Positions 1 to 36,117 of a stretch of 36,117 nt of DNA are shown in pieces (position 1 is the stretch's first letter; every line of letters begins with the position of its first letter). Both the position numbers and the translations under genes were made by a program. Origin of the DNA: a virus; the IMG/VR virus record IMGVR_UViG_3300032086_001102, positions 1-36,117 of that record; one strand, 5' to 3'. The notes under the pieces are model-generated. The model did no database searches. It had not been told where the DNA came from and saw nothing but the letters and a program-made list of their open reading frames with translations.

Positions 1-1754
1 TAGATTCTGATGGTTACGTAAATAATAATGTAACCTTCAAGAAATCTTTCCAACTAGGGAACGTCAACTTTGGAACTACCTATGCACTAGGACAGCTTGA
101 CTTTGGTGGAGTATATACTCACCACTTTAAGGTTACCATATCTTCTTATGGAGTCATCAAAGAATATGATTTCCACGGATATCAAAACAGTCTTAATAAA
201 CTTGTAAAAGGTCACAATAGAGCAGACAACAGATATTCAGATATAGATGTTATCATAGAGAGTATTCGTAATGGTAGCAATGAGATAACTGGCGTTAAGA
301 TTGGTGTTAAGAATGGAAGTTCAAGCCAAAACGATTACGTATACAGTGCTACTGTAGAGTGCTTGTCTCAGTACTCGGATTGGACAGACTTATCTTCAAA
401 TACAACTCTCACAGAGGAATCAGTAAATCTTGTATCAAAACAAGATGTTGGTGGTGAGGTAATGTACATCAACCAATATAGCCAAAAGGTTGGTATTGGT
501 ACGTTTGCTCCTGAAACCGAGCTTCACGTTAACGGAACTCTTAGAGTGCATAGACCTGACGGATCTAACTATATAGATGCCTATGTAAACGGTTCTAACT
601 ATTCTGTAATAGAAAGTAAATATAACGGGTTAGATATAAAAACTCTAGCAGGTGCTGGAACTCCTCACATAAGACTGTTACCTGGAACAAATGGTAACGT
701 TGGTATAGGAACAACTAGTCCAGTTTCTAATTACAAGCTTCACGTTGACGGTACAGGTAGACCTGCCTTATTTGATTCTACAAATGCTGTATCTACAGTT
801 AAAATTGCAAACAACAGCACAGGTAATGGTACGTACAGTGGTTTAGACTTCACTGTAAACAGTACTTCAAACAATAATATCAATTCCTACGGGATGCCTT
901 TAGTGTTTGGTACTAGTTCAACTAATGGTACTAACGTTACTGAACGTATGCGTATCACTTCAGATGGTAAGGTTGGTATTGGTACAACCTCACCTGCATA
1001 TAAGTTTGTAGTTGATGCAGGAGGAACGTATGCTGGTTTATTTAATTCAACAAATAGATATAAGGTAGGACTTTCTCACAACGGAACAGAGGAGTGGTGG
1101 TTTGTTGCTGATTCTGACGGTAGCTTCAGGATACACGAAAACGCAGTAGGAGATAAGTTCACCATTAAAGCAGGAGGTAATGTTGGTATTGGGACAACAT
1201 CTCCGGGAGCTAAGTTGGATGTAAATGGTGAAATCAGAGCTTCATTGTTTAGAGATAGAGATAATACTTCTTACTACATAAATCCATCAGGATCTACATC
1301 AGCAATTCTATCGGGTAAAGTCGGTGTGGGTACTACTTCTCCAGCAGCCCCTCTACACGTAGAACCAGCTTCGGATTACAAAGTAATTAAGTTGGGTGGA
1401 GATACCATATCTCACTATACTATTACTGGCTTCACTAATCACACTTTGACTCTAACTTGTGGTTCTTATTATCAAGCAGAAGTAGTTATTACTGCTAACC
1501 AAACAAATAGCGGGGGATACAATAACTGGTATGTTAGAGGCATATGGTCAAACAATCATACTTCTCATCATTGGGACATTCTAGAAGAAATCGGTTATTT
1601 GACTGGGAGCGACTTCTCTTTCACTAATGGTCAGAACGATGTAGAAAACTCAGGGAAACTTACAATATCGCACACATACAATAATGGCTCTTTTGTTAAT
1701 ATGACGGTGAGGGTTACGGATATGTACGGAACTCACTCATACTCAATATCTTAA
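1..1754 (+). CDS. Tail fibre protein A with VGIGTTSP repeats (5' partial)
   Basis: The frame is open from base 3 of the window to the TAA at 1752-1754 (583 codons visible), so the true start lies upstream; the TTG at 363 is only an in-frame Leu codon. The first ~120 residues form a distinct region without the repeat. After that come five copies of a VGIGTTSP-type motif followed by a short KLHV-like strand, separated by 40-90 variable residues, and a unique C-terminal cap of about 125 residues rich in aromatic and Asn/Thr residues. Such repeats are common in large fibre or surface proteins of Bacteroidota and their phages, where they probably form a trimeric beta-stalk. Role inferred: receptor-binding fibre. 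It lies 9 bases upstream of a second gene with the same repeats. No chaperone domain is seen at its C terminus. Confidence 0.8.
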   Translation, partial: DSDGYVNNNVTFKKSFQLGNVNFGTTYALGQLDFGGVYTHHFKVTISSYGVIKEYDFHGYQNSLNKLVKGHNRADNRYSDIDVIIESIRNGSNEITGVKIGVKNGSSSQNDYVYSATVECLSQYSDWTDLSSNTTLTEESVNLVSKQDVGGEVMYINQYSQKVGIGTFAPETELHVNGTLRVHRPDGSNYIDAYVNGSNYSVIESKYNGLDIKTLAGAGTPHIRLLPGTNGNVGIGTTSPVSNYKLHVDGTGRPALFDSTNAVSTVKIANNSTGNGTYSGLDFTVNSTSNNNINSYGMPLVFGTSSTNGTNVTERMRITSDGKVGIGTTSPAYKFVVDAGGTYAGLFNSTNRYKVGLSHNGTEEWWFVADSDGSFRIHENAVGDKFTIKAGGNVGIGTTSPGAKLDVNGEIRASLFRDRDNTSYYINPSGSTSAILSGKVGVGTTSPAAPLHVEPASDYKVIKLGGDTISHYTITGFTNHTLTLTCGSYYQAEVVITANQTNSGGYNNWYVRGIWSNNHTSHHWDILEEIGYLTGSDFSFTNGQNDVENSGKLTISHTYNNGSFVNMTVRVTDMYGTHSYSIS

Positions 1755-4730
1755 AAATAAAAAATGGGAATACTAACTCAGACTCATAACGGATTAAACT
1801 TTCTAGGTACTGAAGCTCATATCCAGGCTGACGGATCTACCAAAATGACCATTAAAAGTGATGGCAAAGTAGGTATAGGTACTGCAAGTCCAACCGCTAA
1901 GCTTCAAGTAGGTGGTGGAACAAGTAACTCTGGTTCTACTACAGCTATGTTTAGTAGCAACTCTGATGGTATTTTAAATGCTTTGTCGCTTGTAAATACA
2001 TCTGGAGGGTCAAACGGAAGAGGTGTTAGACTGTCTTTCCATAATCAATCTTCTTGGTCAGCTACAGGGGCAATACAAACTATACAGACTAGTGGCACCC
2101 ACGCTGCTTTAGCCTTTATGACGTACGGTGGCAGCTTAACCGAAAAAATGCGTATTACCTCTGACGGCAACGTTGGTATCGGTGTAACCAACCCAGACAG
2201 AAGACTCAAAGTAAACGGTAGAGTTGCTTTCTATGAATATAGTGGGTCTTGGGCTACTAATATAGCTCACTCTAACTTTCAAGTAGCTACACTAATAAAC
2301 AATAGTGCCGGTACATCGGGTAGCTCTATAGGCTCTTATATGAAAATTTCCGCAGCTGCTACAGGCGCTACAGGAACTTTTTCTGATTTTAGATCAAGAG
2401 CATATGCCGAAAACACAACGGTAAACACAGACTGGTTAGTAAACTATCTTGCTGAATACAGAAACTACACATCTACTAGCTCTGTAACGCTCGGCAATCA
2501 CGCTGGTCTTTGGGTAAAACCTTTAGGTGTTGCCGGGTCTGCTACAGTCACAAACAACTACGGTGTATACTTAGATATAGGTACTAACGCAACAAACAAC
2601 TACGGTATCTATCAAATCGGTTCTAATGTAGAAAACTACTTCCAAGGCAAAGTTGGTATTGGAACTACCTCCCCTAATCAGATATTAGATATTTCTGGAA
2701 CACAGGCTAAGATAAGAACATCTGGAGGAGGATGGTATATTTATAATACTTCTGATGGGTTTAGAGCTGCTTTGTATGATAATGGCACATACACCGGTAT
2801 TTTTGGTGATGGCACTGGAAGTAGTCCTTATATAGCTCTTAATAGCGGTAACGTTGGTATTGGTACCACTGGTCCATCTTATCCTTTACAAATAGACTCT
2901 GATCATACTGCTGTAGGTTTAAAAATTAGACAGCATACAAATAATGGATATGCTCCAGCTTCTATTTTGTTAGAAGCGACTTCCGCAAACTCTAGAGGTC
3001 AAGGGATGTTCCATTATAACACACAATCTAACAAGGCTTGGTTTACAGGCGTTGGATACAATAATAATAGCGACAAATGGTTTGTAGGTTACGAGGCTAA
3101 TACATCCTTTGACCCTAGGGTTGCAAGTTCAACATATGCTAAGATGACAATAACATCATCTGGTAATGTAGGTATTGGTACAACATCTCCAACAGAGAAG
3201 TTACATATACAAGCTAATACCAACGGTATCAATAAGGTACTTATTCAAAACGATAGTGATGGTTCCGGCGCATACGCTGCATTAGGTTTTCAAAGTGACT
3301 TCAACCATACCCACCATCCAGGAATTCATTTAACTGGTACAGGTAACACCTCTTATGCAGGTGCTAACTCATTAAACTTATATCAGTTTCATTCTAAACC
3401 TATCGGGTTTGTAACAAATAATTTACTTAGAGCTATTATCACTGGAGGAGGTAACGTTGGTATTGGAACAACAAACCCAACAGCTAAACTAGATATTGGT
3501 CCTGGTTCTAGTGGTGCTGATACAGTTGTAATGGTTGGTGGTACCGGTAATGGTAATCTTAAAGCTAGACACATTGAAGGAAAACTACACAATTCTACAG
3601 CTAGCGACATACTTCACTTAAACTATTATGCAGATGACGATGTTTCTATAGTTGCCGGTGGAGGTAATGTGATGATTGGTGCAGGTACTGCTATTGCTAA
3701 ACTAGATGTGGCGGGTGACACTAGATCAACAAACTTCCAAGTAAACAGTGGTGGCAGATATAAGATTGGTAACGCTAACCAATATATCACAGGTACTAAT
3801 GATACTGCAATTGATATTGTAACAGGAGGTTCAACCTCGCTTAGAGTTGCTCATAGTGGTAATGTAGGTATAGGCACTACTAGTCCATATACTAAGCTAG
3901 ACATTAGACCAGATACTATTACAGGACTAACACTGCCGACATTTGGTCAATCAGCACACTCCGGCTTACATATAGTTCCCTCAGGAACTGCAACTACTGA
4001 AGCTTGGTACGGTATTACATTTGGAAATACAGCAGGAGGAACATCAGAAAGAGAAAGAACTACAGCTGGTATTTTCACATCAGCACACGGTTCTTATGGT
4101 AATAAACTATACTTTGCAACATCAAACTCTTGGGCTACTGGAGCAGTATCTAGGATGATGATTGACCACAATGGTAACGTTGGTATCGGAACGACTAGTC
4201 CTGCTGAAAAGCTTCATATTCAGGGTTCTTTTACTAATAACACGTTTAAGGTTAAACCAAACTCTGACCACACCATTATATCTTCTGACCAAGAGTTTAG
4301 GATAAGCACTACTAATAGCGCAGACATTTTTATTGCTCCTAACGGATTAAAGAAGGCTGTATTTAAAGCTACAGGCAACGTAGGTATTGGAACTACTAGT
4401 CCCACTCAAAGATTGGATGTTAGAGGCGCTGCACTCATCGCAGTAGATTCTCCTGCTAATCCTTACGGAGGTTCTTTAGAGGTTTACAGAAATGCTACAA
4501 GAGCAAGTATTGTTATTCATCAAGAAAATGCAAGCTCTCAAGCACGTTTACATCTAAGAAGAGGAACTAATGATACCTACATCCAAACTGATTCTAATGG
4601 ATTTGAAATTAGAACAGATAGTCTTCTTTCAGGAGATCCTGCTTTAAGAATTGCCAATGGCGGTGATACAAAGATTTTCCAAAAACTAGCAGTTGGAAAT
4701 TTAAATCCAAGCGAAAAGCTACACGTTGCA
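486..4730 (+). repeat. Degenerate VGIGTTSP-coding repeat array over two fibre genes
   Basis: About 16 degenerate copies of a motif coding for G-(N/K)-V-G-I-G-T-T-S-P followed by a short KLHV/KLDI strand: five in the first fibre gene and about eleven in the second, at irregular spacing of roughly 100-350 bases. The DNA of the copies is similar (a ggtaatgttggtattgg-like core) but not identical. The units lie in the same frame, which argues for protein-level repetition. Several are followed by K-L-H/D-V/I, i.e. a regular beta-strand. Confidence 0.85.
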
Positions 4731-4910
4731 GGAAACATTAAGGCAACTGGATGGATTGGTAGAGACTCAAGCAACTACATTACATTTGATGAGACAAACA
4801 ACCACATTGACTTCTACGCAGGAGGCAACTGGGTGGCTCGTATGGAGGCAGACGGTGACCTACACGTTAAGGGAGATGTAATCGCATTCTCAAATATATT
4901 CAACCCGTAA
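1764..4910 (+). CDS. Tail fibre protein B with VGIGTTSP repeats
   Basis: A 1048-residue protein made almost entirely of VGIGTTSP-type repeats with variable inserts. The ATG at 1764 follows an A-rich stretch and starts 9 bases after the upstream fibre gene stops. The C terminus reads like the stalk that in many phage fibres leads into an S74 (endosialidase-type) intramolecular chaperone (LHVKGDVIAFS), but the ORF stops four residues later. No S74 domain is seen in any frame downstream. Expected location is the virion surface as a trimeric fibre. Two adjacent genes with the same repeats may form a two-part fibre or be products of duplication. Function is inferred from repeats and neighbours; there is no direct enzymatic motif. 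Confidence 0.8.
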   Translation: MGILTQTHNGLNFLGTEAHIQADGSTKMTIKSDGKVGIGTASPTAKLQVGGGTSNSGSTTAMFSSNSDGILNALSLVNTSGGSNGRGVRLSFHNQSSWSATGAIQTIQTSGTHAALAFMTYGGSLTEKMRITSDGNVGIGVTNPDRRLKVNGRVAFYEYSGSWATNIAHSNFQVATLINNSAGTSGSSIGSYMKISAAATGATGTFSDFRSRAYAENTTVNTDWLVNYLAEYRNYTSTSSVTLGNHAGLWVKPLGVAGSATVTNNYGVYLDIGTNATNNYGIYQIGSNVENYFQGKVGIGTTSPNQILDISGTQAKIRTSGGGWYIYNTSDGFRAALYDNGTYTGIFGDGTGSSPYIALNSGNVGIGTTGPSYPLQIDSDHTAVGLKIRQHTNNGYAPASILLEATSANSRGQGMFHYNTQSNKAWFTGVGYNNNSDKWFVGYEANTSFDPRVASSTYAKMTITSSGNVGIGTTSPTEKLHIQANTNGINKVLIQNDSDGSGAYAALGFQSDFNHTHHPGIHLTGTGNTSYAGANSLNLYQFHSKPIGFVTNNLLRAIITGGGNVGIGTTNPTAKLDIGPGSSGADTVVMVGGTGNGNLKARHIEGKLHNSTASDILHLNYYADDDVSIVAGGGNVMIGAGTAIAKLDVAGDTRSTNFQVNSGGRYKIGNANQYITGTNDTAIDIVTGGSTSLRVAHSGNVGIGTTSPYTKLDIRPDTITGLTLPTFGQSAHSGLHIVPSGTATTEAWYGITFGNTAGGTSERERTTAGIFTSAHGSYGNKLYFATSNSWATGAVSRMMIDHNGNVGIGTTSPAEKLHIQGSFTNNTFKVKPNSDHTIISSDQEFRISTTNSADIFIAPNGLKKAVFKATGNVGIGTTSPTQRLDVRGAALIAVDSPANPYGGSLEVYRNATRASIVIHQENASSQARLHLRRGTNDTYIQTDSNGFEIRTDSLLSGDPALRIANGGDTKIFQKLAVGNLNPSEKLHVAGNIKATGWIGRDSSNYITFDETNNHIDFYAGGNWVARMEADGDLHVKGDVIAFSNIFNP

Positions 4911-4911
4911 T

Positions 4912-5814
4912 ATGGCATTACAAAGTAGCGGACAAATAAGCATAACAAACATAAAGACAGAGTTAGGGAACACAAGCGGTTCTCTAACTACACTGTCTAC
5001 TGCTGCCGGTAAAACAGCACCACACGCAATGAGCGAGTTCTATGGATATAGTTCTTACACGAACAGCCATTACTACGCTAACGATGGTACTAATGATTAC
5101 ATTACTGGATACAAAACAGGAAACACTCCGTTTGACATCAACACCACTCAAGACTTGTCGTTCAACTTCTGGGTGAGAATTAAAAGCGGTACAAAGAACA
5201 ACGAGACTCTTTGGAACTTCGGTAGTACAAACACAGACGGTAACAACCGAATCTTTATGCAGTACATCGCAAGTTCTAATAGATTGCTATGCCGTGTTAG
5301 AACGAACTCGGTAAACTTTGATCGTCAATACGGGTTGCACGACAACAGCTCTGCCACAGGAATCACAAACAGTTCTACAGGATGGACTACTGGGCAGCGT
5401 GGTAACGTAAACTCAGACAACTTCTGTATGCTCACTCTCACCTATGACGCATCGCAGACCAACGCAGCTAACGCTTTTAAGCTGTACTGGAATGGTTCAG
5501 AGCTTACATCTCAAGCGGCAGCAAGCAGTGGTACTCGTACAGCTGTTCGTGCTGATTACTTTAGATTCTGTGAGAACATCCACACAACCGCTTCTGCAGG
5601 TAACGCTAATGTAGATATTGACGAGTTCAAAATATATACAGATATACTAACCGCCTCTGAGATTAGCACCCTGTACAATAGTGGTACAATAACAGACAGC
5701 TCACAGACACACTCAAGCAGTTTGTTGACGGAATGGACTTTTGATGATGATGAACACGATTCTTCAGGTTTGTACGACTCACAAATCGTTGGAGGCTCAA
5801 GAACAGCTTATTAA
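4912..5814 (+). CDS. LamG/concanavalin-like virion surface protein
   Basis: 300 residues. The N terminus (MALQSSGQISITNIKTELG) is the kind of start found on many phage tail or decoration proteins, and the SEFYGYSS segment near residues 40-48 is the usual end of that anchor. Residues ~60-290 look like a LamG/concanavalin-type jelly roll: a LSFNFWVRI strand, a FCMLTLTYD strand, KLYWNG, and a closing DEFKIYTDILTASEISTLYN segment typical of this fold. Such domains bind glycans, so a role in host surface recognition or capsid decoration is inferred. The start is 1 base after the fibre B stop, and the next microgene starts at its stop (TAATG). Confidence 0.75.
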   Translation: MALQSSGQISITNIKTELGNTSGSLTTLSTAAGKTAPHAMSEFYGYSSYTNSHYYANDGTNDYITGYKTGNTPFDINTTQDLSFNFWVRIKSGTKNNETLWNFGSTNTDGNNRIFMQYIASSNRLLCRVRTNSVNFDRQYGLHDNSSATGITNSSTGWTTGQRGNVNSDNFCMLTLTYDASQTNAANAFKLYWNGSELTSQAAASSGTRTAVRADYFRFCENIHTTASAGNANVDIDEFKIYTDILTASEISTLYNSGTITDSSQTHSSSLLTEWTFDDDEHDSSGLYDSQIVGGSRTAY

Positions 5815-5933
5815 TGTATACAATAGAACCTTATGATGAAGCCTCAACCGTGTTTGAGGTATGGCAAGACAATGCTGTGGTTTGCTTTATGGGAACCCAC
5901 GAGGAATGCCAGCAATGGATTGATAGTCAATAA
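5814..5933 (+). CDS. 39-residue microprotein
   Basis: The ATG overlaps the preceding stop as TAATG, and the frame runs 39 codons to TAA. The product begins MYTIEPYDEAS and ends QQWIDSQ; it contains two Cys and two Trp and has no membrane segment. The tight coupling, the absence of a better frame here, and the -7 box just after its stop support it as real. The composition looks like a short alpha/beta fold of the type found in phage small ORFs. Function is unknown. Confidence 0.6.
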   Translation: MYTIEPYDEASTVFEVWQDNAVVCFMGTHEECQQWIDSQ

Positions 5934-5938
5934 TTACT

Positions 5939-5946
5939 ATCTTTGT
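5939..5946 (+). promoter_or_regulatory. Bacteroidota-type promoter -7 box
   Basis: TATCTTTG fits the TAnnTTTG consensus. A TTG at 5920-5922 may serve as the upstream element, though the spacing is a little short. It lies 27 bases before the ATG at 5974, in the only sizeable gap in this stretch. Confidence 0.6.
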
Positions 5947-5973
5947 AACGTTATAACATAAACATTTTTAAAA

Positions 5974-6336
5974 ATGCCTAACACTTACACTTGGGACTGT
6001 CGCACAGTAGACACATACCCATCTCACACAGACGCACAAGATCCTGCAAACACAGAGTCAGATGTAGTATACAACGTACACTGGCGTGTAACAGGTTCTG
6101 ACGGTACCAACGAAGCTACAGTAATCGGTACACAAACTATTGATGTTGACGACCTAGGAACATTCACTGCATTTGCAGACGTAACTCACGACAATATGAT
6201 TGCGTGGACGAAAGCTGCAATGGGTACAGACGCTGTATCAGACATTGAAGACTCTCTAGACTCACAACTAGTAGAACTAGCAACACCTACTTCTGTTACT
6301 CGTGTTATTGAGGACGCAGAAGAAGCCGCTGAATAA
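5974..6336 (+). CDS. DUF7936-like small phage protein
   Basis: 120 residues, acidic, beginning MPNTYTWDCRTVDTYP and carrying a VVYNVHWRVTGSDG strand, a central TFTAFADVTHDNMIAWTKAA segment and an acidic C terminus. This layout (a two-strand start, a WxxTG-type strand, then an I-x-W-x-K helix) matches my memory of a small protein family frequent in marine T7-like and T4-like phages (DUF7936). Its role is unknown; it usually lies near tail and fibre genes. Transcription probably starts at the promoter 27 bases upstream, and the stop overlaps the next start (TAATG). Confidence 0.6.
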   Translation: MPNTYTWDCRTVDTYPSHTDAQDPANTESDVVYNVHWRVTGSDGTNEATVIGTQTIDVDDLGTFTAFADVTHDNMIAWTKAAMGTDAVSDIEDSLDSQLVELATPTSVTRVIEDAEEAAE

Positions 6337-6782
6337 TGTGGTTTAGCGTACACGGTACGACAGGAGCAGCAATTACACTAGCCACTGGGGATTATGTCCT
6401 TGGTGGCTTAGTTGCTTTCGTGTCTCACTTTGTATGGGATTACGTTGGGGAGTCAGGACTAAAAGACCGATTCCACGCATTGACTATTGAGGCAACTTGT
6501 TTCGCTATGTTCCTTGTAGGTGGTTACCTTTTTGGTAACTTTTGGCTAGCATCCTTCGGATATGTTATGGGGTGTATGCCCGATCTTATTGATAAGCCTA
6601 GACGACTCATCTTTGGTAAGAAAGAATGGTTCAGCTGTCACAATGGAGTCGGTTTATTTCAATACAAAGGCAAGAAACTTGGATACCCTGTGAAGTACCC
6701 GTTAGATGACTTACAGACAGCACTTCTAAACTATGGAGTGTCAATCCTGTGGCTAGGAGCTGCCATCGTGTCCGCATTATAA
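6336..6782 (+). CDS. Membrane protein, YdjM-like hydrolase pattern
   Basis: 148 residues. The His at position 6 in HGTTG, a SHFVWD motif at ~30-35, a later PDLID and a CHN form a pattern of spaced His and Asp residues between hydrophobic segments. That recalls small membrane-bound metal-dependent hydrolases of the YdjM type; the resemblance is loose and not proven. Three or four TM segments are likely (about residues 17-37, 48-82 probably as two, and 128-148). The start is coupled to the upstream stop by TAATG. Candidate roles are modification of host membrane lipids or a lysis-related function; both are speculation. Confidence 0.55.
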   Translation: MWFSVHGTTGAAITLATGDYVLGGLVAFVSHFVWDYVGESGLKDRFHALTIEATCFAMFLVGGYLFGNFWLASFGYVMGCMPDLIDKPRRLIFGKKEWFSCHNGVGLFQYKGKKLGYPVKYPLDDLQTALLNYGVSILWLGAAIVSAL

Positions 6783-6791
6783 CTTTTGTAC

Positions 6792-6799
6792 TATATTTG
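6792..6799 (+). promoter_or_regulatory. Bacteroidota-type promoter -7 box
   Basis: TATATTTG is a perfect TAnnTTTG match, 31 bases before the ATG at 6831, in a 48-base gap. No clear TTG element at the expected upstream distance is seen. Confidence 0.6.
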
Positions 6800-6830
6800 T
6801 ATCACGTTAATTAACTTAAATATTTAAACT

Positions 6831-7088
6831 ATGGCTGACAAGCTAAAACTTTCGGAAGAAGAACTAAAGTCTATCCAGGCTGCGGTGTCTAATCTCAATC
6901 AAGCTAAGACTATCCTTGGCGATTTATCTAATCAAGCATACAAAGCACAGCTTCAAGTAGTATCTATGGAAGAGGCTATGGGTGCTGCTCAGAAGGAGCT
7001 TGAAGACAAGTATGGATCAATCTCTGTAGACCTTACAACAGGTGAATACGAAGAGGTTGTAGAAGAGGCTGAAGAGGTTACGGAATAA
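6831..7088 (+). CDS. Small coiled-coil phage protein
   Basis: 85 residues, acidic and Lys/Gln-rich. Residues ~8-62 show heptad-like spacing consistent with one long helix or coiled coil, followed by KYGSISVDLTTGEY and a Glu-rich tail. This architecture (helix, then a K-Y-G-x-x-x-V-x-L-x-T-G-E segment) is common in small uncharacterised phage proteins, but no function is known to me. It has its own promoter just upstream and a strong terminator just downstream, so it is a monocistronic unit, which suggests it is needed in its own amount. Confidence 0.65.
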   Translation: MADKLKLSEEELKSIQAAVSNLNQAKTILGDLSNQAYKAQLQVVSMEEAMGAAQKELEDKYGSISVDLTTGEYEEVVEEAEEVTE

Positions 7089-7112
7089 ACCAAACCTAAC
7101 TCGCTTACACAC

Positions 7113-7143
7113 AAGAGGTTACAGAAATGTAGCCTCTTTTTTT
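7113..7143 (+). terminator. Rho-independent terminator
   Basis: A 10-base-pair stem (AAGAGGTTAC against GTAGCCTCTT, one G-U pair) with a 6-base loop, followed by a T run. It ends the single-gene unit upstream and abuts the next promoter box. Confidence 0.85.
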
Positions 7144-7144
7144 A

Positions 7145-7152
7145 TACCTTTG
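7145..7152 (+). promoter_or_regulatory. Promoter -7 box giving a leaderless start
   Basis: TACCTTTG fits TAnnTTTG and ends only 4 bases before the ATG at 7157. With the usual distance to the start point, transcription would begin at or within a base or two of the ATG. The box directly follows the terminator T run. Confidence 0.6.
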
Positions 7153-7156
7153 TAAG

Positions 7157-7450
7157 ATGAAAGCGAAGAAAAAAGACTCAAGACTTGCTCGTGCAGGGGT
7201 ATCTGGTTACAATAAGCCTAAGCGTACGCCTAACCACCCTAAAAAATCACACATTGTTGTGGCTAAAGTAGGTGATAAGATCAAGACTATTCGCTTTGGA
7301 GAACAGGGAGCGAAGACTGCCGGAAAGCCAAAGGCAGGTGAGTCTGCTCGTATGAAGAAGAAGCGTGCATCGTTCAAAGCACGTCATCGTAGAAACATCG
7401 CAAAAGGTAAGCTATCCGCTGCCTACTGGGCGAATAAGGTTAAGTGGTAA
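7157..7450 (+). CDS. Basic small phage protein (KSHIVVAK family)
   Basis: 97 residues, strongly basic, starting MKAKKKDSRLARAG. The middle (HPKKSHIVVAKVGDKIKTIR) reads as a beta hairpin and is followed by FGEQGAKTAGK and a Lys/Arg helix ending SAAYWANKVKW. I recognise this pattern from small conserved proteins of marine phages, but no function is known. The charge suggests nucleic-acid binding or packaging with the genome. It is the first of three basic proteins in this cassette. Its ATG lies 4 bases after a promoter box (probably leaderless), and its stop overlaps the next start. Confidence 0.7.
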   Translation: MKAKKKDSRLARAGVSGYNKPKRTPNHPKKSHIVVAKVGDKIKTIRFGEQGAKTAGKPKAGESARMKKKRASFKARHRRNIAKGKLSAAYWANKVKW

Positions 7451-7830
7451 TGGGTAAGAAAGGACTAGCGAAAGTTAAAGACTTGTTTTGGTATAGCGAT
7501 AGCGAACCAAACGAAGTGCTTATTGCATTCTGTCACATTTTTGCTCTTCCTGCTGCGCTATGCGTAGACTTCGCTAATCCTTCTATTCCACTCATTCTAG
7601 CAGGTATTACTGCTGGTTGTTTTCAGATGTGGGCTGTTCTTTGGAACGGTACACTTCGTATGCGTTTATATGCTGTACAGATTGCAGCTCTTATCGCTAT
7701 TGGAACAGTAGAGAATTTATTTGTTGGTGGATTGCTAAACGGTAGCCGTATTGGATGGGCTATCATTATGCTGTTTGCTATTTGGAATACGATTAGAGTA
7801 TTTAAAGAGAAAGTAGAAAAAGGCTTGTAA
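7450..7830 (+). CDS. Multi-pass membrane protein
   Basis: 126 residues from the ATG at 7450, which overlaps the upstream stop as TAATG; an in-frame GTG at 7444 would add two residues but has no coupling advantage. Four hydrophobic segments are likely (about residues 22-40, 43-60, 70-88 and 95-112), preceded by a basic N terminus and followed by KEKVEKGL. There are no catalytic residues. It is immediately followed by a single-TM coiled-coil protein, so the pair may act together at the inner membrane, possibly holin-like. This is inference only. Confidence 0.6.
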   Translation: MGKKGLAKVKDLFWYSDSEPNEVLIAFCHIFALPAALCVDFANPSIPLILAGITAGCFQMWAVLWNGTLRMRLYAVQIAALIAIGTVENLFVGGLLNGSRIGWAIIMLFAIWNTIRVFKEKVEKGL

Positions 7831-8141
7831 TGGAGAATATCACGCAGATTATCATAACCGTTGTATCTGTTGCTGGGACAGCAGGGATTTGGCAATTCTT
7901 ACAAGCTAGATTAAAAGTCAAGTCCGAAGAAAGAAAGTCTCAACTAGAAAACAATGATGGTGTGCAATACCGCGATGATTTAAAGAACCGTGTAAGAAAT
8001 CTTGAGGCTTTATTAGCAGCAAGTAGTGACGAGAAAGATGAGCTCCGTAATCAAGTACTAGCGCTTACACAAGAGGTATCTGCTCTTCGTGTTAAAGTAG
8101 AGTTCTTGGAAAAAGAGAACGACAGACTTAAAAGCAGATAA
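7830..8141 (+). CDS. N-terminal TM plus coiled-coil protein
   Basis: 103 residues. One TM helix at ~5-25 (IIITVVSVAGTAGIW) is followed by a long heptad-rich helix (~45-103, with LEALLAAS and VEFLEKENDRLK). The topology resembles i-spanins and membrane-tethered coiled coils, but it is not next to the main lysis genes. It is coupled to the upstream membrane protein by TAATG. Small proteins of this shape occur in many marine phages without known function. Confidence 0.6.
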   Translation: MENITQIIITVVSVAGTAGIWQFLQARLKVKSEERKSQLENNDGVQYRDDLKNRVRNLEALLAASSDEKDELRNQVLALTQEVSALRVKVEFLEKENDRLKSR

Positions 8142-8143
8142 GC

Positions 8144-8326
8144 ATGAAAGCTAAAAAGAAATCTAGAGTTAACGAGGCTGGTAATTACACCAAGCCGGGG
8201 ATGCGTAAAAGATTATTCAGAAAGATTATGGCAGGCTCACGTGGTGGCAAACCAGGGAAGTGGTCTGCACGTAAAGCACAGCTACTAGCTAAAGAATACA
8301 AAGCCGCTGGAGGAGGTTACAAGTAA
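8144..8326 (+). CDS. Basic small phage protein (KPGMRKRLF family)
   Basis: 60 residues, very basic, starting MKAKKKSRVNEAG, with TKPGMRKRLFRKIMAG, GGKPGKWSARKAQLLAKEY and a Gly-rich end. This pattern is recognisable from small basic proteins of marine phages and giant viruses, but the role is unknown. It starts 2 bases after the upstream stop and overlaps the next gene by TAATG. It shares the MKAKKK start with the gene at 7157. Confidence 0.7.
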   Translation: MKAKKKSRVNEAGNYTKPGMRKRLFRKIMAGSRGGKPGKWSARKAQLLAKEYKAAGGGYK

Positions 8327-8565
8327 TGGCTCTTAAGAAATCACAAAAGTCTTTAAAGAACTGGAGCAAACAGAAATGGACTACAGGTTCCGGTAAGGAG
8401 AGTGCTAAGACAGGAGAGGCCTACTTTCCGAAGGGTGCTGTTGCAGCTCTGAAGAAAGCCGGGCTGTACATGAAAGCTACCAGACAGAAGCGAGCAGCTG
8501 TCAAAGCAGGTAAGAATGCAAGTTATTCTGCTGACATACAACGTATTGTAAAAAGATATAGATAA
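8326..8565 (+). CDS. Basic small phage protein (KNWSKQKW family, DUF5872-like)
   Basis: 79 residues, Lys-rich. It begins MALKKSQKSLKNWSKQKWTT and contains TGEAYFPKGAVAALKKAG, a run of basic residues and a C terminus IQRIVKRYR. The L-K-x-W-x-x-Q-x-W start followed by a short Gly/Ser region recalls DUF5872-type small basic proteins. It is the last gene of the basic cassette and stops 6 bases before the next -7 box. Possible nucleic-acid-binding virion component; not proven. Confidence 0.65.
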   Translation: MALKKSQKSLKNWSKQKWTTGSGKESAKTGEAYFPKGAVAALKKAGLYMKATRQKRAAVKAGKNASYSADIQRIVKRYR

Positions 8566-8571
8566 AAGTGT

Positions 8572-8579
8572 TAATTTTG
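8572..8579 (+). promoter_or_regulatory. Promoter -7 box for the capsid module
   Basis: TAATTTTG fits TAnnTTTG, with a TTG about 23 bases upstream (8546-8548). It lies 24 bases before the scaffold ATG and is the nearest promoter for scaffold and capsid genes. Confidence 0.55.
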
Positions 8580-8603
8580 TAACACAAATTCAATTTAATA
8601 AAC

Positions 8604-9761
8604 ATGGACAACAAGGAAAAAGAAATTGAAAACCAGCTAGGTGATGCTGGATTTAGCTTTTCAGATACAATGCCAGAGGGTGCAGAGAATGCTCCACAGG
8701 CAGGACCGGAAAGCTTTGACATAGACATGAGTAGTGCCCCAGCTGAGGAGACACAAACTGTTCAAGAAAACGTTCAACAAGAACCAGAACAAAGTGAACC
8801 GATTGCTGAGGAGCAAACTACACAGCCGACAGAAGAACCTGTTGGCGAAAGTTCTTTAAATCAGGAAATACCCGCTGCTGAACCGGTAGCTCTAGATGAA
8901 TCATCTGTATCTCGTTATGTTAGCGAAAAGCTAGGCGTTGAGATAGAGAGCATTGACGAGTTGTCTCAGTTTATGCAGCAACTACAGCAACAGTCTCAAC
9001 AGCCACAGGTTGATGAGCGTGTTAAAGCAATCTCTGACTTTGTTCAGCAGACAGGCCGCAATCCGGAAGATTGGTTTAAATACCAAAGCTTAAATACATC
9101 TGAAATGGATGATATGACAGCTGTTCGTGTATCTATGTCCAATGAATATCCAAACCTTAGTGGTGATGAGATTGATATGCTTGTCGGCTCAAAGTATAAG
9201 CTTGACGAAGATTATCATTCAGAGGACGAGATTAAGCTCAGCAAACTACAGCTGAAGATTGATGCTGATAAAGCTAGACAGGGAATTGAACAGATACGTG
9301 GTCAATTTGCTGCTCCAGCACCTAGACAAAGTGAGGAGGTTCAGTCACCTATTGATGAGAACTGGATTCGTTCAATGCAAGAGCAAACGAACAACCTTGA
9401 AGCTGTAACTTTTGAGTTAGCTGATGGTAAAGAGTTTGAGTTCAGCATTAATGATTCCTACCGCAATCAGTTGATTGACAAGAACAGCAACATTGAGTCT
9501 TTTTTTGATCAATACATTAGTCAGGATGGACAATGGGACCACGACAAGTTTAACATTCATCAGACCCTTATTGATAACATTGATGCGATTGCTAAATCTT
9601 TGTATCAGCAAGGCTTGAGTGACGGACAGCGTAAGGTTGTTGACCAAGCTGCTAACGTAACGACCAAAACACCAGGGGTAGGCGCTGCTCAGCCTACAGA
9701 TAATGTCTCCCAACAAATCTTAGATGCGTTAGGTGTAGACAAAACTTTGAAATTTTTCTAA
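8604..9761 (+). CDS. Putative scaffolding protein
   Basis: 385 residues, acidic and Gln/Glu-rich. Residues ~30-110 are a low-complexity E/P/Q stretch. A second part with helices follows (SVSRYVSEKLGVEIESIDEL and onwards), with a Gln tract at ~130-140, and the C terminus ends in a short helix (ILDALGVDKTLKFF). The position immediately upstream of the capsid gene, the acidic composition and the helical content match capsid scaffolds. No protease motif is seen. The gene has its own promoter 24 bases upstream and a 19-base gap to the capsid gene. Confidence in the role is moderate, in the gene high. Confidence 0.75.
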   Translation: MDNKEKEIENQLGDAGFSFSDTMPEGAENAPQAGPESFDIDMSSAPAEETQTVQENVQQEPEQSEPIAEEQTTQPTEEPVGESSLNQEIPAAEPVALDESSVSRYVSEKLGVEIESIDELSQFMQQLQQQSQQPQVDERVKAISDFVQQTGRNPEDWFKYQSLNTSEMDDMTAVRVSMSNEYPNLSGDEIDMLVGSKYKLDEDYHSEDEIKLSKLQLKIDADKARQGIEQIRGQFAAPAPRQSEEVQSPIDENWIRSMQEQTNNLEAVTFELADGKEFEFSINDSYRNQLIDKNSNIESFFDQYISQDGQWDHDKFNIHQTLIDNIDAIAKSLYQQGLSDGQRKVVDQAANVTTKTPGVGAAQPTDNVSQQILDALGVDKTLKFF

Positions 9762-9780
9762 CAAATAAAAAATTTAGACC

Positions 9781-11130
9781 ATGGGTTTAAAAACAAATCA
9801 GCCATCAGTTAGTGGTGGCGTACAACAGGCGTTCAAACGCCTAGATCCAGCGAAGTATACTTCATTGGGTGACTTTATTGACGAAGTAAACCGTCCTGAC
9901 ATCCGTGAGGCATTGGTAAAGACTTACGGTGACCAAGGTATCACTGGTTTCCTACAAATGACAGGTGCTGTTAAAGGTGCTGGTACAGCTGACAAAGTAC
10001 AGTGGTGGGAAGAAGCGCGCTTGCACGCACGTCAAACTGGTGACTGGAACGCTTCAGGTGAAATCGTAGTTACAGTAGCTGACGAAAAAATCTTTACTCG
10101 TGTAAACGATGTATTGTTGGTAGGTAAAAAGCGTTACTTGGTTCAGTCTATCACTGACGTAGGTACTCCTGTTACTTCTCGCAAGCTTGAGGTAGCTGCT
10201 CTAGACGGTAGCACTCTTCCAACTTCTGGTGCTGTTGATGCAGCTATCATTGGTAACTTGTACGCTCAAGGTTCAGGTCAGCCAACAGAATACTTGGAAA
10301 GCAACGTAGTACTACGTGAGAACCCATACATGATCTTGAAAGAAACATTCAAGGTTACTGGTTCTCAAGCTACGAACATTGGTTACATCAACTTGGGTAA
10401 CGGCGACTACCGCTGGTACATCAAAGGTGAGATGGATACTCGTCAGCGTTTCCTAGACAAGCGTGAGATGATGATGTTGTTGGGCGAAAACCCATCTTCA
10501 GCTATCACTGTAGGAAGCACTTCTGTTACAGGTTCTGAAGGTTACTTCGCTGCAATTGAAGACCGTGGTATCGTTGAAACAGGTGGTACAGTTAGCACTA
10601 TTGTTGAGCTTGACGCTATCGTTACTGAGCTTGATAAGCAAGGTGCTGCTGCTGAGTACTGTGTATACGGTAACACAGCACAAATGTTGGCTATTGATGA
10701 TATGGTAGCTGGCTTGAACGGCGCTGCTGGATTTGACAATCCGAGCAATGGTCCTGCTGCTTACGGTGCGTTCTCTAACGCTGACCAAGCTGTAACACTA
10801 GGGTTCAAATCATTCACTCGTGGTGGATACACATTCCACAACAAGTCTTGGAAATTGTTGAACGATCCAACATTGTTGGGTGGCTCTGACTTCCAAGGTG
10901 TAATGATTCCTATGACTTCTGTAATTGATCCTAAGAGTGGCGCTCGTGCTGCTGCACTAGAGATGAACTACAAAGCTGTAGATGGATACTCTCGTGAAAT
11001 GGAGCACTGGATGACAGGTTCTATCTTGGGTGTTGCTAACACTAACGATGATAGCTTGCAATTCAACTACCGTTCTGAGTGTAACTTGGTAACTCGCGCT
11101 GCTAACCAGCACGTATTGATCCGCTCATAG
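9781..11130 (+). CDS. Putative major capsid protein
   Basis: 449 residues. I call it the capsid protein from its place after the scaffold, its size, the strong terminator right after it, and its distinctive codon use: Arg codons are CGT/CGC throughout as far as I can read, while neighbouring genes use many AGA, and Leu is often TTG. This is what is expected of the most abundant protein. The chain begins with a short N-arm and a DFIDEVNRPDIREALVKTYG region, then a mixed alpha/beta body with acidic DDSLQFNYRSEC near the C terminus. An HK97-type fold is presumed. Resemblance to crAss-like capsid proteins is possible but cannot be tested here. Confidence 0.75.
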   Translation: MGLKTNQPSVSGGVQQAFKRLDPAKYTSLGDFIDEVNRPDIREALVKTYGDQGITGFLQMTGAVKGAGTADKVQWWEEARLHARQTGDWNASGEIVVTVADEKIFTRVNDVLLVGKKRYLVQSITDVGTPVTSRKLEVAALDGSTLPTSGAVDAAIIGNLYAQGSGQPTEYLESNVVLRENPYMILKETFKVTGSQATNIGYINLGNGDYRWYIKGEMDTRQRFLDKREMMMLLGENPSSAITVGSTSVTGSEGYFAAIEDRGIVETGGTVSTIVELDAIVTELDKQGAAAEYCVYGNTAQMLAIDDMVAGLNGAAGFDNPSNGPAAYGAFSNADQAVTLGFKSFTRGGYTFHNKSWKLLNDPTLLGGSDFQGVMIPMTSVIDPKSGARAAALEMNYKAVDGYSREMEHWMTGSILGVANTNDDSLQFNYRSECNLVTRAANQHVLIRS

Positions 11131-11146
11131 TAGATCAAAATAATAT

Positions 11147-11175
11147 GGAAGGGGCTTTCGGGCCTCTTCCTTTTT
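11147..11175 (+). terminator. Rho-independent terminator after capsid gene
   Basis: A 9-base-pair stem (GGAAGGGGC with GCCTCTTCC, one G-U pair), a 6-base loop and five Ts. It lies 17 bases after the capsid stop. Confidence 0.85.
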
Positions 11176-11204
11176 AATTACTGTTTAATTTAATATTCAA
11201 TACA

Positions 11205-12020
11205 ATGGCTAACACAACAGCTAAAAAATCTCCTGGGCGTCCTAAAAAGACAGCCCCTGCTGTACCCTCAGCAAAGCCCGTAGATTTCTCAATCAAGCAA
11301 CGGGTAAACCCACAGACAACTAAGTTTTACGAAATCACCAGTGGTGGTGGTATCGTTTGTAGAATCAAATCAGAGGTTCTTGTATACGACCCTACAGAGA
11401 AAACAACAATAGCTCTTAGGTACTGCCCTAACGAACGAACTATTGTTCGTGATGAACAGAGCCAATATGCTAAACGTGAGCACATTATTTTTAGAGATAA
11501 GATGCTTGCTGTTGATTATACTCAACCTACACTAATAGAGTTTTTGGATAAGCACCCAGATAACGTGGCTAATGGTGGTGACATCTTCAAAGAAGTAGAT
11601 AAGGCTAAAACAGCAGAAGAAGAATTGGATCGTGAGTTCATGATGCATGAGGCTATCTCAATGATTAAGAACAAGAGCCTTGAAGACCTTCTTCCTGTGG
11701 CTTTGAGCTTGGGCATAAATATCCAACAAGGCAACTACGAAATAAAGCGTGAGCTTTTGAGAGATGCTAAGGCTAACCCTGTAAAGTTTGTACAACTATT
11801 TGACAACCCTCAGGTAAAGTGTCGTTCAGCTGTTATGCAAGCAGGCGACTTCCAAATCTTGAAGCTTAGCGAATCAGGTGTGTACTGGTACGACAACAAT
11901 AGATTGATTGTATCTGTACCTGCTGGAACAGACCCTATAGACGTAGCTACCAGATTCTTTATGACTGAGAAGGGAGCTTCGGCTTACGATAAAGTTGTAG
12001 AAGAGCTTAATAATATTTAA
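11205..12020 (+). CDS. AT-hook-bearing structural-module protein
   Basis: 271 residues. The N terminus contains a KSPGRPKKTAP segment, an AT-hook core (GRP flanked by basic residues) suited to minor-groove DNA binding. The middle has beta strands (KFYEITSGGGIVCRI, LVYDPTEKTTIALRY), then a long helix-rich section with EEELDREFMMHEA. Function is unknown. It is set apart by terminators on both sides, so it may be transcribed by read-through or from a weak promoter. The location between capsid and connector genes suggests a virion or DNA-packaging role. Confidence 0.65.
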   Translation: MANTTAKKSPGRPKKTAPAVPSAKPVDFSIKQRVNPQTTKFYEITSGGGIVCRIKSEVLVYDPTEKTTIALRYCPNERTIVRDEQSQYAKREHIIFRDKMLAVDYTQPTLIEFLDKHPDNVANGGDIFKEVDKAKTAEEELDREFMMHEAISMIKNKSLEDLLPVALSLGINIQQGNYEIKRELLRDAKANPVKFVQLFDNPQVKCRSAVMQAGDFQILKLSESGVYWYDNNRLIVSVPAGTDPIDVATRFFMTEKGASAYDKVVEELNNI

Positions 12021-12046
12021 GTATCTGTTACATAGAATGTTAAGCG

Positions 12047-12077
12047 AGGGGTTGCCAAAAGCAGCCCCTTTTCTTTT
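12047..12077 (+). terminator. Rho-independent terminator
   Basis: A 9-base-pair stem (AGGGGTTGC with GCAGCCCCT, one G-U pair), loop CAAAA, then a T-rich tail TTTTCTTTT. It is directly followed by a promoter box. Confidence 0.8.
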
Positions 12078-12079
12078 CG

Positions 12080-12087
12080 TATATTTG
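12080..12087 (+). promoter_or_regulatory. Bacteroidota-type promoter -7 box
   Basis: TATATTTG is a perfect TAnnTTTG match, 20 bases before the ATG at 12108 and immediately after a terminator. Confidence 0.65.
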
Positions 12088-12107
12088 TAGTACTTAATAT
12101 GTAAACA

Positions 12108-12851
12108 ATGGCAAGTGTAAATAGAGTATATACAGCATTAAAAGACCTGGTCAACAAAGACCAGAAGGGGTTTATTTCTCCAGCTGTATTCAACAGTTTT
12201 GCCGGACTTGCTCAAATGAACATCTTCAACAGATTGTTTGACGAGCATAGAAATGCTATGCGTTTCCGTAGAGCCGGTGTTGACCCAGGTAAAAGTTTAG
12301 GCAAGACTAAAAATATTGACGAGGACTTATCTGTCTTCCAGAAGAAAGCAAAGCTTACACAGGCTAATGGCGAATTTGCTAAGCCTGACGACTTGGCTAG
12401 AGTTACCAGCATGGTAACCAGCAGCACATATGTGTTTGGATCTAGCGTAGGTAACAACGTACAGCTAATGCACAATCAAGAAGATATTGACCGTGCCCTC
12501 ATGAGCGACTTGTCTAACCCAAGCGACACCTCTCCTATTGCGTTAATAGGCGATGTTATTGAGGTCTTCCCTACAAGCGTTAAAAAGATTGAGTTGAGGT
12601 ACTACAAGCTTCCGCAAGGATTAAACCCTACAACAGGCGCTAAAACGTCTTCACAGCCAAAGTTTGGTTACACCAGCTCGGTACCGGGCGTTGAAATCTA
12701 CGATGCTACAAACAGTGTAGACTTTGAATTACCGGAACACTACTTTGGTGACCTTGTTATTGAGATTGCTCAGCTCATTGGTATTAACCTTCGTGACTCT
12801 GCTGTTGCACAGTATGCAGCTATAGAGAAGAAGAAAGAAGAGAATAAATAA
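12108..12851 (+). CDS. Putative ring/connector protein
   Basis: 247 residues. The N-terminal pattern (V-Y-x-A-L-K-D-L-V-N-K-D-Q-x-G-F-I-S-P, then FNSFAGLAQMNIFNRLF) is one I associate with conserved structural proteins of Bacteroidota podoviruses and crAss-like phages located after the capsid genes. A central beta-rich region (KKIELRYYKLP) and a C-terminal helix (VAQYAAIEKKKEE) follow. A connector/ring role is inferred from context and the remembered pattern. The start sits 20 bases after a promoter box, and the next gene is coupled by TAATG. Confidence 0.65.
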   Translation: MASVNRVYTALKDLVNKDQKGFISPAVFNSFAGLAQMNIFNRLFDEHRNAMRFRRAGVDPGKSLGKTKNIDEDLSVFQKKAKLTQANGEFAKPDDLARVTSMVTSSTYVFGSSVGNNVQLMHNQEDIDRALMSDLSNPSDTSPIALIGDVIEVFPTSVKKIELRYYKLPQGLNPTTGAKTSSQPKFGYTSSVPGVEIYDATNSVDFELPEHYFGDLVIEIAQLIGINLRDSAVAQYAAIEKKKEENK

Positions 12852-13591
12852 TGTCTTTAGAAACAGTATCAATAAATCAGATTGTAAATGATTATATGCT
12901 CACGATGGGCTATGATGATTACGGCAACAATGCATCAGAAGTCGTTGTACGCAACTTTGCGCTACGAGGTATCCGAGAGATAGGCTTTGATATGATGCTG
13001 CGTGTAAAGGGCAAAGAAATAACTGTAAACCAGACAAAAGGAACAGCAGACCTCCCTTCAGATTTTGTAGGGTTGCTTAAGCTGGGTATTATCGGTTCAG
13101 ACGGATTGATATATCAGTTTGTAGAAAACAAGAACATCAACCTCATTGCGGGACGTAACAAAGATGTTATACCTGGGTACTCTGCTTTTGACTCAGAGGT
13201 TTACAGAAACTACATCGCTAATGGTTCTCAAGGTCGCCTGTATGGTATGGGTGGAGGCAAGGGTGCTGGTGAATACAGACTTAACTTTGATCAGAACAGG
13301 ATTGAGCTGTCTACTAATGTAGGCGCAGACACCATTGCTATTGAGTACATTGCTGATGAGGCACTTGCAGACAATCCTAGCGTGCATAAATTTGCAGAGG
13401 AAGCGCTAAGAACGTATATATACTATAAACTTATTGAGCGTAAGAGTAATGTTCCAGCTGGTGAAAAGGCACGAGCTCGTCAGGAGTATTACAACGAACG
13501 CAGAAAAGCTAATGCAAGAATGAAGTCGTTCGGTAAGAATGATGCGTTAGCAATGATTAGAAAGAATTTCCGTCAATCGCCTAAGTACTAA
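12851..13591 (+). CDS. Putative head-tail connector (tubular/adaptor) protein
   Basis: 246 residues. An N-terminal helix region (residues 1-60) is followed by KGTADLPSDFVGLLKLGII, GEYRLNFDQNRIELS and DTIAIEYIADEAL, then a helical C terminus with KFAEEALRTYIYYKLIERK. The succession of a short alpha domain, an LPxDF strand, an R-I-x-L-S strand and an I-x-Y-I segment matches tubular/adaptor proteins of the gp11 type in podoviruses. It overlaps the upstream ring gene by TAATG and the nozzle gene follows after 2 bases, which fits this assignment. Residual uncertainty: it could be an alternative tail-completion protein. Confidence 0.65.
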   Translation: MSLETVSINQIVNDYMLTMGYDDYGNNASEVVVRNFALRGIREIGFDMMLRVKGKEITVNQTKGTADLPSDFVGLLKLGIIGSDGLIYQFVENKNINLIAGRNKDVIPGYSAFDSEVYRNYIANGSQGRLYGMGGGKGAGEYRLNFDQNRIELSTNVGADTIAIEYIADEALADNPSVHKFAEEALRTYIYYKLIERKSNVPAGEKARARQEYYNERRKANARMKSFGKNDALAMIRKNFRQSPKY

Positions 13592-13593
13592 TT

Positions 13594-16500
13594 ATGGCTA
13601 TAGATAAGCTTACTCCAAGGTATTTGAATAAAGACAAAGATGAACGTCTTATCAAACCTGTAGAGATGACCGATGCATTGAATGTGCGCATCTCAACAGA
13701 AGATGATGGTGACGGTGTCGTTATTAAGAATGCTTATGGTAATACCGCAAAGAGTTTTAATATCGCTCCACCGGGAGGGACAAATACCGTTGTAGGCTCT
13801 ATCGCTCACGAGCAGTTAGGTATTGTTGTATTCTTTATACACAACAGCAACAACAGCCATAGCATATACCAGTACAGCTCATCTACCGGTTCTTCTACCA
13901 GAGTTTACCAAGACTCTGTATTAGGGTTTACTGCCACTTCTCATGTTACTGGAGATATCATTGAAGCCAATAATGGTGATGTACTTGTATTCTTTAATGA
14001 CCGTGAGTCAGATCCAAAGAAGATAAATACAACAAAGGCTATTACTGGTAACTACCCTAGTAAGTTTACTACAGGTACAGACGAAGAGAAGCTTTTGTTT
14101 TTAACTGTTGCGAAACAGCCGCCACTATCTCCTCCTACGTACAATATTGTAAACAACTCGGCACTAAAAGAAAACAGAATCTTCAACAAGGTATACCAGT
14201 TTGCGTACAAGTACGTTTACGAGGATGGTGAGCATTCTGCACTTTCTCCGTACAGCTCTTTGACGTCTTCTATTACACAGTTGAGAGACGGATTTATCAC
14301 AGAGTCTACCGAAAGATTCTACAATCAGATCAATGTATTTGTAAGAAACACCGTAGCTGATGTAGAAAAGATTGTTGTTTACGCCAGAGAAGGCAATACA
14401 GGGACTTTCTTTGAGATTGCAGAGAAAGACAACGTAAACAATAATAACGCTGTTACAATCAATTTTATAGACGATAAGCGAGGAGCACCACTTTCATCTA
14501 CACAGCAAAACAAGCTGTATGATAACGTACCTCAAAAAGCGGACAGTCAATCTATCGTTGAAGGTCGTCTAATGTACGGAGGTTATACAGAAGGTTACGA
14601 GAATGTAGATACTACAAGTACACTACTAGCCAACTATTCAAATAAGCCTACAAGAGACAACTTTGATGTAGCGTTCAATGGATCTAATTTAAGAACCATT
14701 GAGTTTGATTTCTCTGACAGTGCGTTTGATGGAACAACTAGCGAAGACTCTAGACTATTCATCAATGTATTCTGGGACCCCAAGACTATGAATATTGTCA
14801 ACACCGGTGGTGGTTCTTTAACATTCTCTGATGCTGACTTTTCTTTTATAAAGAATGATGGTAGTGCTGCTATAACATCTGGCGGTGGGGTGATAAACGC
14901 TGTGTCTAATGGTGTTTACTTAGATGCTCAGGGTATACAGTTTAGAGAAAACTTAGATATACCATCTGGTAGTTCAAGAACGGACATTATAGATACTGTA
15001 TACGACTTGTATGACGGCACTTTTGTTGAAATGGGCTTTGGTCCAACAAATGATGGAGATTCAATACAATCTCTTAATAATAACCGTGAAGGTAATTTTG
15101 TAGGAAGCATTTTATTTAGACTTGATGTCACGAAAAACGCTAATACAGTTGATATAGATATCGTTCCTGTAACACTTGTTATGCGTCCTAACTTTATATC
15201 ACATCAAGGTGCACCACTGCAGGTACTATCCTACGAAGAGATTGAAGTAAACATACAGACAGGTAAGACTATATCAAACGGTAGTGCTGTTCTATACAAA
15301 GGTTCAAACTTCTTAGGCTCACTAAAAGGAGAAAGCAAATGTTTTAAGTCGGGCTCTTCACACTCTTTAGGTATCGTTTACTACGATGACAGAAACAGAA
15401 GCACTGGAGTTCAAGAGCTAGGAGACGTGTTTGTAAACTCTTTGAATGACAGAACAGATGAGGATAGCTTGTACGGTCCAGCATCTGTGGTTATGAGATT
15501 AGATCATGACCCACCTTCTTTTGCGAAGAAATGGGCTCCTGTGTATGTAGGTAAAGGCAATACAGAAAGTAAACTAATGTATACTATTTCTGGAGCTTTT
15601 GTGCCTTACAGAAATGACGGTAGCGCATTCTTCTTATCGGGTAAGAGAAAGATATATGTGTCTTTGAACAGCTTATTCAATAAAGAAGAGAGCTACACCA
15701 AGTCAATGAAAGCAGAAATGGCATACGCCTTTAACGCAGGAGACAAGCTTAGGATTATTGACTATAACGATGGCAGCAAGTCAACAGCTGTATTTAATAT
15801 CATTGACTATGTAACTCTTGACGATGGTCCAGATAACCCTATATACAATGAACTAAACAAAGCGTCAAAGTATGCCACTACTGGTGACTTCTTAGTGATT
15901 GAGGAAAATGAAGACGCTACAGGCTTTACCGTTTCTGACATCAATGATGACGACAGCAACTGGTTTAAGCAATGCCTTGTTGAAATATTCAACAATCAGT
16001 CTAAAGTAGAAACCAACATATACTATGAAATAGGTACTGCTTACGATGTAACATCTGGAGCTCACGAAGATGATAGAACAGCAACAACACTTGATCTTAC
16101 TATCACCGTGTCTTCTTCAGGCGACCTGGAGGGGAATACAGCGACACGTGTATTCAAGGGTGATTCTATCGTTGTGGGTTCTAATACTATAACAATAGGA
16201 AACGTATACAAAGAGGGTAGCACTTACTACTTCTACGCTAGTGATAAATCTGTAACTCCTCTAGGTGTAGCTTCTTATACAGACGCAACTGTAAGTGGTA
16301 CAGAGAAAGTTATTGAAATCACGCAGGGTGATGCTTACTTTAGATTGAGAAACTGTTTCACGTCTGTTACTCAAATCAACAGAAGAAACTTCCGTACGTT
16401 CTTGGTACAGAACTCTGTTACAAGGTTTGTAGAAAGCTACAGTGTTAGTGATTTCTTTGTCTCTGAGTCGTCTTCAATCGGTAGACCTATATCGTATATA

Positions 16501-17823
16501 CCTGATGCGTCTCAAGTGAAGAGAAAGGCTTCTATAACGTATTCAGATTACTATTCTGTTGACAGCTCAGTCTTAAACCTAAGCTCTTTTAATCTGTCTC
16601 TTGCAAACTTTAAAGACTTGGCAGTAGAGCACGGCTCTATCAAAGGTCTTGTAGGATACAATCAAGCGCTTTACTTTATACAGGAACGTAGATGTGGTGT
16701 ACTTGCTGTAAATAAAAATGTTATCCAAACAGGTAGTGGAGATGAACTTGTTACCCTAAGCACAAACATCTTAGGAAATGAGAGATACTACTCTGGTGAA
16801 TACGGCTGTGGTGATAACCCTGAGTCTATAGCTCATTACAACGGTAAAGTATTCTTTGCAGATGTAAACTCAGGAGCTGTACTTAGAGTTGACTCAAGCG
16901 GTATATTCCCTATCAGCTCTAGATTTATGTCTTCGTTCTTCAACGATAAGTTTAACACTATCGCCAACGAAAGCTCTCATGCTGTCATCGGTGGTGTAGA
17001 TAAGGATAACAAAGAATACATATTATCATCTAAAGAGATTTCTGGAGAGATGGATGCATTTACCCTGGGCTTCTCTATTGATTCTAATGTTTGGACAACA
17101 TTCTATTCTTTCCAGCCAGAGTCTATAATTAGCTTAAGAGGTAAACTAAACACATTTAGTGGAGGTAGTCTTTGGGAGCACAACGAGGATAACGACAGAA
17201 ACTCTTTTTACGGAGTGTCTGCTGCCACATCAAGAATTAAAGTTATCTCAAGGAAGTCTCAGTCTGCTATTAAGACATACGAAAGTATTTCTTTAGAAGG
17301 TAACAAGCCTTGGGCTGCTGTAGTAACAACAACAGATCAATTAGCATCTATAAACCAAAGTTCTTTTAAAGAAAAAGAAGGTATGTATTACGCTTATATA
17401 CACGGTGCTACTACAACAAGGTCTGGCTCAACAAACATTGATACAACTAAAAGTACAAATGAATTTTTTGGACTAGGTGTTGTGGGTAGTGTATCAAATG
17501 ATACTATCACTTTTAAGAACGATATCAACTCTATGAGCTTCCCTGTCGGAAACAAATCATTCTTATACAAGCTCAATGGAGCTGAACTAGAGGCATTATC
17601 TATAACAGCTAGTAGCGTTTCTGGTGATAAAGAGCTAACTTGTAGTGCAAATGTGACCAACGTAGTTCAGGATGATGTGATAGTGTTGGTTGCCGACTCT
17701 TCTATAGAGGGAGATCAAATAAGAGATTATTACGCTCAGATAGAGCTAAACAAAACAGATACAGAACCTATAGAGTTGTTTGCTGTAAACGCAGTTATAA
17801 CGGACTCTAAGGCACATAATTAA
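13594..17823 (+). CDS. Putative tail nozzle/stabilisation protein
   Basis: 1409 residues. The N terminus (VEMTDALNVRISTEDDGDG, then VVIKNAYGNT) is the pattern of tail nozzle/stabilisation proteins (gp76-like in crAss phages, gp12-like in T7 relatives). The following segments alternate short beta-strand units with Asn/Asp/Gly turns (beta-propeller-like), e.g. VVFFIHNSNNSHSIYQY and DVLVFFNDRESDPKKIN. Later parts include KDLAVEHGSIKGLVGYNQ and YYSGEYGCGDNPESIAHYNGKVFFAD, further propeller-like blades. It sits in the usual place after the connector proteins and before the internal virion proteins. The assignment is by pattern and context. Confidence 0.7.
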   Translation: MAIDKLTPRYLNKDKDERLIKPVEMTDALNVRISTEDDGDGVVIKNAYGNTAKSFNIAPPGGTNTVVGSIAHEQLGIVVFFIHNSNNSHSIYQYSSSTGSSTRVYQDSVLGFTATSHVTGDIIEANNGDVLVFFNDRESDPKKINTTKAITGNYPSKFTTGTDEEKLLFLTVAKQPPLSPPTYNIVNNSALKENRIFNKVYQFAYKYVYEDGEHSALSPYSSLTSSITQLRDGFITESTERFYNQINVFVRNTVADVEKIVVYAREGNTGTFFEIAEKDNVNNNNAVTINFIDDKRGAPLSSTQQNKLYDNVPQKADSQSIVEGRLMYGGYTEGYENVDTTSTLLANYSNKPTRDNFDVAFNGSNLRTIEFDFSDSAFDGTTSEDSRLFINVFWDPKTMNIVNTGGGSLTFSDADFSFIKNDGSAAITSGGGVINAVSNGVYLDAQGIQFRENLDIPSGSSRTDIIDTVYDLYDGTFVEMGFGPTNDGDSIQSLNNNREGNFVGSILFRLDVTKNANTVDIDIVPVTLVMRPNFISHQGAPLQVLSYEEIEVNIQTGKTISNGSAVLYKGSNFLGSLKGESKCFKSGSSHSLGIVYYDDRNRSTGVQELGDVFVNSLNDRTDEDSLYGPASVVMRLDHDPPSFAKKWAPVYVGKGNTESKLMYTISGAFVPYRNDGSAFFLSGKRKIYVSLNSLFNKEESYTKSMKAEMAYAFNAGDKLRIIDYNDGSKSTAVFNIIDYVTLDDGPDNPIYNELNKASKYATTGDFLVIEENEDATGFTVSDINDDDSNWFKQCLVEIFNNQSKVETNIYYEIGTAYDVTSGAHEDDRTATTLDLTITVSSSGDLEGNTATRVFKGDSIVVGSNTITIGNVYKEGSTYYFYASDKSVTPLGVASYTDATVSGTEKVIEITQGDAYFRLRNCFTSVTQINRRNFRTFLVQNSVTRFVESYSVSDFFVSESSSIGRPISYIPDASQVKRKASITYSDYYSVDSSVLNLSSFNLSLANFKDLAVEHGSIKGLVGYNQALYFIQERRCGVLAVNKNVIQTGSGDELVTLSTNILGNERYYSGEYGCGDNPESIAHYNGKVFFADVNSGAVLRVDSSGIFPISSRFMSSFFNDKFNTIANESSHAVIGGVDKDNKEYILSSKEISGEMDAFTLGFSIDSNVWTTFYSFQPESIISLRGKLNTFSGGSLWEHNEDNDRNSFYGVSAATSRIKVISRKSQSAIKTYESISLEGNKPWAAVVTTTDQLASINQSSFKEKEGMYYAYIHGATTTRSGSTNIDTTKSTNEFFGLGVVGSVSNDTITFKNDINSMSFPVGNKSFLYKLNGAELEALSITASSVSGDKELTCSANVTNVVQDDVIVLVADSSIEGDQIRDYYAQIELNKTDTEPIELFAVNAVITDSKAHN

Positions 17824-17829
17824 AATACG

Positions 17830-17837
17830 TAAATTTG
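17830..17837 (+). promoter_or_regulatory. Promoter -7 box close to the ATG
   Basis: TAAATTTG fits TAnnTTTG and ends 4 bases before the ATG at 17842, the same layout as at 7145, implying a leaderless mRNA for the internal-protein operon. No upstream element is clear. Confidence 0.5.
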
Positions 17838-17841
17838 CAAT

Positions 17842-18753
17842 ATGGATCCAATCACTACTTCACTTCTTGTAGCACAGGGCATAGCCGGTCTAGGTAAGAC
17901 TGGCTACGGCATGTACCAACAAAGGGCTGGTAAAAGAGCACTGGCTGGTGTACAGGAAGCTTCAAGAATGAAGCCTGGAGAATACGCTGAAATGCTAAGA
18001 GAGGCAAAGAAAGGCCAAGCTGTGCAAAACAGGATTGATGAAATCAATAGAAGCTTAGCTACTTCTAATGAAGCTCTACAGCAATCTGGTTCAAGAGCTG
18101 TTATTGGAGGTATCGGCAAAGTTACACAAGCTGGTGCAAGCGCCAAGAATCAATTGCTAGCACAACAACAGCAAGATATCATGCGAGCTTTGGGTGCTTC
18201 AGCTATGGGTTCTGAAAGAAAGATAATGCGAGACACACAGCGTGAGATGCAAGAAACTCGTTTAGCACAAGCTGCTATAAACGCAGGTGTTCAGAATACC
18301 GTTAGCGGTTTATCAGATTTAGGTGCAACAGCAGGTTATGCTTTAGCATTATCTAAAAGCAAAGGTGAAGGCGAAGGTGATAGTAAAGCATTGGCTAACG
18401 CAAGAAGAGCTACTAGATTAGCTCAAGAAGGCATTAGATCAGACATAGAGCGATTTGAGCAACCAGGTGGAATACCAAGCGTAGATGATTCTTTGCAGTT
18501 CCCTGAATTAAGCTTAGATGGACTTGAGGATATTGAAGCTATTGATGACGATCTAGAAGAGTTTTACAATGGAGGTATGGTTACAGACGGGCCTTTCAAC
18601 CACGATACAAATCCAATTTACATGGTACAGGGAGGTAAAATGGTAGGTGAAATGACAGGTGGTGAATATGTGTTGAATCCAAGTCAAGCAAAAGCTATAT
18701 CAAAAGAGTCTAAATATTTTAGAAATCTGTTAAAACAAAAAAGATTTAAGTAA
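17842..18753 (+). CDS. Putative internal virion protein 1
   Basis: 303 residues. The N terminus (TTSLLVAQGIAGLGKTGYGMY) is hydrophobic and Gly-rich, followed by a long Ala/Gln-rich helical stretch to ~residue 150; this resembles T7 gp14-type internal proteins. The C terminus has an acidic linker, then YNGGMVTDGP and YMVQGGKMVGEMTGGEYVLN, a pattern seen at the end of some phage ejection and tail proteins (GEYVLNPSQA). It is the first of three consecutive large genes that fit the gp14-gp15-gp16 ejection-protein layout of podoviruses. It is coupled to the next gene by TAATG. Confidence 0.6.
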   Translation: MDPITTSLLVAQGIAGLGKTGYGMYQQRAGKRALAGVQEASRMKPGEYAEMLREAKKGQAVQNRIDEINRSLATSNEALQQSGSRAVIGGIGKVTQAGASAKNQLLAQQQQDIMRALGASAMGSERKIMRDTQREMQETRLAQAAINAGVQNTVSGLSDLGATAGYALALSKSKGEGEGDSKALANARRATRLAQEGIRSDIERFEQPGGIPSVDDSLQFPELSLDGLEDIEAIDDDLEEFYNGGMVTDGPFNHDTNPIYMVQGGKMVGEMTGGEYVLNPSQAKAISKESKYFRNLLKQKRFK

Positions 18754-20120
18754 TGTCGGATTTCGTACCAAGCACTATAATTAAAACACCAGACTTCCTG
18801 GGCATGGCTCAACAACGTCAGGCTCAGATGAAGAAGCAGAAAGCTGCTACGTATAATTATATCAATGAATACAAGCAGACTGGGGAGAATTACCTAGAGG
18901 GCTTCATCCCTGCTGTACAAACACAGTGGAACCAAGTAGAACAGGCAATGCGTGGTGTCGCTGCTGATGACAATGTATCTACAAGACGTGCGCTAGACAA
19001 CGCCTACGCTAACTATTCAAGAGTAGCTGGTAAGGCTCAGTTCCTTACAGAGAATTACTACACAAACACCTCTGCGTTTAGAAGCGACCCTTCTTCTTTT
19101 GGTATGAGCTTTGACGAGTACGACCAAACATCTCAAGCATATAGATACACACCTCAAACAGCAAACAGTTTGTTGGCCTTGGATGAGTATGTTGTACCAC
19201 AGCGTAGAGAGTTTGAAATTAATGCTCCAGATGTAACAGCAGATAGAATATTTAGCCAACTTCAAAATCGTATAGACACTGAGTTCACAAATCCAAATAC
19301 AGGTCAGGTGGATATGGCTAGAGCTGTTGAAGCTGCTGAAGAGATATTAAACATGACTGTAAACTTCTCTCCAGAAAATGTAGAGATGGCTACGGTATGG
19401 GGCGGTATTGACTACGGTCTTATTGGAGATGAAAATCAAATACGCAACGAACAGCAATTGCAGTTCATATTAGGACAACCAGATGAATCAAAAGGTGAGT
19501 TCTTGAACCGATATAATAATGCTGTAGTTAAAAACTTTATTGATAGATTACCAAGAGTCGGTGATGTCAAAACTCAAGCAGGTAAGGCTTCACAAGAGTA
19601 TGCTGGTATGACTGGATACCGTGTTCCTAACCTAATGGTTTACGGTTCTCGCGATCCTTTATCAGAGGATGTAACAGCATTCCCTATCCCTGAAAATGAC
19701 CAGATTGAAACTTCTATGAAGTATGATAACGTCACAGATGCTCAGGGTAGAGCCAAAGAACTACGTGAGGATATCACAGAGGTTATGGTTGATGCTGACG
19801 GACAAGTACTTGTAAAAGTACAAGGTAACTTTAAGGATAAGAATGGAAGCAAGCTCCCTGCACAAGCAATAGCTATTATAGGTAATATACCTGGAATAGA
19901 GTCAAACCGTGATGTATACACAACTGTACGTCCTGCTACAGCGGCTGAGATGACGAGACTAAACAACGCTCCGGGATTGGGTGATGTGTTTAAGAAATTG
20001 GTATCTGGTAATTTAGATGTATCTGTTGATGTAGTTAACCCTCTGGGAATCACACCTCAAAATTCCGTACCTTCGTCAAACAGTAATCCGCTAGGTTTGA
20101 ATCTACCACAACAACCTTAA
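18753..20120 (+). CDS. Putative internal virion protein 2
   Basis: 455 residues; no family recognised. The first ~110 residues are helical and Gln/Lys-rich (MAQQRQAQMKKQKAATYNYI), the middle is mixed, and the C terminus is a Pro/Asn/Ser-rich tail (PSSNSNPLGLNLPQQP). The position between a gp14-like gene and the giant polyvalent protein suggests an internal, DNA-ejection-related virion protein. It starts at the upstream stop (TAATG). Confidence 0.55.
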   Translation: MSDFVPSTIIKTPDFLGMAQQRQAQMKKQKAATYNYINEYKQTGENYLEGFIPAVQTQWNQVEQAMRGVAADDNVSTRRALDNAYANYSRVAGKAQFLTENYYTNTSAFRSDPSSFGMSFDEYDQTSQAYRYTPQTANSLLALDEYVVPQRREFEINAPDVTADRIFSQLQNRIDTEFTNPNTGQVDMARAVEAAEEILNMTVNFSPENVEMATVWGGIDYGLIGDENQIRNEQQLQFILGQPDESKGEFLNRYNNAVVKNFIDRLPRVGDVKTQAGKASQEYAGMTGYRVPNLMVYGSRDPLSEDVTAFPIPENDQIETSMKYDNVTDAQGRAKELREDITEVMVDADGQVLVKVQGNFKDKNGSKLPAQAIAIIGNIPGIESNRDVYTTVRPATAAEMTRLNNAPGLGDVFKKLVSGNLDVSVDVVNPLGITPQNSVPSSNSNPLGLNLPQQP

Positions 20121-20135
20121 GAAAAGACATTAAGT

Positions 20136-23100
20136 ATGCCTAATGAAAAGCTATCTATACAAGACTTCGCTGCTCAAATTAAAGCAAAATATCCAGAGTA
20201 TAAAGATTACGATGACACTGTACTTACGGAAGCTATTTTAGATAAGTACCCTGTATATCAAGGTCAAGTAGATTACGCTCCAAAAAAAAAAGAAGTTACT
20301 CCTTCACCATCTTTGGGTGGAGAGTCAGTATCAGTCGCTGAGGTTGAAGAAGCTCCTAACCCTATTTGGGGAAAAATTAAAGAGCTTGATGCTGCATTTG
20401 GTAGAGCTATAGCTCATGCACCTATTCTTGGTGAGCTTGTAGCTGGTTCGGACAGACTTGTTTCAGGTCTTCTTGACTACACCAACATGACCCTTGACTA
20501 CATGATGGCAGCTCAGGTTCCTAGTGCTGCGCCATTCAAGGAAAAATTAGAATTCGTTCAAAGTTCAACAGGTGATAATGTTCTTGATCGCCTGGCTGAC
20601 GGTTGGTCTAACAATGCAGACTACATACGTGAGACACGTAACCTGTCTGCTGGTATATCTAAAGAAGATGCAGAGAAAGGTATAGTCGGACTTTTAGGTC
20701 AAGGTGACTATGGTAAAGCAGCTTTCCTAACACTTAGTGGTGCTACAGAAGCTGTTCCTTCTATTGCTTTAGCGGCAAGTACAGGTCTAGCTCCTGTGAG
20801 TCTTAGTGCTGCTGGTAGCAAATACCGTGAGATTGAAGACAACCCGATCTACTCTCCAGTAGAGAAGTTTCTTTTCGCTAATGCTTCAGGTCTTGTAGAA
20901 GGCTTATCAGAGATGATGGGTGGTGGGGACCTTCGTGCAATGCAGAAAATACTAGGTAACAAGCAAGCTCTTGATGCATACAGAAACGCATTCATAAACA
21001 CAGCTAAAAAGAGCGACCTATACATCCAGATGGGTAAGGCCGGTCTTGAAGAAGGTTTTGAAGAAGCTATCGTAGCATCATTTGATGAAGCTGTTGCATC
21101 TATCAAAGAAGGACGTCCTGTAAACTACAACAGAATTGCTGACGACTTTCTAGTAGGTATGACTGCCGGTGGTGGTACCATGGTAACAGCTAATGGGTTG
21201 AGTGCTCGTGGTTCCTTAAAGAATGAGAAAGCTCGTGCTAAAAGAGCGCAGGAGATAAACGACTTAAAACAAAAGAAGTCTGAAGCTACACCTGAGGAAG
21301 CAGTCAGTATTGACAATATGATCAAAAAGAATGTATCAGCTATGCGTACATTGATTGATCAGGATGCAGAATTCTTCAGCACATTCTCTAAAGAAGATCA
21401 GGAAAGAATAAGAGCTATTGACCAACAGCTAAACGATATTGAAAAGGCAAGAGCCCTTGCTCCTGATGGTGAGATTAAGTTTTTGCTACAGTCACAATCT
21501 TTAGAGCTTTATGCAGAGAAAGAGAAGATTGAGTCTAAGTACCGTAGCGAAGAAGAGAACAATATTACAGCAAACGCTAGTCAAGAGGAGCTTGATGAGA
21601 TAAGAAGAGTTGAGGCTACTATTATTGATAAAAAGCAAAGACTAGAGAACACAGAGTCTGAAACAACCAAAGAGGTAATTCAGTCTCAGATAGATGCCCT
21701 TCAGTTAGAGCTTGACGGTAAAAAGAAAGAGGTTTTAGGTAGAGTCGCCCCTAAGCAAGAGGCTGCGCCTAAGCAAGAGTTCACACCTGAAGAAGAGCCA
21801 GCACCTGTTACTGTTGATTTAGAGGTACCTAAAGATGCACAACCTGCAAACTTTGAAGACCTAATGTCTGGTCGTGTAACGATTAAGACTCCTTCTGGTA
21901 AAACAGAAATGGGTAGAATCATTGATGAAGGTAACGGAAAGATGTCTGTGCGTACTGATGAGGGTAACATCATAGAGGTAGGCAACATTGAAGATCTAAA
22001 AGGCGTAGAAGCTAGCACATTAGGTTTAGCTAAAGCTGAGGAGATTGTATCAATTGAAGGCAATGAAATCACCGTACGTGGTCAACAATATACTAACAAC
22101 TATAGCGACCCTCTGGCTGCGATTAATCGTGATGAAGATGGTAATATTCAGTCTGTTACTTTGGATGCAGCAGACGGCACTAAACGTACTTTTAGAGGCA
22201 CAGCTGGTGACGAGATTGCGTACAACATTATACTGTCTCAGTACTCTGAAGCGGAGCTGGAACAAGAACTAGAAAATTTAGCACAACAAGATGAAGAAAC
22301 AAACACAGAACTTGCCCCGACTCCAGAAGCTGAAGTCGCTCCCGCTCCAGAAACAGCTACAGATACTGAGCAAGCTCCAGAACAAGAGCCTGAGCCAGAA
22401 GCAGCTCCAGAGCCTGAAGTAAAGCCTGAACCAGAAGTAACACCTGAGCAAGAAGCAGCTCCAGAGCCTGAGGCTAAGCAAGATGTTGCACCTGATACTG
22501 ACATTAAACCAGCATTCTCAAGCTGGTCTGAACATGTAGACTATTTTAAAAAAAACCCTGACGCTAGAAAAAGAATAGACGGACCTGTTTTCCCTAAGAG
22601 CTATGGATTAGATATGTCTCCTAAGGTTGAGGTATACCCTAACGGAACGTACAACATTGAAGTTTCTTATAGCGTAAGAAGAAAAGGAGAAGCTTGGGGG
22701 TCTAGCACTTTAGGGATGCTAGAAAATTATTTGAAGGGTCTTCCTTTTGCAGAAGCTCTAGACGAAGCTTTTAATAATATTGAGAACTCTATTTTCAGAA
22801 CAAGCACTCCTGTATATACAGAAAAAGAAATTGCTAAGATCATAAGCATAATTGAGAATTGGCAAAAACAAACTCTTGCTGATAACGAGTTTACCAAACC
22901 GAAAGAGTCATCTACCAAAACAGATGCTGTAGATACAGATATGGCAAGCAGATTTGAAGCCAGCGGTGATATGACTAGCGGTAACCCCAATGTACAGTGG
23001 AAGAACGAAGAGGACTTCTACTCTCAAGTAAACAGAGGTACAGGGATGTCCGATGATTTCAGAAAGCAAGTAGCTGTTGCAGCTGTTATTAATTCAGCTA

Positions 23101-26100
23101 AGAGAGATAAAGCAATACTTGACGGCAAAAAACCTGTTTCAAACAACGAGCTTGTTAACAAGCCTCTTGACAGTATAGAAAGGTTTAGAACCGTAGGCAA
23201 GCAGGGCAAGATAGAATACTTCGCTGGTAGAGAAATGAGCCCAGGAAAGGGATGGAAAGCTATATACGGAATGCCTTTAGCGTCCAGAATAGTAGACACG
23301 GAAGACGTGTTGGTTAAAGCCGGGTTGAAAGAAGAGAAATCTACAGCTGCTCCTGAGATAAAGAAATCTGATGTAGAAAAGATACTTAAGGGTAGATATC
23401 ACTCATTCCAAAAAACAGAAGAGGTTTTAGGTAAGCTGGTTTCCAGAGATCAATCATTTACAGATGGTGGTAAAATAGTTCAAGAGACTTTTGAGAAAGC
23501 TACCATACAACAGATACTAGCCAACGATGGATCAAGAGTTGAGCGACTACTTGATAAAAACGGTAATCCTATAGGTGACCCTCTAATCAATATCAGATTA
23601 GACTCTGAGGACATGAAGAAGTTCCTTGAAGGACAGTCTGGTAATATGTTTAGCATTACAGATAAGCAGATTACAGAAATATTCAGAAAGAAGCTTCAAA
23701 GTGGTGCTAAGCCTGCGCTAGAAGCAGCTCCATCTAAACCAGAGAAAAAATCAGAGTCTAAGAAAAAACCTATACCTAGTAAGCAGGACATCATTGATGC
23801 TGAACGTCACACTCCTCTAAGCTTAAATTCAGACGCTAACGTAAAGAACATAAAAGATATCGTCAAGTTCGGTATTGGCGTGATGATAGAGTCTGATAAA
23901 GAAGGCGCTAAAAAGAAAAAGTTCTTTAAGCATTCAAACCCAAAAACTAAATATGGTTTAGTAGGTCCAGGATTCAAGCAGAATGATATTCAAGAGGTGA
24001 AGAAAGTAATTATTGAGTTCGTTCAAGGATATAACTCAATGATCAACAGCATGCCAGAGGAAGCTAGACCTAAGGATATGCTTATTGATTCTCGTAAGAA
24101 GGCTATTGATGCTATTAAATCTTACGTAAAAGACAAGACATATCCTGTTGGTGTAAACAAGATATTGTACGACACTGTAACCATTGGTGATGTGAGCAAG
24201 GTGCTAACCTTTGCTGATGCTATCAAACAGATGGATGATAGCGAATTCGCTAAGCTTAAAAACTATACAGAAAAGTCTGACAAGAAATCAGGAGCTAAGC
24301 CAACTGTTATCGCTGGTGTAAAGCTAACAGATGAAGAGGCTAAGCGTGCTGCCGGTTATACTGTACCTGCTGAAGATTTAAAGAACTTCTTTGTTACAAA
24401 AAAGGGAGAACCTTTTACAGTTCCTAACAAAGAATGGTGGGAGGTCGCTAAAAAAATAATGAACCTAGGCGCTGGTGTAAGCGTAAGACTAGATATTTAC
24501 GAAGGTGGGTTTGATAAGAATCCAAAGAGAAAGCGTACAAAAGACGCACCTAAAACAATACATATACACGGAGGAGATAAAAACGCTGCAAAAAGCGTAA
24601 AGGATGTATTGGAATTTAAATACAAGGGTTTAAAAGGTGTGGAAGCTATATCAGAACTAGAAGAAGACTTCTTCTTTAAGCTAGCGAATCCATGGATTGA
24701 AAGAATTGAATCAAAAGGAAAAGTAAAGAAATTCAAACCAGAGACAGTTGGTCAAGTCAAGTGGGGTAATAACGGTATGTACGGCTTTGATTTGATAACC
24801 AAAGCAAGAGCTTTTGACGCTCTAAGCAAAGGCAAACCTGCTAAAAAACTAGTTCTTGATGGATACGAATCTGACAACTTTAGTGATTACGCTACAGAGA
24901 GTCTTCTACCTAAAGACATTAAAGACCTAAAAGCCGAAGGCTTTGATGTAGAGAAGGAGTATGTATCTGCTGTAGCTAAAGCATTTAACGAAACAGAAGA
25001 AGCTGTACGCAAAGCATTAGGGTTTGATGCTATCACTGATGACTCTGAGGTTGTTGCTGTTAAGTATCCAAAGACCGAAGAGTTAACTGGAGCTGACGTT
25101 GCACCTTCTGGTGCTTACACTGATCAAAAAACTCAGACTGTAAACAGCAAAGAGGTAGGTCCTGTGAAGTTTAAGAGCTCAATGGTATCTAAGAACAAGA
25201 CAGGCGAGCTTACCATACAGCAAAGAATATACGAGGAGAACGATACCTTTAATCTTACCGGTCCAGAGACTATAAAAGGTCCTGAAGATGTAGCTTTCTT
25301 GTTACGTCACCTTGAGTCTGCGGCATCTGAGAATGCATTCTTGGTTATCGCTAATAAGGATGGTGACTATAAAACTATTTGGTTAGGTACGGGTACTCAA
25401 AACTCTCAGTCTATTGATCCGTTAGAAATAGCAGCAAGTATTGATTCTGCTAGATATGATCTAAAAGGTGATGAAGTATTCGTTTACTTTGTTCACAACC
25501 ACCCTTCAGGTAACCTGTCTTCAAGTCCGGGAGACAAGGCAGTATTCGCTAAGCTGGAGACATACGTCAATACATTGAAAGGAGTTACACTGATGGACGG
25601 AATAATCGTGAACCTGGACAGTGGACAGTTTACTACTTTTAATAGCCGTAGAAACACAGACACGCCAGACGTTCGTAAAACAAAAGATTTAATACCGGCG
25701 CCTGTATACTCTTTTTCAAGAAAAGAGGTTTACGTACCTGCTTCAGAAAGGGTTGGTATATTGAGCTCTGATGCTATCTCTAAGTTCATGACGAACATCA
25801 AGGTTAAGAATACAAATAAGATAGGCCACATTGTTCTTGATCAATCTTTTTCAATAACTTATTTCGCATTCGTAAAACCTAATATATCTGGAGCTGAGTG
25901 GGCTAGAACCATGGCTGCTGACATTGGTAGACACGGTAAAGCTGTTGTCGTAGTCGGGCCATCGTCAGAAAGCAGTAAAGTACAAGCAGCTGTAAACGCT
26001 TTAAAAAAGATGCAGCTTAATGCACAGGTACTTGACTCATCGGTTAATGCTGCCAACCTACGTACTGACGAGCCTACTGTGGATTACGTAATTCTTGAGG

Positions 26101-29021
26101 AGCCTACACCTGAGTTCTCAGAAAAGCAAGGCTACAAGCCTTTATCAGAGGACGAGCTAGACCACCCTTCTAGAGTTAAGTCTTTCCTTGATATGATTAA
26201 GGGATACAAGTGGTCACAGGTTCAGAAAGAGGTTATTAAATACGAAGAAGCTAGAGGGTCAAAGGTTGCTATCAAAATGAAAGGTCTTGGTAAAGCTTTG
26301 AACCAGCTCAAGAGAGATCTTGGCGGTACGTTCTTCGCAAGAAAGACTCAAGGCATCACTAAAGAAGAAGCACTAAAAGGACAGATGTTGGCTCATAGAT
26401 TTATGTCTGAATCAAACAAGTCTGCTGTTGTTGATGATATCCTTAAGCTAAAGAATGGTGAGCGTATACTTAAGAACTTACGTATCTTAAGAATGACCTT
26501 TGACGATGCTTCAACAGCATTAGCTACAGAGTCTACGTTCAGCAAGCTTCCTCAGGAGACGAGAGAGAATATCCTTGACAACCTTGGTGTATATCTACAC
26601 CGCTCTTACAGGTTCTTTGAAGACCCAACATACCGATTTAAATTCAGTAGAGCTGGTAAACTTCTAGGTCTTGACAAAGCTCCAAGAAACCAAGCTGTTG
26701 AGGCTGAGTTTATGATACTCCATAACAACTGGATTCAGAAGTTGATGGATGAAGCTGGCTACACCAGAGAGCAGGCTATACGTTCTACATTGGTTAAGGC
26801 TACGAAAGGAGATAAGAAGGGATTGTCAAAGAGAGAACTGTTACTAAAAGAAGCTCAGGACAATATTGACAACCTTGTTAGAGACTACAACAACCTGTTG
26901 AACGACAGAAAGAAGATGCGTGCTCAAGGTAAGGGTACAAATATTCCTAACAGTGCATTCCTGGAGAAGAAAGATATACCTGTACACATCAGAGAGCTTC
27001 TCGGTGAAGTCAAAGACCCTATTGCTGTTATGGCTGCTACCGGTCAAACACTCTTTAATATCTACGAAAAAGGTAAGATGGTAGAGATGCTGTCAAAAGG
27101 TATCTACGAAAACCTTAAGAACGTGTACGCTAACGAGGAGTACGGTAAAGACTTCTCTAAGCTTGATGCTAAACAGCAAAAACAGATTCTTGACAGAGCT
27201 CAGAAAGAGCCTATGATCAAGCTGAACAAGGATATCACGGAACGTGATAAGGCTACGTTCAAGCAAATCAATGACCCTATGAGCCCTCTAAATACAAGAT
27301 GGGTACACAAAGATATCGTTGAAATCATACAAGCATCTCCAATCTACGAGACAAATAAATCAGGTCTTGAAGGTGGTTTCTGGAGATCATACTTCTTCAC
27401 ACTAAAGAACCTACGTATGGTTAACGTGTTGCTTAACACTCCTACTTGGGGTAAGAACGCCATTGGTACGCTGTACTTCTCTGCTGCTAACGGTTGGTTC
27501 AACCCTGTTGACCAAGCAAAGAACCTCAAGGCAAGTGTTGAAGGATTGCTAAAAGGCGACCCTAAATACTTTGAGATGCTTGAAGAGATGGCAGAGAATG
27601 GATTGATTGGACAGTCGTTTAGTGTAAACCAAATTGGTCTATCAGCATTTGCTTACTACTACGGTGTTACTGGAGATAAATCTTTCTACGACAAGTATGT
27701 AGCGACAACAAAAAACATTAGCAAGAAGGTTCTTGGTGACCTCGGTAGCCTTTACGCTTCTATTGATGACTTTGGTAAGATGTCTATTTACCAGAACGAG
27801 CGTGCATCATTTGCCCGTAAGATGTATGGAGCTGAATATGAAGACCTGTCTGCACCACAGCAGAAGAAGGTTAGAGCTGCTGCCGCAGAACGTGTTAAAG
27901 ATAACACACCTACCTGGGGACGTATCACTAAAGCGGGTAGAGCTGCACAGAGATTGCCTATTGGTGACTTCCAAGGCTTCCGCTTTGAGGCGTTTAGAAG
28001 TACTTACAGAATCGTTCGTAACACAATGGATGATCTAAACGTGTTGATGAATGACAAGAGTTTAAGTGAAGAGCAGAAGAACGAATACAGAAAAGATATC
28101 GCAAGAAAGATGACTGGGCTTGGCTTCGTTGGAACCTCTGCTCCATATGCTATCATTAAAGGAATGTCTTACGGTAACTGGATACTATCATCTGTATTGG
28201 GTATGTTCGGATTTGATGATGACGAGGAAGAACGTAAGAAGAAGATTAATGCTTACGACTCAGCTACAGAGGTAAGACCTGGATGGTTGAAGCATCACAA
28301 GGTATGGGTTAAGAGTATTGATGACGACCTAAAGGTTCGTGTATACGACTACACTGGTTTTGATCCATACGCTGAGGTGTTTGGGTTTGATGGATACTTC
28401 AGTGTGATGCAGGACGTTGTTCAACCAAACATGGCTGTAAATATCTTTACCTCTATTGCTAAGAATCAAGATGTATATGGTCGTGATATTGCTGATCCAT
28501 CTGACCCAGCATTCCGTAGAATTATGGAACTGGCTAAATACGGTGGCTCTCAATTCCTACCATCTTTGATAACCTCATCAACTAGAGATGCGTCTAAGAG
28601 ACAAGAAGAGATTGACAAGGTTAAGAGATACTTGAAGCTACAAGGTCTTAATGCTAATGACTTTGGAATTGAAGATGTGAATGTACCTAAGGAAACATTG
28701 AAGCTGATCAAAGACAGAATGTTGGTACGTGACTACGAGTACGATATGGTACAGCAGTTTAACTACGCTGTTAAAGGATACAAGAAAAGCTTTGGTGAAA
28801 ACTACTTAACCAGTAAGTACCCAGAGCATAGAAAAGCTATCCTTGACGATGTAATGAAGATGTACACAGCTGTTGTGAAAGTTGCAGCATATAAAGGTAA
28901 CTACACTAAGATTGATGACGCTACTAAAATCATTGAAAGAAACTTTGATGATACTGAGGTGGACTACATGTTCAACGGTAGAGATTACAGTGATGCTATA
29001 CCAAAAGGGTACTTTGACTAA
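20136..29021 (+). CDS. Giant polyvalent virion protein with RadC/JAB metalloprotease motif
   Basis: 2961 residues in one open frame. Residues ~1-45 (FAAQIKAKYPEYKDYDD) repeat a K-Y-P-x-Y motif; ~50-360 are helical and partly hydrophobic; ~355-535 are strongly coiled-coil; ~720-785 is a Pro/Glu-rich linker (EPEPEAAPEPE). The most recognisable domain is RadC/JAB-like at ~1722-1838: HNHPSGNLSSSPGD gives H1787, H1789, S1797 and D1800 in the JAMM pattern HxH-x7-SxxD. The segment after it (~1850-1970) is mixed alpha/beta. The last ~950 residues are long helices without known motifs. The lengthy chain with several small domains fits the polyvalent proteins of phages, presumably packaged and ejected with DNA, as for the gp16 position of T7. 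No polymerase, lytic transglycosylase or other catalytic motif was seen by eye. An unusual run of 10 As lies near the start. Confidence 0.8.
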   Translation: MPNEKLSIQDFAAQIKAKYPEYKDYDDTVLTEAILDKYPVYQGQVDYAPKKKEVTPSPSLGGESVSVAEVEEAPNPIWGKIKELDAAFGRAIAHAPILGELVAGSDRLVSGLLDYTNMTLDYMMAAQVPSAAPFKEKLEFVQSSTGDNVLDRLADGWSNNADYIRETRNLSAGISKEDAEKGIVGLLGQGDYGKAAFLTLSGATEAVPSIALAASTGLAPVSLSAAGSKYREIEDNPIYSPVEKFLFANASGLVEGLSEMMGGGDLRAMQKILGNKQALDAYRNAFINTAKKSDLYIQMGKAGLEEGFEEAIVASFDEAVASIKEGRPVNYNRIADDFLVGMTAGGGTMVTANGLSARGSLKNEKARAKRAQEINDLKQKKSEATPEEAVSIDNMIKKNVSAMRTLIDQDAEFFSTFSKEDQERIRAIDQQLNDIEKARALAPDGEIKFLLQSQSLELYAEKEKIESKYRSEEENNITANASQEELDEIRRVEATIIDKKQRLENTESETTKEVIQSQIDALQLELDGKKKEVLGRVAPKQEAAPKQEFTPEEEPAPVTVDLEVPKDAQPANFEDLMSGRVTIKTPSGKTEMGRIIDEGNGKMSVRTDEGNIIEVGNIEDLKGVEASTLGLAKAEEIVSIEGNEITVRGQQYTNNYSDPLAAINRDEDGNIQSVTLDAADGTKRTFRGTAGDEIAYNIILSQYSEAELEQELENLAQQDEETNTELAPTPEAEVAPAPETATDTEQAPEQEPEPEAAPEPEVKPEPEVTPEQEAAPEPEAKQDVAPDTDIKPAFSSWSEHVDYFKKNPDARKRIDGPVFPKSYGLDMSPKVEVYPNGTYNIEVSYSVRRKGEAWGSSTLGMLENYLKGLPFAEALDEAFNNIENSIFRTSTPVYTEKEIAKIISIIENWQKQTLADNEFTKPKESSTKTDAVDTDMASRFEASGDMTSGNPNVQWKNEEDFYSQVNRGTGMSDDFRKQVAVAAVINSAKRDKAILDGKKPVSNNELVNKPLDSIERFRTVGKQGKIEYFAGREMSPGKGWKAIYGMPLASRIVDTEDVLVKAGLKEEKSTAAPEIKKSDVEKILKGRYHSFQKTEEVLGKLVSRDQSFTDGGKIVQETFEKATIQQILANDGSRVERLLDKNGNPIGDPLINIRLDSEDMKKFLEGQSGNMFSITDKQITEIFRKKLQSGAKPALEAAPSKPEKKSESKKKPIPSKQDIIDAERHTPLSLNSDANVKNIKDIVKFGIGVMIESDKEGAKKKKFFKHSNPKTKYGLVGPGFKQNDIQEVKKVIIEFVQGYNSMINSMPEEARPKDMLIDSRKKAIDAIKSYVKDKTYPVGVNKILYDTVTIGDVSKVLTFADAIKQMDDSEFAKLKNYTEKSDKKSGAKPTVIAGVKLTDEEAKRAAGYTVPAEDLKNFFVTKKGEPFTVPNKEWWEVAKKIMNLGAGVSVRLDIYEGGFDKNPKRKRTKDAPKTIHIHGGDKNAAKSVKDVLEFKYKGLKGVEAISELEEDFFFKLANPWIERIESKGKVKKFKPETVGQVKWGNNGMYGFDLITKARAFDALSKGKPAKKLVLDGYESDNFSDYATESLLPKDIKDLKAEGFDVEKEYVSAVAKAFNETEEAVRKALGFDAITDDSEVVAVKYPKTEELTGADVAPSGAYTDQKTQTVNSKEVGPVKFKSSMVSKNKTGELTIQQRIYEENDTFNLTGPETIKGPEDVAFLLRHLESAASENAFLVIANKDGDYKTIWLGTGTQNSQSIDPLEIAASIDSARYDLKGDEVFVYFVHNHPSGNLSSSPGDKAVFAKLETYVNTLKGVTLMDGIIVNLDSGQFTTFNSRRNTDTPDVRKTKDLIPAPVYSFSRKEVYVPASERVGILSSDAISKFMTNIKVKNTNKIGHIVLDQSFSITYFAFVKPNISGAEWARTMAADIGRHGKAVVVVGPSSESSKVQAAVNALKKMQLNAQVLDSSVNAANLRTDEPTVDYVILEEPTPEFSEKQGYKPLSEDELDHPSRVKSFLDMIKGYKWSQVQKEVIKYEEARGSKVAIKMKGLGKALNQLKRDLGGTFFARKTQGITKEEALKGQMLAHRFMSESNKSAVVDDILKLKNGERILKNLRILRMTFDDASTALATESTFSKLPQETRENILDNLGVYLHRSYRFFEDPTYRFKFSRAGKLLGLDKAPRNQAVEAEFMILHNNWIQKLMDEAGYTREQAIRSTLVKATKGDKKGLSKRELLLKEAQDNIDNLVRDYNNLLNDRKKMRAQGKGTNIPNSAFLEKKDIPVHIRELLGEVKDPIAVMAATGQTLFNIYEKGKMVEMLSKGIYENLKNVYANEEYGKDFSKLDAKQQKQILDRAQKEPMIKLNKDITERDKATFKQINDPMSPLNTRWVHKDIVEIIQASPIYETNKSGLEGGFWRSYFFTLKNLRMVNVLLNTPTWGKNAIGTLYFSAANGWFNPVDQAKNLKASVEGLLKGDPKYFEMLEEMAENGLIGQSFSVNQIGLSAFAYYYGVTGDKSFYDKYVATTKNISKKVLGDLGSLYASIDDFGKMSIYQNERASFARKMYGAEYEDLSAPQQKKVRAAAAERVKDNTPTWGRITKAGRAAQRLPIGDFQGFRFEAFRSTYRIVRNTMDDLNVLMNDKSLSEEQKNEYRKDIARKMTGLGFVGTSAPYAIIKGMSYGNWILSSVLGMFGFDDDEEERKKKINAYDSATEVRPGWLKHHKVWVKSIDDDLKVRVYDYTGFDPYAEVFGFDGYFSVMQDVVQPNMAVNIFTSIAKNQDVYGRDIADPSDPAFRRIMELAKYGGSQFLPSLITSSTRDASKRQEEIDKVKRYLKLQGLNANDFGIEDVNVPKETLKLIKDRMLVRDYEYDMVQQFNYAVKGYKKSFGENYLTSKYPEHRKAILDDVMKMYTAVVKVAAYKGNYTKIDDATKIIERNFDDTEVDYMFNGRDYSDAIPKGYFD

Positions 29022-29053
29022 TGAAACAAAATGAAATTTAATCATATAATACT

Positions 29054-29308
29054 ATGAAACAACTAATCAAAAAAGTTATGAGCTTCGGAGAAATTTTTAA
29101 AAACGACAACAGCTACAATGAAAAGACTGTCATTGGCTTTCTATCATTTGCTGTTATGGTTTTAGTGATGGTAGCTGACGTAGTCAGTGGTGCCTTCGGA
29201 AAGGATTTAGTGATCAATGAATTCACTTACAATTCTTTCGTAATAGTGACTCTTGGGTCATTTGGTATCGCGGGCTTGGAGAAGTTTGCTGGTAAAAAAG
29301 CAGAGTAA
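29054..29308 (+). CDS. Putative holin
   Basis: 84 residues. Two hydrophobic segments at ~25-46 (VIGFLSFAVMVLVMVADVVSG) and ~59-80 (YNSFVIVTLGSFGIAGLEKF), with a basic N terminus (MKQLIKKVM) and a charged C-terminal tail (AGKKAE). The size and topology fit a two-TM holin. It stands directly before a DUF5675 gene and a candidate spanin, and the TAATG junction to the next gene argues for one lysis operon. Pore formation in the inner membrane is inferred. Confidence 0.65.
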   Translation: MKQLIKKVMSFGEIFKNDNSYNEKTVIGFLSFAVMVLVMVADVVSGAFGKDLVINEFTYNSFVIVTLGSFGIAGLEKFAGKKAE

Positions 29309-29802
29309 TGGACTTAGAAGTATTACGCTTCAGCAGTCAGGAAGACAGCACCAATGGGATACTATTCAATGTTACTGGAGGAAAAAGAGAGTTCTTATGC
29401 TACACGCTTGAAGATGAGCATAGGAATAAGAAAGTCGCTGGCGAGACTAGAATCCCTGCCGGAACATACGACCTTGTCCTCAGAAAAGTTGGTGGATTCC
29501 ACAGCAGATATTTAAATAAGTATGGGGAAATGCACAAAGGAATGTTATGGGTATGGGACGTGCCTGGCTTTGAGTATATCCTTATTCACACTGGTAATAC
29601 TGATGAACATACTGCTGGGTGTCTTCTCGTTGGTGATAGTCAACAAGCGAATTTTGGCGAAAGCAATGGTTTCGTTGGCTCGTCTAATAAGGCGTATAAA
29701 AGAATTTATCCTCCCATCGCCAAGGCAATAGAGGATGGAGAAAAGGTTACTATTACCTACGTTGACTTTGACAGCGAAGGTATATTCTATGCAAAAATAT
29801 GA
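29308..29802 (+). CDS. DUF5675 lysis-associated protein
   Basis: 164 residues. The signature ETRIPAGTYDLVLRKVGGFH, then KGMLWVWDVPGFEYILIHTG and TAGCLLVGDSQ, is that of the DUF5675 family. His94 in HTGN and Cys105 in AGCLLVG, eleven residues apart, recall the His and Cys of L,D-transpeptidase-like active sites; this link is speculative. No signal peptide is seen, so export would depend on the holin. The neighbours (holin before, ART-like protein and candidate spanin after) make a cell-wall-cleaving role likely, filling the otherwise missing endolysin slot. The ATG is coupled to the holin stop (TAATG) and its stop overlaps the next start (ATGA). Confidence 0.65.
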   Translation: MDLEVLRFSSQEDSTNGILFNVTGGKREFLCYTLEDEHRNKKVAGETRIPAGTYDLVLRKVGGFHSRYLNKYGEMHKGMLWVWDVPGFEYILIHTGNTDEHTAGCLLVGDSQQANFGESNGFVGSSNKAYKRIYPPIAKAIEDGEKVTITYVDFDSEGIFYAKI

Positions 29803-30842
29803 AAGCAAAGAACAGATACAAAAAAGGTGGACATCTACCTCCAGCTATAAGGAGGCTAAGAGAAAGAGCTAATCGTAATAATTTAAAACCAAAACCAATT
29901 CAAGGTGGTTTTCTTGATGAGGTTTCTGTAACAGCCCCTGTATACGAAGGGCCAATGATAAGACGCTCAACTGCGGATGAATTACAACCAACCAACAGCA
30001 ACTTCAGAATGATAGGCGCTGACAGGAGTGGTGGTCTTAGTGCATTGAGAGGGTTAGGAAAGGGAATAGCAAGACTTATTAAGGGTAATCGTTCTAATAT
30101 TGCAAAGAATATTGATCTTGAGGCTATACAAAACGCATACGATAAACAAATGAGTATACCTTATGGAGCTAATATGGATATTGCAAGCGATGTATTTCCG
30201 GGAGGTGCTCTGTATGGTAAGGGTTCTGCATTTTCAAAACCCGAAACATTAGAGAGAATAGCTAATTTTCAAAAAGATTTATCACCTGTTCCTTTTCTGT
30301 ATACCCACGGAACTGGTTCAAGTGCTCTTCCAGGCATATTCAAGAACAAGGGATTGATATCAGCTGAAGAATTACAGAGAGCTGGTAAATTGGTAACAGG
30401 AGAGGGTGTAGAAGTGAACCAAATGATTCAAGGCGTTAGAGATGCTCAGAATACTGTTTCTACAGCATCTATAGCTAACCCTGGAGCAGCTGCTGGTTAC
30501 GCCATAAGGTATGGAAAAGGTGCTAATAATTACCCTGTTGTATTTGGTATCAACCCTAAATACGGTGCTCAATCAAGAATGAGTATACCTAGATCTACAA
30601 TTGAAGGCGAGGCTATGTTTAATAAAGGTATAGGTTTTGACGAAATAAGTAACATATTTGTTCCAGACGCAAACAAAGCTCAGTTTATGAAAACATATGG
30701 AGGTCAGCTGGGTAACATAAAAGTAGGATCGTTTGACGATTATGTAAATCAAGCTCAAGCGTTACAGAGAAGAAAGATAAGTGGAGCAAGCCCATTCCTT
30801 TATAAAAAAGGTGGTTCGGTAAAATCAAAGTATAAAAAATGA
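29799..30842 (+). CDS. Putative ADP-ribosyltransferase-like protein in the lysis cassette
   Basis: 347 residues. The N terminus is basic (MKAKNRYKKGGHLPPAIRRL), a loose linker follows, and residues ~165-315 form a recognisable core: FLYTHGTGSSALPGIFKNKG with H170 in HGT, a GYAIRYG segment (Y234), and a EGEAMFNKGIGFDEISNIFV segment with E269/E271. The order HGT, Y, then E, with a GL(I) after the first motif and an I-F-V-P near the end, fits the H-Y-E type of ART/PARP-like NAD-dependent transferases. The substrate is unknown. The C terminus is again basic with a YKKGG. It overlaps both neighbours by 4 bases (ATGA). Confidence 0.6.
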   Translation: MKAKNRYKKGGHLPPAIRRLRERANRNNLKPKPIQGGFLDEVSVTAPVYEGPMIRRSTADELQPTNSNFRMIGADRSGGLSALRGLGKGIARLIKGNRSNIAKNIDLEAIQNAYDKQMSIPYGANMDIASDVFPGGALYGKGSAFSKPETLERIANFQKDLSPVPFLYTHGTGSSALPGIFKNKGLISAEELQRAGKLVTGEGVEVNQMIQGVRDAQNTVSTASIANPGAAAGYAIRYGKGANNYPVVFGINPKYGAQSRMSIPRSTIEGEAMFNKGIGFDEISNIFVPDANKAQFMKTYGGQLGNIKVGSFDDYVNQAQALQRRKISGASPFLYKKGGSVKSKYKK

Positions 30843-31267
30843 AATGGCTGGCAAAGTTAACTCTAATGCTGTTATTAACGAGTTGCAGCGCACAATGGCA
30901 CTTGAAGAGAGCGGTGCAAAAAGATCCTTTGATTCTGGAAAAAGATACGTTGGTTGTCACCGACACGGTTGTAAGCCCACCTGTGGCTATCACGGATACT
31001 GTGACTTTGAAGCAACACGACACTATAACTGTAGTGAAGGATCGTCTGAAGGTACAATTAGTAAAGGTGCAAGACACCATTATTATAGACGCAGTATGCG
31101 ACTCGGATACGATAATAACAACGATTGAAGTACCCTACGAAAAGATAGTTTATGTACAACAAAAAACACTTGGTCAAAAAATACAATCATTAGTTTTTTA
31201 CTTTGGGCTAGTACTACTAGCATTGTATATAGTAAGAAGACTAATTGATAATGTATTGAATGGCTAA
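30839..31267 (+). CDS. Lipoprotein with C-terminal TM, candidate unimolecular spanin
   Basis: 142 residues. The N-terminal signal MKWLAKLTLMLLLTSC ends in a lipobox with Cys16, so the processed protein is an outer-membrane lipoprotein. A beta-rich stretch rich in Val, Thr, Asp and Ile follows (residues ~35-110), then a C-terminal TM helix at ~115-133 (SLVFYFGLVLLALYIVRR). One chain joining outer-membrane lipid anchor and inner-membrane helix is the hallmark of u-spanins such as that of phage T1. The position after holin and DUF5675 supports this. Overlap ATGA with the upstream gene. A second frame over this gene has a 94-residue ORF, which looks like a shadow. Confidence 0.65.
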   Translation: MKWLAKLTLMLLLTSCSAQWHLKRAVQKDPLILEKDTLVVTDTVVSPPVAITDTVTLKQHDTITVVKDRLKVQLVKVQDTIIIDAVCDSDTIITTIEVPYEKIVYVQQKTLGQKIQSLVFYFGLVLLALYIVRRLIDNVLNG

Positions 31268-31373
31268 ACGAAAAAAACAACAGCAACCTCGTAAGAAGGA
31301 GTACTGCGAGATTGAACCTAAGGAGTGTGACGGTAACTGCTGTTACGCAAAGAGCAAAAAAAAAGGAGGCTAA
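31260..31373 (+). CDS. 37-residue Cys-rich basic microprotein
   Basis: 37 codons from the ATG at 31260, overlapping the preceding stop by 8 bases. The product is Lys-rich at both ends and has four Cys (16, 23, 27 and 28), with E-Y-C-E-I and C-D-G-N-C-C-Y, ending in KKKGG. The four Cys could bind metal or form disulphides. The last codons and TAA lie inside a terminator hairpin: the TAA is in the loop. Function is unknown. It is the last gene of the late operon. Confidence 0.6.
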   Translation: MAKRKKQQQPRKKEYCEIEPKECDGNCCYAKSKKKGG

Positions 31374-31383
31374 TGCCTCCTTT
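31362..31383 (+). terminator. Terminator ending the late operon
   Basis: A perfect 9-base-pair stem (AAAGGAGGC with GCCTCCTTT) and a TAAT loop that holds the stop codon of the microgene. A-rich on the left and T-rich on the right, it can act for both strands. Confidence 0.85.
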
Positions 31384-31477
31384 CTCTTATCTGAAAACTA
31401 TAACTCAATACCAAAGAAATGTGGGGAGAGAGATTCGGTACGAGATACAGGTCAAATATATAAAACATATATGACAT
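31384..31477. other. Intergenic region between convergent gene blocks
   Basis: About 95 bases between two facing terminators. No ORF with a plausible start, no -7 box and no tRNA-like fold was seen; it is slightly A/T-rich with an ATATAAAACATATATG stretch. It looks like a plain convergent junction. Confidence 0.6.
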
Positions 31478-31509
31478 AAAAGAGAAAGGGATAGAAATAA
31501 TTCTACCCC
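31478..31509 (-). terminator. Terminator for the leftward operon
   Basis: On the minus strand a 9-base-pair stem (GGGGTAGAA with TTCTATCCC, one G-U pair), loop TTAT, then a T-rich TTTCTCTTTTA. It sits just after the 40-residue gene. Confidence 0.75.
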
Positions 31510-31521
31510 CTTCAATACGTT

Positions 31522-31644
31522 CTAACCGCTACAACTCTCACATTCCGGATTGTCAATAGAGCATTGAGCGTTCTGATTTTTTTCACTGGTTTCAAGCTCG
31601 TTCACAAAGTCTGCGAAGCTGTCGTTCATCTGTAGTTCAGACAT
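31522..31644 (-). CDS. 40-residue Cys-containing microprotein
   Basis: Minus strand, ATG at 31644, stop TAG at 31524-31522; 40 codons. The product begins MSELQMNDSFADFVNELE, acidic and probably helical, and ends with CSIDNPECESCSG, three Cys in the last 13 residues. It stands alone after the GIY-YIG gene and before a terminator. An A-rich leader precedes the start, and a weak TATCTTTA box at 31690-31683 may serve as promoter. Function is unknown; the Cys cluster may bind metal. Confidence 0.6.
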   Translation of the reverse strand: MSELQMNDSFADFVNELETSEKNQNAQCSIDNPECESCSG

Positions 31645-31695
31645 AACATTTGTTTTATAGGGTTAGAAAAATAAAGAGCTTGTAAAGATACACAA

Positions 31696-32073
31696 TTAAG
31701 CAGTGTAGTGGAAGCCGTGGTAACCCATAATGTGCAGCCTGGTTTCCATAAGATGAGCCTGTTTAGCGCTGGTAAATCTAGCTACGACCTCATACCCTTC
31801 AACTATCTTTCCCTTCTTCTTGTGGTCCCTCATGCGTTGCATTAGATCCTTTGTCATGCCCACATAGTGCTCCTCTGGAAGATAGTATACCGTGTATATA
31901 TAGTTGCCTTCATTATCCCTATCTCCATATTTACCTGTTCGCTTGCTGTCACTCTTCTTTTTGCAAGCCTTGCAGTAAGAGGAAAGGCCATTCTTTTTTG
32001 ATCTATCCCTATGGAATAAACCTCTTCTCTTTGTTCTATTGCACTTTGAGCATTTAGCTTTTTGAGCCGGCAT
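31696..32073 (-). CDS. Zinc-finger GIY-YIG endonuclease
   Basis: 125 residues. The N terminus holds two CxxC pairs (C8/C11 and C34/C37), a zinc-ribbon type found in phage HNH and GIY-YIG nucleases. The GIY-YIG-like core follows: TVY at 61-63, YVG at 70-72, R80/R82 with H84, and E110 as candidate metal ligand. This is the order expected for the family. Substrate and role are unknown; such small nucleases are often free-standing homing enzymes, but here the gene is within a DNA-metabolism operon and overlaps the upstream gene by 20 bases. Confidence 0.7.
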   Translation of the reverse strand: MPAQKAKCSKCNRTKRRGLFHRDRSKKNGLSSYCKACKKKSDSKRTGKYGDRDNEGNYIYTVYYLPEEHYVGMTKDLMQRMRDHKKKGKIVEGYEVVARFTSAKQAHLMETRLHIMGYHGFHYTA

Positions 32074-32284
32074 TTGCTTCTAGATGCTGATGAACAGATG
32101 ACTTAACCATATCCAGCTCAAGACGCATTTTGTTCTTGAAGGCTTTGGTTAGCTGCATGATATCTTCTTCGTCCATCAGGGGATTTCCGAAGTTATCGTG
32201 TAGGCTTTCATACAATTCGTCAACCATCTCATGCATCATAGCACAAGCGTTGAAGAAGTCTTTACTCACGGAGTCTGTACCCAT
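32054..32284 (-). CDS. Small acidic helical protein
   Basis: 76 residues from the ATG at 32284 (an earlier ATG at 32311 would give 85 residues but overlap RusA by 50 bases instead of 23). The product is mostly helical, with CAMMHEMVDELYESLHDNFG and EDIMQLTKAFKNKMRLELDM segments. No family is recognised. It overlaps the GIY-YIG gene by 20 bases at its end. It may be an accessory protein of the replication operon. Confidence 0.55.
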   Translation of the reverse strand: MGTDSVSKDFFNACAMMHEMVDELYESLHDNFGNPLMDEEDIMQLTKAFKNKMRLELDMVKSSVHQHLEANAGSKS

Positions 32285-32636
32285 AGAGCTTAATACGACA
32301 TAGGAACTCATTTTTCTTTAGGCTTTTGTTGAACTTGGTGCTTTGTTTTATAAAATATTTAGGGGTGTCATCCACCGCATATCCATAATCCTTTAGGTAA
32401 TCACTGACGAATTTAGCACACATAATAGCGTTGTCCACATCGTACCTGGCGTTGTATTCTACATTGATCTCATACTGGTCGGTAGTAAAATCATCGTAGC
32501 TTTCAAAGGCTTCTACCAAGCTTGCCTTGTATGCTTCCTTATGCTTCTTTCTTATCGTCCAGTGTTTACCAGAGTAAAAGGCGTTTAAAGAAGGAGGTTT
32601 AGGCAAAGACAATGCTATTTCAGTAATGCTATCCAT
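32262..32636 (-). CDS. rusA: RusA-type Holliday-junction resolvase
   Basis: 124 residues. The LPKPPSLNAFYSGKHW start is typical of RusA, and the catalytic acids are visible: D66 and D68 in YDVDNA, K75, and D89/D90 in YAVDDTPKYF, close to the D70, D72, K76 and D91 of the E. coli enzyme. The length fits the family (about 120). RusA cuts four-way junctions as a dimer and would resolve replication or recombination intermediates before packaging. It is preceded, on this strand, by the terminator of the helicase gene, so expression needs read-through or its own promoter. Confidence 0.85.
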   Translation of the reverse strand: MDSITEIALSLPKPPSLNAFYSGKHWTIRKKHKEAYKASLVEAFESYDDFTTDQYEINVEYNARYDVDNAIMCAKFVSDYLKDYGYAVDDTPKYFIKQSTKFNKSLKKNEFLCRIKLYGYRLRE

Positions 32637-32675
32637 CTTGTTTTCAACAATATAAGAAACAAATGTTCGTAAAAC

Positions 32676-32700
32676 AAAAAAAGTTGCCTAAATAGACAAC
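32676..32700 (-). terminator. Terminator overlapping the helicase stop
   Basis: On the minus strand GTTGTC-TATTTA-GGCAAC followed by seven Ts: a 6-base-pair stem with one G-U pair. The TAG stop of the helicase falls in the loop and first base of the right arm. Confidence 0.65.
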
Positions 32701-34514
32701 TCTCCTTGAATTCTTCTTAATGTAAGTGACCTATACAGTGGTCCTTGTGGGGTAAATGTACTGAACCCGGTGTTGGATTCGTTCATCTTAAAGAGAAAAG
32801 GTTGGTCCCAGACTGTGGGTTGACCGCCGGTTTCTGTCTCCCGTATTTTACGTACGTGAAACTCCATAGTCTTCCGAGTGTCGTAATCAGGCGATGCCAC
32901 TTTCCTATGGAAGGTTAAGAAGCAATCGGCCCTATTCACGAACTTACCCCCGCCTTCAGTCATTGAGGCTGTTGGCGCGACTGGTAGACCATCCTCTCCT
33001 CTCATCCGCTGAGCTTCTGTGACTGCGTGCATGTTTAACCACACAGCCATATTCATTCTGTTTGCAAATGTTAGAAATTCTGATGCTGCTTCGTAGTGGT
33101 ATTCGTGGCTACTGATATTCTTACCAGCGCTCATATCAATACGTAAGCTGTTGTAGGGATCTACAAAGAACCCATCATATTTACCCTCGTGGTGTATAAG
33201 CTTTTCTGCGAACAGTACAAGTTCACTGTAGCTGTATACATCGTTGTTGCTGATTATTTTAAAGTGTTTGTTTACCCATTTGAATGCCTCTTTCTGCATA
33301 TCTAAATCCATTTGACGGATGGGCATATCAACTATAAACTCCATAAGTCTCATCTTCAAAGATGCTGTCTTGTTCTCAGAGCTATAGACTATCCACTTCC
33401 AGTTGTGATGAACAGCAGCGTTCACCATCATATACAAGGCTAGTGTCGTTTTACCAACATTTGATATACCGTTGATGATCACAAACTCTCGCTTGTATCT
33501 AAAGAAGCCATCAAGTATCTCATTGCCGGTGCTCAAGCCAACCTCTATGTTTCCTGATGCGTAGTCTACAATCCAACTGAAGTCAAGGTCATCGTTTGAT
33601 ACAAAGCTGAAGTCATTATCATTGAGTTGCATCTCACGAATAGCTTTGCTCTCACTGTTTACGACCTCACGAATAGGCATCTTCTTACCAGCTTCAAGGG
33701 CATCATCAATGGCCTTACGAGCATTGTCTTCGTCTTCAATATCTTTCTTGAGTATCTCCCTCAGTAGAATCCTACGAGCCTCATCCTCTTCAATACGACC
33801 TGCTGAAACAAAACCTCCGGCTAAGTGGGCTGCCTTAACCAGCTCGGTATGTTTCTCACCATCCCCAGCTCTACGGACTATAGAAGATATAACAGCAAGC
33901 TTATTGTAATCTGTTGTGATTTGCTGATGCTGTGCAACTTGCTTATCCTCTGTATCCGATACTATGGATGAAAATGTTTTGCAGTTTTGATTGATTAAGA
34001 TATCCGGGTCGTAGGATTCAAAACAGGCACGAGATTCGTTTTTTCCTGAGGGGTCCACATCTAAACCATATGTGCGCTCCATGTACAGCTGTATAGCTTT
34101 GAAGTGCTCACGGTGTTTAGAGGGTGTGCTTATTTTGACCAACGCTTTAAGACCGTCTCCACTTGGAGACACCCAGCAAGCATATATGTATTCGTCTGTA
34201 CCTAATACAGAACGAGAGTCATCAATATCAATATGATCAAAGTCAAGAACGATAAGACCGTTATGGCTTACCAAAGAGTCATCCTTACGGGATTCAAATG
34301 TACCGCTGAAACATACTACAGGTAGTTGCTTCTTAGCATCTTTGTCTGGTACTGGATTATTGTTCTCGTCTACGCTGTGTATCCCACGGACCTTCTCTAT
34401 CAAGGATTTGCTTTTGCCAGTCCTGATACGCTCCAGTGCTGTCCTGAGTGTAATATGGTGCGGATTCTGTATGTCCTTGATATCTTTGAATATCGTCACA
34501 GTTAAATTCTCCAT
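32688..34514 (-). CDS. PrimPol-helicase fusion (VirE_N primase plus DnaB-type helicase)
   Basis: 608 residues. Residues ~1-170 match the VirE_N/BT4734 type: KKQLPVVCFSGTFESRKDD, LIVLDFDHID (hhhDhD with D91/D93) and SPSGDGLKALVK at ~116-127, resembling the metal and nucleotide motifs of archaeo-eukaryotic primases. A linker follows to ~310. The rest is an SF4/DnaB-like helicase: Walker A GISNVGKT with K355, a FVDPYNSLR Walker-B-like strand, a WLNMHAVTEAQ sensor segment and an FLTFHRKV end. One protein would both prime and unwind, as in T7 gp4. The VirE_N resemblance fixes the start at 34514. It overlaps the upstream DUF3310 gene by 158 bases, and its stop falls in the terminator. Confidence 0.85.
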   Translation of the reverse strand: MENLTVTIFKDIKDIQNPHHITLRTALERIRTGKSKSLIEKVRGIHSVDENNNPVPDKDAKKQLPVVCFSGTFESRKDDSLVSHNGLIVLDFDHIDIDDSRSVLGTDEYIYACWVSPSGDGLKALVKISTPSKHREHFKAIQLYMERTYGLDVDPSGKNESRACFESYDPDILINQNCKTFSSIVSDTEDKQVAQHQQITTDYNKLAVISSIVRRAGDGEKHTELVKAAHLAGGFVSAGRIEEDEARRILLREILKKDIEDEDNARKAIDDALEAGKKMPIREVVNSESKAIREMQLNDNDFSFVSNDDLDFSWIVDYASGNIEVGLSTGNEILDGFFRYKREFVIINGISNVGKTTLALYMMVNAAVHHNWKWIVYSSENKTASLKMRLMEFIVDMPIRQMDLDMQKEAFKWVNKHFKIISNNDVYSYSELVLFAEKLIHHEGKYDGFFVDPYNSLRIDMSAGKNISSHEYHYEAASEFLTFANRMNMAVWLNMHAVTEAQRMRGEDGLPVAPTASMTEGGGKFVNRADCFLTFHRKVASPDYDTRKTMEFHVRKIRETETGGQPTVWDQPFLFKMNESNTGFSTFTPQGPLYRSLTLRRIQGELSI

Positions 34515-34725
34515 TTTTCTTTAGGTGTTCAAGTTCAGTTTTCAGATGTACTATAGCTTTCTCAATATCCTGAGTAATAGGATTGTCTTTCTTTTTACCA
34601 GCTCTCAACAGGTATGCTATTGCAACACCTAAGTTGTAGCTGTCTTCCTGGAAGTCAAGGACAACATCCATTGCCTCAATCTTCTTATACTTACCGATGT
34701 AGTATTTTGGTGTATTCTTAGTCAT
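34357..34725 (-). CDS. DUF3310 protein with a C-terminal overlap into the helicase gene
   Basis: 122 residues. The N-terminal ~75 residues are the DUF3310 domain: KYKKIEAMDVVLDF, LGVAIAYLLRAGKK, and KAIVHLKTELEHLKKN. The core ends near the start of the helicase gene (34514), but the frame runs on 158 bases inside the helicase frame, adding ~50 residues of unusual composition (YYTQDSTGAYQDWQKQ and onwards). The function of DUF3310 is not established; it is common in phage replication operons. The overlap may be a true dual-coding stretch or a loss of the original stop. Confidence 0.75.
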   Translation of the reverse strand: MTKNTPKYYIGKYKKIEAMDVVLDFQEDSYNLGVAIAYLLRAGKKKDNPITQDIEKAIVHLKTELEHLKKNGEFNCDDIQRYQGHTESAPYYTQDSTGAYQDWQKQILDREGPWDTQRRREQ

Positions 34726-34924
34726 CCAGCGAGTCTTTAATTAATCTTGTGATTTTCTCTGGATCTAGATGCTGTATCTTTCTCAGCTTCTTACGTTCAG
34801 CCAGCTTGGCTTTTTCGTATTCCGACTTGGAGCAATCGCTTCCTAAGTTTTGAAACAGCTTAGCATTCTGTTCCAGTACGCAGTCAATGATCTGCTTGTG
34901 GTTTGCATCGTCTAGGTATCCCAT
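34718..34924 (-). CDS. 68-residue helical protein
   Basis: 68 residues from the ATG at 34924, which lies 1 base after the upstream stop (34926); an in-frame ATG further upstream (35014) would add 30 residues but read deep into the upstream gene, so it is rejected. The product is basic and helical (CVLEQNAKLFQNLG, KAKLAERKKLRKI) and ends DSLDD. No family is recognised. The end overlaps the DUF3310 start by 8 bases. Confidence 0.6.
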   Translation of the reverse strand: MGYLDDANHKQIIDCVLEQNAKLFQNLGSDCSKSEYEKAKLAERKKLRKIQHLDPEKITRLIKDSLDD

Positions 34925-34925
34925 T

Positions 34926-35189
34926 TTATTCCCATTTGAAATCCTCAACCCATATAGGAGTATGTTCTCCAACATAGGCATTGAATGTGTTATATTCCAG
35001 ATAGTCAACAGCATCTTCCCAGCTATCTCCTTCAGCCATAAGTATGTCTATACAGCTGTTTCTTGAGTATACAACTCTTAATGATGTAGGGCAAATACCG
35101 ATAATAGCTTCATCAAACCCATCGGCAAAAAGAGGCGCTCCATCTTCGTGTTCAGAATAGAGCTCTATGATTTTATCCTTTATTGACAT
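34926..35189 (-). CDS. Conserved small phage protein (FADGFDEAIIG family)
   Basis: 87 residues. The pattern KIIELYSEHEDGAPLFADGF, AIIGICPTSLRVVYS, and YNTFNAYVGEHTPIWVED is one I recognise as a small conserved phage protein, without known function. It lies in the replication operon, its stop is 1 base before the next start, and no membrane segment is present. A modest upstream gap (35190-35238) contains an AT-rich sequence but no convincing -7 box. Confidence 0.7.
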   Translation of the reverse strand: MSIKDKIIELYSEHEDGAPLFADGFDEAIIGICPTSLRVVYSRNSCIDILMAEGDSWEDAVDYLEYNTFNAYVGEHTPIWVEDFKWE

Positions 35190-35238
35190 TGAATTTAATT
35201 TCTTTCAAGGTATAAACAATAGAGGATATAAACAAAGA

Positions 35239-35739
35239 TTATTTACTAAGCTCTACAAATTGATAGATTAATGGATTGATCATATACATGGTCTGCACCC
35301 AATCCTTCTTCTTATCGTGTATGTCTTTTACAGTCCAGCTGTCGTAGGTGGAGGTAGGTATTACCAGTGAATGTGTCAACTGTTTATTTACCAGGAAGTA
35401 AGCTGAGGGCTTAACACTGTGCCTATCATAAGACTTCTTGGCGCAGACTATAATTTGATCCCAGGGGATGTCTCTATGTTCTGTCCAGTCCCAGCTCTGG
35501 TGCTTGACCTCAACCTTCTCATCCTTACCGTCTCTGTGTAGAACAATATCTCCATCGTCTGTAAACTTCTTATACTCGGATAGATCCTTAGCTATCTTTA
35601 GCGCCGGTACGGTAACGCTGTATGTGAACTTATGCATATATCTTGCTACCGCCCACACAGCATCATTAGACTTCCTCAGCTTGCGTTGGTAATCATCCCA
35701 AGCCTCTGGAGTTATTTTGTTAGTCTTGCTCAAACCCAT
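35239..35739 (-). CDS. Putative PD-(D/E)XK-type nuclease
   Basis: 166 residues from the ATG at 35739; an earlier ATG at 35766 would give 175 residues but overlaps the 57-residue gene more deeply. The core shows GDIVLHRDGKDEKVEVKHQS with D64, E77 and K79: a D, then E-x-K, the active-site pattern of PD-(D/E)XK enzymes. The following helix (ICAKKSYDR) and strand (AYFLVNKQLTHSLVI) fit the fold. The substrate may be DNA ends or junctions. The assignment rests on the motif alone; the family's sequence is too variable for certainty. Confidence 0.65.
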   Translation of the reverse strand: MGLSKTNKITPEAWDDYQRKLRKSNDAVWAVARYMHKFTYSVTVPALKIAKDLSEYKKFTDDGDIVLHRDGKDEKVEVKHQSWDWTEHRDIPWDQIIVCAKKSYDRHSVKPSAYFLVNKQLTHSLVIPTSTYDSWTVKDIHDKKKDWVQTMYMINPLIYQFVELSK

Positions 35740-35893
35740 ACAATTGTAGGTCTTTCTTGCAGGCATCTATTATACGAGCGTAGTGACTACTCTTGTTTGT
35801 GGTACGCATCATATTCTTTGTTGCGTATCTAGCTATCTTTACGATAGTCTCCCGACCTTCTGTCGTTCTCTTGTGATCGTAGTTTGTTTTCAT
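35720..35893 (-). CDS. 57-residue basic protein hidden between genes
   Basis: Minus strand, ATG at 35893, stop TAA at 35722-35720, 57 codons. The product begins MKTNYDHKRTTEGRETIVK and ends DLQLYGFEQD; it is Lys/Arg-rich and probably helical. It overlaps the end of the HTH gene by 65 bases and the start of the nuclease gene by 20. A shorter start (Met28 or Met29) is possible, leaving about 30 residues and no HTH overlap. Without it the operon would have a ~90-base hole. Function is unknown. Confidence 0.5.
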   Translation of the reverse strand: MKTNYDHKRTTEGRETIVKIARYATKNMMRTTNKSSHYARIIDACKKDLQLYGFEQD

Positions 35894-36032
35894 ACAAATC
35901 GTTTTTCATTCTTATTAAAGTTCTCTCGCTAACGCCCAATGCCCTAGCTGCGGCTCTCTGTGTTGTATACTTGGCAAGTGCCATCAGAATCATTCGCTCG
36001 TGCCACCAAGCGATGTTTAGATTCTCTTTCAT
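35829..36032 (-). CDS. Fis-type HTH DNA-binding protein
   Basis: 67 residues. Residues ~13-46 (MILMALAKYTTQRAAARALG, then VSERTLIRMKND) match the Fis/NtrC-type C-terminal HTH: a helix, a Q-x-A-A-A-R-A-L-G turn and an R-T-L-x-R recognition helix. It is a DNA-binding domain alone, without sensor, so it probably acts as a small regulator or nucleoid-like protein in the early operon. Its start overlaps the upstream gene as ATGA. Confidence 0.75.
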   Translation of the reverse strand: MKENLNIAWWHERMILMALAKYTTQRAAARALGVSERTLIRMKNDLYENKLRSQENDRRSGDYRKDS

Positions 36033-36117
36033 TTCTCTTTGGTGTTAAAGGCTTTGTTGTAGTATCCTTCTGCAAGAACCCTCATTTCTCCCAGAGATAT
36101 ATCCTTTTCACAAAGTT
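36029..36117 (-). CDS. C-terminal part of an upstream small gene (5' partial)
   Basis: The minus frame is open from the window edge to a TGA at 36031-36029, which overlaps the HTH start (ATGA). The last 28 residues are LCEKDISLGEMRVLAEGYYN followed by KAFNTKEK. The start is outside the window, so identity is unknown. The tight coupling shows it belongs to the same operon. Confidence 0.55.
   Translation of the reverse strand, partial: LCEKDISLGEMRVLAEGYYNKAFNTKEK

What the first reader, a model, noticed from the sequence alone, without database searches (positions are those of the whole stretch)
29799..30842. ADP-ribosyltransferase-like protein inside the lysis cassette
The core of this 347-residue protein has HGT (H170), a GYAIRYG strand (Y234) and an EGEAMF (E269/E271) in the order of H-Y-E type ART folds, with basic tails at both ends. 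It sits between DUF5675 and the candidate spanin and overlaps both genes. Phage ARTs are known for modifying host transcription or translation after injection; a late-operon, lysis-linked ART could be packaged in the virion or act as a host-directed effector. I know of no described counterpart in this position.
Basis: partly seen in the sequence, partly recalled or inferred. Interest (0 to 1): 0.72.

Follow-up and report, generated by a model that had tools for sequence, protein, structure and literature searches.

The report
Stand-alone divergent phage ADP-ribosyltransferase-fold gene
A phage that probably infects marine flavobacteria carries, inside its cell-lysis operon, a swappable gene for a protein with the fold of ADP-ribosyltransferases (enzymes that tag other molecules using NAD); its distant relatives sit inside giant proteins of other phages, so it is probably a host-modifying effector, perhaps carried in the virus particle.

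Summary
Window 29799-30842 (+) is a 347-codon ORF with basic tails and 4-nt overlaps with DUF5675 and a lipoprotein/TM spanin candidate. It is under purifying selection (dN 0.019, dS 0.155). Pfam, NCBIfam, PADLOC and PDB sequences give no meaningful match; the only PHROG hit (E 0.16) is chance. A pattern search gave four further lineages (29-39% identity), all inside large phage proteins, one beside a true ART-PolyVal domain. H170, Y234 and E271 are invariant where covered; E269 is not. An AlphaFold2 domain model (pLDDT 56, pTM 0.59) finds ADP-ribosyltransferases first (DarT, Tpt1), with modest scores (Foldseek E 1.2e-3, Z 6.7). The ART fold is supported; a strict H-Y-E site is not, as Y234 lies in the helix after strand 2.

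The gene fills an optional slot, empty in 10 of 14 related contigs. It is 95% identical to its only close relative while the flanks are about 70%: a recently exchanged cassette. Its K-G-G tags recur on other slot genes and resemble the ends of phiCrAss001 virion cargo protein gp45. Best reading: an NAD-using, probably virion-delivered effector; activity, target and packaging are untested.

The parts
29799..30842 (+). ORF of the finding: 347-aa basic protein (pI about 10), KGG tag - linker - ART-like domain - KGG tag
   Evidence: purifying selection against L012
29799..29831 (+). N-terminal tag MKAKNRYKKGG, similar starts on other genes of the slot region; left edge of the high-identity tract lies here
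30213..30770 (+). ART-like domain (residues 139-324): FLYTHGT, LPGI..GL, VSTA, GYA, YPVVFGI, GEAMF, EISNIFVP
30306..30314 (+). H170-G171-T172, predicted NAD-binding motif of the first strand
30459..30467 (+). S221-T222-A223, where canonical ARTs have the strand-2 Tyr/Ser
   Evidence: alignment to ART-PolyVal (weak)
30498..30500 (+). Y234, invariant, in the helix after strand 2
30609..30611 (+). E271, invariant, candidate catalytic glutamate (E269 is not conserved)
30801..30839 (+). C-terminal tag YKKGGSVKSKYKK
29308..29802 (+). DUF5675 (PF18925), endolysin-like gene upstream, 4-nt overlap
29054..29308 (+). 84-aa protein with a strong hydrophobic segment, holin candidate
30839..31267 (+). lipoprotein (LTSC lipobox) with C-terminal TM segment: unimolecular-spanin candidate, 4-nt overlap
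29826..30905 (+). tract about 95% identical to L012 between flanks of about 70% identity: exchanged cassette
31357..31388 (.). bidirectional terminator-like hairpin closing the late operon

Best explanation
The gene encodes a divergent NAD-using enzyme of the ADP-ribosyltransferase superfamily. NAD is predicted to bind at the HGT strand, with Y234 near the nicotinamide and E271 as the catalytic glutamate. It works as a host-modifying effector made late, most probably loaded into the particle by way of its basic K-G-G tailed ends and delivered into the next host with the DNA, where it ADP-ribosylates a host macromolecule (target unknown). It is a single-module version of a domain that other phages build into giant proteins of the virion gene region, and it is exchanged between phages as a cassette in an optional slot of the lysis operon. 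Shown by tools: gene, selection, domain family, moderate fold match, optional slot, cassette exchange. Inferred: enzyme activity, packaging, delivery, target.
For: Fold: the best Foldseek matches of the domain model are DarT (7yk3 E 1.2e-3, prob 0.99; 8baq; 7omv) and Tpt1 (7yw4), followed by CC0527 (ART-like fold, from memory), cholera A1 and KptA, with unrelated chains only at E 0.2 and worse. VIA-align rows are almost all ART-superfamily chains, best Z 6.7, rmsd 4.1 over 129 residues. Conservation: H170-G-T, Y234 and E271 invariant where covered. Constraint: dN/dS about 0.12. Context of homologs: one 1558-aa protein also holds ART-PolyVal PF18760 (E 3e-14) and lies two genes from the major head protein; those of L122 and L124 directly follow a virion structural gene, which in L124 is distantly related to phiCrAss001 gp44 (E 1.8e-4), so the domain-bearing gene is where cargo gene gp45 lies in phiCrAss001. 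Tags: the window N- and C-tails score 2nd and 1st of 99 crAss001 ORFs for gp45 (2 and 5 of 2000 shuffles reach the score), and gp45 is a virion cargo protein (PMC10172136). Slot: empty in 10 of 14 contigs; cassette identity 0.95 against 0.70 (sd 0.06) for the flanks.
Against: No profile library gives a meaningful hit, even at E 5. The model is of modest confidence (pLDDT 56, pTM 0.59) and Z stays under 8. Profile comparison with ART-PolyVal is weak (score 15.4; 5 of 150 column-permuted controls reach it), and the strong match to another phage ART set is circular because that set was chosen by a near-identical HGT pattern. The strand-2 catalytic Tyr is missing. The gp45-like tags are absent from phi14:2 and the other phages checked, so they are no general packaging signal; the tags are short and basic. 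No virion proteomics for this phage.
Confidence: 0.45

Rival explanations
1. An active ART that is not packaged: made late in the infected cell with the lysis genes, it modifies host or phage macromolecules before lysis, for example to adjust lysis timing, block superinfection or counter a defence.
For: Position and translational coupling inside the late lysis operon; small single-domain protein without membrane segment; no virion data.
Against: The slot is optional, so lysis does not need it. Homologous domains lie in the head/virion structural region rather than with lysis genes. Terminal tags resemble a virion cargo protein.
Confidence: 0.25
2. The ART fold is kept but catalysis is lost: the domain binds a ligand or host protein, or is a structural part of the particle.
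For: The canonical strand-2 Tyr is missing; no profile match to active ART families.
Against: H170-G-T, Y234 and E271 are invariant where covered (partly by selection for the HGT motif); residues next to E271 vary while it does not.
Confidence: 0.18
3. A nucleic-acid-directed enzyme like DarT (DNA base ADP-ribosylation) or Tpt1/KptA (RNA end processing), acting on host or phage nucleic acid rather than protein; this overlaps with the best explanation except for the substrate.
For: DarT and Tpt1 are the nearest solved structures; basic protein, pI about 10.
Against: No Pfam match to DarT or PTS_2-RNA; no macrodomain partner among the four neighbouring genes scanned; nearest folds of a modest model do not give the substrate.
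Confidence: 0.25
4. Not an ART; the HGT, Tyr and Glu are chance and the modest model matches ARTs by common topology.
For: Low model confidence; Z under 8; no profile hit.
Against: All eleven best Foldseek matches are ART-superfamily or ART-like-fold chains, and the VIA rows agree; motif order and conservation fit the fold.
Confidence: 0.1

Closest known systems
DarT (DNA ADP-ribosyltransferase toxin, PF14487)
   Same: Nearest solved structures (7yk3, 8baq, 7omx), best Z 6.7
   Different: No sequence or profile match, no DarG-like macrodomain neighbour, phage late-operon setting
Tpt1/KptA RNA 2'-phosphotransferase (PF01885)
   Same: Second-nearest fold (7yw4, Z 6.5)
   Different: No profile match; its set of catalytic residues (from memory Arg/His) is not the one conserved here
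ART-PolyVal (PF18760), ARTs of phage polyvalent proteins (Iyer et al. 2017, PMC5512222)
   Same: Same setting: the homologous domain of L112 lies in a multi-domain phage protein that also carries ART-PolyVal; His in strand 1
   Different: That family is described as H-Y-D with Tyr in strand 2; here no strand-2 Tyr, Glu instead of Asp, no profile match, and a stand-alone single-domain gene
T4 Alt (virion-packaged ART)
   Same: A phage ART made late and injected with the DNA is the model for the proposed mode of action
   Different: Alt is R-S-E; packaging is not shown here
phiCrAss001 gp45, cargo protein C1 (PMC10172136)
   Same: Similar basic N-terminus (AKKKIKRRGKMPPNI / AKNRYKKGGHLPPAI) and C-terminus (KGGKVRTKKKK / KGGSVKSKYKK)
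   Different: Only the ends resemble each other; no relation of the bodies was found

Membership tests
ADP-ribosyltransferase superfamily | ART fold (split beta-sheet) | tested here: met
   Moderate confidence: domain model pTM 0.59 whose best matches are ART-superfamily or ART-like-fold chains
ADP-ribosyltransferase superfamily | NAD-binding first-strand motif (His or Arg) | tested here: met
   HGT at 170-172, invariant in all rows covering it; rows were partly selected by this motif
ADP-ribosyltransferase superfamily | Conserved acidic residue at the start of a late strand | tested here: met
   E271 invariant in 7 of 7 rows
ADP-ribosyltransferase superfamily | NAD cleavage or ADP-ribose transfer | not testable with these tools
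   Needs biochemistry
H-Y-E (PARP/diphtheria-like) ARTs | Tyr in strand 2 as second catalytic residue | tested here: inconclusive
   Y234 is invariant but modelled in the following helix; the strand-2 region reads VSTA with pLDDT under 50
ART-PolyVal PF18760 | Profile match over the curated cut-off | tested here: not met
   No hit at E 5 for the window protein; a separate domain of L112 scored 54 bits as positive control
DarT PF14487 | Profile match over the curated cut-off | tested here: not met
   No hit at E 5
DarT PF14487 | DarG macrodomain antitoxin next to the gene | tested here: not met
   Four neighbouring gene products scanned, no macrodomain
Tpt1/KptA PF01885 | Profile match over the curated cut-off | tested here: not met
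   No hit at E 5
T4 Alt/ModA/ModB (R-S-E) ARTs | Arg in strand 1 | tested here: not met
   His at 170 in all rows covering it
Phage polyvalent proteins | Two or more domains in one polypeptide | tested here: not met
   The window gene holds one recognised domain; homologs L112, L113, L117 lie in proteins of about 1,480-2,160 residues and L110 in one of 1,045
Virion-packaged effectors | Presence in purified particles | not testable with these tools
   No proteomics for this phage

The most novel reading that the evidence does not exclude
The slot between endolysin and spanin in these flavophages is a cassette port for virion-loaded effectors: unrelated genes with a shared K-G-G N-terminal tag are swapped in and out there, the tag serving both as particle-loading signal and as the homology at which cassettes recombine, and this gene is the ADP-ribosyltransferase member.
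Probability: 0.2. Interest if true: 0.72.

Novelty: new variant of a known kind. Interest (0 to 1): 0.52.

Why it matters
Phage ARTs are known in polyvalent proteins and as T4 Alt/Mod, and one survey found them in only about 3% of podo- and siphoviruses (PMC9503650). This adds an ART-like family that current profile libraries miss, present both as a module of giant phage proteins and as a small stand-alone gene that can be expressed and tested. If the tags load cargo into particles, they would give a handle on how crAss-like phages and their relatives choose the proteins they inject, which is open.

Tried and rejected
Profile libraries: Pfam, NCBIfam and PADLOC gave nothing useful; PHROGs gave one chance hit, E 0.16. 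Sequence search of the PDB: only chance hits. Named phages and plasmids by tblastn with the window protein and homolog domains: none. Genome contigs: none by two alignment scans. The first DNA pattern had the wrong spacing and missed the window itself; corrected. The full-length AlphaFold2 model is too poor to use (pLDDT 38.7). hhalign against another phage ART set looked strong (score 40.8, none of 150 controls) but is circular, as that set was picked by a near-identical motif. A TonB-box-like LDEVSVTA at residues 39-46: not found in the other homologs, dropped. A general K-G-G packaging tag across crAss-like phages and relatives: not supported by phi14:2, phi40:1, phi46:3 or elemoE; crAss002 gp30 ends RCGGKKKIA.

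Full report
What is there. Window 29799-30842 on the + strand is a 347-codon ORF. It overlaps the stop of DUF5675 (PF18925, E 2.4e-27) and the start of a lipoprotein with a C-terminal hydrophobic segment by four bases each (ATGA). Upstream lies an 84-aa protein with a strong hydrophobic segment. The order is therefore holin candidate, endolysin-like gene, the finding, spanin candidate, and a bidirectional terminator-like hairpin closes the operon at 31357-31388. The record is a virus record of 36117 bases. By a capsid-region protein the phage is a distant relative of Elemovirus and of Cellulophaga phages (27-32% identity), so a flavobacterial host is likely (inference).

Is it real. The only close relative is in IMGVR_3300025108_000042, 96% identical. 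Between the two, 32 codons differ silently and 14 by replacement, dN 0.019 and dS 0.155: a selected protein. Pfam, NCBIfam, PADLOC and PDB sequences give no meaningful match; PHROGs gives one chance hit, phrog_12075 at E 0.16.

Relatives. A degenerate DNA pattern for YxHGTx4LxxIx4G and alignment scans brought four further lineages, 29-39% identical in the domain: L117/L110, L113, L112/L116 and L121 (partial). All lie in large phage proteins. L121 came from peptide patterns with tblastn confirmation and does not cover the HGT part; the others were found by a pattern with HGT in it, so conservation of that motif is partly by selection. Invariant residues outside the selected motif include Y234, N244, P246, F249-G250, P253, E271, E282-I283 and V288-P289. 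E269 is not conserved. No member was found in INPHARED phages, plasmids or 84,980 species genomes.

Fold. A full-length AlphaFold2 model is poor (pLDDT 38.7). The domain alone (residues 139-324, seven-row alignment) gives pLDDT 56.5 and pTM 0.59, with 47 residues above 70. Foldseek against the PDB ranks DarT, Tpt1 and CC0527 (an ART-like fold, from memory) first, best E 1.2e-3; cholera A1 follows at E 0.11 and KptA structures at E 0.2 and worse, mixed with unrelated chains. VIA-align gives Z 6.7 for DarT and 6.5 for Tpt1, and its rows are almost all ART-superfamily chains. Z below 8 alone would be middling; the agreement of the list is what carries weight. Profile comparison gives no independent support: against ART-PolyVal the score is 15.4, reached by 5 of 150 column-permuted controls, and the strong score against another phage ART set is circular.

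Active site. H170 fits the first-strand His and E271 the late-strand Glu. Y234 lies in the helix after strand 2 in both models; from general knowledge of PARP1 and diphtheria toxin, a Tyr there stacks on nicotinamide, while the second member of the H-Y-E triad sits in strand 2, where this family reads S-x-A. Hence 'ART-like' is supported and 'H-Y-E type' is not settled.

Setting of the homologs. The L112 protein (1558 aa) carries ART-PolyVal (612-777, E 3e-14), our domain at about 920-1130, and by eye a further HHGS-containing stretch and a lysozyme-like end; it lies two genes before the major head protein. In L122 and L124 the domain-bearing gene directly follows a virion structural gene; in L124 that gene is distantly related to phiCrAss001 gp44 (E 1.8e-4), the muzzle, whose next gene in phiCrAss001 is gp45, cargo protein C1. 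Polyvalent proteins of phages are thought to be packaged and injected (PMC5512222).

Slot and cassette. In 14 contigs with DUF5675 and this lipoprotein (the window included), the space between the two is empty in 10 (-11 to +1 nt), 182 nt in L014, holds a different 187-aa gene in L006, and the ART-like gene in two. Some of the 14 are near-identical phages. Between the window phage and L012 the flanks are about 70% identical (34 windows of 300 nt, mean 0.70, sd 0.06, maximum 0.79), the gene 95%. The tract begins about 27 nt into the ORF, at the K-G-G codons, and ends about 65 nt into the lipoprotein gene. It is a recent exchange.

Tags. MKxKxxYxKGG-like starts are on the L006 gene and, after the spanin, on the L008 gene; L017 has a related start. 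K-G-G motifs also recur near domain ends of the large homologs. The window tails score second (N) and first (C) of 99 phiCrAss001 ORFs for gp45; 2 and 5 of 2000 shuffled tags reach the score. The same is not seen in phi14:2, phi40:1, phi46:3 or elemoE. This is a lead, not a demonstration.

Verdict. Most likely a divergent ADP-ribosyltransferase, a single-domain relative of modules in giant phage proteins, exchanged as a cassette and probably used as a host-modifying effector. ART fold about 0.85, active enzyme about 0.65, virion delivery about 0.5 (my estimates). It differs from ART-PolyVal, DarT, KptA and Alt in the tested features listed in the membership table, and is proposed to work like the phage ART effectors.

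Noticed in passing
L112 8676-13349 (-): 1558-aa phage protein with a weak DUF192 match, ART-PolyVal, the new ART-like domain and, by eye, a third HHGS-containing stretch and a lysozyme-like end, with K-G-G motifs between several of them
   Followed up: partly
L017 6467-7558: 364-aa K-G-G tagged protein right after DUF5675 in another related phage; the stretch VYRQVG..HALKEGKI looks like a possible R-type ART start, no Pfam hit
   Followed up: partly
L008 2519-2893 and L016 6140-6670: Small K-G-G containing proteins just downstream of the spanin with an EF-hand-like DxNxDGKI end
   Followed up: no
window 20136-29021: 2961-aa protein with a RadC/JAB domain (PF04002, E 1.3e-7), in the place of the giant structural protein of Elemovirus; otherwise unassigned
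   Followed up: partly
L164 21988-24516 (phiCrAss001 gp45): Virion cargo protein with basic N- and C-terminal ends resembling those of the window protein
   Followed up: partly
window 29913-29936: TonB-box-like LDEVSVTA at residues 39-46 of the window protein, not found in the other homologs
   Followed up: yes
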